Below, piece by piece: positions 1 to 64,000 of a DNA stretch of 64,000 nucleotides; position 1 is the first letter of the stretch, and every line of letters starts with the position of its first letter. The notes below the pieces were generated by a model, which was given only the letters and a program-made list of their open reading frames with translations, searched no databases and had not been told where the DNA came from. A program made the position numbers and the translations under genes. This stretch comes from Morinoia aosen (lineage: Eukaryota > Arthropoda > Malacostraca > Amphipoda > Talitridae), in contig CM059575.1 of NCBI GenBank assembly GCA_030386875.1, positions 18,314,293 to 18,378,292 on the forward strand, in the 5' to 3' direction.

Positions 1-1555
1 CAATGCATGAACACAAATATTACCAGATGGTTGGCAAGATCGGGCCGAAAAGCAGTTCAGAGTGCAAATAGATTGAGTCACTTTGCCGCTGTCGACCACA
101 CATCGCCGTTGTCAGTCACTCGCCGTACCTGTCCTGTAGTCTCGTCTCACCTTACGTGGGCTCGAGACATGTCACGTCTTACTTGTGCTCGAGACACATA
201 TCACCTCACCTGCACTGGAGCCTTGCCTTACCGTGTCTGTGGTAGTGTCTCGTCCCGTCTTACCTGAGCTCGAGACACGTCTCACATTGGTCGAGCCTCG
301 TTCGTCTCACTTTACCGGCAGGGCTTGTTGACTCTCTCGAAGAGGTAGAGGTAAAGTTTTGCGTCCAACTAATGTCTACTGCGGTCACAGGAGAATTTTT
401 TCAGCGACTAATTGAAGGCTTGGAGAGTGAGCTCCGTTAGAGCAGGCACTCTCATACTTGATTTACTGTTGAGAATTTACACTATTTCCATTCCCATACT
501 TCGTTGTATGTTATCATCACTATTGTATGTCACATTATTTTAGTTTAATGAATTTATTAAGGTTTAAGAATAAAAATATCATTGCGTATGGTTTCTTCCC
601 TTTTTCTGACTTTTCGCCCTTTTGTCGACTGTGACTGGCCTGTGCGTGCACCGCTACACAACCCGTGCCTTACTCAGACTGTCACGTGCAGAATACATGT
701 GCTTTGTTACAGTCATTTCATTGTAAAGGATTTAGCTCAGATACCGCATATGATCAACCTACTCAAATGCAGAACAGGTAAAAATCCCTTTCCTAAAAAA
801 CAAGCACTGGCCTCAGAATCACGAGCATAGAATTCAATTTTGTTGACGTGGGCATTCAACTTATTTGTCCTCAGCACAGGTGACAGAGAATCTAAGAACA
901 TGAAGATGGTAATACATCCTTCATCATATGATTTTTTAGTGCGTTGAAATACGGAACAATCGACAAAAAATCAAGTTTCCAGCATGATTTGATAATCGTC
1001 ATTGACAAAATACGGGGAAAACGTAGAATTTAGAGGCTTACCAATTTCTAGACCTACACTCCTGACTTTGCCTTTTGACTTGCACACCATTTTTAGCCAG
1101 TTAAATACGTAAAAAATCTTAAGCACCCATACAGGCACGTTTTTATTCGATAAGTACGCGATAGAAGTAACTAGCGCCAGTCAAACCGCGGGAGCTTCTT
1201 CTGACCACTTCCACGTTATTAGGCTCGCTCTCCCCGCGCTTCAGCTGGCAGTCCCTCATGAACACACCGGGTGCCACATTTCGCTCTTACTTCTATGACT
1301 GTTTGGACAGTAAAATTTTGCCTTCATTACATTTGGCATTACGTGTATTAAGTAAAAGTAACAGGGAACAAACCCAATTAAGCTGAATTAAGCTTAATGA
1401 ATTAGGCCAAAATGAAAGACGAATGCAGGGTTACAGGAAATAACTCTCATAAAGTTTAATAAAGTTCATCTTTTCTTTAAAACATGTTGTGCAATAGATG
1501 AATACTAATTAAAGTTGGCAGTTATTGTGTGTTTTTAGAATTTCAAATAAGCGTC
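1..1555. other. Unassigned AT-rich sequence
   Basis: I recognise no gene here. Bases 140-300 contain a degenerate repetition of a CTCGAGACA-centred phrase (near 161, 189 and 270). The short open frames at 7-267 and 582-830 have no recognisable domain and no supporting context, so I treat them as chance. Confidence 0.5.
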
Positions 1556-1559
1556 GTGC

Positions 1560-2430
1560 AATTTTGGAGCTATTTCGGTAGGAGAAGCGTATGTATGAAA
1601 TTATTCGTAAGTTCGGTGGTCCCAAAATGATGATTTCGGATGCAGTACTGTAATATGAGGAGCTTGTCCACGAAAGTGATCGTCACAGACGAGGATGAAA
1701 ACCCACCGTAAGCACGTCCAAAAATTGCAAGCTTATCAGAAGGCATATTAGCAATAATTCAGATTCCTCCACGAAAACAATCACTCGTGAGACCGGAACC
1801 AATCACGAGTCTATTCGATAAATAGCTAAAAAGGATTTCGATCTCATGCTCTTCAAGCTACACAAAGTTCAACGCCTAACGGATGACAACCGTGAGTGGC
1901 TCCAACGACACCGTCAACTCAAGCGTCGAGCGCAGGTAAACAATGGGAGTGCATCCCCTATACAAACATGAAGCTGTTTTCCGTAGAACAAGCGCAAAAC
2001 CATTGAAAAGAAAGATGTTGGACTTCTGAAGACGCAGTGGTGTTGTGATGTATATTTGCGACATTCTTGAGGCCGTAGTACTTTGGTGGGCTTCGGTATT
2101 CCGGCGATGCAGAATTAATGTTTCAGCAAGATGCAGCGTAGGCCCACAAGACGAGAAAGACTCCGGACTGTTGCACGGTCCATTTTATAGATTTCATCCT
2201 CTCTTTTTTCTGGGCGTCAATCTGATCGACTGAAACGTGCGATCAATTTTGAAAGCCAGAACCTGTGTTAAGCCACATAAAAGTTTGAAGTCCCTGCCCT
2301 GAAGCAAACGTTGCTCCGAGAGTGGGACCGACTATCGCCAACAGACTTACAGCCCATCGGCGAGAATTTTGTCGCTCGTTTGAAGCTCGTTACTACCGTA
2401 CAGGGAAGCCGCTCTGAAACCCGCTAAATA
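1560..2430 (+). pseudogene. Decayed mariner-superfamily transposase
   Basis: This is a relic of a Tc1/mariner-superfamily (IS630/mariner) DDE transposase gene, which once catalysed cut-and-paste transposition. Reading the plus strand across frames gives mariner-like pieces in order. A helix-turn-helix/linker stretch lies near 1810-1900, ending in KLHKVQRLTDDNREW. The DDE-region phrase MFQQDAA followed by AHKTRKT lies near 2120-2160. A C-terminal helix phrase, LLREWDRLSPTDLQPIGENF, lies near 2310-2370. Stops and frameshifts interrupt every segment and no single frame spans the gene, so it cannot encode a transposase. I found no terminal inverted repeat on the left. The right side abuts the end of a second mariner copy at 2439. 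The family call is fairly sure; the exact ends are not. Confidence 0.7.
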
Positions 2431-2438
2431 CTCGTATA

Positions 2439-3083
2439 CAGGGTGATCAACACTTTGTTGTTCAAACTTTATCGTAAGGTTAACCGTTGAGATAAACATT
2501 TTTGCTCAACAACTGTGTAATTAAAAATTCTTCGTTAGAGTTACAAGGACTTGAAATTTGAAACGCGTTAGAGGAAAATTTGTACTTTAACAGTGCCAGG
2601 AAAATGTTATGTAGAAGTAAGAAAAGTATTTTTATTATGAACAAAAGGAAAAGAAAAACAGTCGTAAATATTTCGACCCCAGGAAAGAGATTTTTAACCT
2701 AGGTTTAGTTTTTTCCAAAAGATATTCTGCACGACGCCCATATGTTGCGATGCAGGCGTTCAAACGTCGGGGCAATGATTGACGGATGCGATCGAAGACA
2801 CCAGGAGTTTCAGCAACCCTTGCGTAGGCTTCAACAACTCTGCCGATGAGGTCGCTTTTGGAATGAATCAGGGTTTCGTAAACAAAGTCTTCAAATGCCC
2901 CCAGATGTAAAAACCTTTGGGCTTAACATCAGGAAACCTTGGTTCCCGAGTGAAAATTTCAAGTCCTTGTAACTCCTTAAAGAAACATTTTCGACCCCAC
3001 GGTTATTGAGTAAAAAGTGTTCATTTATTTCAACGGTCCCGACCTTATTTTGAAGTTTGATCAACAAATTGTTGATCACCTTA
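2439..3083 (-). mobile_element. Internally deleted mariner element with TIRs
   Basis: The left end begins CAGGGTGATCAACA after a TA, and the right end (3055-3083) is the inverted copy, TTGATCAACAAATTGTTGATCACC, with its last bases eroded. The two ends match over about 30 bp with a few changes. Between them the minus strand keeps only the C-terminal part of a mariner transposase. Around 2930-2870 it reads as the DxxPxxFYIWGHLK motif, which corresponds to the catalytic-domain DFFLWG block, and it continues through YETLIHSKSDLIGRVVEA to about 2740. The N-terminal half is missing, so at about 645 bp this is a non-autonomous deletion derivative. It lies head to head with the relic on its left. Confidence 0.7.
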
Positions 3084-3084
3084 T

Positions 3085-4820
3085 GGGAAAGCTATTATCA
3101 TCAATATGTATTTTTTTTAAATTTTATTAGCTTAATAACTTTGCGGAAAAAAATGTTTGTACTGGTTATTTCTTATCACTGTAGTAATAATCGCAGTTGT
3201 TTTGGTGCAGAGAAGCTAAACGTTCCAGTATTCTGGCTTATTCCATTTGTTCACTCTTAATTAAAATGTGGTGAAAAGTTTGCTCAAAAATTCCTTTTCC
3301 ATAAACATGGGACTCCCTGTTGAACAAATCCCCTCCCATTACCACCACCCCCATCACTACCACAGCCATACCTCCCTCTCCCCCGTCGTCATTAAAGGAG
3401 CTAATCAATATCAATTAAAGTTCTAAGAGTTCCCGACTTAGACGCCAGAGACGCCAGTATGAATTAGTGGTCCTTCTTCAAGAGAGATCATTGCGCCATT
3501 GTTCCAAGACCAGCAGGTGACCAGGGACGTACTGCCTACAATTTAGTAGGCGGTCTGCCAGCCCGGCCACTGTATGGCAATACCTCGCTGGAAGATATGG
3601 CTAAATTATTCAAGCCTTCTCTTATTCAGTTTTGTACTTCAATAAACAAGTGAACATTCCAGCGTAATGTTTTGATTGATTGTTGCCGCGTTTCTAGGGA
3701 TGAGATCAATATTTTGTTCTGCATTCTGTGTATTCACATCCAATTTTGACCGAATAAAAAAGTTACAACGACACAACTCACGGTCGCCTTTGACAAATAG
3801 ATGTCACTAGTGATGGACACCTACATTGAATCGTCAGATCTCGTGATTATCAGTGCATTGATTAACGTTTATTGAAGGCTTTCAGAGCACAAGTGTATCT
3901 GAAATGTGAACGCTCGCTTCCACTTTATTTCGGTATACGTTCTGCATTTATTGCACATTCATCAGTTTTATTGCCGCGTTAGGGTACCGGCCAATTCTGA
4001 ACGAATTCAGTTAAAAAAGCAGTTGAATGCCGTACAATTTCTTCGGAGAACGAGACGCATCGCTGCTGTCTCTATAGCATGGCCATGAAATTCACTGATT
4101 CTGTGTGTGTGTGTGTGTGTGTGAGCCATTACGAACATCACGATGTGTGGAATGCAAAGTAGGCCGTATACTGTTTTCAGGGATTTTTTGCTGCATCTAA
4201 TATTAGCTGTTTAGATTCATTAAACAATAAAACATCGTAATTAGGAAATTAAAACAACTGAAAGAAAGATTTCCTACGGGGGGATACTTTGCTAAAGAGA
4301 TGATAACATATTTTCTGAATTATTGCTGCTTGACGTATTCTTGAAAGATTTTACACTTTATTACTTATAACTTTGGCGCACAGAGGCATGCTGCGGCGAT
4401 CATTTTTGAAGTCCATATTTTTAGGATTCTTTTAATAAAACATTTCTGATATCTAGTGAAACACGAATAGTTTTTGACTCCTTGATGAAAAAAGTACCGG
4501 AAAAATCAGGAAAGACTTGGAACAATCAATATTAGTTAACCTTGATACAAAATCAGGAACAAGTTACATAACTTTATCGAAAGATAATGGAAGTACACGA
4601 ATTACTGGGGATTCACGAATTATGATTTGGAATGATGGATTACGCTCAATTTAAGTCTGATGAAACATTAAAGGTAACCACAGGAAATTGGAACAGATGA
4701 ACTCACGATTTTCGCACAGCCTAAATAGGAGCTCAGTTAGACACTGCATGAATGTACAGGCCACATACCTCGAACAATGATTCCAGCAATGGTGAGGATG
4801 AGGTGCCACTTATCATATCT
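3085..4820. other. No recognisable gene
   Basis: AT-rich sequence. A CCCTCCC/ACCACC-rich patch lies at about 3325-3385 and a (GT)n run at 4102-4123. The open frames here are short and show no known domain. Confidence 0.5.
4102..4123. repeat. (GT)n microsatellite
   Basis: About eleven uninterrupted GT dinucleotides. Confidence 0.95.
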
Positions 4821-4824
4821 CATA

Positions 4825-5661
4825 GGGAAGAGTACCCCCAAAATGTCGAATTCTCTGGAGATATTGGGTTTTAGATGCAATAGGAAGGGTGAGATGTCAG
4901 GTACATCATGTGAAGAAATGAAGTTCGTACATTCATTGGTTCGCCCGCTACAGGGGTTTGAATTATGGGGGGGAGGGGAGGGGGAAGTGATATTTTATCA
5001 TGTTACACCTCCCCCTTGGCTCTTTCTTCACGGCGCAAAGTTGCTATGTCATCTCCTATGGCTCTGGATTACTCTATAATGATTTCAGGGGTTTAACTTG
5101 AACCAAAAATTTTACAAAATTTTTGATTTTAATTGTTTATATTCTTTGTTATGATTATAATGTAAACAATGGTTTTTGGGGCTTCAAAATGTATCTCCTC
5201 CTACAGTTTTTGAGCTACAGTGATGATTTTGGTGTCAATGGATGCGGAAAGTTGGGGGAATTTCAAAAACTAAAAAGCCATTCGGAAATTCATTTTCGAT
5301 CGAAATTTGTGACGTCATAAAGTATGAAATTTTGAGAAAAAATATTTATTTTTAATTTTTCAATTTTTTTCAACTTCAAACTGAAGTATGGAGAATGCCA
5401 AGTTAGTTTTTGATATCTACATGTATTTCCGCATACAATGACACTAAAATCATTACTGTAGCCCAAAAACTGTAGGAGGAGATACATTTTGAAAACCCCC
5501 CCCAAAATCTCGTTTTCTATGAATATCTCATTTTCTATAGGGAAAATCGCATTTTTTCATAAATAGAAAACGGTTCTAAATTGCATTTCCAATCTGTAAA
5601 CCAAATTTCATTACTATAGGTTCAATAATAAAAAATTTTTGTTTAAAGGGGTACTCTTCCC
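4825..5661. mobile_element. piggyBac-like non-autonomous element (837 bp)
   Basis: The termini are perfect inverted repeats of 14 bp: GGGAAGAGTACCCC at the left and its complement at the right. The four flanking bases are CATA and TTTA, which could be eroded TTAA target duplications. No transposase is present. The interior carries a large imperfect palindrome, with arms near 5176-5278 and 5390-5497 built around CTCCTCCTACAGTTTTTGAGC and its complement. The right third is clearly related to the 30,534-32,003 element (same palindrome core, C-run, then CGTTTTCTATGA and AAATCGCATTTT blocks). That element has clean TTAA flanks, which supports the piggyBac-like assignment. A poly-G run at 4967-4984 lies inside. 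Confidence 0.7.
4967..4984 (+). other. Potential G-quadruplex run
   Basis: Seven, four and five consecutive G's are separated by single A's or AG. This would allow a four-tract quadruplex in the plus strand. It lies inside the non-autonomous element. Folding is inferred only from composition. Confidence 0.5.
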
Positions 5662-5942
5662 TTTATGAAGATAATCATCAATTTGAAGTTATTTTGCTTT
5701 GATCGCTCAAGCGCCATTATGTATTGACCCAATAAATTCCCTTATCTTCATTAAGTGTTTTCATTGTCGAATTGCAAATTGATCAATTTGTTTAGTATGA
5801 AATTGTAATTGCAATTCCATTGAGAAAAGTAGCAATTTCACCCGCAGGTTTGAAGAGCTTTCTTCAACTCAATTAAACAAACAGTGCACAAACCTGAAGC
5901 AATCAGCTTCTACTTCGATGCAGAGGAAAGCACGGAAAGCAT

Positions 5943-6066
5943 CCTTTCCACGTGATGTCCTGATGTTCTCTTTTCGAAGAGACACTCAAAGAAGATTCGA
6001 GCTAGTTTCATGCAGTTAAGTCGAATTCAAATATTTAAAAAGCATGTTACATGCAATTATATTTAA
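5943..6066 (+). repeat. Left inverted arm of the 2.7-kb fold-back
   Basis: Pairs with 8534-8655 at about 96-97% identity over its whole length. Confidence 0.9.
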
Positions 6067-8533
6067 AAAAACGAAAGATGAGCATGGAAGCTCCTAAATA
6101 GATCGGTACCTAGCACATCATGAGTAGCGTCCCTCAGAGCTTGTGCCCGCACGGGTCCCAGCGCAGCGCCTGTGCAGCCTCGGGAAGAAATTCGCCAAAT
6201 ATCTCATGCTCGGTTGGGGAGTCACGTCTATGTTTTCCTAAATGCTGCTTTGAATTTTTTGCAATGATTTTGTACACAATGAGTTAATTTGTAACAATAC
6301 AGAATGAATAGATTGTCAATTTCTATAAAAATTGGCTTCAAAGCTTCTACATCACTTTTTAAAATTATTCATGTGAACATACTTTTTTGCTAATTGTTAT
6401 TTTAGGTCACATACGTGCTGCGATAGAGACATGTTAAATTAAAGGCTCAATTGCTTCTATCTTTTGTTTGCTCAGACGCCGGACAGGTTGTCATCAGTAA
6501 CAAGACGACGTTAAATTTCACGCCATATTATTTAAGGTATTCATGACCGTTGTTAAATATGAGCATTTCACTACAAGAAAACTAATAACCAAACACCACA
6601 CTGCGTTAATTTCAGATAACCTACACTGTCCTTTGTCTCGTGAGCGTCTCCCTTGCTCAGCTGCAGCGTCCACTAACAATTTGCGTGCTTCCCTCCCTGC
6701 TGCCCTCATCCATCACTCGTTATTTTCGGCAGCCTCATAAAAATATCAATCAGTAATTAGCGCCGCGAATGTTGCAGACGCGTCTCAACAAAGCGGGCAC
6801 TCGCACAGCGCTGAGCGCTGCGGTGGAGCACGTCAGGAGCAGACGTGGAGCGGGTGTACGGCAGGTGTGGAGCAAATATGGAGCAGGTATGGAGCAAATA
6901 TGGAGCAGGCTTCGGTCACGTCTGGAAATTCACCAAAGGTATCTAGTTTCATCTTCCCCCGTCTCCAAGCGGTCAGCCAAGGAAGGCAGTCTAATTTCTT
7001 TAATGAGGAATGGCAAGGGGCTGATATCTGGTGGTTGTTATTAACGGTCATACAATTTAGTGTTAAGAAGCGTAACTTTTCATTTCCAACAGCGAACCAT
7101 TACAAATCTTATGCTTACTATGAAAATGTATGCTTATCAGTTCAAATGTTTACTCCTAAAGGTTACTTTGCAGGATAGTTTTGAGGTTCTCTTTGTTCAA
7201 CCTAAAAACTGTCATTAGTCATAATCTCTTCTGAAGATTTTTGATAAGCCACAAATACAGCGGGTTTTTGTAATGTCTAGGTATTATAATAAAACATTCT
7301 CACAAGCGTTAAAATAATTAGTTATGCTTTCACCACAGCTTATCCATCGCTTGAGGTAAAAAGCTCGGTCAAGAGAAGTCAACGTTCAGCCTGTATGCTG
7401 AGCTAAAAATAACAAAAATCGTTGAAACAGTTGTAGGTGCGGTGACTGCTTTAAATACAAATGCAAATGATATTCGCCGAATTATTTAAGATGGTATTCA
7501 AGAGATAGTATTTAATAGAGACAGCATTTAATTCAGACATTTTCCCAGTTCGTAAACATAATCGCTCTCCTAGGTTGCATTACTGAGGGTACACAAAACA
7601 TAGCGCAATATTTAGGCCAGAGCTATGCACACATTTTAAGCCTTCTGCTGCGCACACATGTGAATCCATATCGGACAATTATTTTTGAGTAATTCACTAA
7701 TTTTGTCTGAAATAAGTTATTTCTCCCATGTGATATTATTTAACCGTACAAGCAAGGCCTGAGAACGCTTTTAATAGTCGTTATAGATGAATGCTTCAAG
7801 CTCCAGTAAATTATTCAACTGTCCACATGTGCTGAACGATATTTTGCTGGAGTTGAAAAACATGCTCGCGCATGAAAGAATTTTCGTAGCCCGTGAAATC
7901 AGAAGTTCTGAAGCATTAATACGTTGTCAAAGTGACAAAATACAAGTGAAAATTTAGGAGTGCAACACTTACGAGTCTGGGCATCTATTACATCTTCATG
8001 CCATATCATTGCACGGCGGCATCCGAAAACGATTTCTAACAAATTTAAGTACGATATCTCACCTACGCCTCGCAGACGAATCCTCAGACCAGACCAGGCG
8101 AGGCTTAAACGCAGACTTGAGTTTTGAAGTTGAGGAGCTGGTGAGAGCACCGCGCTGCAGCTCCCTCACCCAGCGCAGAGTCTCGCAGCTTGTGGCTCTG
8201 GATCGCATGATCGTGCAGACGCATGGCACACTACAACTTATTCGCAACTTTGGTGGAAACTTGGGTTGCAACTTAGTGGGCGACTTTGACAGGCTTTAGA
8301 CGGGCTTCAGACAAGTTTATTATCATTTGAGACACGTTCGACTGCAATCGGGAAGAGCTTCTGCTGAGCTTTGTGTAGTATTGAAATGTGGGGCCGCAGT
8401 GCCTCACTTGTTTGTGGCCCCGTTTTGTTCGGGTTTGTGTCCGCATCATGCTGCACTGAACTCGTTGACACTATGTCTAAATGTGTTCGTGTCTGCGCTC
8501 GTCGTTACGTAGAACGTGTGGCAGAATTGTGAA

Positions 8534-8655
8534 AAAATATAATTGCATATAACATGCTTTTAAATATTTGAATTCGACTTAACTGCATGCAACTAGCTCG
8601 AATTTTCTTTGAGTGTCTCTTCGAAAAGAAAACATCAGGACATCACGTGGAAAGG
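8534..8655 (-). repeat. Right inverted arm of the 2.7-kb fold-back
   Basis: Inverted copy of 5943-6066. Beyond 8655 and before 5943 the similarity stops abruptly, which sets the outer edges. Confidence 0.9.
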
Positions 8656-8659
8656 AACT

Positions 8660-9740
8660 CATCTAAGTAATGCCTCACTGGACACGATGTGCGCAGAAAA
8701 CTCCACGGTGATATATTGCGGGAGGTGTTCGCGTTTTCAAGAGACAACGAATTCCTTTGTCCACATCCCTTCATTCCTCCAGAGCGCGACACCGCGAAAA
8801 ATTGCTCCAGTTTTGAGCGTTGCGAAAAACTGACGTCACTGCCAAAGGCGGTTATTGATCTAAGGAAATATTAATAGGCAGGGAGTCGACGGCGCACGTA
8901 ACCTTCTCAGTTTATGAATAACAGATGCACTCCAATCGAAATGGCCGATTTTCTCGCATTGGGACGCTTGCTTCGATGCAAGCGCATCCTGAACTTGTAA
9001 AGGCCTGCTCTCCTGAGTGCAGTCGGTGTCACTATGCTGATGAACACACTAAGTATTTTTGTTCTGGGTATTGAACGAATAATTTAAAGAACAATAGAGC
9101 TCTCACTAAAAGAAAAAGTTCATTTATTATTGACGTTCAAAAGGTCTAACGTCACGTCCATCTGAGCAGCGTGCTCAATGATTTAACATTTTTTCATTCC
9201 ACATAATAAGTCGAACTGATGGCGAGGAACGTTTGAACAATCAATGAAAGTTCACCATCCCACATGCAGCATCTGCTAAGAGCTACTTTCACAACGTTTT
9301 TGCTGATAATCGAAAAACATTAATTAATTTCAGGTTGTCGAAAAATTAACGTACACACGCGTATCTCCATGAAATAGGCGTGCATTTCCTACTGAGCTCA
9401 AAAGGTTCAACAATTTCTTTATAACTTTATCATTGGCGTGGAATCGGCCTGCATTGATACGAGTAGTCCTTGTTTTGCACTTGGAATTTAACCATTAGAC
9501 TCGAGAAAGAAATTAATTTTGAATCTTGTATTTGAAAGCAGGAGAATTTGCCCCCGCACAACTCGTCGTCTTGTTGTCGTTCCCTCTCTCTGGCCCTGTT
9601 GTGTGCACCGCTCTGTGAGCTACATCTGCTTCGTGCGTAAAGCTTTGTCCTGTAAATATATAGAGTACAGCTCAACCTCATCGCCACAGCTTCCAGTGCC
9701 TGGTTGTGGGCACCAAACTTTCCTAACGCCATAAACATCA
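8660..9740. other. No recognisable gene
   Basis: Short open frames only, with no domain, RNA gene or repeat that I can support. Confidence 0.5.
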
Positions 9741-10138
9741 TACGTACTAATGCTGGGCCACTTCTGGCTGCCAGCATCCGTACTAATGCTGCACCACTGC
9801 TGGCTGCCAGCATACGTACTAATGCTGCACCACTTCTGGATGCCAGCATCCCTACTAATGCTGCACCACTTCTGGCTGCCAGCATCCCTACTAATGCTGC
9901 ACCACTTCTGGCTGCCAGCATCCCTACTAATGCTGCACCACTTCTGGCTGCCAGCATCCCTACTAATGCTGCACCACTTCTGGCTGCCAGCATCCGTACT
10001 AATGCTGCACCACTGCTGGCTGCCAGCGTCCGTACCAATGCCGCACAACTTATGGCTGCCAGCATCCCTACTAATGCTGCACCACTGCTGGCTGTCAGCA
10101 TCCGTACTAATGTTGCACCACTGCTGGCTGCCAGCACA
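9741..10138. repeat. 36-bp minisatellite, 11 units
   Basis: Units start with ACTAATGCTGCACCACTTCT and run in strict 36-bp register from 9746. Most differ by one to three bases; the ninth and tenth are more diverged. The period is a multiple of three and the unit lacks stops, so it stays open in several frames on both strands: a 12-residue NAAPLLAASIPT repeat on plus and a MLAARSGAALVG repeat on minus. I read these frames as a by-product of the period. Confidence 0.95.
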
Positions 10139-10189
10139 GCTCACCATTTTCCCATCACCACTGGACGTCACAGTCAACACTCCTCAAAA

Positions 10190-11110
10190 CATCCACCACA
10201 ACCACCACTCCACCACTCCACCACGCCACCTCTCCACCACTCCACCCACATGCTGTCAGGAGCCCAGCTCCACAGCGCCACCACAACCCCCACTCCACCA
10301 CTCCACCCTTCCACCGTTCCACCACTCCACCACTCCACCACTCCAACTCTCTACCACTCCACCACTCCACCACTCCACCACTCCACAACTACACCACTCC
10401 ATCACTCCACCCCTCCACCGCTTCAGCACTCCACCTTTCTACCTCTGCACCACTCCACCACTCCACCACTCCACAACAACCAACATTCCACCACTCCACC
10501 ACTCCTCCACTCCACCACTCCACCTCTCCACCTCTCCACCTCTCCACCACTCCACCATTCCAGCACTCCACCACTTCACCACTCAACCTCTCCACTTCTC
10601 TACCTCTCCACCACTCCACCACTCCACCACTCCACCGTTCCACCTCTCCACCACTCCACCACTCCACCTCTTCACCTCTACACCACTCCACCCACATCTT
10701 GCCAGGGGCCCAGCTCCACCACCCCACCACAACCATTAAACCACTCCACCTCTCCACCACTCCTTCCACATCCTGCAAGGAGCCCAACTCCACCGCTCCA
10801 CCCCTCCACCCCTCCACCCCTCCACCATTCCACCACTCCAACTCTAGACCTCTCCCCCACTCCACCACTCCGCCTCTCCAACTCTCCACTACTCCACCCA
10901 CATCCTGCCAGGGGCCCCCCTCCACCGCTCCACCACAACCACCACTCCATTCCACCACTCCACCCACATCCTGCCATGGGCCCAGCTCTCCAGCTCCACC
11001 ACAACCACCGCTCCACTCCACTACTCCACCACTCCACCCCTCCACCACAGCCATCAATCCACTCCACCACTCCACCACTCCACCTCTCCACCACTCCACC
11101 CACATCCTGC
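10190..11110. repeat. CCACTCCAC-type low-complexity satellite
   Basis: About 900 bp built from irregular CCACTCCAC and CCACCACT steps, with strong strand asymmetry (C/A/T on plus, almost no G). A longer phrase, ACCCACATCCTGCCAGGGGC followed by CCAGCTCCACC, recurs near 10248, 10688, 10766, 10890, 10964 and 11098. This shows a second, higher-order periodicity of variable length. It yields long artificial frames rich in His-Ser-Thr-Pro (plus) or Gly-Val-Trp-Glu (minus). No protein is inferred. Confidence 0.9.
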
Positions 11111-11566
11111 CAGGAGCCAGCTCCACAATGGGGTGCTGAATATTGCATCAGGCTTGCGTTCGATGCAGTCAATAATTGGATAAAGAAGCTCGCTCGGCGC
11201 CCAACAAACCACCAACTCTCCGTTATTGCCTCTCACAAACTCTTAAAAGATCGATATAGGCCCGACACAGATTGCTGTTCACAAAAGAACAGCGTCCGTT
11301 GATAGAAGAAGTCGTAACAGAATTGAACCGAAAAACTCAAAGAAAGTATCGAGTTATGCACGCGGAGTTGGTGTAAATATTTGGGTCCTTTCAAGTTGAA
11401 GTGACGTCGGTGTGCGAGAGCAGCACATATAATTCAGCGGCCACCGGCCAAATGAACATGAGGTTGTGTTAACGAATTTGCGGCGCCTGTCCTTCCTATT
11501 GGGTATCGGCCCTGGAGGATGGACTGCGACACGCTCTGAGGGACGCACATTCTCAGGTGTAGCAGC

Positions 11567-11885
11567 TGCCTGTGTGTGTGTGTGTTGTGTGTTCCGTACC
11601 GTACCTGCCTGTGTGTTGTGTGTGGTGCGGTGGTGTTGTGATGCTGTGTGGTGCGGTGGTGTTTTGTGTTGTCTGGTGCAGTGGTGTTGTGATGTTGTGT
11701 GGTGCAGTGGTGTTGTGATGTGTGGTGCGGTGGTGTTATGATGTTGCGTGGTGCAGTGGTGTTGTGTGTTGTGTGGTGCGGTGGTGTTGTGTGTTGTGGG
11801 GTGTGGTGGTGTTGTGAAGTTGTGTGGTGCGGTAGTGTTGTGAAGTTGTGTGGTGCGGTGGTGTTGTGATGCTGTGTGGCGCGAT
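11567..11885. repeat. GT-rich imperfect tandem repeat
   Basis: Repeats of about 26 bp around GTTGTGTGGTGCGGTGGTGT, degenerate and of variable length. G and T make up nearly the whole plus strand. It trails off into looser GT-rich DNA to about 12,100. Confidence 0.85.
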
Positions 11886-12235
11886 GATTCTATGCTGTGT
11901 TTTGTAGTTTTATATAGTGTTGTGTGGCCGTTAGGAGTGTTGTGCTGTGGACTTGTGAGAGAGAGAGAGGGTGGCGCTGTGCTATGGTGTCGTAAGATAT
12001 TGAAGCATGGTGGCGTGGGAGTGTGGTGTCGCGATAATGTGCTGTGATGTAGTTGTGGAGTGTGGGGTGTTACAGACTATGGTGTAGTGCTGCGGTGGGA
12101 GACCCTTCAATGATTACATTCGTCACGTAAGTCTTTGCAAGAAACTCAAGAGCAGTAGGCTGCTCAAGGCAATACTGGATAGCAAGACCCGTCACTCATG
12201 AACACACCAGAAACTTGTGAGATACACACCAGCTG

Positions 12236-12415
12236 TGGGGTCGGTGCCTCATCTGCAGGGTCGGTGCCTCATCTGCAGGGTCGGTGCCTCATCTGCAGGG
12301 TCGGTGCCTCATCTGCAGGGTCGGTGCCTCAGCTGCGGGGTCGGTGCCTCATCTGCAGGGTAGGTGCCTCAGCTGCGGGGTCGGTGCCTCATCTGCATGG
12401 TCGGTGCCTCAGGTT
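12236..12415. repeat. 20-bp minisatellite, 9 units
   Basis: The unit is TCGGTGCCTCATCTGCAGGG. The first units are identical and later ones vary between ATCTGCAGGG and AGCTGCGGGG. The register is exactly 20 bp from 12241 to about 12415. Confidence 0.95.
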
Positions 12416-12419
12416 CAGG

Positions 12420-13885
12420 CGCTGCTCTAGGGCACGCAAGGCGCTGCTGGTCAAGGAGGTTAGAATGTGTAGGAGTCCTCCTTGTCTTTGGAACTTCCCG
12501 GCCTGTTAATTGTGAGCCCGCGCAGGCGCTACTGTAGTCAGCCAAATACGGAGAGGCTAGAGACGCGGTGCCGGGGCGGTGTTACTGTTGGGAAGACTCG
12601 CCCTGCCTCGCGCTCTGAAGGTAACACCCCAGTAGCTTGTGAACTGTCGTCTCCACTTCAGTTGTTATTACTCCTCAGAACCACGGATCATTAGAGGAAC
12701 GCTTGCAGTTCCTAACACCTGGACCTCACGGTTTATAGAGAACTCTCTAAAATAGCCGGGAGAAACCCGACAAATGTATTCCAACTTCCTTGCTGCTGAT
12801 AGTCTCGGAAGCACAGCGACTCGGCTCATGAGGCGGCCACTGTCCCAAGCTCGGTACCGCTCCCATGGGCTGTGTGTTCTGCACAGCCTCTCCTTCTGAA
12901 TCCGTGACGCGTGGCTGCTGAAAAACAACGGCGTGAAAAAGGAAACGCAATCCAGTCCTTTAGTGTCTCTATCATTGTGTTCCCCCCCAAAAAAAACTAT
13001 TCTTAAGATTGTATTATTTTATGGCGAGGTATCTGTTGTATAGTGACGTACTGGTGATATTTATGGGGGTTCCGGCTGCGGAGATTTATGAGTCTCGCTC
13101 GGTACGGTCACATGTATAGATAGGGCATCCGCCGGAAACAGCCGATGAGCCCCTGGCGTTTACGAGCGCCGGATAGGTCGGAAGCGACCCTATTGCCCAG
13201 CGCCGGAAATATCCATTGTTGCAAACTAGACTTAAGAGCAAGCTGTGTGAACTACAGAGTCAGTACAATATTAGTAGTACTGCTATTCGTTTTGCTATCC
13301 TGCTGCCTGGTTTACAGCTAGGCTAACCGATCTACTAGTTCTGTTCAGTAAACCTTATATCGTGCTGAAAACCACGATATTACAGTATCCTATAGGATGA
13401 AGTATTTATAATTACCTACGTACATATGTTGCGCTACGCTGCAGGAGAGGCAAACAAAAGAGATTTTTAAAATAATTTCAGTGAAAAATTTATTTATTGA
13501 TAGGTGATGGCTTGAGACCGTGGAGATGAGTGTAGACTGAATCTCGGTAAAATCTTGTAACTTAAAAATTGGTCTCCCTTCACTTGTGTTGCTTGTGCGA
13601 GTGCACGTGCGAGAAGTTAAAACATGAAACTCTAGCTACTCACATGCCAAAATTGAACAAGCAGCTCGTTTCTCTATATTGATTTTGTTCACTCTCAAAA
13701 ATTTTTTGCTGGGTGTTATTTATATTATTTTATGCAAGTTTACCCACCTCCCACCCTACACACGCGCCCTCGCCTCTAAAGTTGCAGCACTCCTCCAAGC
13801 CACCGTGAGTAATTAAAAGCTGCGCCGAAATCCCGGTTCCTGTGATGAAGCCAACCGGACTCCGCCAACGTTAATGGAGCTCCAC
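12420..13885. other. Unassigned, partly GC-rich sequence
   Basis: No gene recognised. Bases 13,110-13,210 are GC-rich and can fold into several short hairpins, for example GGTCG and CGACC around a GAAG loop near 13,180. I cannot match this to any known RNA. Confidence 0.4.
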
Positions 13886-13894
13886 TCCTGGGAC

Positions 13895-14200
13895 ACTTGA
13901 AGACACTTGGGCACACTTGACTCCACATGAGGAACTTGGGGACACTTTAATACACTTGGAGACACTTTAATACACTTGGAGACACTTTGAAAACGCCTGA
14001 ATACACTTGGAGACACTTTAAAACGTTTGAATACACTTGGAGACACTTTAGGACACTTGAATACACTCAGAGACACTTTAGAGCTCTTGAACACACTTGG
14101 AGCAATTTGAGCACACTTGAGAACAATCGGAGCCCCTTGTGAACACTTGAAGAGACGTGAGGACAGTTAGGGACACTTGAAAACTTGGCTTTTGAAGATA
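13895..14200. repeat. Degenerate minisatellite with ATACACTTGGAGACACTTTA unit
   Basis: The 20-bp phrase recurs around 13,950-14,060, sometimes with an extra 10-base insert, and fades into single GAGACACTTGA-like motifs towards 14,200. Confidence 0.8.
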
Positions 14201-14326
14201 CGTATAGAGCATTTTAAGGGGACCCAGGGTGTGACTTGCTGTCGCCAGAGAACACTTGAAGCTCTTAAAAACCGGAAAATGAAGAAACATCAAGACATGC
14301 TCAAGCTAGTGTGACCAATCGATTGC

Positions 14327-14769
14327 GCGAGGGCGTACATCAGCGGCGTGAAGGCGTACATCAGTAGCGTGAGGGCGTACATCAGCAGCGTGAGGGCGTA
14401 CATCAGCAGCGTGAAGGCATACATCAGCAGCGTGAGGGCGTATATCAGCAGCGTGTGGGTGTACATCAGCAGCGTGAGGGCGTACATCAGCAGCTTGAGG
14501 GCGTATATCAGCAGCGTGAGGGCGTACATCAGCGGCGTGAGGGCGTACATCAACAGCGTGAGGGCGTACATCAGCAGCGTGAAGGCGTACATCAGTAGCG
14601 TGAGGGCGTACATCAGCAGCGTGAGGGCGTACATCAGCAGCGTGAGGGCGTACATCAGCAGCGTGAAGGCGTACATCAGCAGCGTGAGGGCGTACATCAG
14701 CAGCGTGAGGGCGTACATCAGCAGCGTGAGGGCGTACATCAGCAGCGTGAGGGCGTACATCAGCAGCGT
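14327..14769. repeat. 21-bp minisatellite, about 21 units (block 1)
   Basis: The unit is GCGTACATCAGCAGCGTGAG plus one G. It is very homogeneous, with scattered changes such as GAAGG and GTAGC. The 21-bp period keeps frames open on both strands (plus RAYISSV, minus MYALTLL). The same unit recurs in the same orientation at 16,436-16,710. Confidence 0.97.
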
Positions 14770-14774
14770 AGTGA

Positions 14775-15740
14775 AGAATGTTGAGGAGAGTTAGCAGTAG
14801 AAAGAAATGGAAAATATCGTCATTGCAAATTCTAACTATTTTATTCCATATTGTAAGAATACAGACTTTTCATAAAAAAACATGCGCCAAATTTCTGTGA
14901 AATAATCGAGCCAGCAACGAAGCGAGGTATCCTAGGCTTGAAAATTAGAGGGGAATCCAGATCCGAACTCTTCGACGTCGAAGTTGAGGAAGTGTCTCTA
15001 GGATTGTTGCGAAATACTGGACCAAACTTTATTTTCCTCCTTATGGAGTGAGCGCTCTGTCAGGAAGAGGTAACTAGCCACGTGACGGGTTGTTTCCATG
15101 GCTTTACAAAAAATGCTAGTCGACTGTCAAGATAGGATAAAAATTTAAGTGGAACGCGGGCAGTAAATAAAGACTTTCTGATCTAGGGTAATATAAGCAT
15201 TTCGTTTGTGAGTTTCGAACAATGCAAATTTAATTTTAGTAAGAGGTAACATCACACCATCGCATCACATCAATCGAACGTGCGAATCCTTAACTGATCT
15301 TTCATTCATATTGGCAGAATGCAGGGAACTTGCAAACCAAGTAATGCAAAGGTACACAAACTCGGTGGCTAACAGAAACTTCATCGGACGACAAAGGGGA
15401 ATATCCTTAGCGGACCCAATGGCAATCAGGGTCATACTGCGAGGAAAAACTGCCCTCAGTTTGAGTTTATTATTTCCATTTTATCATAAGTTTCATTGTT
15501 GTAAAATTGCTGATGAATGGCTGACATGTAATCATCTACTGAATTTCTTCCCGTGTGAAGCCACTCTAGCGTCTTTTAACAAGAAGTTTATTAAGGGGAA
15601 AATGAAAGAAGAAGAGAGTACCAGTCAGGTGTAAAAAATAGAAAATGGTAAATGGAGGAAATTCCCTTCAATAAGGTAAGCCCCAAGGATTACCGAACGG
15701 CCGCCTTCACAGTTAGAAGGCTTAACCTTAAAATTTATTA
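14775..15740. other. Unassigned sequence with one 107-codon frame
   Basis: A plus-strand frame at 15,311-15,634 starts MAECRELANQVMQRYT and ends in a Lys/Glu-rich tail. It matches no family I recognise and its start is arbitrary. It could be an exon or chance. Otherwise nothing is seen. Confidence 0.3.
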
Positions 15741-15744
15741 GAGG

Positions 15745-16095
15745 GCTCGGCTGAGCTGTTAATTAGGGCTCGACTGAGCCTGTTAATTAGGGCTTGACTG
15801 AGTCATACAATTAGTGCTAGACTGAGTCAGTTAATTGGGGATCGACTGAGCCAGTAAATAAGGGTTGGAATGAGTGAGATAATTGGGGCTAAATCGCCCT
15901 AATTAATTAGCGTTCGACTGAGTCATTTAATTAGTGCTCTACTGAGTTTGTTGATTGAAGATCGAATGAGTCAGCTAATGAGGGCTCGGCTGGGCCAGTA
16001 GTTAATTGAGGCACGACTAAATCAGTTAATTGGGGTTCAACTGAAAAGGTTGCTGGGAGCTCGACTGAGCCACTTATATGGGAATTAACTGAGCC
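15745..16095. repeat. Degenerate ~24-28-bp tandem repeat
   Basis: Variants of TTAATTAGGGCTCGACTGAG with spacing of about 24-28 bp, roughly 13 copies, heavily diverged. It lies between the two 21-bp minisatellite blocks. Confidence 0.8.
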
Positions 16096-16435
16096 AGTAA
16101 ATGGAAAATCTGAATCACAAAAAATGATTAAATCATAACCTAGAAACATAAATCGCAGTCACTGTAATCAAAAAAGAGAAAGAAAGATTTAAGGTAAGAA
16201 AACCAAAACCTTGATGAGAGGCTCAAAGGCACTTCAACACCACAGTTCAGTAGTTCAGCAATTGCCTTACTCGTTCTTCTTGTTGTCCAATTTAGTGTAC
16301 AAGTCTAAAAATACTACCAGAATATATTAAAAGCTCACCGACATTCTTTCCCCTCTCCCATCGATCAGCTCGACACCTCCAGTAAAGTACACACATATGA
16401 TGTACATGATGGAAGTACACTGAAGTTCTTAACAA

Positions 16436-16710
16436 GGGCTTACATCAGCAGCGTGAAGGCGTACGTCAGCAGCGTGAGGGCGTACAGCAGCAGCGTGAAG
16501 ACACACATCATAAGTGAGACTGCGTACATCAGCAGCGTGAAGGTGTACATCAGCAGCGTCAGGGCGTACATCATCAGCGTAAAAGCGTATATCAGTTGCG
16601 TGAGGGCGTACATCGGTAGCTTGAAGAAACACATCATAAGTGTGAGGGCGTACATCAGCAGCGTGAGGGCATACATCAGCAGCGTGAGGGGGTACATCAG
16701 CAGCGACAGC
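16436..16710. repeat. 21-bp minisatellite, about 13 units (block 2)
   Basis: Same unit and orientation as 14,327-14,769 but clearly more diverged, with units such as ACACATCATAAGTGTGAGGGC mixed in. The 1.67 kb between the blocks includes the other repeat at 15.7-16.1 kb. Confidence 0.93.
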
Positions 16711-16714
16711 GTGA

Positions 16715-19700
16715 GGTACGGTAAAGAACAGCAAGGTTTTGACACCACATCATCACACTCTTCTCTACAAACGTAGACGCATGTAAGTTGTGTGCCCGTA
16801 TGACTATTGCAATGCGTTACGGCAGCGGTTTCAAATGTATTTAAACGAGTTCTTTGCTCTCCAGCTTACATATACAGTGCATAAACTTTTTCCCTGATTG
16901 ATATATATTTCTTAAATCATAGTGAAGATTCATTAAAAAAATTCATCATTTGAATTTTTAGCCAGTTTTGGATTGCATTATCTGGTGATATTGGAACACA
17001 TTCTTTGACTTCTGCACACTGACGCTTAGATAAGCTCTGCCCCAATTACCCAGCTGAATTTCAATGGCTTCATTACTCTGATAACTTAAACCAAAATTAT
17101 TCAGCTGCAACTTAAGCCAGTAAGATCCTTACTGATGTGCTTTAATGCTCCAAGTGAGACCTTTGCAATGCGGTGGCAAGCTAACTTTGGTATTTAAAAG
17201 AACACTGCTGCATCCGAGAGGTAAAATTTGGAACTCGTTTGAAGAGCTCATCAATGGCGGGCCGAGCACTTAGTGGAGACACTTCAGCATTCTCGCTCCT
17301 CGAGCGAGACACTTTTGGCTCGAAGTTAACACTTCAGGACAACCTTGGTGTGTAGAGTGCAGGGGCGGGAGAGCTCGAGGCAGGGAGGCCTGAAGAGATA
17401 CGCAGGACTACGATGAAAGTGAAGGAATAGAATTTTGACTGCTCTTTTTACCACGTTTACAGGTGAGTGCTTATGAGGAGGAATTGTAGGCCATAACAAA
17501 GGCTCTGACGGTCGTCGATCCTCACTTTCAAGTTACAATGCCACTGCCAATGGTAAGCTTCAGGTGTTTTTTGGAGTCCGTCATGCAAGTCCATGCAGGT
17601 AGAAGTGTCAGGTGTGCCGTGCAGGTCTCCCCGTCACGTGCACGTCTGAAGATGAGTGTTTGTGTGAGTGGACCCTCTCAGGATCCTTAACAAGGTCATC
17701 CCACTGCTCAGTGGGGTATTAGGAAGTATTAACAGGCTCTACGACGTCTGCTCGCGACCTCTTGATTTTAGCGGAATTCAGCATATTCAAGCTCCTTAAG
17801 GCATGAACATCCGGTTACAGTAAAGCATGAGGACATATTAACAGGAAAATTTAAGGAATCTTTGAAAAAGAAATAAAATAGGCGGCATTAAATTATTTGT
17901 GTAAAAAAAATGGTTTCTATTATACCCCGATCGCTTGCAAGTGTTCGCAGGGCAGCCATGCCTCCCAAACCTGACTCACCATTCAGGATGTGCAGCACTC
18001 TCCTGCTAGAGATGAGGACGAACTGCTCACTAGTGCCGTGTGTTGAATTTTGTCATTGTGTTGATGGAGTATCCATTTAAAATAGAACGTACTTTGAACT
18101 TCTCTTATAGTTACTTAAACGAAAGTTATTGTATGTTTAATAATTTTTGGCCCCAGTCTGATCAACAAATGCAAAACTTGAAGCACTGTATCATCATCAC
18201 TCACTTGCTAGCATGGCCCAGACACTGCATTGGCAATGGAACTTGTAGCTTTAGAACATCGTTAGAAATCTCGTTGGTTACAAATATCTCTAGACTGTTT
18301 AATTTATAAACTTCAATTCAGGGCTGCGACGTTTCTTGGGTGCACTCATTATTGATGTTGAAAACAGTCATGTTATTTTCATCAGTGATATCAAATTGCT
18401 GAAAATGTTAGTCTTGACAAATAAAAACTCTCACTTGTTGCCGGCTTGCTCACTTGCTCTGCCACTTAGCCTGTTGGACGTACACGGCACCGCGCGCTGC
18501 AGATGCACAACTGGCACAACCACACTCGCAGACACGAGAACTACGGTCTTTAGCACGACGATATTGGGCTCTCTGACTGCACAAACTGTGGAGGCCAGTT
18601 AAGCTTCCTAATTGTAAAAAGTTAGGGCACATGCCACAAAATTCAATTCGAATACGTAAAATAAGCCTAATGAAAAGGTGGACGAGTTGTTGCACTTTCA
18701 GTATACTCTTCATTCTAAAGATTGGTTTGAATCACATATTGGTTTCATTAAATGTTTATCATCCATCTCAGCTTGAGTGAGACGGCATTCGTTATTCAGA
18801 GAATAAAAAACACTTCAGGCTGTGAGCTCTTTCGCACAGTTTTCGTTTGATTTGAATTCCTGGCGGCAAGCTGTCGGAGTCCTACATCAGGATTGAAGAT
18901 CAGTTTTAAGTAGAAATAATTATTCATTTCAGTTCGTTTGAATCCTCCATAAACGAAAAAACTGAATATCAATTAAGGGCGAATACTTCGTTTGATGAAA
19001 TTGGGATGAAAAATCGAGGGAACATTTCGAAACATTAAATAAGACCAGAACCTTCAAGTGTTGGTACATATTCAGTTCATTATCATAATTCCTGAAAAAC
19101 CCTGACACAGCTGATATGAACCAGTTTTCATGATTAGATATTAAATCACTTTGTGAACCAGCGAACTGGAATGTCTAAGGAAACATTAATTTTTTGTCAT
19201 TAAACAACATTTGAAATTGAAGAATTTAGTATGACAAATCTAAAGAGCTTGAGATACTCCAATAAAGCAAAATCGCATGAAGAATGTATACCAGTAGTGA
19301 ATGATGCAAATAGAGAAACTTATAATTACCACGCCATAAATTTATTGACCTTCAATGACGTACATGAACCTTGATCAGAAGCCGATATAACTTACATCAT
19401 CAATGAATCAGTGATAGATAAAGCCGTCGTTGACCTGAAATACCCTTTACAAGGCACGTTTAACAAATGCTGCTCATACCTCGTAGAGTTAGGTCCTAGG
19501 ACACACAAAAACTCTGGATCCCCTGAAGAAGAACCTTAAATAGGCCCTATTATAGAATAATCATTAGGAAACAATTATTAGAACCAATTAAACGAGTAGA
19601 ATAAAACAGCCAGTTGGCAAACATTCCAATTAAATTTAGGATGAGGTTTAAAAACTTAAGCCACAGGGTTCAAGATTCAACAATAATGCGTTTAGTAAAT

Positions 19701-21540
19701 ATCGAGCTGCTGCTTTCTGGAAAAGAAATAGGGCCCTCTTCTGACCAGCACCAACCGGTCAGGGAGCGCAGAAGGTCCCGGCTGTAGAGCTCTGCCCCGC
19801 CCTCTGTGCTGTGCTGACCTCAGGTCTAGAAGTACTGAACGCTTCGCTGACCCAGACTGGTCTCCAGGTCCGACCTAAGCAGGCTGGGGCGAAGGCTGTC
19901 TCGCCCTAAACGTTGCGATGACCGTGTCCTTGAAATGTGTGCATAATGTATATGTGAAGAGTACGAAGGGCGTGATACGTGACTTGTACAGAGAGGCGAA
20001 CGTGCTCGTAGCAAACCCATCCTCTCTCCGATGCTTTCTTCGGGTTGGGTTCTCAGTAGGAAGTGGATTGGTGTTTTCTGTGAGATCGAGGAGAAAAGAA
20101 TTCTTAGCATGCAAAAATCGCCTTGCAATGACAGCCATAAACGGGAAATTTAACTTCCGTAGTGTAACATCATTTAGTTAGAATTTAAACATTTTTCTAT
20201 ATCACCTTTGATAATTTGATGAAATTATAAATGAATAAATAAAAAAATAAAAAAAATAAATGGTAGTTAATAAATTAATTCATTAAACCATATTCAACAT
20301 GTATAAAACACGCGCTGTAAAGATAATTTTTATAAGAAGTTACCGAACACTCTCTAATTAAGTTACCAACCAAATCAGAGCTTTTAAAAGGCGTTATTTC
20401 ACTTAAAAATTCATTTTTTTCGTGAATGGGGAAAAGGTATTTTTAACCCGATATAACGATTGAAAAATAATCCCATAAACAATGAAAATTATTGTTTATT
20501 AAATATGCAGCTCTCCACAATGAGAAATACGTAGCAGATATGTTGCGCAATTATTTTGCTTAATGTAGGCGAAACGATTTGCACTGTCATTTACACTACC
20601 TTGCAGGTCAAAACTCAAATTAATTCTTTTTCCTAGCTCCGGCGAATGCCTTAATGTTTCCAACGACATTCAGTGGCCAAAAATCGACTCAAGCGAGATG
20701 AATCTATATTCAGCTATAGGCATTTTTCACCAAGTCATTCACATCTTATCTAACGCAACTCTAAATATTATTTACTGCACTTTGATTTGTTCGTTCATTC
20801 ATTATGACCCTTGAAACCCTGGCTTGTCACAAGTAAAAATATAACTGACAAAGTATTAAGGTACAAAAAATCATCAGGATCATCTCCTACTTAGAATATC
20901 ACGCTCATACTAATGGTTCCTTCAAAAACTTAAGAATCTTGATACTGTCAGCTGTTCACTACCGATTTTATATACAATATACAAGAAGCTAACGAAAATT
21001 CTAACCTTGAGTTCAAAATTTACACTCGAAAGTAAGCTGGAGTCTTGTATGTTCCCAAATTATATCAGACGAATGCTAGATAATCAAGAAAAAATAATGA
21101 CGGAACAAAGTTATACAAAACGCGCTTTAATATACTCTATTCCTCAACTTGAATACTCGCTGACTCTGACAGTAGAGCTACTGATTGAGTTGTATGAGTA
21201 CGTATGTGAGTGTGAGCATGAGAGTGTATATTTGTCACAAATCAACACCTCAGGGCTTTACGGTCCATAACCTGCAGCGCCATAGGGTGCTGCTCAAAAT
21301 GAGGGCGTCTTGCAGACCCTTCTCATTTTCTTGGACTAATTAATACACAAAATAAATGTTAACCTCTTCACCTAAGATTTGAATATGTTTTTAAAAAGTG
21401 ATTTTAATGCTTAATTTCAATAATAAAATTTTTGATACTGGAAAAAGTGATAAGCGACTGAAAAAACCTGGTGTGCAGAACAGCCTGCAGGCGTTACGAT
21501 GACATCGCATCTGACGTTATCTCGTCAAAAATCTTCTATA
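16715..21540. other. Long stretch without recognisable features
   Basis: About 4.8 kb, AT-rich. Short open frames (18,040-18,309, 18,336-18,602, 19,918-20,181, 21,007-21,270) show no domain. A run of A with scattered T lies at 20,228-20,260. No RNA gene or element boundary found. Confidence 0.5.
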
Positions 21541-21546
21541 CTAATG

Positions 21547-21757
21547 TATAATAAGAGCCGCGTCCGTCCGTCGGTCGGTCTGTCCGAAGCCAGCCGAAAG
21601 TGTGCGGTGAGCGTATCTGTGATACAAGCTCCGGTTCTATATATTTTGACATCAACTCGCGAGAGATTGTATTTTTTATTTCTTTCGGCCTTTCTCTCAT
21701 TTCGCCCTCTTTTTCATTCCAAGTAAAGAGGTGTGGACTAGTTAAACTATAAAATGT
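21547..21757 (+). repeat. Dispersed repeat R-GCGGCTC, copy 1
   Basis: It starts near AATAAGAGCCGCGTCCGTCC and continues through a CCGTCCGTCGGTCGGT run, CCGAAGCCAGCCGAAAGTGT and GAGCGTATCTGTGATACAAG to GTGGACTAGT. An inverted copy of the whole ~205 bp lies at 22,808-23,006, and partial copies occur at 46.2 and 61.5 kb. The class is unknown. Confidence 0.85.
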
Positions 21758-21759
21758 TT

Positions 21760-22805
21760 TTATCAATCAATTTAAGCTAAGTTAGGTTAGGTTATCACCT
21801 TTTGCTCATTCTGAGTTAGTACAGGAATAAATTACAAGCAATTTAGTTTAGGCCCTCAATTTCTTGAGTAGGGTCTTCATTTCCTAAAGTTCCTCAAAGA
21901 TGCAATTTCTGTACAATGTTTACGAACATACAAAGATATAAAAACTCCTGATGAAGAAAAGCTTCAACTTGACATTCGAACTGTATTTCTATCAAGTTGC
22001 TACTACCGTATTCTGTATTATATCTGTAAACGATCAAATTTATTTTATTTTCCATGCTTTACTTCAAACTGGTTTTTCTCCTGATAGGTTGAAATATAAG
22101 CCTCGTTGAATGCATTTGGCTTGAAATGATAACATTGTTGACTGTTGGATGTTAAGTTTGTTTATGTGCTTTACTTGCACCACCTTACGTGGTTGTGGTA
22201 ATTAAATCTTTCAAGTTTCAAGGCTATATACATCAACACGCACCTCTGGCTCACCGGTCAGCTCTATCTTTCCCTCACCGTTTGATTCCAGCCCACCCTG
22301 CTTCGTCTCCATTTGTACGAGAAAGAGTTAAAAATTAAATATTCAATAAAAAACTTGAGCTCCTTCGGAGGCAGGAAACGATTGCTTCCTCCCCAAACGG
22401 GAGGAGCAGTTTCCCCAAGGGAAGACTTCAATAAATCCCGCTGCTTGCAAACATGTTATGCCGGAGCCCCTAATAGGGACTCTTTGTTGGCTCCCCTGTC
22501 CGCCCCCTCTCCCCCTGCCCTCTTCCACTCCATTATTCTCCTCTGGTTCCACTGACGTGAAGATGCCAGTCCTCAACAGGGGATGGTTTCGACGTTCCAC
22601 CTTTTTTTACCGTTCTAGAACGTCAGTAATATTAATTGCACTCATTATTTGTGATATCTGGACTTGCTTCACTCAATTTGGGACCTCCGGAATTGATTTT
22701 GTTTCACATATACTCACCATCTTTGCTTCGTTCGTTGGGCAGTAACAGGTTCATTCAGTTATATCTGACGTTAAAATCGTACCATGGCTGCGTCTCACAC
22801 TCATC
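21760..22805. other. Interior between inverted repeat copies
   Basis: About 1.05 kb between the two inverted R-GCGGCTC copies. It may be the interior of one element with ~205-bp terminal repeats, or unrelated DNA between two insertions. The frames here, including 22,313-22,555, are not recognised. Confidence 0.4.
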
Positions 22806-22807
22806 TT

Positions 22808-23006
22808 TATAAACACTAGTCCACCCCCTTTATTTTAAATAAGAAAGAAGGCGAAATGAGAGAAAGGCGTGAGAAATAAAAAAAAAATCAATTTCTCGAG
22901 GGTTGATGAGGCCGAGTTTGTATCACAGATACGCTCATCAAACACTTTCGGCTGGCTTCGGACAGACCAACCGACCGACCGACGGACGCGGCTCTTATTA
23001 TTATAA
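22808..23006 (-). repeat. Dispersed repeat R-GCGGCTC, copy 2
   Basis: Inverted relative to 21,547-21,757, roughly 75-80% identical. The shared blocks include ACTAGTCCACC, AAAGGCGTGAGAAATAAA, GTATCACAGATACGCTCATC and the GACCGACCGACGGACGCGGC run. Confidence 0.85.
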
Positions 23007-23009
23007 TAT

Positions 23010-24665
23010 CGATGTGTGACGTTCGCACGCAGGCTGCAGAGAGGCTGCACTTGCAAAGGTGTGAGCACTACGAGCACACGCACTTCACAAGCCACAGGTG
23101 CACGGCGGCACAGCGCATACAAGGACATGGTGGGCATATTTGTGCAGTTTGGGGACAGTGGTTGGCAGTTGGGTTCACAGGCGTCCACTTCAGCCAGTCG
23201 CCGCATGGATCGCAGAATTAGCTAACAGCCAAGAACTGCTCGCTAGCAGCATAGAGCAGCTGCACCAGTTACACCGCCTCCAAACATGGCAGAAGAAGTA
23301 ACCTGAATGTCTATTTCAAACGCAGGCACAAATAACAACAACAGGATTGAAAATTGTCATAACTTCACTTGCAACAAAAGCAACAGTAACAACCACAGCC
23401 ACCTTCTCACTTGAGTGCGCGCTGCATGAGGCTTAACCTTGTTGCTTTCGCGCTTAAATCCTCGGGTTTCTGCAACAATATTTGCAAGGTTAATCGGCTC
23501 CTGCCTGCACAATTTCCCCAGTTTCCCGCGCCCCTTTTCCTTCCCCGGCTCTTCTCTCGATCCCCAGGCTCCAATGTGCAAATTACGGAGGAAAAACTTC
23601 ATTATCTCAGCGCCGCACAAAACTGATGATCTTGCCGAGCCAACATTCATGCCCTGGGCCTCGTATCCTGGATACTCTCCAGCTAATATCGGAGGCAAGT
23701 TTTGAAGGTGGGTAGCGATTCGTTATTAAGTCGATGAGATGTAATATTAAAATATCAATGTAGTGAACGTAGATGAAAATGCTACATCTTACTGACTCCG
23801 TTGGAATATGCAGTATTTTCACTAAGTTAGCCAGGATTGTTTATTGGAGATTTCTTGAACGCAGAAAAGAAGAAATCCTTTTGTGACAATTTAGCTGCTA
23901 AATTACTACGTGAACTGAACAGAGATCGGAAGACTTCCCCAATTCTCCATCACTGCGGCCCTAACCATCCCAAGTGCCACTTTTGTGTCCAGGAATACAT
24001 TTAAAAAATTTAGGAATAGGATTAACTTTGTAATCTAAAGATCAAAGCATTTTTCCAAAGAAAATGGCTTAAAACTTTAGTATTTGGTTTTAAAAATGAA
24101 TTAACATTGGGAAATGATTGAATGTGAATTCATAGTATATTTCATATAGTATTCATAGGATAGTAATTAATGTCTTCCAGAATTAGTATCACCATGTGGC
24201 CAAAAATGACAGCTGTAGCTGCAGCTTGACTCAGTGGGGAAAATTCTCCACAGGTTCGTCCAGGTCTCGCATGCTAGTTTACACTGCAACGGTAGACCGC
24301 TGGACCTGCCTGCATGCAAGGTGAGGTCGAGCGGCCAAGCAGGATTACTGCAACTCAGGTAAAATCTGAGGCAGAACCTCAGATAGGTTCTCGGGCAAAT
24401 TAGATAGAGGTGGCAGCAGGTACAACTGAAGCGCCGTCCTTTTTGGCCGGTATTTTATCCTCTAGAGAGTGCTAGTGTGGCAAGCAGCCTGGGGACGGAC
24501 GTGGTCCCATGATTTTCTCAGACATTTTTTCTTGCATGATTTGACATTTCAGTAAATGAATGTGCGCGAGGTTGTGCAAGTCCAGGTTTCTTCATTAAAA
24601 TTGCATGATTATAGCTATTCTTAAGCCATGTTAACATTTTTTCTCAAGACGAACTCACGGCTCCA
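23010..24665. other. No recognisable gene
   Basis: Two frames near 23,098-23,301 and 23,439-23,705 have no recognised domain. Nothing else to report. Confidence 0.45.
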
Positions 24666-24666
24666 T

Positions 24667-24731
24667 AGAGCGGATACCTTACCATGCCAGAGGGAACCTC
24701 ATCGCTATTGCTATTAACTTTTATATTATTG
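24667..24731 (+). repeat. Upstream copy of the pre-Penelope repeat
   Basis: About 65 bp starting AGAGCGGATACCTTACCATG and ending in CTATTAACTTTTATATTATT. It is almost identical to 26,117-26,181, which lies directly before the Penelope coding region. It may mark the start of a second, otherwise lost, Penelope copy. Confidence 0.8.
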
Positions 24732-25074
24732 TTGGCCATCTCCATTTTATAATTGAGATTTAACTTTACCACGACTGCTGCTTGCTCTGCAGAGCTCCGG
24801 TGCTGTACTTTACGCTATCGTTTTGCATGAGGTTTGAGACTCTCTTCGCCAAGCTTGCTGATGGTGACCGGTGGCCGTTACATATGAATACCGGAGGAGA
24901 GGCAATGCGTCGTTTATCTAGTGCTGAAACGTTTTTAATAAGAGGCCTGCCACTGGATCTTGCCCGAGATTCATTTCAACCATAAATATATACTAATGTT
25001 GACCCTTATAAAATACTAGTGTGCACGACCCATCAAATATGATGTGATTCAATACCTTTCTTGAACAAATTTTC

Positions 25075-25250
25075 CAGGTATGGATGACAAAGAAATATAC
25101 CCATCCTAACAGTACCCGTGATAAAAATATTCTTGTACATATACACTGGTGAAACTCGTATCACAAAGACGATCATTATAACTATTCTTATGAGCGTGGC
25201 AGAGAAATGGAAGAATCGGACTCCAAACAAATAAATCAAGGGTATTATTA
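25075..25250 (-). repeat. Dispersed repeat shared with 34.6 kb, copy 1
   Basis: Matches 34,635-34,860 over several blocks, including AATATTCTTGTAC followed by CACTGGTGAAA. On the minus strand both can be read as similar short peptides around YKNI and GT. The family and true ends are unknown. Confidence 0.6.
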
Positions 25251-25254
25251 CGTG

Positions 25255-26110
25255 GTAGCAGGACCCGTGGAAATTCCACGGACAATGTCATCGTTAAGCT
25301 AGGTGGACCCGTGAAAATATTCCGTCAACATTACCTATCTAACCTAACACATTCTAACCATTTTCTATCCTAACCTAAACAAACCTATCCTAACCAAACC
25401 TATCCTGATAATAAAATGCCAAACATATTAATGCATGTGAGGGCCAACTCTCTATGTTACACTGAGATAATCGGTAACCATAATACCGCACACTCAGACA
25501 TCCTATGTTTCTCAAGAAGCGGACACTAAACAAATGTACAAATAAATATATAAATAAACACACAACGGGTATTATTAGGTTAGATTCTGCACGGACTGAT
25601 TAGTCCCTTTGAAAAATTAACTCGCATAATTTAACGCCTCGCAGCACTAACCTGGTTGACATTTTGGTAATTGTCATACTAACTTTGAAGTTTCTTCCTC
25701 GGTGTTGAGAAGTGACAAAATAAAATATTTAATTTTTTTACATCCTTGGACTTTTGTTCAACCTCTGCGCCATTAATGATGGAAAAGATAGTTAAGTAAC
25801 AAGGCCAATGTATTGGAAACTCCATAACTTCTTTAACTTTATTTCATCGTTTAAAATTGTAATAATAAAGTTATGCCGTTAATTTACGCCCAAATAGTAT
25901 AAATTACTGTTTGATAATTTGATCAACAGAAGGTGTGTGATGAAGGTATCGTTCAGGAGCGGAGAAGTGCGGTAGCCAGCACGCAATTGCAAAATATCTG
26001 GCGATCGAGACATGTTCTCGATGGCTTTATCCTGGTTACGGCACACCATCTATTACGGAATATTAAACCCTGAATTATCATTGTAATAAAGAGATGGGTA
26101 GCCAGGCATC
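25255..26110. other. No recognisable gene
   Basis: Contains scattered CCTAACC-type insect-like repeats at 25,316-25,407. The rest is AT-rich and unassigned. Confidence 0.45.
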
Positions 26111-26116
26111 TCTTTA

Positions 26117-26181
26117 AGAGCGGATTCCTTACCATGCCAGAGGGAACTTCATCGTTTTTTTCTATTAACTTTTATATTATT
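26117..26181 (+). repeat. Downstream copy of the pre-Penelope repeat
   Basis: Near-identical to 24,667-24,731. The similarity ends within the TTATATTATTATT stretch, a few bases before the TTTCCACAG at the coding start. Confidence 0.8.
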
Positions 26182-26191
26182 ATTTCCACAG
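26174..26191 (+). promoter_or_regulatory. Possible intron 3' splice site before the Penelope ORF
   Basis: The T-rich tract ending TTTCCACAG is followed directly by the open frame, and the branch-like CTATTAAC lies about 20 bases upstream. Introns near the N-terminus are known in Penelope-like elements. Splicing itself is inferred. Confidence 0.4.
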
Positions 26192-26198
26192 ATATTTT

Positions 26199-28053
26199 TT
26201 GGTGTTTGAACGGCTGTACGACAAATTGTCCAAGTTTGAAATTTCTCCATTTGTTCACAATAGTAGAGCAGCGATTAGCAACGATCTGAAAACACTTGCT
26301 CATGAATTTTACAACAAATTTGATCGCTACCGTAACACTTGTGCAATGTTTAAAATGAAAGATTTTTCAATTCTCAAGAGATTAGGTGCTGATAACTCTA
26401 TTTATGTGACCAGACCGGTTAAAGGGAATGGGGTTGTTATTCTTAACAAAAGGGACTATATTTCATAAATGGAATCGATTCTATCAGATAGAGAGAAATT
26501 TTGTGAAGATCTTACTGACAAAAAACCTTATTGTTAAAACTGGAAAATAAGATCAACTACAAACTTAAAAAAGATAGAGATTTAGAAATTCTGACCGATG
26601 ATTTCTATAAAACTTGTCGCTCTGTAGGATCTCAACTTGGAGTGTTATATGGTTTGCCCAAAATTCATAAGCCTGATGTACCTCTCAGACCTATTTTATC
26701 AGCATGCAATACTCACAACTCTAAACTGTGTGCGAACTTAGTTCCTATTCTGTCCCCATTCTGTAATAGTGAATATACCGTGGAAAACTCGTATGAATTT
26801 GTTCGCGATTTGTCGACCGTTGGCAACATAGATAGTCTTTTCATGTGTAGCTATGATGTAAAGTCTATGTACACTAATGTTCCACTGAATGAAGCTATTG
26901 ATGTTTTGCTAGATCGCATTTTTCAAGATAACGTAGCCATCCTAAGTTACGATAGATAGCAGTTCAAACGTTTACTTGAAGTAGCACTGAAAGACTCCTA
27001 CTTTGTATGAAATGGTAAAACGTACAAGCAAATTGACGGCCTTGCAATGGGCTCTAATCTCTCTCCCTTAATAGCAAACTCTTTTGTTAGCCCACTTGGA
27101 AAAACAATTTTTGAGCCGATGCCCACCAGAGTTTAAGCCATTATTTTACCGAAGGTATCTGGACGATACCTTTGTTTTATTTCGTTTTGAAATGGCAGCG
27201 GATAGCTTTTTTCAGTATATTAACGCATCTCATCCTAATATTAAATTTACAATGGAAGTGGAGCAAAATGGTCAGATCCCTTGCTTAGACGTTCTCATAA
27301 AAAAGTCAAATTCTAAACTCATTACTTTTTTTTCTGTTTACAGGAAGCCTACGTTCACTGGTCTTGCTATGAACTATTTCAGCTGTGTGTATGGAGGATA
27401 AATAAAATCGTGTATTTAGAGTTTGCTTCATCGTGCATACCGCATATCCAGCGCGTATGAATTATTCCATCTTGAAATAGAATACATTGTAAAATTACTG
27501 ATTAACAACAAATATCCGAAATCACTTATTCAGAATTGTGTTAAAAAATTTTTAGACCGCAAAATTTGCCCCTCTCCTGCAACTTTGAGCGTACCAAAGC
27601 AGACCTTGTACGTCGAGTTACCATTCATGGGTTATTTGAACGCAGAGCTGAAGTGGGAGGTAGTGTTTTTGGTTAGTAGGTTTTTTTACAACGGTCGACG
27701 TCAGAGTGTTTTACAAAAATAGTTTTAAGATTGCACCCTTTTTTAGCAGAAAAGAACGATTGGATGAGTGCCTGTGGAGTGGCTGTGTCTATTTTTATAA
27801 GTGTGACTGCTGCATGCAGTCTTACGTTGGTAGTACCAAACTCCAACAATTCATCAGACATAGCCAACACGCAGGAATATCTCATAAAACCGGCCGTGCA
27901 CTAACCGTTCCACCCCAATCAACAATTAGAGATCACTGCGATAATTTAAACCATTCATTTATAAACACAAATTTTTCAACTTTATGCCGAGCTTACAGTG
28001 AGCATGACCTCAGAATTTTAGAGTCCCTTTTCATATTTCACTCCTTTACCTAA
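26199..28053 (+). pseudogene. Penelope-like reverse transcriptase with GIY-YIG endonuclease, disrupted
   Basis: The enzyme copies element RNA at a nick made by its own GIY-YIG nuclease. Visible in order: GVLYGLPKIHKP (about 26,640, RT motif 2 region), YDVKSMYTNVP (about 26,850, first catalytic Asp), DGLAMGSNLSPLIANSF (about 27,040), RYLDDTFVLF (about 27,150, catalytic DD), IPCLDVLIKK then VYRKPTFTG (about 27,280-27,360), and a GIY-YIG domain from VYFYKCDCCMQSYVGST (about 27,790) through HSQHAG to IRDHCDNLNHS (about 27,950). The CX2C beside the nuclease is as in the Penelope/Poseidon type. Breaks: stops near 26,466, 26,957 and 27,007, a frameshift near 27,085, a stop near 27,400 and another frameshift near 27,700. 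Catalytic motifs are well kept, so the copy is not very old, but it cannot make the full protein. Confidence 0.9.
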
Positions 28054-28336
28054 CCTCAACATAGACATTAGTGCCGTTAAGTTATCAATTGCCCCCACCT
28101 ACTGACGTAATTCTGTGTGTGTTTGTATGTGTGTTTTGCGTGTGTAAGCATAGTATGTGTTCACTGGGTGTATCTGGATTAGAGTGTACTTGTGTGCTTA
28201 TGTGAATTATGAGTATACAACTGTTTGTGTATGAATGAATACAAATTAGGGTTCTTACATTAGGAAAAATTTTGTGGAATATATATATTTGTTTTTACTA
28301 GGATCTTAAGAAATTTTTTCCGTTTTCTCCTGTTTC

Positions 28337-28396
28337 AGCACTGATGATGGAATTTTTTAAAAATTCCGAAACGTATGCAATAAACGTAATGTTCGT
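28337..28396 (+). ncRNA. Hammerhead-ribozyme-like motif at the Penelope 3' end
   Basis: The core CTGATGA (28,341-28,347) is followed by a GGAATTT/AAATTCC stem and then GAAA (28,368). Next comes a 4-bp ACGT/ACGT stem around a 9-base loop, ending GTA, a permitted cleavage triplet. AGCA before the core can pair with TGTT after the triplet as stem I. Two deviations are visible: an extra T between CTGATGA and stem II, and an extra A after the cleavage position. Hammerheads are established in Penelope-like elements. Activity of this copy is uncertain and it may be a degenerate version. Confidence 0.5.
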
Positions 28397-28599
28397 TTTT
28401 AATCTGGTTCTTCTTTTTATTCTGCGAGTAAGATTCTCTACGAATCGTCCAATTGGAAGAATAATCATTGTAATAATTTCGAATTTCAATTATTGAGAGA
28501 AGTGAAGCCGTCTTGATTCAAACATTGTAAATGATTTGAAAAAAATAATTTCAAATTAGTGCTTATGTTTATATATATATATTTGTTATACTCTGATAT

Positions 28600-29180
28600 T
28601 TCTTCGTTTGAACGCTTGTGTGTCACCTTCCAGTTTTGATTTTAGTAATAATATTGGGCGAAATTAAGCATCCTGCTTTCATTGACGACATGAAGCGAAA
28701 TTCGCTATCCTGATTTTGGCTCTCATTACGGGCAAAATGTAATTTTCCCGCTTGCTGTATTGGGTATGATCTATTGCAAATGTCGACTCCCTGAAGAATA
28801 TTTCGAAACAATTCGTCATGAACGGGAAAACGATGCAGTGATTTATAGATTTCATAAAAGAAAAACTAATGATACAGTGAATATTTTAGAACAGCTGTTA
28901 AGTGTATTGAATGCAGTTTTAATTCAAAAAGAAAAAAAAATATTATCACTTTGGTGGCGACCCTCAATGTCGACGCAGCTCTGTAGTCCCAAGGAACATT
29001 GATTTCGGGAGTCGTTGTTGCTTTGGGTCTTCCGTGCTTGACCTGGAAACGCGTCGTTCGCAGGATTTCGACTGAAAGTTCAGAGGTAAGCGATGTTGCA
29101 CCATGTTGTAGGAACAACATTGAACCGTCAGGATCTTCATCAGGGAGGAATGCGACTATTGGTTAGGGAAAACTTTCACG
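28600..29180. repeat. Unknown ~580-bp repeat family, copy 1 (uninterrupted)
   Basis: Collinear with 30,180-30,533 plus 32,004-32,230. Shared blocks include GGGCGAAATTAAGCATCCT (GAGCAAAACTGGGCATCCT in the other copy), GCGACC..ATGTCGAC, TGACCTGGAAAC and a GTTGCA-CAT-TGTTAG-AAC block. TTAA at 28,919-28,922 marks the position where copy 2 carries its insertion. Open frames at 28,760-29,002 and 28,866-29,120 are not recognised. Confidence 0.75.
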
Positions 29181-29184
29181 CACA

Positions 29185-30175
29185 GTGAAGGTTTCTTCTC
29201 CGAAAAAAAAAACCAAGGCCCTCACACAAGGAAATCTGCCATGGTACATCAGACAGTGAACTTCGCCGATTGCATCGGTTTATGGTGCAATTTACGAGGG
29301 TTACCGCAAGACAAAGTCGAAAGTTGTACAACAAGTGCGCAAGGCAAGAACGTGTTAAACATTCCCGATGAATGAAGTGCGCTTCATCACTGCGTTTCAG
29401 AACTGTTGTCTAGGGAATGCTCCAGATCTTAACCCAAAACAATGGTGTACCGGTTTCATAACGCCTCTCACCCTGCTTGTGAACATCAAAATTATGTTCA
29501 ATGTACCTGCCACCGGTGTAAAGTTTTAATACAAGGAGAAAAGCATAGATAGACGAGTAGAAAGTAATTACATTGGAAATATCTATTTTGAGTTAATACC
29601 CACCATCAGCTAAGAAATTTTGAATAAATACTAAACTCACGAAATAAAACTTTCATAAAAACGGAATTTATGCCAACTTTCATAAAAGCGAAATCGTGTG
29701 GCTAATCATATTTAATGGATATGATCTCCGTTAGTTGTTGAGGGGCGGTTTAACTTTAGAAACAAACAAAGGCTATGAAATTATGTGTAAAATATACGTA
29801 GCGCGCCTGAATATTTCAATCTTGTTAGAAATGAATAATATATCACAAGACTGCGTGGTCTTGGACTGCTGAACGAGGCGGACATGTTAACTGGCACCAA
29901 CCAGTTGGGACACTGGCGCCCTTATGCTTTGCTATACTCTACAGTCAAACGAGCACTTCTGATCATACCGAAATATTCTGATGCGCAACGTGCAAAACAA
30001 TATTTATAGACCAAAGAATACTGGGCAAGTAGAGGCAGTTTATCTTTGAAGTTGGAAAAAGAATCGTTTTCTTTGTAGGATTATTACTAGTTTTTTCTAC
30101 TTAGCTTAGCGCGGCTGGTTCGTATTAACTTAATTTTGCGTTAGTGCACTGACCTAAAAGTGGTCTTGATAATCG
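29185..30175. other. No recognisable gene
   Basis: Roughly 1 kb between the two copies of the 580-bp repeat. No domain, RNA gene or element end seen. Confidence 0.45.
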
Positions 30176-31297
30176 GGTTTGTTTGTCGCTTTGAATGCTT
30201 GTATGTAACTCTCACGCTCAGCTTTGAGTAATAAAATAGAGCAAAACTGGGCATCCTATATACTTTCAATAATGACATAGGGTAAAAGTCACTGCTTTGA
30301 TTTTGGAAAATAAAGGACAAAATTTAATCTACTCGTGAATGAAAGCTGTATTGAAGATACGATCTGTTACAAATGTGGAGTTACTGAAAAGTATTTCCTG
30401 TAAATAGTTACTCAAAGAACAAACGAAGAAATGAATGATTTTCAGCGTCAATGGAGGAAAAACTTCTAATGGTACAAGAAAAAATATTAACTCTATAGTT
30501 TCCACGAATATATTGCATGCAATTTTATTTTAAGGGAACCATGTTCACCGGTCGGCCAAAACTTGATTTTCCATCTGTAGATTTTTTTCTATCGGACTCA
30601 CGTCTATGAAAATTTGCAGACTACTAGATCTCTAGATTCCCAACAACTTTTCTTCTATAAGTTTTTTTGCATTGGGACATAGAAAATGAGTTATTCATGA
30701 TAAATAAAAAAAAATATATATATAACATTCGTTATAATGGTGCCGAAATTTAGAAAGCTAGAGCAATGCGGTTTGTTGCATGCGAAAGTACAACGTATTC
30801 TCCAAAAATGTTATAGACCGGTTTTTTAATTTGAATTCATTTTGAATTTATAGAATTTTTTTTAAAAAGCTAAAGTCAGAGTTTAAATTTTGGGTAAAAA
30901 GTCTACGGAAAAAATTTCACGTAAAAATTTTTGAAAATCAACTCTATAACAATTGTAGATTACACATGTGACTTCCAAATGCAGCAAACTACATTGCTCT
31001 AGCTGTGTAAACTTCGGCCCCATTATAACGAATGTCTTGAAAATCGTGATAGTTCAATATCGACGATTTAAGAAAAAAAATGCTTCTCCTCCTACAGTTT
31101 TTGAGCTTCAGGGATGATTTTGGTATCATTGGATGCAGAAAAACAAGGGCTTCACAATGCATCAGGAAGTTTTTCAAAATTCATTCTTGTTTCAAAGTTA
31201 CAACGTCATAAATTTGAATTTTCTTGAGAATATTTTGATTTTTTTTCTTTTTTTTTTTAATTTTTATATTGGAAATTTGAGGAAAAGCATTCAAGTT

Positions 31298-31555
31298 TTT
31301 GGAATGTCCACGTTATTTTGCATCCAATGATACCAAAATCATTACTGTAGCTCAAAAACTATCAGAGAAGAAGCATTTAGCACCCCCCCCCCCAAAATGT
31401 CGTTTTCTATGATTTCCCATTTTCTTTTCAAGTAAATCGCATTTTGTCATGAATGATATATGATTCTAAATTGCATTTCCTATCAGTATACCAAATTTAA
31501 TTGCTCTAAATTCAACAATAAAAAAAAATATTCGGAAGGGGCATGCTTACCTTGA
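31298..31555 (+). repeat. Internal direct duplication, unit 1
   Basis: About 90% identical to 31,617-31,875. It carries GCATCCAATGATACCAAAAT, the poly-C run at 31,382-31,394 and GATTTCCCATTTTCTTTTCA. Confidence 0.85.
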
Positions 31556-31616
31556 GGAATATGAATGATGAAATATATATAAAAAAATAAATTAAAATTA
31601 AAAGTTTGAGAATTTT

Positions 31617-31875
31617 TTTTTGAATGTTCACGTTCTTCTGCATCCAATGATACCAAAATCATTACTGCAGCTCAAAAACTGTAGGAGAAGAAGCATTTAG
31701 AAAACACCCCCAAAAATGTAGTTTTCTATGATTTCCCATTTTCTTTTCAAGAAAATCGCATTTTGTCATAAATGATATATGATTCTAAATTGCATTTCCT
31801 ATCAGTATACCAAATTTCGTTGCTCTAGGTTCAAAAATGAAAAAAAAGGTCCGTAAGGGGGATGCTCTCCCCCTC
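31617..31875 (+). repeat. Internal direct duplication, unit 2
   Basis: Second copy of 31,298-31,555, offset by about 318 bp, with a shorter C-run. Confidence 0.85.
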
Positions 31876-32689
31876 CCGGGAGGGATGCTAGCTCTGGGAT
31901 ACGTTCCTGATATTTTTACAGACATTCGGGGACATATCTCAAACTCATTTAAAGCAATAAAAAAAATCGGTAGAGGACTGCAGATGCCCCCAACATGGTT
32001 CCCTTAAAAAGGGTTAAAATTTTCATCACATTGATTGCGACCGCCGATGTCGACACCTATTTGCCAGATGAACTCAAGGCTTTCCTTACATGACTTGGAA
32101 ACCTGCAGCGCTGGATTCCCCGCTAAAGTCGAGAGGTTGTTGCAACATTTTGTTAGAACCAAATATCGTCCCGCGTTCATCATCGGTGATTAATTCAGCC
32201 ACCCTTGGATAGAGGAAACAGTGATGTTTCGGGATAACGTTTAGAAATATTTCCTCATTCTTATAATGAAATAAAATAATGATTCCATACGTTGCGGTTT
32301 CCTATTTTTTTCCTAAATAAACCGCTTTTCTGTTTTTAAGGCCTTTTTATCATATTCCTGAACATCTTAAGAACATTAATTAAGCACTCCTTACATTAAT
32401 TCAAAGTTTTTGTGCTTGATCATACGTTTTTTATATCTTATATGCTTTGGTTAGATGTATTCAAATAGAGGGTGGGAACGATTATTGAAGGATATGTTGT
32501 TTTTAATGCATCACGCACCAAAATCGTTAATAATTTCGTATTTTGACTTCAAAGAACTCATTCAGAGCTAGATGCTAACACAAGAAATGAAAAAGAAATG
32601 CAACCAATTTGACTCTAAATGCAAAACATAGCGATTTATAAATCAGTAACTTTTTACGCGTTGTCACATCATCTGCTCGTGAGATTCGG

Positions 32690-33620
32690 TTAGAGCTAAA
32701 ACGATGTAATGGCAATGTTACCTTTTGGCAAGAACAGCATTCTCAACGCGCTGACACCGTGAGAAGGCCAAAAATTATACGGAATCTTCAAACCATAATC
32801 GATGAGGGTCCTGGACGATCGATGAAGACCGTTGCCAAAGAACTCCAGGTATCAAAGAGGATTATCTGAACTGCGGTAATTCAGGAAATTCGCTACAAGT
32901 CATATGTAATGAGGGAAAGCCAATGTGCATCAGCAAAGATACAGGAAAACCGTGTCACGCATTCAATACGGTTACTTAACAAATTAAAAATCAAGAACAT
33001 GGCAAGTTTTGTTTTTCTCTGACGAAAAAACTTCGATTAGGATCAGAAAATTAGCAGTCTGATTGATAGGTGGCCATGTGCAAATCCATATAGAGCATCC
33101 AGAGTGATGCGGGTCAAATTCCGGCCATTGTGATGGTTTTAGGAGTTGTGAGTAGTGAAAGCCATGTCATGCCACCTTACCTTCCCCCATAGAGTCGTAT
33201 AGGGTTGAAGCTAAGGATACGTTCATGTTCTAGGAACGGTTGTTAAGCCCTGGATAGAGAACAAACAATGGACGGCGATGCGTCTCTCAGCAAGACTCAG
33301 CCAGCACCTTCTCACAAAGCCATAACTTTCATAGAAGTTTTTTTTTGTTGACCAGACTGGTTATCAGAGGATTTTTACGATCATGTGATCCCAACGTGTG
33401 GCCTCCAAGTTTGTCAGATTTAAAGCCTTTTTCGCGTCGTTGAAAGGGAGACTAGTCGACATCCTCATAGTACCATAGCTTTATCAAAGGCTGTTATGAT
33501 ACTATAGAGTTAAATGTCCAGGTGGTGTCCGAAATGAATTAGGACCGCCCAATTCAAGCTTGTCGATGGTTTTGGACCCGAATAGTAGCAGTCATTGAAA
33601 GCATTGGTGGTTTTATAGAA
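32690..33620 (+). pseudogene. Decayed mariner-superfamily transposase
   Basis: Plus-strand pieces across shifting frames resemble a mariner transposase. GRSMKTVAKELQVSKR (about 32,815) is the helix-turn-helix region. Next come IQENRVTRSIRLLNK (about 32,940), FSDEKT-like bases (about 33,020), a SHVMPPYLPP block (about 33,165) and a degenerate NLWPP..DL-like segment (about 33,400). Stops and frameshifts are frequent. A possible right end is TACAGGATACAAGGTTTATT read on the minus strand near 33,755. No matching left end was found. Not functional. Confidence 0.65.
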
Positions 33621-33624
33621 TAAT

Positions 33625-34630
33625 TTGATAAAGAAATATCATCATGGGTGTCTGTATAAATTATATTTAAAAATATATTTTTTACCAAAATGTTATTCAT
33701 TTAACCAGCTAAAAATATCCCAAAATAAACCTTGTATCCTGTACAATAGGCTGTATTAAGGTACACTTCGCCATAGAAGCGACATCTATCATGCTGTAAT
33801 AGGGTAATGGAGAACTGAAGTCTTTCGATTTCTAAACAGTTTCTGTGATAATTTAGCGGCAAAATTTTGACAACAAACCCTTTTTATTCTCCTTTGTTCA
33901 CGGGCGGTGGTCACAGCATCGTTGCTGTGCCCTGCACCGCACCATCGCCGCGGCCTCCTCAGCACATTCGATATATTGACGAGGGCACGGCGGCTGCCGG
34001 CCACGGCACTAGGCACAAGACGCGGGCAGGGCTGCTGGCGCTGCATCGAGAGCACGTCCTTGCGGCCTGAGGAGCAGGCATGGCAGAGGAAACCAGGTAG
34101 AGTTGTTTCTATGGGGGAAATACATCTCCTGATATTCGGCTAGCCAATAGGAAGACTTCATTTTAAGCCCGCTGGATGACGTCACCATTGCGATGTTTCG
34201 TTAGGCCAATAGTGATGCCAGATTTAGGGCTAGCAGTGTTGTCAGATGCAATATGAGCGCTGCAATTGGTTCGTTGCCATGACGTCTGCATTGACACACG
34301 GTCGACGAAAAATAGGCTGTTTAGACCCTACCTTGTTTCTTCTACCATAGTGGCAACGCGGGGCGAGCCCAGAGGTTAAAATTAAGGGACGACGTAAAGA
34401 AATCAGTGTGGTCAGCATCATTTTACTGTGCTTTCTCGTGTTCCTCAACATTCTTGCATGCTTTTTTAAAAGTTTTAAAACGTGTTATTTCTCAAATATA
34501 AATTTTATCCGCATCATTATGGTCGATCAGATATAGGTGAGGTGAACATGTCACTTGGGATGAAGTTTCCTTACTATTTAGTGAACACTGCCCTTCAAAA
34601 ATGACGGGATTCGATATTTCCCTCAAATAT
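33625..34630. other. Unassigned; locally GC-rich
   Basis: Bases 33,900-34,080 are distinctly GC-rich with several CpG. I see no domain in the frames there. The rest is unremarkable. Confidence 0.4.
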
Positions 34631-34634
34631 ATTT

Positions 34635-34860
34635 TTCAGATGCGATCTTCCTAATAGTACCTGCGATTAAAATATTCTTGTACTTGTGCACTGGTGAAAT
34701 TAGTATAACATATAAGGTCATTGAGCACATACAGCTTGATTCTAATGTGTGACAAATTAACAGTCTCTTCCTATCATATATTAACTTAAATATTTCTCTG
34801 TGTAATTCCTTGAGAGCGTGACAGAGAGACTGACCAAGCAAGCAAACAAGCAATCAAATT
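34635..34860 (-). repeat. Dispersed repeat shared with 25.1 kb, copy 2
   Basis: Shares AATATTCTTGTAC, CACTGGTGAAA and neighbouring blocks with 25,075-25,250, and is similarly followed by an AAACAA-rich stretch. Confidence 0.6.
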
Positions 34861-35134
34861 TTTATTATTATTTAGTGGATATCTAGCCAAATAGCATATT
34901 TTTTCGTGAATGAGTGGGTATTCTAAGTACCCAATAGCTAAAATAAGATATGGAATACAACGTAAGTATTCTCATACCTTGCTGTTTAACGCGCTTCAAA
35001 AAAATTACTTAAATTATAATACGTGTTTCAACAAAAAAAATACTTGAGTTATAATACGCATTTGAAAAAAATAGGCTAGTAACTAAATATTACAATCAGA
35101 CCTGCATCTATCGATCTGTCACACTCTGATATCG

Positions 35135-35156
35135 TTATAATAATAATAATAATAAT
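35135..35156 (-). repeat. (ATT)n 3' tail of the I-like element
   Basis: About seven TAA/ATT triplets directly after the 3' UTR. I-type elements are known to end in such short repeats instead of poly(A). Confidence 0.85.
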
Positions 35157-35300
35157 GAGGGGTGTTGATACAATCAACATTAAAGCACGGACACGGGTCC
35201 TTTACTGCTCCCCTTTATGCATGTCATCTGCGATCGCAAGGTCAATTTAGAAACTCATCATTAAAGGTAAGTCAATTGCAATGCAAAGTTACTGAAACAT

Positions 35301-38300
35301 TTAAATTAGGTCGTAGACATCTATCACACGAAGATAGTTCATTAATTCCTTGACGTCTAAATGGCGTCCCAATACCGTCTCGACGGTAGGTTGTAGCGTT
35401 TGGCAAGCCTTTATACAATTTCTACTAATTGTTAGACTTTCACATTCTATGATTAGGTGTTTGACAGTTAGTGTTGAGTTGTTGCAAAACTCGCACACTG
35501 GTGCAATATCAGGTATCTCGTTGTTCATCAGGTAGCCATGCGTTAAGAATGTGTGTCCTATTCTGAGTCTGTTAACTATTATTTCCTCTTTACGTGATAT
35601 TTTACCGAAGTCCAACTCTATTCCTGGTGATGGTTGTATTTCCCTTAATTTGTCTCTGCAATTTTCCCACCTAGTTTTCCACTGGTTAATCACGGCTTGT
35701 CGAATTAATGGTTTCCAATCTGTGTAGCAAATTAGGATAAATTCTTCGTTTTTTTGGGTTGCGTTCTTGGCTGCAGTATCTGCAGCATCGTTATCGCCTA
35801 TTCCGACATGGGAGGGGATCCAGCATATGTTGATGGCTTTGCCGCCTTTTTGTTTTTCGTGTATGTCGTGTTGTATTCGGCGTAGTACTGGATGGTATGT
35901 CTCGTACTTTAGGCTGTTAACGACACTCAAGGAGTCGCAGTATATTACGAATTTTTTATCTCTTTTTTCATTAATGATGCCAAGGGCCAAGTGGATGGCG
36001 TGTATTTCGGCTGAGTATATTGAGGCCTCTTTCGGTAGCGTTGCAGAGCGAACAATGGTGCCACATACTGCTGCCGCTCCTGTGCCATTTTCTCCTCTTG
36101 AGCCGTCTGTGTATATAGTTACATATCCGTCATATTTTTCTTTTGTCATTCTTTTAAACTCTTGACGGATTATGTATTCAGGGGTTTCGTTTTTTGGTAG
36201 TTCGGTGAGGTCGGTATTTATTGTTGGTTTTGTTAGTGCCCATGTGGGAGTATTAATGTTTAGTAGTCGGTATGAAAAGTCTGGTTTAACTCGATTTTTC
36301 CGGAGGCCAAATTTTTCTATCAGTATTTGCATTTTAATAGCGAATGTTGGAGTTATTTTCCTATTTTGGAAGAGTAGTCGGTTACTCGGCGTCACAGTGT
36401 AATTGAAGGCGGGGTTTCCATGTTGACTTCGGATTTTGTAGTAATAACAGAGGGATAGATAGTTTCGCCTAATATCGGGAGGCATTTCATTGCAAATAAT
36501 GTGTAGACTATTTGTTGGGCTGGATTTGAATGCTCCTGTAGCGATTCGTAGTGCTTCGGATGTAATAGACTCGATGGGCTTTAGAGTTGTTTGGCTGGCA
36601 GAGTTATAGATTATTGATCCATAATCGAGGATTGATCTTGTAATGCTTCGATAGATTTTGAGGATCGTGGTTTGGTCTGCTCCCCAGCTTTGAGCTGTTA
36701 TTGATTTTAATAAGTTCAGGCTATCATTCCCTTTTTTCTTTAAAGCAGTGATGTGTTGTTGCCAGTTCAATTTTTCATCGAAGATCAGGCCGAGGAATTT
36801 ATGTGAGTTTGTGTATTGAATGTTTTCATCATTGAGTTTAAGTATTGGGCTGAGGAAGAGTCCGGGTATGGTATTGAAATGTATTGCTTTGCTTTTACTG
36901 GATGAGAATTTGAAGCCATGATTTTGGGACCACTTAAATATTTTATTGATACAGGATTGCATTTTGTCTTGGATAATCTTGAGGTCTTGGTGGTGGTATC
37001 CAACTTGTAAGTCGTCAACGTATAGTGAGTGGTGGAATTTGTTGTCCGGTGGGATCTGCTTGGCTATGTCGTTTATTTTGAGGGCGAATAACGTGACCGA
37101 GAGGACACTGCCTTGAGGGACTCCGTTTCGCTGTTCGTAAATATTTGAGCTATAGTTGTCTATTCGGACACTTAGTGTTCTACGTTCTAGGAATTTGGCG
37201 ACAAAAGTTGGTAATCTGCCCCTGAGTCCGATATCGAATAAATCCCGTATGATCCCATATCTCCATGTTCTGTCGTAAGCTTTTTCAAGGTCGAAGAACA
37301 CTGAGATGAAGTGTTCTCTGTTTGCGAATGCTAATCTTATGGTTGAGTCTAGTCTGACCAAATGATCTGTAGTGCTACGCCCCTTTCTGCATCCACACTG
37401 CTCTTTACTAATTATATTGTGCATATCTAAGTATTCGATCAGTCGATTATTGATCATTCGTTCCATTAATTTGCACAGACAGCTCGTGAGTGCGATGGGT
37501 CTGTAGTTATTTGGTTTACTATGGTCTTTCCCGGGTTTTGGGATTGGTATTATTATCGAGTGCTGCCATTGTGGTGGGAAGTAGCCCGTTGTCCAGAATT
37601 TGTTAAAAGTGTTCAAGATGTATTGTTTAGCTGGTAGTTTTAGGTGTTTGATCATGTCGTATGTTATTTTGTCGTTTCCTGGTGATGTGTTTTTAGTTTT
37701 TCTTAGGGCGGATTCAAATTCATGCATATGGAAAGTTTGGTTATAGATTTCTACGTTTGGCGAACTGAAATGGATCGGTATAGTTTCATTTGCGGTTTTG
37801 ATTTGTTGAAATTCAGGGGAATAGCTTTGATCGCTTGACACTTCGCTGAAATTTTCAGCCAGTTTATTCACAATATCAGGGATTGTGCTGTAGTGTATAT
37901 TGTTTTCGATCAATATATGGACTTTTCTTTGTACTCGACCTTTTATTTTCCTTATTGTTTCGTATACTCTGGCCATTGGTGTATATTTATTAAGTTGGTT
38001 TACGAAATTCTTCCACGTTTCCTGTTTGCTTGCTCGAATTTTGTATTTATGATTTGCCCTTGCTCGTTTCCAGTTAATTAAGTTAGTAAGAGTTTTATTG
38101 CGGTGGTATTTCTTGTAAAGTTTTTCTCTTTCTTCTTTTGATTCTTGGAGTTCTTTTGTCCACCATGGTTTGGGGTAGTATTTTCCTGGTATATAAGTTG
38201 GGATGGCTTTTTCAGCTGCTGAGTAGAACCGCTGGTATAAGTCGGTGAGTAGTTGTTCGTTATTAGTTGTTGTGTTCAACATCGGCTTGTTCCATGCATT

Positions 38301-39026
38301 GTTATTGGAATATAGATCCCAGTTAGCTTTTGAGTAGTTCCAGATAGTTGATGGGGGTTGGTTGGGACGATTTTCGTTAAGGTAGGTGATCAAAATTGGG
38401 CAATGATCGCTATCACCCGGCGAGTCGAAAGCAACCCAGTCTAATAGCACGGCCAATGTAGGTGAGCAAATTGTCAGATCGATAGCTGATTCTGAATTGT
38501 ATCCTATTCTAGTGGGTGAACCAGTATTTAATAGGCAAAGGTTATTGTTTGTAATAACAGTTTCTATCAGCTTCCCCCTATTATCTGTATTTTTGCAGCC
38601 CCATATGGTGCTGTGTCCGTTGAAGTCGCCGGCTAGGATGAAAGGATTCGGTAGTTGGTGGATTAGGTTATTTAGTTTTTCGTTTGTGACTGTTTGTCTA
38701 CCGGGTATGTAGATGCTGCAGATGGTTATCAGCTGTCCTATGTTTACTTGAATGGCCACGCTTTGTAGTTCAGTCTGTAGATTCAGTTCACAAAAAGGTA
38801 TTGAGCTATGGACATATATTCCAACACCTCCATGGGGGGTTCTGTTGTAATGACCGTGTCGTAGCACATTACTGTAGCCGCTTATTCTAAACTGGCAGTT
38901 ATCCCATAGCTTTGTTTCTTGAAGTGCTATTATACTGGGTTGGTGGTTGTTTATTGTTTCCATTAGTTCATCTTTCTTTCCCCTGATGCCTTGGCAGTTC
39001 CACTGCAGGATTCCTACGTTAGCCAT
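35301..39026 (-). CDS. I-like retrotransposon ORF2: endonuclease, reverse transcriptase, RNase H
   Basis: This 1,241-residue polyprotein nicks the target and reverse-transcribes the element RNA there. Residues 1-215 are an APE-type endonuclease: WNCQGI (9-14), ALQET (34-38), AGDFNGHS (132-139), IDLTICSP (182-189), SDHCPI (206-211). Reverse transcriptase spans about 440-750, with NNYRPIALTS (506-515), FFDLEKAYDR (577-586), NGVPQGSVLS (634-643) and the catalytic YVDD (669-672). RNase H spans about 967-1090 with a complete D973/E1007/D1031/D1080 set (YTDGS, SAEIHA, YCDS, DNDAAD). A terminal CX2CX8HX4C knuckle lies at C1178/C1181/H1190/C1195. There is no stop or frameshift. The start at 39,026 lies 43 bp after the ORF1 stop and immediately precedes the endonuclease. 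All catalytic motifs that I can check are present, so activity is plausible. Confidence 0.95.
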   Translation of the reverse strand: MANVGILQWNCQGIRGKKDELMETINNHQPSIIALQETKLWDNCQFRISGYSNVLRHGHYNRTPHGGVGIYVHSSIPFCELNLQTELQSVAIQVNIGQLITICSIYIPGRQTVTNEKLNNLIHQLPNPFILAGDFNGHSTIWGCKNTDNRGKLIETVITNNNLCLLNTGSPTRIGYNSESAIDLTICSPTLAVLLDWVAFDSPGDSDHCPILITYLNENRPNQPPSTIWNYSKANWDLYSNNNAWNKPMLNTTTNNEQLLTDLYQRFYSAAEKAIPTYIPGKYYPKPWWTKELQESKEEREKLYKKYHRNKTLTNLINWKRARANHKYKIRASKQETWKNFVNQLNKYTPMARVYETIRKIKGRVQRKVHILIENNIHYSTIPDIVNKLAENFSEVSSDQSYSPEFQQIKTANETIPIHFSSPNVEIYNQTFHMHEFESALRKTKNTSPGNDKITYDMIKHLKLPAKQYILNTFNKFWTTGYFPPQWQHSIIIPIPKPGKDHSKPNNYRPIALTSCLCKLMERMINNRLIEYLDMHNIISKEQCGCRKGRSTTDHLVRLDSTIRLAFANREHFISVFFDLEKAYDRTWRYGIIRDLFDIGLRGRLPTFVAKFLERRTLSVRIDNYSSNIYEQRNGVPQGSVLSVTLFALKINDIAKQIPPDNKFHHSLYVDDLQVGYHHQDLKIIQDKMQSCINKIFKWSQNHGFKFSSSKSKAIHFNTIPGLFLSPILKLNDENIQYTNSHKFLGLIFDEKLNWQQHITALKKKGNDSLNLLKSITAQSWGADQTTILKIYRSITRSILDYGSIIYNSASQTTLKPIESITSEALRIATGAFKSSPTNSLHIICNEMPPDIRRNYLSLCYYYKIRSQHGNPAFNYTVTPSNRLLFQNRKITPTFAIKMQILIEKFGLRKNRVKPDFSYRLLNINTPTWALTKPTINTDLTELPKNETPEYIIRQEFKRMTKEKYDGYVTIYTDGSRGENGTGAAAVCGTIVRSATLPKEASIYSAEIHAIHLALGIINEKRDKKFVIYCDSLSVVNSLKYETYHPVLRRIQHDIHEKQKGGKAINICWIPSHVGIGDNDAADTAAKNATQKNEEFILICYTDWKPLIRQAVINQWKTRWENCRDKLREIQPSPGIELDFGKISRKEEIIVNRLRIGHTFLTHGYLMNNEIPDIAPVCEFCNNSTLTVKHLIIECESLTISRNCIKACQTLQPTVETVLGRHLDVKELMNYLRVIDVYDLI

Positions 39027-39069
39027 GGGGTGTGTTTGATTTGATTTTGTTATTCAATCGTTCAATTAG

Positions 39070-41613
39070 TTACTTTCTTTTGGGTGATCTATCTCTAATC
39101 CTAGAGTCACGAGAGTAGTGTGATTGTTCCTCATCTGAGTAAATTTGTCGTTTATCATGTCTGTTGCGGCTGTAGGTGGGGGATCGTGATTTTGATCGTG
39201 ATCTTGGTCGCTTCTTGTTTTGGGTTTTGAAAGGTTTGTGCTGCTTTGGGGGTTTGAATTCGTTGAATATTCGTCTGGCTTCTTGTCTCATAATAGGGTT
39301 GCATTCGCTCGTGCCATCTTCCTCATTTTCAGATCCTTCGGCTGTAGTTTCAATATTAATTGTGGATTTGAGCAATTGTGTTGGATTGGGTTTAATGCGG
39401 AGTATCTCTTTTTCGCATGTTTCGTGGTCGCGTTGTGAAGTTTGCGGTGGTTTGGTTTCTGGTGTATCGGTTGTGTTATCAGTTGTACCTGGTTCGTTAC
39501 AAAGTGGGGGAGCCATATTTTGTTCGGTGATCGTTTGGTTTTTGGGAGCCGCCATAAAGGGTTGGGGGGTTGGTACTTTGGGTATTTGATCCGTTCGATT
39601 TCTGGTTATTTGTGCGTAGCTTTGGTCGAGTTGTGGGGATCGTTTGTGGTATATTATAAGGGCTTGTTCTCTTGATACGTTTTGTTTAGTACGGATAGAA
39701 ATTAGTTCTTGTTGCTTGCGTTGTTCCGGGCAAGTCCGGTCTCCAGTTTTGTGATTGTTTCCGCAGTGGTAGCATGTCAAGTTGTTTTCCGTGCAATTTG
39801 TTGCTTCATGGCCTTTTGTTGCGCATTTTCCACACACGAACTCTTCACTGGTACATCTTTTAGCAGTATGGTTGTATTCCAAGCACTTTTTACACATCAT
39901 AGGGCGGTCGAAGTATTCATATATCCTACTCTTGCAGTCTTGGCCAAGGATGTCGATATACTCAGGGGGGGTTGAGCCTCTGAAAGTTAGAAGTATTGCT
40001 TTTGCATTTGTGTTACGGCTTTTTATCCAATTTGCTGGTTCGGCATTTTTGATTATATGGTTTTCCATTAAACCTTGTTTGAATTTCTCGAAGTTGGTGA
40101 AGTCGTAATTATAGATGTAGGCGAGTCCTTTTGAAAGATTTACATAGTTATTTTCTGTTACTTGCACAGGGATGTTATTTATGTCTTTGATTTTCTGTAT
40201 TTCATCTTTTGGTCGTGTGTGATCTAATTCTACAATAAATGTGTTTTTGCCACCCGATCGAATAGATTTGGGTTTTCCTTGGATTTGGTTTGCAATACAT
40301 TTTTCTAGGAGCCATGGAGTAATTTTCCGCTTTTCGTTTTCCTGCATCGTTATATTGAAATGAGTTGTGGGGGTGTTCGTATCTGATATTGGTATCTCGT
40401 AGTGTCCTGTGACTATCTGTACAGCACGACGCCTATTAACTCGTTGTTCTTGTTGGACTTTGCATATTTCTGTTTCCATGATATGTTTCGGGCATTCTCT
40501 GTGGCCAGTTTCATGTTGACGCTTGCAATGCATGCAGGAGAGGGCGCTGCCACAGTGTTCGCTGTCATGGCCTGTTTCTCCGCAGCGTTTACAGTTTGCT
40601 TCGTTATGGCAGTGTTTGGCTGTGTGGCCGTAGTTTTGACATTTGTGGCAGATCATTGGTCTATTAATAAATGGGTATACTATCGTATCTGATTTTTCGC
40701 CTGGGATATATATAGAGTCTGGTGTAGTGTAGCTATTAAAGGTTAGTAGGAGTGGGGTGGTTTGGGAGAATCGAGTTTTAATGAAGCTGGCACGGACAGC
40801 GTCACTGATATTGTACTGGCTCTTTAGGCCTTCCACAAATTCTTCCATATTATCTACATCGTATTCTTGAATATATATTAGTCCTTTGGATTGATTGTAG
40901 TATGGGTGTTCGCTGATCTGGCAATTAATGCCGTCGACGTTATTAAGTCTGGTGATGCGCTCAGATTGGGGTTTGTTTCGAGTTTCTATGATAAAGCTAT
41001 CTTTACCTGAATAAGTTATTCTTTTCGCCTTCAAACCAGTTATTTTGACTATTTCTTCTTGGAGGCAAAATGGATTTATTTGGTTTCTCTCTTCGACTTT
41101 GAATTTGACCGAGAAGAACTTTGTATAATGGTCGTTCTTCGTCATTTCTTGGTTCAACGATATGGGTGTGTATTTGTTAGCTTTGCTTTGTTTTCTCACA
41201 TTTTCTTTCTCGCAGCCCATGATTTTACTGTTTTTCCCTATGTTCTGCGCTTTCGTCATTTCTAGGATTTTTTCGAGTGTATTTTCGATTTTCCTTATTC
41301 GATCGTCTACATTTTGTGCTTCTTTTTCAACTTCATGTTTATCGGGGTTGATGCATTTGGTTGCATCACCTGCCGCAAGTCTATTCAGCACTTCATTTAA
41401 TTTAGCCTCCAATTGGTCCACCTTACAGGTAGCACCGTTTGGTTCCGGTAGAGTTTTTTCGGTTGTTTGGTCAGATGTTTCATTGTTTTCGCTTATCTTC
41501 CTGGTGATGGTGTTAGTTTTGGGGTTTGTTGCACCTACGTTGGTAGCAGTGCTTAGGTTGTTTTTGTTGGGGTTTATTCGTTGTTTGAATTTGTTTTTAT
41601 TTTTGGCGTACAT
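39070..41613 (-). CDS. I-like retrotransposon ORF1: gag-like protein with duplicated nucleic-acid-binding module
   Basis: This 847-residue protein is expected to bind the element RNA and form the particle that carries ORF2p. Residues 1-160 are polar with a short predicted coiled coil (about 64-122). Module 1 is residues 164-402: an RRM-like gag domain with KGLIYIQEYDVDNMEEF and LLLTFNSYTTPD, then three knuckles (C322/C325/H330/C335; C341/C344/H349/C354; C360/C363/H367/C374). Module 2 is residues 418-655 and repeats the same order: KGLAYIYNYDFTNFEKF, ILLTFRGSTPPE, and knuckles at C574/C577/H582/C587, C594/C597/H602/C607 and C614/C617/H621/C628. The tail (about 800-847) is rich in RS and SR dipeptides. 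The start has A at -3, and the frame is intact. Confidence 0.93.
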   Translation of the reverse strand: MYAKNKNKFKQRINPNKNNLSTATNVGATNPKTNTITRKISENNETSDQTTEKTLPEPNGATCKVDQLEAKLNEVLNRLAAGDATKCINPDKHEVEKEAQNVDDRIRKIENTLEKILEMTKAQNIGKNSKIMGCEKENVRKQSKANKYTPISLNQEMTKNDHYTKFFSVKFKVEERNQINPFCLQEEIVKITGLKAKRITYSGKDSFIIETRNKPQSERITRLNNVDGINCQISEHPYYNQSKGLIYIQEYDVDNMEEFVEGLKSQYNISDAVRASFIKTRFSQTTPLLLTFNSYTTPDSIYIPGEKSDTIVYPFINRPMICHKCQNYGHTAKHCHNEANCKRCGETGHDSEHCGSALSCMHCKRQHETGHRECPKHIMETEICKVQQEQRVNRRRAVQIVTGHYEIPISDTNTPTTHFNITMQENEKRKITPWLLEKCIANQIQGKPKSIRSGGKNTFIVELDHTRPKDEIQKIKDINNIPVQVTENNYVNLSKGLAYIYNYDFTNFEKFKQGLMENHIIKNAEPANWIKSRNTNAKAILLTFRGSTPPEYIDILGQDCKSRIYEYFDRPMMCKKCLEYNHTAKRCTSEEFVCGKCATKGHEATNCTENNLTCYHCGNNHKTGDRTCPEQRKQQELISIRTKQNVSREQALIIYHKRSPQLDQSYAQITRNRTDQIPKVPTPQPFMAAPKNQTITEQNMAPPLCNEPGTTDNTTDTPETKPPQTSQRDHETCEKEILRIKPNPTQLLKSTINIETTAEGSENEEDGTSECNPIMRQEARRIFNEFKPPKQHKPFKTQNKKRPRSRSKSRSPTYSRNRHDKRQIYSDEEQSHYSRDSRIRDRSPKRK

Positions 41614-42000
41614 ACTCCCGGCTTCAGAGGGGGTTTCCCCGCCTCGAAGTCGGGGTTTGAGGTATTCGCTGATTGTTGCCAGAAGTGCTTAAAGTTTTAC
41701 TTTGGGATCCAAAGTAGTAATCCAAAATGGACTATTGGTCTGCGTAACTTAAGTCTATTCTTATAGGCTATTTAAGGGCCCTGGAATATAGGGCAAATTA
41801 AAGAGAAAATAACTACGCAAAAGAGACCCAAGCTCCGAAGAGCTCGGGCCGCCGCCCGACTTTGTTCTACCCAACAACGGGGAATTGGAAAAAAAACTAA
41901 AATCTTAATCCCTCGAAAGAAAACTCAAAAGATAGAGGAAAGAGCAGTTGGGTATTTCAACGGTACCACCACGAGAAGGTGCCGGGTCAGCTGGATACCT
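41614..42000 (-). promoter_or_regulatory. 5' UTR of the I-like element
   Basis: About 385 bp upstream of ORF1. Non-LTR elements of this type usually carry an internal promoter here. It holds a strong hairpin (41,827-41,848) and a GC-rich patch (41,843-41,860) in otherwise AT-rich DNA. The outer boundary is not fixed by a target duplication. Confidence 0.45.
41827..41848 (-). other. 9-bp stem with UUCG loop in the 5' UTR
   Basis: On the minus strand CCCGAGCTC, TTCG, GAGCTTGGG form a nine-pair stem (one G-T) closed by C-UUCG-G, one of the most stable RNA tetraloops known. It lies about 215 bp before the ORF1 start. A role in translation or packaging is only inferred. Confidence 0.6.
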
Positions 42001-42004
42001 GCTC

Positions 42005-42555
42005 GTGAGTAGGTATTCCTGTATCAATCCTTGTCTACGACTTCTTTCCCTTCACCAAGCTCAATAATTCAATAATTTGGTACCAGTAAAAGCTTGGTAA
42101 AGGGAACAGCGAAAATTTCAATTATAAGAACATATAGGTCCGTACAACTGATCTGCAATTCATCTATTGTTGAGCCTATCGTTGTGAAACAAAACTAATC
42201 TTAAAACTGTTTTTGAATATGCAGTTCTCTCTTGCATCATAACATAGTGTGGTAAATCAAATTGATTTATCAGCAATTAGTTAAATTCTTTTATCGAATA
42301 TCAATGAACCTAACGACTGGTCGCAAACACCAGCTTTTAAAAGAATATTTTGTCATCGCTTACAATAGAATGTTTTCAGTTTGAAATGCAAGTTTGGGTC
42401 TGAAGCCCAGATCCACGTTTCAACTTTTTAGTTTCGATGAGGTATTCAATTTTACCTTTGTTTTATTGGCTTAGCACGGGTGCTGCTTACAAATGTTGTA
42501 ATGGAAGCCAACATGGATAAGAATGGATAAATGATGTCATATTCCACTTAAGCAT
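42005..42555. other. No recognisable gene
   Basis: AT-rich, unassigned DNA between the I-like element and the minus-strand SINE. Confidence 0.45.
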
Positions 42556-42559
42556 GACA

Positions 42560-42791
42560 CATGCATAATACTTTGCGCACCGGATTATCAAAAAGTCTTA
42601 CATTCAACATAGGCACACAGTGGCGTTTAGCCAGTCAAGCTGATACCCATTTCCCACACCTGGGTTGAGAGAGCAATTGTACTGAAATTCCTTTTTTCTA
42701 CCGGGTTATTCAACGAGCAGGCTTGCCGGAAATCAAATCGGCGACTCTTCCCATTACAGGCTCTTGCTATCAACCACTAGGCCATGGAAAG
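42560..42791 (-). mobile_element. tRNA-derived SINE, minus strand
   Basis: On the minus strand the head is tRNA-like, with a perfect A box, TGGCCTAGTGG (42,774-42,784), and a B-box-like GATTTGATTTCC (42,728-42,739) about 50 bp downstream. A body follows containing AACCCAGGTGTGGGAAATGG and GTATCAGCTTGACTGG (about 42,665-42,625). This central block is shared with the SINE at 55.4 kb. SINEs are transcribed by RNA polymerase III and moved by LINE proteins. The tail and target duplication are not clear. Confidence 0.7.
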
Positions 42792-42799
42792 ACATGAGA

Positions 42800-45205
42800 G
42801 GAAGAAACTTTCTTTATGACATATTAGTTTCGAGAAACCTTGTTCATTATATTGTACAACTTCGTGGTCCGCATTTGGAGAACTAACTGACGGCAATAGA
42901 TTTCCTTCACGAGTTCATCATTGGAAAGATGGATGCCAACATTGTGTGTAAATAGTGCCGCCCTATTTGACGGAGCGCGATATAACAGGTTCGGATTGCG
43001 TAGGACAAGTCTTGAAAAGATTAGGATGTGCTAAGTTGGATAAGATTAGGAGAAGAAAGGTTGAGTCAGGATAGGTTAGGATATTTTAAGATGGGTTAGG
43101 ACAGGTTTATTACGTTATATTATCTTCTGTTAAGAATTTTCTAGAAAAAGTGGGGAACTGAGGCTGCACTGAATAGTTCTGACTTCGCTGCGCTGTTGAG
43201 TTAGGACAGGCTAGGTTAGTTAAATTAAATATTTGCCAAGTTAGGATTGGATCGAATAGCATGAGTCAGGATAGGTTATTCGAGTTCAAAAATAACAGCG
43301 ATAATTTTTTCACGTGTAAAACCCGCCTTATCTAACACCACGGGCTTCTTAGCAAGATTAATTCACACACAAAAAATGTCTGCTAAATTTCCTGAACATT
43401 TGTCGCCTTCTGACAAACAAGATAAACAGTTGTGTGCGCCTTGTGATGAGCAACACTGCGGTGCGCGGCTGTTGGACTTGAAAATTGGCATGTGAACTGA
43501 GTTACTTACATGCACGTGCGCTTGATAAAATTGAACGCCAGCCTCTTGCATTTCTACCATCCATTGTAATTAGGAAAGGAGAAAAATGAGATGCAAAAAG
43601 AGAGATTAGGACGGCACTGATCTCTGAATAGTTCTTTAATGCAACTCGACACGCACAAATGATTCACTTATTTTCATAGTACTATAATATTGTTATAAAG
43701 GCGCGCTCACCTAAATCACTTATGTGATAGAAAACTGTCGTTAAGTAAATCATTATTATAATGTTATTTCCGTGCTGAAAGCAGGTGATGGCAGCTGACA
43801 ATAACTTGTAGAGGCGCTCACCGAGCAGGAGGACTCGGGACCAAAAGCAGCACCGTGATGTGCAGAGCGTGTTGAGTACAACATCCCCTCCACCTGGGGC
43901 TGTGCAGTGAACAAATTATCCAATCGTTCTAGACCGTTGTTACACCGTGCGCTGCTGCCCCGTGCGTGCTCGGTACCGCCATGGAGGCTGGCCGCCATGG
44001 CGCCAATTCTACCGCCGTGGAGGCTGGCGGCAAAATTCATAAGTGCTCAAACTGAACAAAATAGTTCATGTCAAATCTCATAAATTTTCTTCGCTATTCA
44101 ATTGACACCCGTGAGATACCAGGTATTCAACTCGACATTTGCTGTGGAATGAATTAACCCTCTGATAAAATAATGGTATAAGTTGGATTTTACAAGTACA
44201 ATCTGTAACTCGCACATGTTTTTAAATGCTGGTTGAGAGTTTGGGCGACTAAAATAAAAATTCGAGTACAGAACCCAGAGGTTACGCTTCCATTGGAATT
44301 GCTATGCAACAAAGTTAGTAAATTAAGAGCTCGTTCTCACTCACGCAGTACGCTCTAACCAACTCTTGAAGAACTGCAGAAGAGATTTCGACGCGAGCGC
44401 GCTCTGCCTGCACTCTCCAGCACTGCTCGGGTATCGAGACTGCCCGTCATGCCAGCCACGCCTAAAACCATCTGTCTTGGATATAAAACAACACTTCAGT
44501 GAAGTGATTCTTTATCATTATGTGAAATTCTCCACTATAATTTCTTTGGAGAATTACTCAATCCTCCGGAATTGTTATGTAAATTGGTCACATGATGAGT
44601 AATTCAAACTCTGTTCACTTGCCATTTGATGAAATGTCACGACTTCACTTCAGGTCTTATTTAGGTTCAATTCAATTTTTAGCTTCCTACCTTAGTATTT
44701 TACCATCACATTTCCAAACATCTGATGGAATTTTTTATAATCGTTCTCTCTAATTATCACTGATAGCAAATATGTTTCCTAAGTTTTGAAGTTTTCCTAT
44801 GGTTGTACTTCTGGGTCCAATTTTTTGACGAAATCTGTTAAAATGATGAAGTGTTACTAGGTTTGCCCAAGTGAAACTCAGGCATCCTCCGCATAAATCT
44901 CCGGGGAGCGGACTTTACGAACTCCTTTGTATTTTATCTCTTCTCTAACTGGGGATTAAGATGTACTATTTCTAAACGTAGAAATTTTGACAACAAGAAA
45001 TAAAACTTTCTTATCAAAGTTTAGCTCTAATTTTGAACTTCTATTGAATCATTTTCAAGATGTGCCACGGAGAAAAGTCCCAAGTGCGGAAAGTTTCAGT
45101 TCTCAGACGAGGCTTCCCGTTTAATCTCCTGATATTGATAGAATGGAAAATCAGAGAGTTAATATTTTACTTATAGTAAATCTATCAGGTGGGCATTTGT
45201 AATTA
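42800..45205. other. No recognisable gene
   Basis: Includes GGATAGGTTAGGA-like scattered repeats at 43,015-43,270 and several frames with no known domain (43,363-43,560, 43,756-44,040, 44,366-44,602). Confidence 0.45.
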
Positions 45206-45216
45206 AACGTACTTTT

Positions 45217-45763
45217 GGTAAATCTGAAGGATATGACAGTTGTCGATTTTGCAAATTGTAATGGCTAAACATGGTTAATGACACCAAAATAAACAAGTTT
45301 TCTTCTATGCACTTTTCGTCTCAAGTGAGTATTTTATTAGTTATAGCGGTAAATGACTTACCGCAACTCCAGTCTTTGAAGCGGAAAGAAATTCTTTGAT
45401 CGAGTTGTATGGCAATACTGCAATGGCGTCTCGCTTCCAGCGCTCTGTCTTGAAAGACGAAACCAAACCTACCGCTATACCTCGTTAAATACTCATTTGA
45501 CGAAAAAAGTGTATAGAAGAAAAGTTGTTTATTTCGATGTTATTACCATGTTTCAAGCAACAAAAATTCGAAAATCGATGAGTAGCTGTTTATTCGAGCG
45601 CATTCGTCATCAATGACGAAACTAAACTTACCGCTATAAATCGTAAAATACTCATTTGAGACAAAAAGTGCATAGAAGAAAACTTGTTTATTTTGATTCA
45701 ATTAATTAGGTTCAGGCACCAAAAAGTGGAAAATCGACAACTGTCATATCCTTCAGATTTACC
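45217..45763. mobile_element. 547-bp inverted-repeat element with 8-bp target duplication
   Basis: A perfect 8-bp direct repeat, GTACTTTT, flanks it (45,209-45,216 and 45,764-45,771). The ends are long inverted repeats starting GGTAAATCTGAAGGATATGA. At least the first 34 bp match except for small changes, and the similarity continues for about 140 bp as far as the AGCGGTAA block. A further inverted partial copy lies inside at about 45,460-45,580. No protein is encoded. Eight-base duplications are typical of hAT-type elements, but the termini are not canonical hAT, so the superfamily is left open. Confidence 0.85.
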
Positions 45764-46104
45764 GTACTTTTTTGTGGATTTTCTTGTCACATATGCGAGT
45801 GTATTTATAACCCAACTCCATGCTTGGGCTTAAAGAATTACATCACACTTGGGATATCTGTAGGTTCTTATGCTAGCTCACATGGAGTGAAATCCAAGCA
45901 TTGTCATCAGTGCGATGTTCTCGCGTGATTCACGTAAAGCCATAAATGAAAACGAGTTCACACGGCCCGTTAAAAAAATGAAGGGTATAGATATGGGACC
46001 AACTGAGCTTCATCATGGCTTTCCCATGGTTTCCCATGCTATTCATATATGGCTTTCCAATACTTTCCCAAGTCTGAACACCTGATATTCTATACAACCT
46101 AATC

Positions 46105-46290
46105 TAACCTACCAATACACGGGATATTCATTCCGACTCCCAATCTGCTGGGTTAAAGGCACCGAAAATTGTGGAGTTGATGAAGCTTGTATCACAGATA
46201 CGCTCATCTCACACTGCAGGCTGGTGGGTGTGACACACGGACGAACGGACGGACGGACGGACGCGGCTCCTTTTATAATATAGATGAGTT
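46105..46290 (-). repeat. Dispersed repeat R-GCGGCTC, copy 3
   Basis: Contains GTATCACAGATACGCTCATC and the GGACGGACGGACGGACGCGG run followed by CTCCTTTTATAATAT, in the same order as 22,808-23,006. The middle is diverged and one end is not homologous. Confidence 0.75.
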
Positions 46291-46294
46291 CAGG

Positions 46295-46910
46295 CTTTTT
46301 AACTACGTGGAGCAAAATTTTATGGAGTTATCCTTAAGAGTCAATTCGAAGGAGTTCTTATCATTTTCGTTTTATTCCATGTTTTTTTCGTTTATTATGA
46401 GTCAGTTATTATGAACATTTGAAAACGCATTCTTCGAGTGACAGGAGATGAATTAGTGTGACGTAAAATTCGAAACGACAATAAGAGAAATTGCTCCCTC
46501 CTGAGATCATCAATGACATGATTGGGTCCCTGTAGCATCGGTCAAATGTCTGCCTTTCCTGGATCCAGCATTCGAGTTTTCTTTTTCATATCATTTTTAG
46601 AATTCGTGAGCCAAAGTCAGAAGTGGACTGTGGCCATTTTAAGATATTGGCTTCAAATCGAGTCAGAGCTGCTCGAGTTTGAGTATTAGTTCTGTCAGCG
46701 GAAGGGTGTTGCAGTTTCGGCTGAAAATCAGGTGTGTTCTCATAAAATAGAGACACATGTTTCTATGGTGAGCACGATACAAAGCACCTGAAACATTCAT
46801 TGTTCGAATTGTGGCATATCTCTCTGAGGCCAATGATTTGGATTTAACGCTTAAATGCGTTCCCTTCACTATATTTGACACACACTGCTAGGAAGATTTC
46901 ACATGTGAAT
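46295..46910. other. No recognisable gene
   Basis: AT-rich. The frame at 46,663-46,881 has no known domain. Confidence 0.4.
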
Positions 46911-46914
46911 TTAA

Positions 46915-47960
46915 TATTAATTAAGAATTCAAGAACGAAAAGCCACAGAGAGAAGAAAAAGTTCCTTTCCAATACAGTTGCTAAAAAAACACCATTGTTT
47001 TTTAGTATATCCTATTGTAAATATCCTTAGTTGATATACATACACGGGTATCGTAATACCCATATCAATGGTCGAAACAGATGATTGAGGAAATAGTTTA
47101 TAAAATATCTTCCTTTTTTGCCAAATCTAGGTTTGATAAAACGTGTAAATACAAGTAGAGAAATAACAATATAATACCAGTGACGATGTATTGTTGAAAA
47201 CATTCTTCCTAGTGCGCACTTACATTGAAACTCTAGCTCAGGAACTTGCGGTATAAGGAATTAATATAAAAGTAAAATGGCTGGATTTAAATAATTCTGC
47301 GTCATAGATTATGCGGCCGATATTCGAAACTGCATTTTCACTCCTACTCAACAAGTTTGCCAATTAATGAGCTCGAAGAAAATATATTTTAACACAACAC
47401 GAATTCATAATATTTCCTCCGCTAATAATACTAGCACAAAAGAGTTCACAGGAGTTAGAAACATGAAAAGGATTGTTGCACAGCGCCACCCAAAACATTT
47501 ACAACATAATTGGGTTAATACGTAAAATTAACCACATAAATAATGCTGTCATATATACTCACGAGCGAGAGATTGCCACTCAAGGCTAACAGGAACATTT
47601 TAAGGAATGAACAAGAAAAGAAAAAACTAATATCCTGTAATGTTAATACATAAGATGAAATTACATTGTTTTTTTAAAATATCTTGTTATAAAGGTCCTC
47701 AATTAATTGATGAACATATACGGGTGCCATGATAGCCCATGCCAATGCTTGTTCAATAGACCGAGAGAATAACATTCAAATGTCTCCTACAGGAAGTGAT
47801 TTTAAGTTTGATAAAGTTTATTGATAAATGCAATGAAAGAAATATTAAGATGAACTCACTGGATTGAAATGCTATTGAGTCTCCACGTACATTGACGTAT
47901 GAGCTTTGGCTTTTGTGACATCAGGGAATAATGTTGTATGTGTTTATCGACAATTTACAG
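46915..47960. repeat. Diverged direct duplication, ~690-bp offset
   Basis: 46,915-47,180 and 47,605-47,860 share an ordered series of blocks: ACATTGTTTTTTTA, AATATCTTGTTATA-like, CATATACGGGTGCC/ACATACACGGGTATC, then CCCAT-CCAATG. Identity is low. It may be a decayed tandem repeat or two old copies of one element. Confidence 0.4.
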
Positions 47961-47964
47961 TCAA

Positions 47965-48435
47965 ACCTAAAGGATCGAAATGACACAAATTAAAAAATAT
48001 CTTTTTGTACATTAAAGAACAAAATAGAACCAAGTTTACTACCTCAAAAAACGTGCTTCAAATCGCACAACAAATATATGATGCTGCTCATATAAATGCT
48101 TGATAATAATGTGAGGAAGGTACACGTTAGGTAACGTGGCAAGTTTAATTGTAAAAAACAGTATTTATAGTACAAATGTGTCACTAGATAAGCGATTTTG
48201 CAGGAACTGCTGTATGTATGTATATATATATGGACGTAAATATTAGCATACATGCAATCACATCGCATACGCACATAACAAAAATGTAATATAATGTATT
48301 GAAATGGAGGGTAATAAGCGAAAGAAATTCGTAACTATTTTTTAGTGTGTACTGTACTATATAATTATTGTAGAAACCCAAAATGACGTGTTGTATCGGT
48401 TTTAAATTCCTTCATTGTTTGAGGGATTTTGATAC
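47965..48435. other. No recognisable gene
   Basis: Contains a short TATATATATATGG tract near 48,220. Otherwise nothing seen. Confidence 0.4.
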
Positions 48436-48439
48436 TTTA

Positions 48440-51075
48440 CTGAAGTTTATTCTACATTAAAGCATCTGATATTGACAGAGCTTTCTTCTCAATGTCAGAT
48501 GAACGGTAGATGACTACGACTTTATTTCTCCAATTCGGCTTTTGCTTAGTTACAGTGGGGGATGAAATTGCACAATATCACTATTTTTCTGGGAAATATG
48601 AAGAGAAAATACGTTTTAGGCTCTACGGGTGAGGAATCTATCTTGAATAGGAGTCCAGCCGAGTTTATTTAGGAGAGGAATTGCATGATCGCTCTTTTTA
48701 AATTTACCTTCGCACACCACGTTGGTCACGAAATTCACACATTTTTGTAACTCTCTTTGAAGATATCGAAGTTCGTCTCCCCATACGAGGCTGCAGTAGT
48801 CAATACGCGATAACACTAAAAATTGAATGGCTTAAAATCAAGATTTTTCGTCGAGCATACTTCTATACGATGAACAAACATTAAAGTTCTGTAAATTTTG
48901 CAAAGTTTTTTAAACGTGAGATTTGAACGACATGTTTTGATCGAACCAAATGCCTAAATTTTTCACTTTTCGTAATAGCTTAGTTTCATTATTCCATACC
49001 ATAAGAATCAAATTTGGAATATCTTTTAATTTCATTTTTGAATCCCTAAATAATGCATTGTGCTGTTTCAGCGTTCAGTTTGTTTCTGTTTTGGTCAACC
49101 ATGATTTCAGGGTACTCAATAGGACTTCAGCGTTTTTATGCGTCTGCGGGAATTCCGCCAGTGAAATAGTTATTGCAATTTGAACATCATCTGCATTCAT
49201 GGAAATTCGTGCGTTAGAAGACATTGGAGGGAAATCGTTAATGGAAATAGAAAACAATAACGGACCAAGGATAGATTCTTGAGGAATGCAAAACTGTTTT
49301 GAATGGGGATGGTGACAATTTGTTATCTTAGAGGACTGCATGTGATCAGTTCGTTTCGTAGCTTTCAAACCATTATGTGTTTACCTCTGATTTCAATATT
49401 TTTCGTAAAAGTCTCCCATGTTCGACGCTATCGAACGTTTTGCCGAGATCGAGTAGCGGCAAGAGTGGTACATTCTTTTAATCGATATTACTCTATATTT
49501 TTTGAGTGATATTAAACAGAGCATCTTGTGTGCTAGTGTTCCTCCCGTAGGCATATTGATATCGATTAAATAAATTTGATTCGTCTAAATGAGATGACAG
49601 TTCAATTGTTATCACTTTCTCTAATATTTGGACAGGAGGGGTAAAAGATTTACAGGCCTTTAGTTTGTTGCTGTATTAATATCACTACTTTTATGCGACA
49701 ATCAAATTATGGAGAGCTTCTATTGGTGGGGAAACTTATTAATTTCTATTGATGTATTCATTATCAAACGAATCATTGGTGCCGAGACTGGGAAGCTGTT
49801 TTTGATTTATTGAAGGCTGTCACCATCATGTGCAACTGCTTATGTGTTTTCAGTGGGTATAAAATTCTTTGTAACTCTGGTAAATTGACAGGACGCGGTC
49901 GCCACCTGACATCAGCCTTTGCAGGTATATCTGGATTGGTTTTATATACTTTATTGACGACTTGAGCACATATTTTTGAAAAGAATGTGTTGAAGTTTGT
50001 GGTTGTTACCAAGGGATTTTTAAAATTAATTGTGCGGTCTAAATTTTCACACTGGACTATTTCACTTATGATTTCCCTTGTGTGTTTTGAGTTATTTTTT
50101 GCCGTTAATAGTTCCTGGTGGAGGTGAGTTTGTTTTGGTTCTGTGGTTTTCTTCCGAATAATCTTTTTATGCGCCTTATACCTGTGGTTGAAATACTGTT
50201 TGATCTATTTTTTTTGTACTCAGTCTAGTAAGTTTTTTATTCTGCTGTGCTCTTTGATTTCGTCTGTAACCCCAGTATCACGTTTTGGCCTAATTTCTTA
50301 TGTGATATAAGGTTCACATTTATTGAGAGCTGCGTAAAATAATCGTTGAAGATTGAAAGTTGTATGTCAACATCATCAGATTGCATCATATTCTGAAATT
50401 CGTTGGACCTGTTTAGTAGTGTTTCATGAAATATTTCTGCTGAGTAATGACTTTTCAAACGGTAAGTCATATACCTATAATTTTTTCTTTCTTCTACAAT
50501 ATTTATTTCACATAATATAGAGTTGTGATCTGAAACAGAGAGTGATATTACTGAACTAAGTATTGCCGTAGGATTATTTGCGAGTGCCAGATCGAGAAGA
50601 ATTTTAGGAACTATAGTAATACTAGTTGGTTCTTTAACCATTTGAGATAGATTAAATGTACATGACAATTTGCCAAGCTGATTGTTTATATCTGGCAAGT
50701 CAACGTTAAAATCTCCGAAAGCAAAGAATGACTTTTTGTCGCTAGAATTTCTTATAAAGTTTTCTCAATGAACTCAAGTGTTGGACGTAGGCAAGCCGAT
50801 AGGTGCCTGTGAAGGCTGCCGATGATGATGGATTTATATATATTTATTTGCATTTTCCACCAAATTATTTCTAGTTCTTTGCAAACTTCATTTGATAAAA
50901 AAGAAGATGATGAATAAACATCTTTAACGAAAATACAAGATTTGCTACCTTTGCTACTTTTAACTCCATCAGAGCAGTACAACACGTAATCGGGAATATT
51001 AAAAAAAATTGGGTTCTTGAATCAAATCATGCTTCGAAAACGCATAAATGTCAAGTCCGTATAATGATTGAGGCA
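48440..51075 (-). pseudogene. Decayed LINE (endonuclease and reverse transcriptase), minus strand
   Basis: A relic of a non-LTR retrotransposon ORF2. Going 5' to 3' on the minus strand: an endonuclease segment with VKSSKGSKSCIFVKDVYSSS (about 50,960-50,900); GKLSCTFNLSQMVKEPTSIT then LLDLALANNP and SVSDHNSI (about 50,670-50,530), matching the C-terminal half of an APE domain; a linker with a FFSKICAQVVNK piece (about 49,980); RT blocks QESILGPLLFSISINDFPP and NADDVQIAIT (about 49,290-49,170), where the usual YADD reads NADD; and a thumb segment, SRIDYCSLVWGDE (about 48,810), ending in LLNKLGWTPIQDR. Several frameshifts separate these pieces. The motifs suggest the Jockey/CR1 side of LINEs and differ from the I-like element. 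No tail or target duplication found. Confidence 0.8.
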
Positions 51076-51079
51076 TCCC

Positions 51080-52315
51080 AGATCCCTCGCTACCTCCTTC
51101 TCCCCTATGTATGTTACGTTGGAGGCTCATGCGCCTGTATGAGTGCATGGTTCCAAATGCACTGTAGAATTTCTCTTCTCAAGCTGGATAGACCCAAAAA
51201 GTGATATAAATACAATAGATTGCATTGTATAGAAAAGCCACGATGACTTGAAATAATTATGAAAATTCAAATTTAAAAATGAGCAATACTCAGCATTAGT
51301 TTTTAAATTACATTTCTTATACTTTTACACAAGAAACAAATTCAATTCCCCCATTGAAATGTTTTCCCCCCTCAAAACCACACACTCGATGAATTCTATA
51401 TTGTCTGAGGGAGGTATCTTGAGAATTTCAAAATTTCTCTTCACTTATTTTAAAGTAATCGGAAAACTTGAGCAGAAACGATTCCTCAAACTCATTTTGC
51501 ATGCTCTTCAGATTTTGTACGCACGTGCCACTTCAAGCTTTTTAGTCACTTACACGATCATTTCAGTTCACTCATTTGTAATTCTCGTTCTTTCCCAGTG
51601 ATAAGCTTGTTCTGATAGAAAAGGTGACGTGTAAGTGAATCTTAATTCAGTACAATTTTTGCCGTTCAGCGCACCACTGAAAATTCCATTAATGCGGTCC
51701 ACGATGGCAGCTGCGGCGGCACTGCGGTGGCACTGCGGCAGCACTGCGGCGGGTCTTCGGCGGTACTGTGGCGGCACTGCGGTGGCACTGCGGCGGCCTA
51801 CATGCGATCAGGAAGCCTTTTTTTGCAGTTTTGAGTTAAATATTGGTCATTTTTACCAGTGGAAGACGAACAGCCAGGCTCAACATTCTTATACCGCTCA
51901 GCGCTTGTGCGCTATGTGGTCTTTCTTATTTCCTTGTTGATCATATCTTAAGAATATTATTGTGGTCAAACAATGAAACCACTTCCAGTTATGTGAATTG
52001 AAAATAAAATTATAAGAACACAAATATATTTAATGCTACTCGTACTGGTGCTTAATTTTGATATCAAGGTGATTCAAATTAATTTTTGTTCGTCCATCAG
52101 ACTTTGTGAAATTTCTTTAACTAAACTCGCAATGCAATCTAGAGTAATCTTTGTAATTATTGAACAGTGTTGCATATTTTTCGACCACTTTCGTCATCTC
52201 CAGGGAGTCACTGCAATGCATCATTGTGACATACCTGCTTGTATCATAATACCCACCGTTTGCTTGCATGCTTATCTTCTAATAGATCTACCTTATTTAC
52301 ACTTGCAGCTCTCGA
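51080..52315. other. Unassigned sequence with a short GGC-rich repeat
   Basis: Bases 51,708-51,796 repeat CACTGCGGCGG/CACTGCGGTGG with about 9-14-bp spacing. No gene recognised. The frame at 52,033-52,407 runs into the mariner terminus and is chance. Confidence 0.5.
51708..51796. repeat. Short GGC-rich tandem repeat
   Basis: About seven steps of GGCACTGCGG variants in an AT-rich background. Confidence 0.8.
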
Positions 52316-52320
52316 ATGTA

Positions 52321-52420
52321 CAGGGTGCTTTTCAAGTACGGGACCCGAAAAAATCTATAATAAGTTTTGATACAATAACCAAATTTTTTAACACAAAATG
52401 GCAGTAGAATCCTGAGATTT
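52321..52420 (+). repeat. Left TIR of the 52.3-kb mariner element
   Basis: Pairs with 53,590-53,687. Outer 28 bp and inner 20 bp are best conserved. Confidence 0.85.
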
Positions 52421-52516
52421 AAATCTTTTATTTGGCACCTACGTATTCATGATACAACAGTCAAAATAAGAATCAGAGGACACTAAAATTCATCCTGCTT
52501 TGAAACTGCCGCCAAG

Positions 52517-53572
52517 ATGAAGAACTGCACAAAGGAACAATTAGCTTTCATAAGCACTGCATACTTCTCTAATGGAAGGAGCATTGTCCTAGCCCAGCGA
52601 AATTTCAAGAGAGAGTGCAACCTGCAAAGTTCTCCATCAAAGAAGGCCATTTATAGATGCGTAAAGCATTTAGCCAACAGTGGGAATTTGACGAAGAAGA
52701 AACAGAAAGGACGGCCCTGTAACGTTACTGTGGGATTGAATGTTGAAAAACCCAAGGAGATTGTGGAAAGGAATCCCAACATCAGCCTTTGGCACCTGCC
52801 ACAACACTTAGGGATGATTTATGGTTCTGTTCAGAAGATTTTGATGAAAAGGTTGTCAATGCATGCGTATAAAATTCAAATTTGTCAAAAGTTACAGGAA
52901 ACTGATTTTGAACGAAGGAAGAATTTCTGTGAGTGGTTCTAAGAGATGGAGAAAGAGGATCCTGAATTTGTTGGATGTAGAAACGGATGTGTAAACAAAC
53001 TGAACATGAGATTTTGGGTTATTGAAAATTCTATGGGGATAATGGAAACTTCCACTTCATTTAGAGAGGGAAACTGTTTGGTGCGGCTTCCTGGCGAATG
53101 ACATTATTGGTCCCTATTTCTTCAAAGACAACAATGGCCAAGCAGTAACTGTTAACGGTCAGCAACACCAAGACATGCTAAACACCTCATTAATTCCTGC
53201 AGTGAACACCACGAATATTGCAAATCTCTACTTCCTGCAGGACGGGCAACGTGTAATACCACAAGGGAAAACATGGGCATCCTGCGTTACCAGTGTCCCG
53301 GAAAGCTGATTTCAAGATTCGGCGACGTTCAGCGGCCTACAAGGTCTCCTGATCTATCCCCATTGGATTTTTTCTTGTGGGGATATTTAAAGGCAAGGGT
53401 TTATTGGGACAAGCCGATGGATCTGACTCATCTTAAGGATGCCATCATCTCAGAAATAAGATTGATCGGTCCCACCCTCACCAGTGCTGCGATGAGAAGC
53501 ATGCGAACACGCGCCCAATATTGCTTTCGGTCGAGTGGACGCCGCACGAAGAATGTTATCTTCAAAAATTAG
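52517..53572 (+). pseudogene. Mariner-superfamily DDE transposase, frameshifted
   Basis: The N-terminal 142 codons (52,517-52,942) are open: an N-terminal helix-turn-helix resembling the domain called DUF4817 (FSNGRSIVLAQRNFKREC), a KKQKGRPCNVT linker and a second HTH (ISLWHLPQHLGMIYGSVQKI) ending in NFCEWF just before a stop. The central part (52,945-53,270) is shifted and carries FLANDIIGPYFFKDNNGQAV, the QQHQDML block and LYFLQDGQ (second catalytic Asp). The last part (53,273-53,572) is open again, with RPTRSPDLSPLDFFLWGYLK carrying the third acidic position (SPLDFF). The first catalytic Asp region near 53,000 is corrupted. Not functional. Confidence 0.85.
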
Positions 53573-53589
53573 TCCAAATAAAATATATG

Positions 53590-53687
53590 AATCTCAGGAT
53601 TCTACTGCTGTTTTCTTTTCAAAAACCCGCCATTGTATCAAAATTAATTAAAGAATTTTTTGGGTTCTGTATTTAAAAAATACCCTG
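53590..53687 (-). repeat. Right TIR of the 52.3-kb mariner element
   Basis: Inverted copy of 52,321-52,420. The ATTGTATCAAAATTAATTAA segment inside it recurs at about 55,317-55,336. Confidence 0.85.
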
Positions 53688-53691
53688 TATA

Positions 53692-55035
53692 TTCATACTG
53701 TCTGTATGAACGCCAAAACATGCCGTGCGCTGACCTACATGTCACCGAACCACACTCCCCTATCAGGGCAGGGTGCTGATCACCACTCGCCCCTCAGAAG
53801 CCATTACCTTAATCACCATCTTCCGAAAAGCAACCCTCATTTCTTCCCTCCTTCTCATGTGACCCCAACCCACTCGCCTTTTTTCAATTTACCCTCTTTG
53901 AGCCTCACTCTTCCCGCAGTTTCCCCAAAAGGGACTGCCATCACTCCCCACTAAAGGGCCACAAGCGTCACCTCCCCAACTCTCGCCAATGCCTCACGGT
54001 CAGCAGCCCTGGCCTTCCCCATGCTTCACCCCAGCTGTCGGCGCCCAGCATGCAACAAATGCGCTCGCTGAGGACCAAACGAGACTCGTCGTAAAAATAG
54101 ACTCTTGTAATTATCCCACTAACCTAAAGGCTCTCAAACTATGCGGCCTACGACCGGGCGCCTCATGGCTAATCACTGACCTACTAGTAGTGCTCAATTG
54201 CTTTTTTATGCCGGGGAGTTAAATTCTGCAAAGGCAACTAAAATCTCGGGAAGAAAATCGCAACACACTTTATGTTTGTACCATTTATGTTTGTCCGATT
54301 TCGAGCCATAGTATGACTCCTCCTCAACTAAAGTTGATAAAAGACAAAGAGATTTGAAGTGCGAGTCCGCTGAACTTTCCATTATCTTCAAAATTTTCGA
54401 CAACTTGCAGTGAAAGTTTTTTACCAGCCAAACTTTTTGGTTGTACTATGCTAATTGGTATGAATTAATACATATTCCTACACCTTACCTCCTTTGGAAT
54501 ATTGAATAATCAAAATCATACTACTTCTATAGGTTTTTTAGAATTTTTAAAGCGTGTGATTTCCGTCATAGGGAAGTGACAACTTCACTTCCAGCCTCTG
54601 CTGCTCATGATTTTATTATTACGATATTTCTAAAAGAAGGACACAGCATAATGTGGCACAATGTTTTTGGCTTGAATTTGTAAAATACATTTTGCCCCTT
54701 AACCGTCTAGCATCGGGTTCGTTTAAAGCTTTACTTTTACTTTTATATTCGATTGAACACATGCTTTCCAATCAGTTCAATAATTGCAAAAGCGTTTGTT
54801 TAACTCAAACATCGCAAACTGAGCTCCAGATTCCGGAGCTCGGAGAGACCTTGTTCCCTGATTTGTTATTATTTGTCTCTAATTTCGAAATATAGGCGTA
54901 CATAGAGGTTTTGAGAAAGGGTAGAAAGATATATCGCGTTCAATAAATTACACTTTTAGGTAAAGATCGCATTGGGACTTGGAGTCAAAAGCAACTTGCA
55001 AAGAACATTTATACAGTTGTTTGGGGGCAGAATGG
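53692..55035. other. No recognisable gene
   Basis: C-rich on plus between 53,740 and 54,060. Frames 53,706-53,954, 53,989-54,222 and 54,653-54,895 have no known domain. Confidence 0.45.
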
Positions 55036-55039
55036 ATCC

Positions 55040-55260
55040 CACTACGATTCTGAGGACTGCCACTTACTGTTCATGGCCTACACTCCACCCAATAGCCGCA
55101 GACGACCGCCTCATTATCTGTTGGTGATTTCAAAGCTGATCTTATCGATTGGCAATATCTTCGAGGCACTGACACTCGAGTCACTGGCTATAACTTCGAG
55201 TCACGAGGATGTGATTTCTATAATTCGTCTGGCGGTACTCACTCACTAGCTCACTTAACA
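55040..55260 (+). pseudogene. LINE endonuclease fragment
   Basis: Plus-strand reading across a frameshift gives YTPPNS (about 55,080), then GDFKADLIDWQYLRG (about 55,127-55,172) and VTGYNFESRGCDF. The GDFxxD followed by IDW is the Asp/Asn-containing strand of APE-type LINE endonucleases. The piece is truncated at both ends and cut off on the right by the mariner-end junction at 55,316. It appears to be a different LINE from the one at 48.4-51.1 kb. Confidence 0.6.
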
Positions 55261-55315
55261 AATCAAACAACATAAGATTTGTAACTTTCAGCAGAGTATT
55301 CCATGTCATTTGATG

Positions 55316-55386
55316 TATTGTATCAAAATTAATTAAAGCTCTCGAATGTACAGGGTGCTTTTCAAGTACGGGACCCAAAAAAATCT
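55316..55386. repeat. Chimeric mariner-end junction
   Basis: TATTGTATCAAAATTAATTAA here equals an inner part of the right TIR at 53,635-53,654. It is followed directly by AGCTCTCGAATG plus TACAGGGTGCTTTTCAAG and on to AAAATCTAT, equal to 52,309-52,357. That second piece includes 10-12 bp of the left flank of the complete element, outside its TIR. So a right-end fragment is joined to a flank-plus-left-end fragment, and a SINE then follows. Confidence 0.8.
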
Positions 55387-55387
55387 A

Positions 55388-55673
55388 TGCTCGCCATAGC
55401 GCAAGTGGCTAGGGGTTCTGCCGCCGTGCGGGAGACCCGGGATCGATTCTCGGCGCTGGCGGTGGCGATTTTCTCCGTTGGGTATAGGAGAAAAATTCCA
55501 AGCACAATACCCCTCTTTACCCAGGTGTCTGAAATGGGTACCGGTCTTGACCGGGGGAAAGCGTCATGGCGTCCTGGCGTTAGTTATAAGGCATTTGAAA
55601 ATCCAATGTACAAGGTGATGTGTATCAGGCTTGATTGGAAATAAAGCATCCGTAGATGCCTTCATTATTATTG
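55388..55673 (+). mobile_element. tRNA-derived SINE, plus strand
   Basis: The head is tRNA-like, with A box TAGCGCAAGTGG (55,397-55,408) and B box GGATCGATTCT (55,439-55,449) at normal tRNA spacing. The body includes ACCCAGGTGTCTGAAATGGG (from 55,519) and TACCGGTCTTGACCGGGGGA, the block shared with the minus-strand SINE at 42.6 kb, and ends in a TTCATTATTATTG tail. It sits at the edge of a mariner end fragment. A hexamer, TGCTCG, occurs on both sides but is too short to be a safe target duplication. Polymerase III transcription is inferred from the boxes. Confidence 0.8.
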
Positions 55674-55679
55674 TGCTGC

Positions 55680-57650
55680 TCGTGTCTAATCAAAATGTAA
55701 CCACACACACTGTAGCTCGAGTAGTTCAGAAGTGGCTCAGAACAGAACACTTAGGAGTTGTAGTTTAAATTCGGTAATGCTAAATTCAATTGAGTTTTGT
55801 TCTTTTATGTTATTTATTTAAATTCTGATCAGCATTGAAATGAAAAGTTGTACAATAACGCGATATTATTGTACACGTGATCAGTTGAGTTAATGGTACT
55901 TGACTTCCTAAATTTTAATCGGTTATGTTTTTGTAATTTTTTTGATAAAAATATACATTATTTCCCACGGTATTCGTTAGCAGAGTTATTTGTTGATGCC
56001 ATCATCAAGAGGAATTAGAATTTTCCAACCTCAAGGAATCAGCTTAGCCCGAGTGCCTGGAGCATCAGAAGTAGGGACACTTGAATGGACCATGAGTACA
56101 ATAATATCAGGTCAGGTGTGAGTGCTCCGGTTATATGATGATGCTGAGCTCGGGCTCAGGGCCCAGTTATGCTGGCAAACGTGGCTGAGAATACACCCAT
56201 TTCAAATATTGTGTATAGGACGTAATATTATGGTCACAATAACGAATTCACTCAGATGGTTAATAAATAGATAGCGAAATTGTTAGTAAAATGTTGCCGA
56301 GGATGTTGAGCTTCAGACTCCGGTACTGGGTTAAATAAGAAGAAAAGACGTACGATGCCATATCAAGCAAGTGAACTTTACTGTAATACTGAAGAATTGC
56401 TTGAAATTTTGAGGCCAACAACTTTTAGTACGATAAGTTACTGTGTGTTGGCTGCGAAGTGGATTGTTCATCAAAAATGAACGTTCCATAGTCCTAGACT
56501 TGCTATTAAAGAAATCATCACGAATGTTATTGCCATAGGAATATATGTGATGGCAGAGAACTACTTGAAGCTCAAGAATTCAGAGCACTCATTGCCTCAG
56601 GAATAAATAATATGTGTATGATGTGAAGGTAGGCAACGACAACAAACAATGGGAACGGATTGCAATCACCATTAGGGTTATGTTTGAACAGCCATGTTGA
56701 CAGATGCAAAGTGTCAGAACACATCTCGGGAACTTCATTACAGGTTTTCATACGCTGATCATTGTCACAAAATTGACAGTTTTGGTTTTTGTCGTAGTAC
56801 TGACCGTTGATGAAATTAATATTTTACAATGAGATTATGGAAATTAGCTACAGTTATCGAGATGAGTGTCAGAGTTCAAAAAATCATAACAAATAGTTTA
56901 TACGCTTGTTTTTTTTTTGTGCTTGGCACTTCAACATACCATCAGTAATTAGGCCCCCTATTTCATTCGTCTCTGCCTTTACACAAAACATTAATACAAA
57001 GCAGACCTAATACAGAGCAAACAATAAGCGTGAAATTGAGTAAGAGGAATTTTCAAGGGGAGAAAAGTAGGAAAGATGCAATAAGCCTTCACCATGCTGC
57101 TGCAAAAAATATACCATGCTTTTGCAACTATAAAAAAGTCATCGTAGAATTATAACATTTCTTTTAAATTAACCTGTATCATCATGTACCCGACTACGCT
57201 TGGCTGAAAAACCTATAATTTTTCTTGAAGGTTATTCTTTCTCCGTCCAAGCCATACACTCTCTCGTCGTCCACTGGAGCACAACTGTAGGCAAGGGTCA
57301 CAAAATCCTAACTCTGATATGGTTTGGTTGTACAACAGTAGCTATTGAAATTATTTTGAGCGAATTCTATTCATGTGAGGACATGGTCATTAGTGATACC
57401 TCACAAAGACAGTAACATCAAAGTAAGCGTTTTCTTGGCAACCTGGTGCATAAAGGCAGACAAACACGGCTGCAGAAGAACTGTAAGACTGCTGAAGACT
57501 TCTGATTACGTGTCACCTGGCAATAATCGACCACTGCCAACTGCATGAAAGTCGGACGCACAGTCACGTACAACAGCCACAAATAGCCAGGTAGTCGGTA
57601 ACATCTGTAAATAACCACCCACTAGGTTTCAGAGGGATAGAAACGTCTAG
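55680..57650. other. No recognisable gene
   Basis: About 2 kb, AT-rich. Only the frame 57,200-57,415 is open for any length and it has no known domain. Confidence 0.45.
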
Positions 57651-57653
57651 CAA

Positions 57654-58140
57654 ACAACAGTGAACGCTAGCTACGCAAGCAACTGCGAACGCTAAGTTGA
57701 GCAAACAACTGTGAACGCAAGTTAAGTAAACAACTGTGAACGCAAAGTTACGTAAACAACTGTGAACGCAAGTTAAGCAAACAACTGTGAACGCAAAGTT
57801 ACGCAAAAAACTGTGAACACAAGTCACGCAAACAACTGTGAACGCAAAGTTACGCAAACAACTGTGAATGCAAAGTTACGCAAGCAACTGTGAACGCTAA
57901 GTCAAGCAAATAACTGTGAACGCAAGTTCCGCAAACAACTGTGAACGCAAATTAAGCAAACAACTGTGAACGCAAAGTTAAGCAAACAACTTTGAACGCG
58001 AAGTTACGTAAGCAACTGAGAACGCAAGTTGCGCAAACAACTGTGAACGCAAAGTTAATTAAGCAAACAACTGTGAACGCAAGTTACGCACACAACTGTG
58101 AATGCAAATTTACGCAAACAACTGCGAACGTAATTTACGT
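57654..58140. repeat. 25/26-bp minisatellite, about 19 units
   Basis: Unit GCAAACAACTGTGAACGCAA followed by GTTAA or AGTTAC. Alternating 25- and 26-bp units shift the frame repeatedly. Confidence 0.93.
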
Positions 58141-58144
58141 GAGT

Positions 58145-59800
58145 TGGACATACAAGGCAAATAAACATTCCCACAGACCGGCGCTTTGCCAGTTTGTCGC
58201 TAGGCCTTTAATTGGGTCCAGTTAATTTAACTGGTCCTTTTTATTTCTGTTATTTAAACACGCCTCTAAAAAGATCCTTTGATCTCCCAATTGCTTTCAG
58301 AAATTTTATTCAAAGATATGCTTCGTAAAATCTGGCAACGCTCAGGAATTGAAATTTGGATTAAATGAAGGACTGTTTGATGACCATTGAATTTTGTCGG
58401 CCACTTTTTGAGGAAGAAATTAGATTGATTTTGTGATCATTTGATAGATCTTCCAGAGTGGAATAGGTCTCCGGCAATTTTGCGCTTGCGAGATTAGATT
58501 GTTTGATAATCTTAGTTTTTATCGAGCGTTTGTATTTCTAATTTGTTTGTCACAAAATTGCCGTGCGATCCATAGAGTAATTTTTATCATAATTATACCT
58601 GCTTTTTGCGTAGCGATGAACTAAGTGTTAAATGCTGGAATGGAGTGAAAAATAAAATATAATCCCCGTCCAGACTTGCGTTAAAAACACGCCTCGTGGA
58701 TGTGGCACGCGCCGAGCACTGCAGGCACAGCTGGCCGTTACGGGCGTCTGGAGTCAAGGAAACTTGTATCGAAATATTGTTTGCAAAAAATAATTTTCCT
58801 TTACTTTTGTTAAGAGCTGCGTGAAGTGCAGTACGTCACAACTCGGTCTCATTAAGCACACGTCACTGTTATGTTTATGTGTATTTTTTTATTAATTTGC
58901 TGTGAACCTGCACTGTCAAAAATTATGCGCTTTGATGCGTGAAAAAATCACTGGAACATTTTTAATTTGCATCACTTAAATCAGTCTTATCTAATTCATT
59001 CTAACTTAACGAAATCCAACCTAATCTAACGAACCTAACATAATATAACTTAGCCCAACGTAACCCATCCTAACATACTTTTATCTAAACAATTTCAAGG
59101 CCTCCTAACATATCAATGCCTAACCTATCCCAACCAAACCTATCGTACCCAGCGCTCTTAAAAATGCTCACCATGCGGTCAAAAATGGCGGTATTTACTG
59201 AATTTGACCACGTCTGTTTATTTTGTTAATAAACTTTCGCAAAAAACTTTTGCCGTATTTTAATTTTTCAAATGCAGTCAACAAAATTTTACACTATAAT
59301 CAGCAGGTATTCGTGAAATTGATTCTCAGTAAACCACGGCTGCTGATTTAGTCTGAAAGCCAATGCTGTACTCGAGAGCAGCACCCTTGATAGAGTAATG
59401 AAAAAGAAGTGAAACCAAAAATCTCTTTGAAACTGAGCAGTTGAGCCATGCATATATGCAATGGACCTAATCATGCATTTCAATGTGAGGAGCAAAGGCT
59501 AAAACTACTGGATGTCCCAAAAAATGTACTCTCTCTTTGAGTACCAAGCATTCATGTTTTTTATCGTAATGTAGATGTTTATTGACATCGGTCGATAAAC
59601 TTTTACATCCCTCGATAAAAATTTAAATAAAGAAAAGAACAAAAAATTGAAGAAAATTTGTTGTCATAAATGAACCCTTTGCCGCACGTGAAGCAGAGGA
59701 TGAGTTCGTCAGTCAAAGGATGAGTTCACGTTTTGGGACCTCATGCAACTCAAGTTACGCAATTTCTGCCTACTGTCAAAATTTGTGCTTCTTCTTTGTC
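58145..59800. other. No recognisable gene
   Basis: Scattered CCTAACC/TAACC repeats at 59,000-59,150. No gene or element boundary otherwise. Confidence 0.45.
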
Positions 59801-59807
59801 AATCTTA

Positions 59808-61110
59808 CAGGGTGTTAGACAGCAAGAGCTGAGGCAGTAGGCAAGGACACGCAAAATAAATACTTCTTCACGAATCCAAAATATTTCAAAATTCGTTAGT
59901 TTTCTAGACGCTGAGAGTGGAGTTTAACCAAGAGGTTTAGTTAATTACATTTCTGTTTTTGAAAAAAGGCATAATTGGAAAAAAATGGATAATAGACGAA
60001 CAGATTTAAACAAACTTTACGATTACTGTTTGAAATGTTTGCCTCCTGCGTCGACACAGGTCTGGCATCTCTTGAGAATGGATTGCTGGCGTGATACAAA
60101 AGTTTTGGTCGCCATGCAATGTTGCCTGCAACGACCGCTATCCTTGCGACAAGATCAATCTCGGACTCCACCGTTGTTTCGTAAATCAATGATTTAATGT
60201 GGCCCCAGAGAACGAAATAGAAAGGACCCATGACTGGAGGTCTTGGAGGCCACACCACTGGTCCATAACGCCCTATACACACACTTATTCGAAGAGTCGT
60301 CATCCAGATATTGGAGGGCATTCCTGTCGGAATGGGCCAAGCTCCGTCGTGCTGGAATTAAACTTGGAGGCAGTTCAGGCAACACGTCTTTTGAAAAGTT
60401 ACACAAATTAGCCTATTTATAGTACATGAGATTAGATATGGCTCAGTAATATAGTCTCTGATAATACCAGCTCACATATTGACACTTAATGTTGGTAGTT
60501 GATCAAATGCAGCGCATAAGGGTCATCCTCTTACATGTTGTGCAAGTTATATGAACTGAGCGCTCCATTCCGTGTAAAAGTGGCTTCGTCAGTGAAGATA
60601 ACATAATTCCAGAAATTGCCATTGGCCTGTTCTTGCATCAGGTATAAACGAGTAAACTGCTCACGAGGGATCCAGTTGGTCGAGAACAGATTCTGAACTA
60701 TATGAAAAGGGTTAAGATGTAGATTGTTGTCGTTGAGAACAGGCGACACGTGGTTTGGTACATGCTGATGAGGCCTCAGGTGCTGGCGTGAGGCCTGTCT
60801 AGCAAGTACTGCAGCGCGTCGTCCTAAACTGCATCATGTGATTTCTGGGGCCGACCATAACCTTTCTTGTTCGCGTTGAAGCCTCCACGCTCGCTTAGAC
60901 GACGATATATGTTTGTAACCATGAGATATCCAGGCAAAGATCGACAGGAAAAACACTCCCGACACAAACCAGCAGCGCCTCCAGCATTGCCGTTGGCCGC
61001 ACCGTGAGCCTGACGCAAAACCACCGTTTTTTCATTCTACAAACGTGCATGGTGTCAAAAGCATTTCGTACACTGACCTGATTCGTAAAATCTAAGTAAT
61101 CGAGTGATGC
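59808..61110 (-). pseudogene. Decayed mariner-superfamily transposase, minus strand
   Basis: Minus-strand order: HGAANGNAGGAAGL then SLPGYLMVTNIYRRLSERGG and a GRPQ linker (61,005-60,835), matching the DUF4817-like N-terminal HTH; then a catalytic segment, NFWNYVIFTDEATFTRNGAL (about 60,630-60,570), with the first catalytic Asp in TDE; a middle part around LQYLDDDSS (about 60,310); and the C-terminal WPPRPPVMGPFYFVLWGHIK (about 60,250-60,200), where the usual SPDL is damaged, followed by DLVARIAVVAGNI. Frameshifts separate these. The 3' terminus is probably the CAGGGTGTTAGACAGC at 59,808 preceded by TA. No matching end was found on the right. It is the same general transposase type as the copy at 52.3 kb. 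Confidence 0.78.
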
Positions 61111-61114
61111 TAGA

Positions 61115-61465
61115 TGCAAAAGTAATATTGAATTTGAAATTTACATATCAGATACGCAAAAATGTGGAAGAGTTAGAAAGTTGAAACATTAAACCTCATT
61201 GCCTTGAAACTGAGGAGTTTTGACATATTTAGCGTTCGTGAAAAAGGATTTACGGGTCTTTTCTTCTGTCATATATATGCATCGAATTACTCAACACCCG
61301 TCATAAGTTGGAAGCTTTAAGAATGCGCTAAAAACACGTAATTCATTAACTGTTTTTAAATGAACAGAGGAAGTCTTCGTATCTCAGATCCCCAGTCTTA
61401 ACATAGCCGCACATAGATACAAAAAAGTTGAATCGCGAGGCGAACACATTCTTAGAACGTTGTCA
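61115..61465. other. No recognisable gene
   Basis: AT-rich, no domain, probably includes the lost 5' end of the mariner relic. Confidence 0.4.
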
Positions 61466-61467
61466 TA

Positions 61468-61515
61468 GTGTGACGGACGGACGGCATAAGACGCGGCTCA
61501 TCTCGTAGTATCGAT
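61468..61515 (-). repeat. Dispersed repeat R-GCGGCTC, copy 4 (fragment)
   Basis: GACGGACGGCATAAGACGCG followed by GCTC and TATCGATG matches the terminal 45 bp of the copies at 22.9 and 46.2 kb. Confidence 0.6.
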
Positions 61516-61519
61516 GTAC

Positions 61520-64000
61520 ACCACCAGGACTTAAAAAGTTCTTGACTAATTCATTTCACCTGACGTCGCCGAGCATCATCATCCACATTTACATCGAGCT
61601 CGATACTCTAACCTTGAACTGGTTATTAGCTTCAGGTTATTAACCTCTCATGTTGTTAATGATCTCTAGCGCTTCCCGAAAACGACGTGGGAGAAAATTC
61701 TTCCATGTTGCGTAATACGCAGAGAGTTTTTAAGGCATACTTTAAGCCTGTGATTCGGGCCAAAAGGGACATGCTGAATAATAATTCATCATCTTGTCCT
61801 CGAAAGTGCTGAATATTTTAAAATTTACTTACTTTCTTATTTACTGAATTAAAAAAATATTAACCACTATGCTAGTCGAAAGACTTTACCCGCCGCACCC
61901 TATGAATCTGTTGCATCATCATTTTTCATTTTTGCCTGATTGTCTTACTTTTGTAAGGATAGTGTCCCTACTTTCTTTTAATCTTTTTGCACCTCATCTT
62001 CGCTACATCACGTAACGTTATCGCCTTTGCATCATCACCTTTGCATGATCATCTTGACACCATTACCTGCGTATGATCTCCCTGCGGCACCCTCCGCTCC
62101 CATGTTGCCAGGCTGTCCCAGCTTTGATGGCCGAGAGTTTGCTTGAATTTTTTGGCTCGTGCCCACAATTCTGAGAAAAACTTCACTAATCAGACGCGCG
62201 GTGGGAGTAAAATCCACTTAATGAAGTCCCTCCTCCGCCCTCAGAAGGGAACTTAACGACCCTATCTTTCGCGCCGCCAGCGCCTCCCATGCCTCGGGCA
62301 GCCAAGTTAATCACGGCGAGATTCGACGCTCTTGCAGTTTAGGATAAAGAAATTAAAATTGAAGTTCCAGAGACTTCAATTGCACCTCTGGGTCTGAGCA
62401 CTGTGCGTTAACCTAGAAAATTCCTTTTATGCGACTCTCTCAGCCCAACTCAAAAGCGATGAGGATGTGATCCAGCTTGGGAAGAAGTAGTCGCGTGGTG
62501 ACAAGAAAACTGTTTCGTATTCTTCTGGGTCGTACTCGTAAAAATACGACGCTTGATTAATTTGTGAATACAAATATATCAATCTGTATCTAGTATGACC
62601 TTGTCGTTACAACGCATCAAAGTGCTATGTACTCACAAGTTTCGATTTTTACATTCGTTCATGCACACCATTCGATGTCGCCGCGCGTGTCCTGGCGTAG
62701 ATTGGAAATAAGAATGCTTTTTTCCAAACTAAGCACAGTGCCTAAATTTTCTGTCAGAATAGGGATGGAATACGCAACTTGGTCGTGCATTTTTGATATG
62801 AGCTCATCTGACTTACATTTGGTCCTCCGGCCAAAGTACTTTGCTGGATTTTCAAACTAAAGAGAAATCCCGCCAACTTGTCAAACGACCCCAAAAGTAC
62901 AATAAGTTGCCAGACTCCAAACATTGTTCCTCGCTGTTTGTTGGCTTACAGTTACGTAAACAAACGTCGTCTGTCCTGACGCACTGACGATGTTGGGAAA
63001 GATTGACTTGGACGCTGTCGTCTCTGACGTGACTCCGGCTACGTGAGAGGCGTACGTATAGTGCTTCCCGAGGCGATGTTTTTTTTCTGGTGATGAAAGG
63101 CCCCTTACATTATTGCCACCAATCAATCGATCGTTCGATTTATTGAAAAACTGACCCACAAATCCGTAATATATGTCTACAAATTCATTCAGAAACTCTT
63201 TTCCAAGATATTGAAGGTAACAGGGGCGATTGTTTTCAGTGCAATTGTCATAAATTTACGTTAAGAGGAAACAAATATCAAAGCATAAACGTATTCATAC
63301 GAGTATTTAGTTTGATCAATACTATGCACTTCACACATTAATCAAGCAATGAAACCTTGAATTAGAACTTATCGCCCACGGAGAGATAAAAGCACGTAAG
63401 TTTAACCGTCGGATTTTACGTTAACCCCTTTTTTTGATCAATTTAGTGCTCGGTAGCGTCGTAGTTAAACAATGATATTTTGATGGATATTTTTTGTGCC
63501 AGAAGTCACTGAAGCAAATCAGCCTACAAGCAGCTTTATTCCAATGTGGACTTCATTATGCTCAAATAGCTATAATATTTTTCCCGCATCAACCGTGGAA
63601 AATAAGTTATTTCGATTTTTTAAAGTTTTTCTCTCACTCAGTGGCGAAACGAATCGATTTGGCCAACCAAAGTTCCACGTACGCCTTCAGTCAGCGCGGT
63701 TGCTTGGCCGGGAAAATTTCAGAACCAGTTTACTTCTTGAGCTAAAAATGTGAAGTATCTTGTAAAATTTTACCACCAAAACTACATACTCCAAGTATCT
63801 CAGGCCCCGTAGCAGTGAAAAGGATGAAAAGCGTAAGCATGAATTGAAAAGCGATGAACAACCGATGAAATTTGACGTGTTTTTTACTCGAGTGAACGTG
63901 TCGCGTATTCACACATAGATGGGCAAGTGTGTTCTCTACTTAAACACACTCTTTAAGATTGTCTAGGAAACAAACACGCGCCACTGCATGGCTGATGCTC
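61520..64000. other. No recognisable gene
   Basis: Frames 62,035-62,217, 62,627-62,860, 62,881-63,159 and 63,494-63,753 were read and show no known domain. No RNA gene or element end identified. Confidence 0.45.

Follow-up and report, generated by a model that had tools for sequence, protein, structure and literature searches.

LINEs of the I clade carry an RNase H domain after the reverse transcriptase (RT), a feature found in other clades too, and the I factor has a 3’ end of short tandem repeats instead of poly(A). ORF1 architecture varies among LINEs, and in the portions of the literature compared here each protein has one unit of RRM and zinc knuckles. The relevant part of a survey of the Jockey superfamily (Metcalfe and Casane 2014, PMC4120745) places one or two RRMs ahead of three CCHC knuckles in type I ORF1s. 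A gag-like ORF1 of 485 aa with three knuckles appears in the corresponding part of PMC2861651, and PMC3905857, as far as that part of the text extends, gives one or two RRMs and, after them, at least one knuckle. The portion of PMC11203168 that was available contains nothing on the number of RRM/knuckle units.

The element and its ORF1 modules

The window, by which we mean the whole 64,000-nucleotide stretch of Morinoia aosen DNA that was analysed, contains a full copy of a LINE on its minus strand (35137..42119, ~6983 bp). Its ends are common to seven other copies, and it closes with an (ATT)n 3’ tail; all features of the element given below lie on the same strand. The 5’ untranslated region (41614..42119, 506 bp) begins where upstream similarity between copies stops, and the 3’ untranslated region (35137..35300) has (ATT)n at its end. 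ORF1 (39070..41613) runs from ATG to TAA and encodes a predicted two-module nucleic-acid-binding protein of 847 aa. ORF2 (35301..39026) encodes 1241 aa with an AP-type endonuclease, RT and RNase H (Pfam PF14529/PF03372, PF00078 and PF00075), the last at residues 968-1090 with an E-value of 3.7e-13. Human LINE-1 ORF2p was matched by ORF2 at E 1.1e-23 (phmmer), and the named LINE proteins matched were PDB entries of LINE-1, R2 and TRAS1, together with one unnamed polymerase.

The (ATT)n tail was present in all eight copies inspected at both ends, and target-site duplications were found in six of the eight, five by script and one (L005, 9 bp) by eye. Exact junction repeats of 10-11 bp, to which the tail could supply some bases, were returned by the script for L002, L003, L006 and L008; no clear target-site duplication was seen at L007 or the window copy. 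By the LTR criterion, no direct repeat linked the two ends of the LINE among the repeat families listed. An ORF2 that includes an AP-type endonuclease and an RT, together with target-site duplications and the lack of long terminal repeats, makes the element an APE-type LINE. It also has two I-clade features, RNase H after RT and the (ATT)n tail in 8/8 copies, and its assignment as I-like is plausible. The fifth duplication returned by the script is at L004 (L004/L031, contig C25), where 144 bp of target sequence are repeated exactly at the two ends of the insertion.

Elsewhere in the window, a broken RT fragment at 48913-49287 aligned to ORF2 with 24% identity (135 columns, E 0.012) and perhaps belongs to another LINE. 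Two arrays at 14325-14769 and 16435-16705 apparently share one 21-bp unit, a 36-bp array occupies 9739-10136, and a 26/51-bp array occupies 57650-58139. Rfam at gathering thresholds and a tRNA scan returned nothing in the window. The first 240 bases of contig C4 (L047, C4:1-240) contained eight TTAGG units, a hint of an arthropod-type telomere, and the starts of C1, C2 and C20 had 0, 0 and 1 such units and no array.

The ORF1 protein contains two modules, located by module alignment at residues 157-408 (module 1, 40390..41145) and 411-663 (module 2, 39625..40383). Module 1 comprises a first RRM at residues 165-236 (40906..41121), a second RRM-like fold at residues 242-316 (40666..40890) and three zinc knuckles at residues 322-374 (40492..40650), namely CHKCQNYGHTAKHC, CKRCGETGHDSEHC and CMHCKRQHETGHREC. 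The corresponding parts of module 2 are a first RRM at residues 416-489 (40147..40368), a second RRM-like fold at residues 494-566 (39916..40134) and knuckles CKKCLEYNHTAKRC, CGKCATKGHEATNC and CYHCGNNHKTGDRTC at residues 574-628 (39730..39894). Upstream of the modules, a possible coiled coil at residues 64-122 (41248..41424) is suggested by a weak match to a Pfam coiled-coil family, which at 11.4 bits (E 0.29) falls short of the cutoff of 33.5. The C-terminal tail at residues 781-847 (39073..39273) is RS-rich, with nine RS/SR dipeptides, and resembles splicing SR proteins in this respect.

Aligned with each other, the modules were colinear, with 84/239 residues identical (35%) and two gaps of a single residue each (BLASTP, E 6e-56 at 167 bits). 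The original prediction had placed the repeat at residues 164-402 and 418-655, which agrees with the aligned segments at 164-400 and 416-654. The local score between modules was 424; in 500 shuffles the mean was 37 and the highest value 67. Because the part preceding the knuckles alone scored 239 (shuffled mean 32, maximum 56), the similarity is not confined to the zinc knuckles, and the claim of a duplication reaching beyond them passed this check. Identity differed by part and was 18/72 (25%) in the first RRM, 29/75 (39%) in the second and 27/57 (47%) in the knuckles. All 24 zinc-ligand Cys/His residues are intact in the window copy, and the third knuckle of both sets has the spacing CX2CX3HX6C. 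At the codon level, the 248 aligned codons were 49% identical overall and 33% identical at third positions, with a dN of 0.65; dS was not computable, as expected of saturated silent sites. Since third codon positions are saturated between the modules, the duplication is old.

AlphaFold models and fold searches suggest the order RRM-RRM-three knuckles for each module, with the second RRM of either module coming from a lower-confidence model built on a two-row alignment. Four RRM-like folds are therefore probable for the ORF1 protein, along with six knuckles. The six knuckles agree with what had been predicted, but where a single RRM-like domain per module had been proposed the models give two. 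Foldseek TM-scores were low (0.2-0.4), long matches had an rmsd of 6-9 or more, and the knuckle regions had pLDDT values near 40. A viral fold library returned general matches only, several of them RRM proteins. Pfam had no named domain in ORF1 above cutoff, and a sequence search of the PDB with ORF1 gave weak matches only, the best being retroviral nucleocapsid knuckles (E 0.051).

Single-module relatives and the origin of the second module

Other ORF1 families of the host genome were sought with a generic zinc-knuckle probe; the best 150 of 8560 candidates were scored and all 150 matched. The open frames at these places were 726 aa or shorter in 147 cases and 872, 1019 and 1020 aa in the other three. 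Nine of the 150 places, picked mainly for long open frames, were examined. The 872-aa frame (L040) belongs to the two-module family and has two HMM domains, whereas the other eight (L036-L039 and L041-L044) have one each. The frames of L037, L038, L039, L041 and L042 reach the edge of the sequence read, but the rest of their listed open frames amounts to 6 to 113 residues, which leaves no room for a second module of ~250. The expectation that one set of knuckles is the norm thus holds for 8/8 sampled loci of other families in the host genome, and the part of the PMC4120745 survey that bears on the question agrees.

The eight single-module loci form about five groups, with pairs L037/L044 (79%), L039/L041 (89%) and L038/L043 (47%). 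Among the matches listed, no family was closer than L036, which is 28% identical to module 1 and 26% to module 2; in searches with ORF1s of the two-module family, its own copies took up the places scored. To judge from the many places that score equally and have 725-aa open frames, the L036 family may be a second young ORF1 family. At L041 (C21:82711275-82714923) a single-module ORF1 and an endonuclease-like region, recognised by eye, share one frame in an apparent ORF1-ORF2 fusion. Neither the rest of the window nor a sample of 20 10-kb stretches contained another ORF1 module (tblastn E 0.1, module-HMM E 5); an RT-like match at L027 in the sampled stretches (tblastn E 0.077, phmmer 0.0019) looks like low-complexity sequence and was dropped. 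No ORF1 relatives were confirmed in viral and prokaryotic contigs, a set that is uninformative on other animals.

We consider it likely that the ORF1 protein arose by tandem duplication of the whole nucleic-acid-binding module (RRM-RRM-three knuckles), and that this duplication is old and has been maintained. Whether this arrangement is new to the literature is a separate matter, which bears on novelty and not on anatomy. There is an appreciable chance, short of even, that the two-module ORF1 is already on record for a described LINE family, for example one with a Repbase entry; given its abundance, the family may already be in a repeat library. Among the titles and abstract openings listed from the open literature, none describes a doubled-module ORF1.

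A tree of twelve modules (those of the window and L040 with the eight others; unrooted) split modules 1 and 2 together from the eight with support of 100/98. A long-branch warning accompanied the tree, and in three rebuilds omitting four, one and two of the long-branch rows this grouping had support of 100/99 to 100/100. Columns that are alike in at least five of six single-module representatives number 41; modules 1 and 2 each retain the shared residue in 25 of them. These relationships bear on the alternative that the second module came from a related element, through recombination or template switching with that element’s ORF1. Exchange of ORF1 among LINE lineages has been proposed in the part of PMC4120745 consulted, and the difference between modules is greatest in the first RRM, as a joined-on origin might give. 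However, the path between modules 1 and 2 is 2.25, as against 3.9 or more to any of the eight sampled modules, although a donor could still lie in an unsampled family. Six alternatives that group one module with sampled families are poorer fits (p-AU 0.00009-0.004); these values serve as guides, since the groupings were named after inspection of the tree. We regard acquisition from another element as unlikely.

A further alternative is that two modules are ancestral and that the sampled single-module families descend from a lineage that lost one. The unrooted tree would allow the root to fall on either module’s own branch, but under this history a module must have been lost on the way to the remaining sampled families, and ORF1s have one set of knuckles in the parts of PMC4120745 and PMC2861651 that describe them. 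It seems to us very unlikely, and tandem duplication is the reading carried forward below.

Copies, subfamilies and selection on the modules

The host genome was searched over 1.99 Gb in 29 contigs, and all copy counts are lower bounds. With the window ORF1 as query, the best 53 of 10134 candidates were all full-length and 51 of them lacked a stop; the L040 ORF1 returned another 53 scored copies, again all full-length, with 51 free of stops. The two lists have no place in common, so there are at least 106 distinct full-length ORF1 copies, 102/106 without a stop. A 94-aa query matched at 99-100% identity at all 150 places scored, none of which had a stop within the match. By hand count, 47 of these 150 places lie in an open frame shorter than 871 aa, and a good part of the two-module LINE family is broken or truncated.

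Of the 2544 nucleotides of ORF1, 0-2 differ among L002-L008, and 8-9 separate the window copy (L001) from them. A second subfamily consists of L040, L049 and L050, which differ from L002-L008 at 31-42 nucleotides and from the window copy at 39-49. L040 carries both modules and all six knuckles, and L049 and L050 match it across all 847 residues. The two-module LINE family has been very recently amplified.

Comparison of the subfamilies showed how the modules have changed. Between L040 and L002, 17 of the 41 changed codons in the whole ORF1 were replacement changes (expected fraction 0.756, p 3e-6). For the two modules together the count was 8/19 (expected fraction 0.76, p 0.0016); module 2 alone gave 3/9 (p 0.008), and in module 1 (5/10, p 0.066) the silent excess was not significant. 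Between L049 and L004, replacement and silent changed codons numbered 0 and 6 in module 2, 3 and 3 in module 1, and 12 and 18 in the whole ORF1. Module 2 had no replacement among seven changed codons between L050 and L004. Within the second subfamily, L040 and L049 differed by three replacement and no silent changes in module 2 and by two and one in module 1, which we read as changes arising after insertion of that copy. The counts are small, but judged on these codon changes module 2 does not look like a freely drifting module. The proposal that the duplication is old and has been kept is borne out by the saturated third positions between modules and by the excess of silent change between copies and subfamilies.

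That the extra module is a functionless, decaying passenger is extremely unlikely: the large divergence between modules (35% identity) and the L040-L049 changes in module 2 (three replacement, none silent) count for decay, but all zinc ligands are kept in both modules, the 102 stop-free copies speak against it, and with an expected replacement fraction of 0.758 the 0/6 in module 2 between L049 and L004 has a probability of 0.242^6, ~2e-4.

Proposed function and comparison with known systems

By analogy with other type I ORF1 proteins, the ORF1 protein would coat the element RNA and chaperone target-primed reverse transcription. With two modules per chain, and so a doubled binding surface, each molecule would contact about twice the RNA, or bridge two strands, and could thus bind more tightly or be needed in fewer molecules. 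The RRM parts are more diverged than the knuckles, so it is probable that the two heads recognise different sequences and share the same chaperone chemistry. Specificity may have diverged, most of all through the first RRM, while the chaperone chemistry would have been kept in the more conserved knuckles. It is conceivable, if rather doubtful, that this is a two-headed coat protein whose heads bind different partners (e.g., element RNA and target DNA, or two RNA regions), with this asymmetry underlying the recent success of the family in its host. The doubled unit, present in many near-identical intact copies, offers a natural experiment, both on the number of RNA-binding units that an ORF1 protein requires and on their possible specialisation.

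The window element resembles I-clade LINEs in having an endonuclease-RT-RNase H ORF2 and a short-repeat 3’ tail, both typical of that clade, and differs from them in its doubled ORF1 module. The ORF1s with one module found elsewhere in the genome (L036, L037/L044, L038/L043, L039/L041 and L042) are 23-30% identical to one or other of the two modules (BLASTP) and can be aligned along the module. They carry one module each, in frames of 597-725 aa, or of 1020 aa where an endonuclease-like part is included (L041).

The type I definition, as worded in the part of PMC4120745 that sets it out, is at least one RRM immediately upstream of CCHC knuckles, and this arrangement was found in the window ORF1 from the models, fold searches and zinc ligands. 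A single set of three CCHC knuckles belongs to that survey’s subtype listing and stands outside the type definition; the window ORF1 instead has six knuckles in two sets. Because the type definition itself applies, the two sets mark a variant of type I. Each window module has the same RRM-RRM-three CCHC order as the two-RRM/three-CCHC subtypes of type I (Jockey-like) ORF1 listed there, whereas the window ORF1 holds the whole set twice in one protein.
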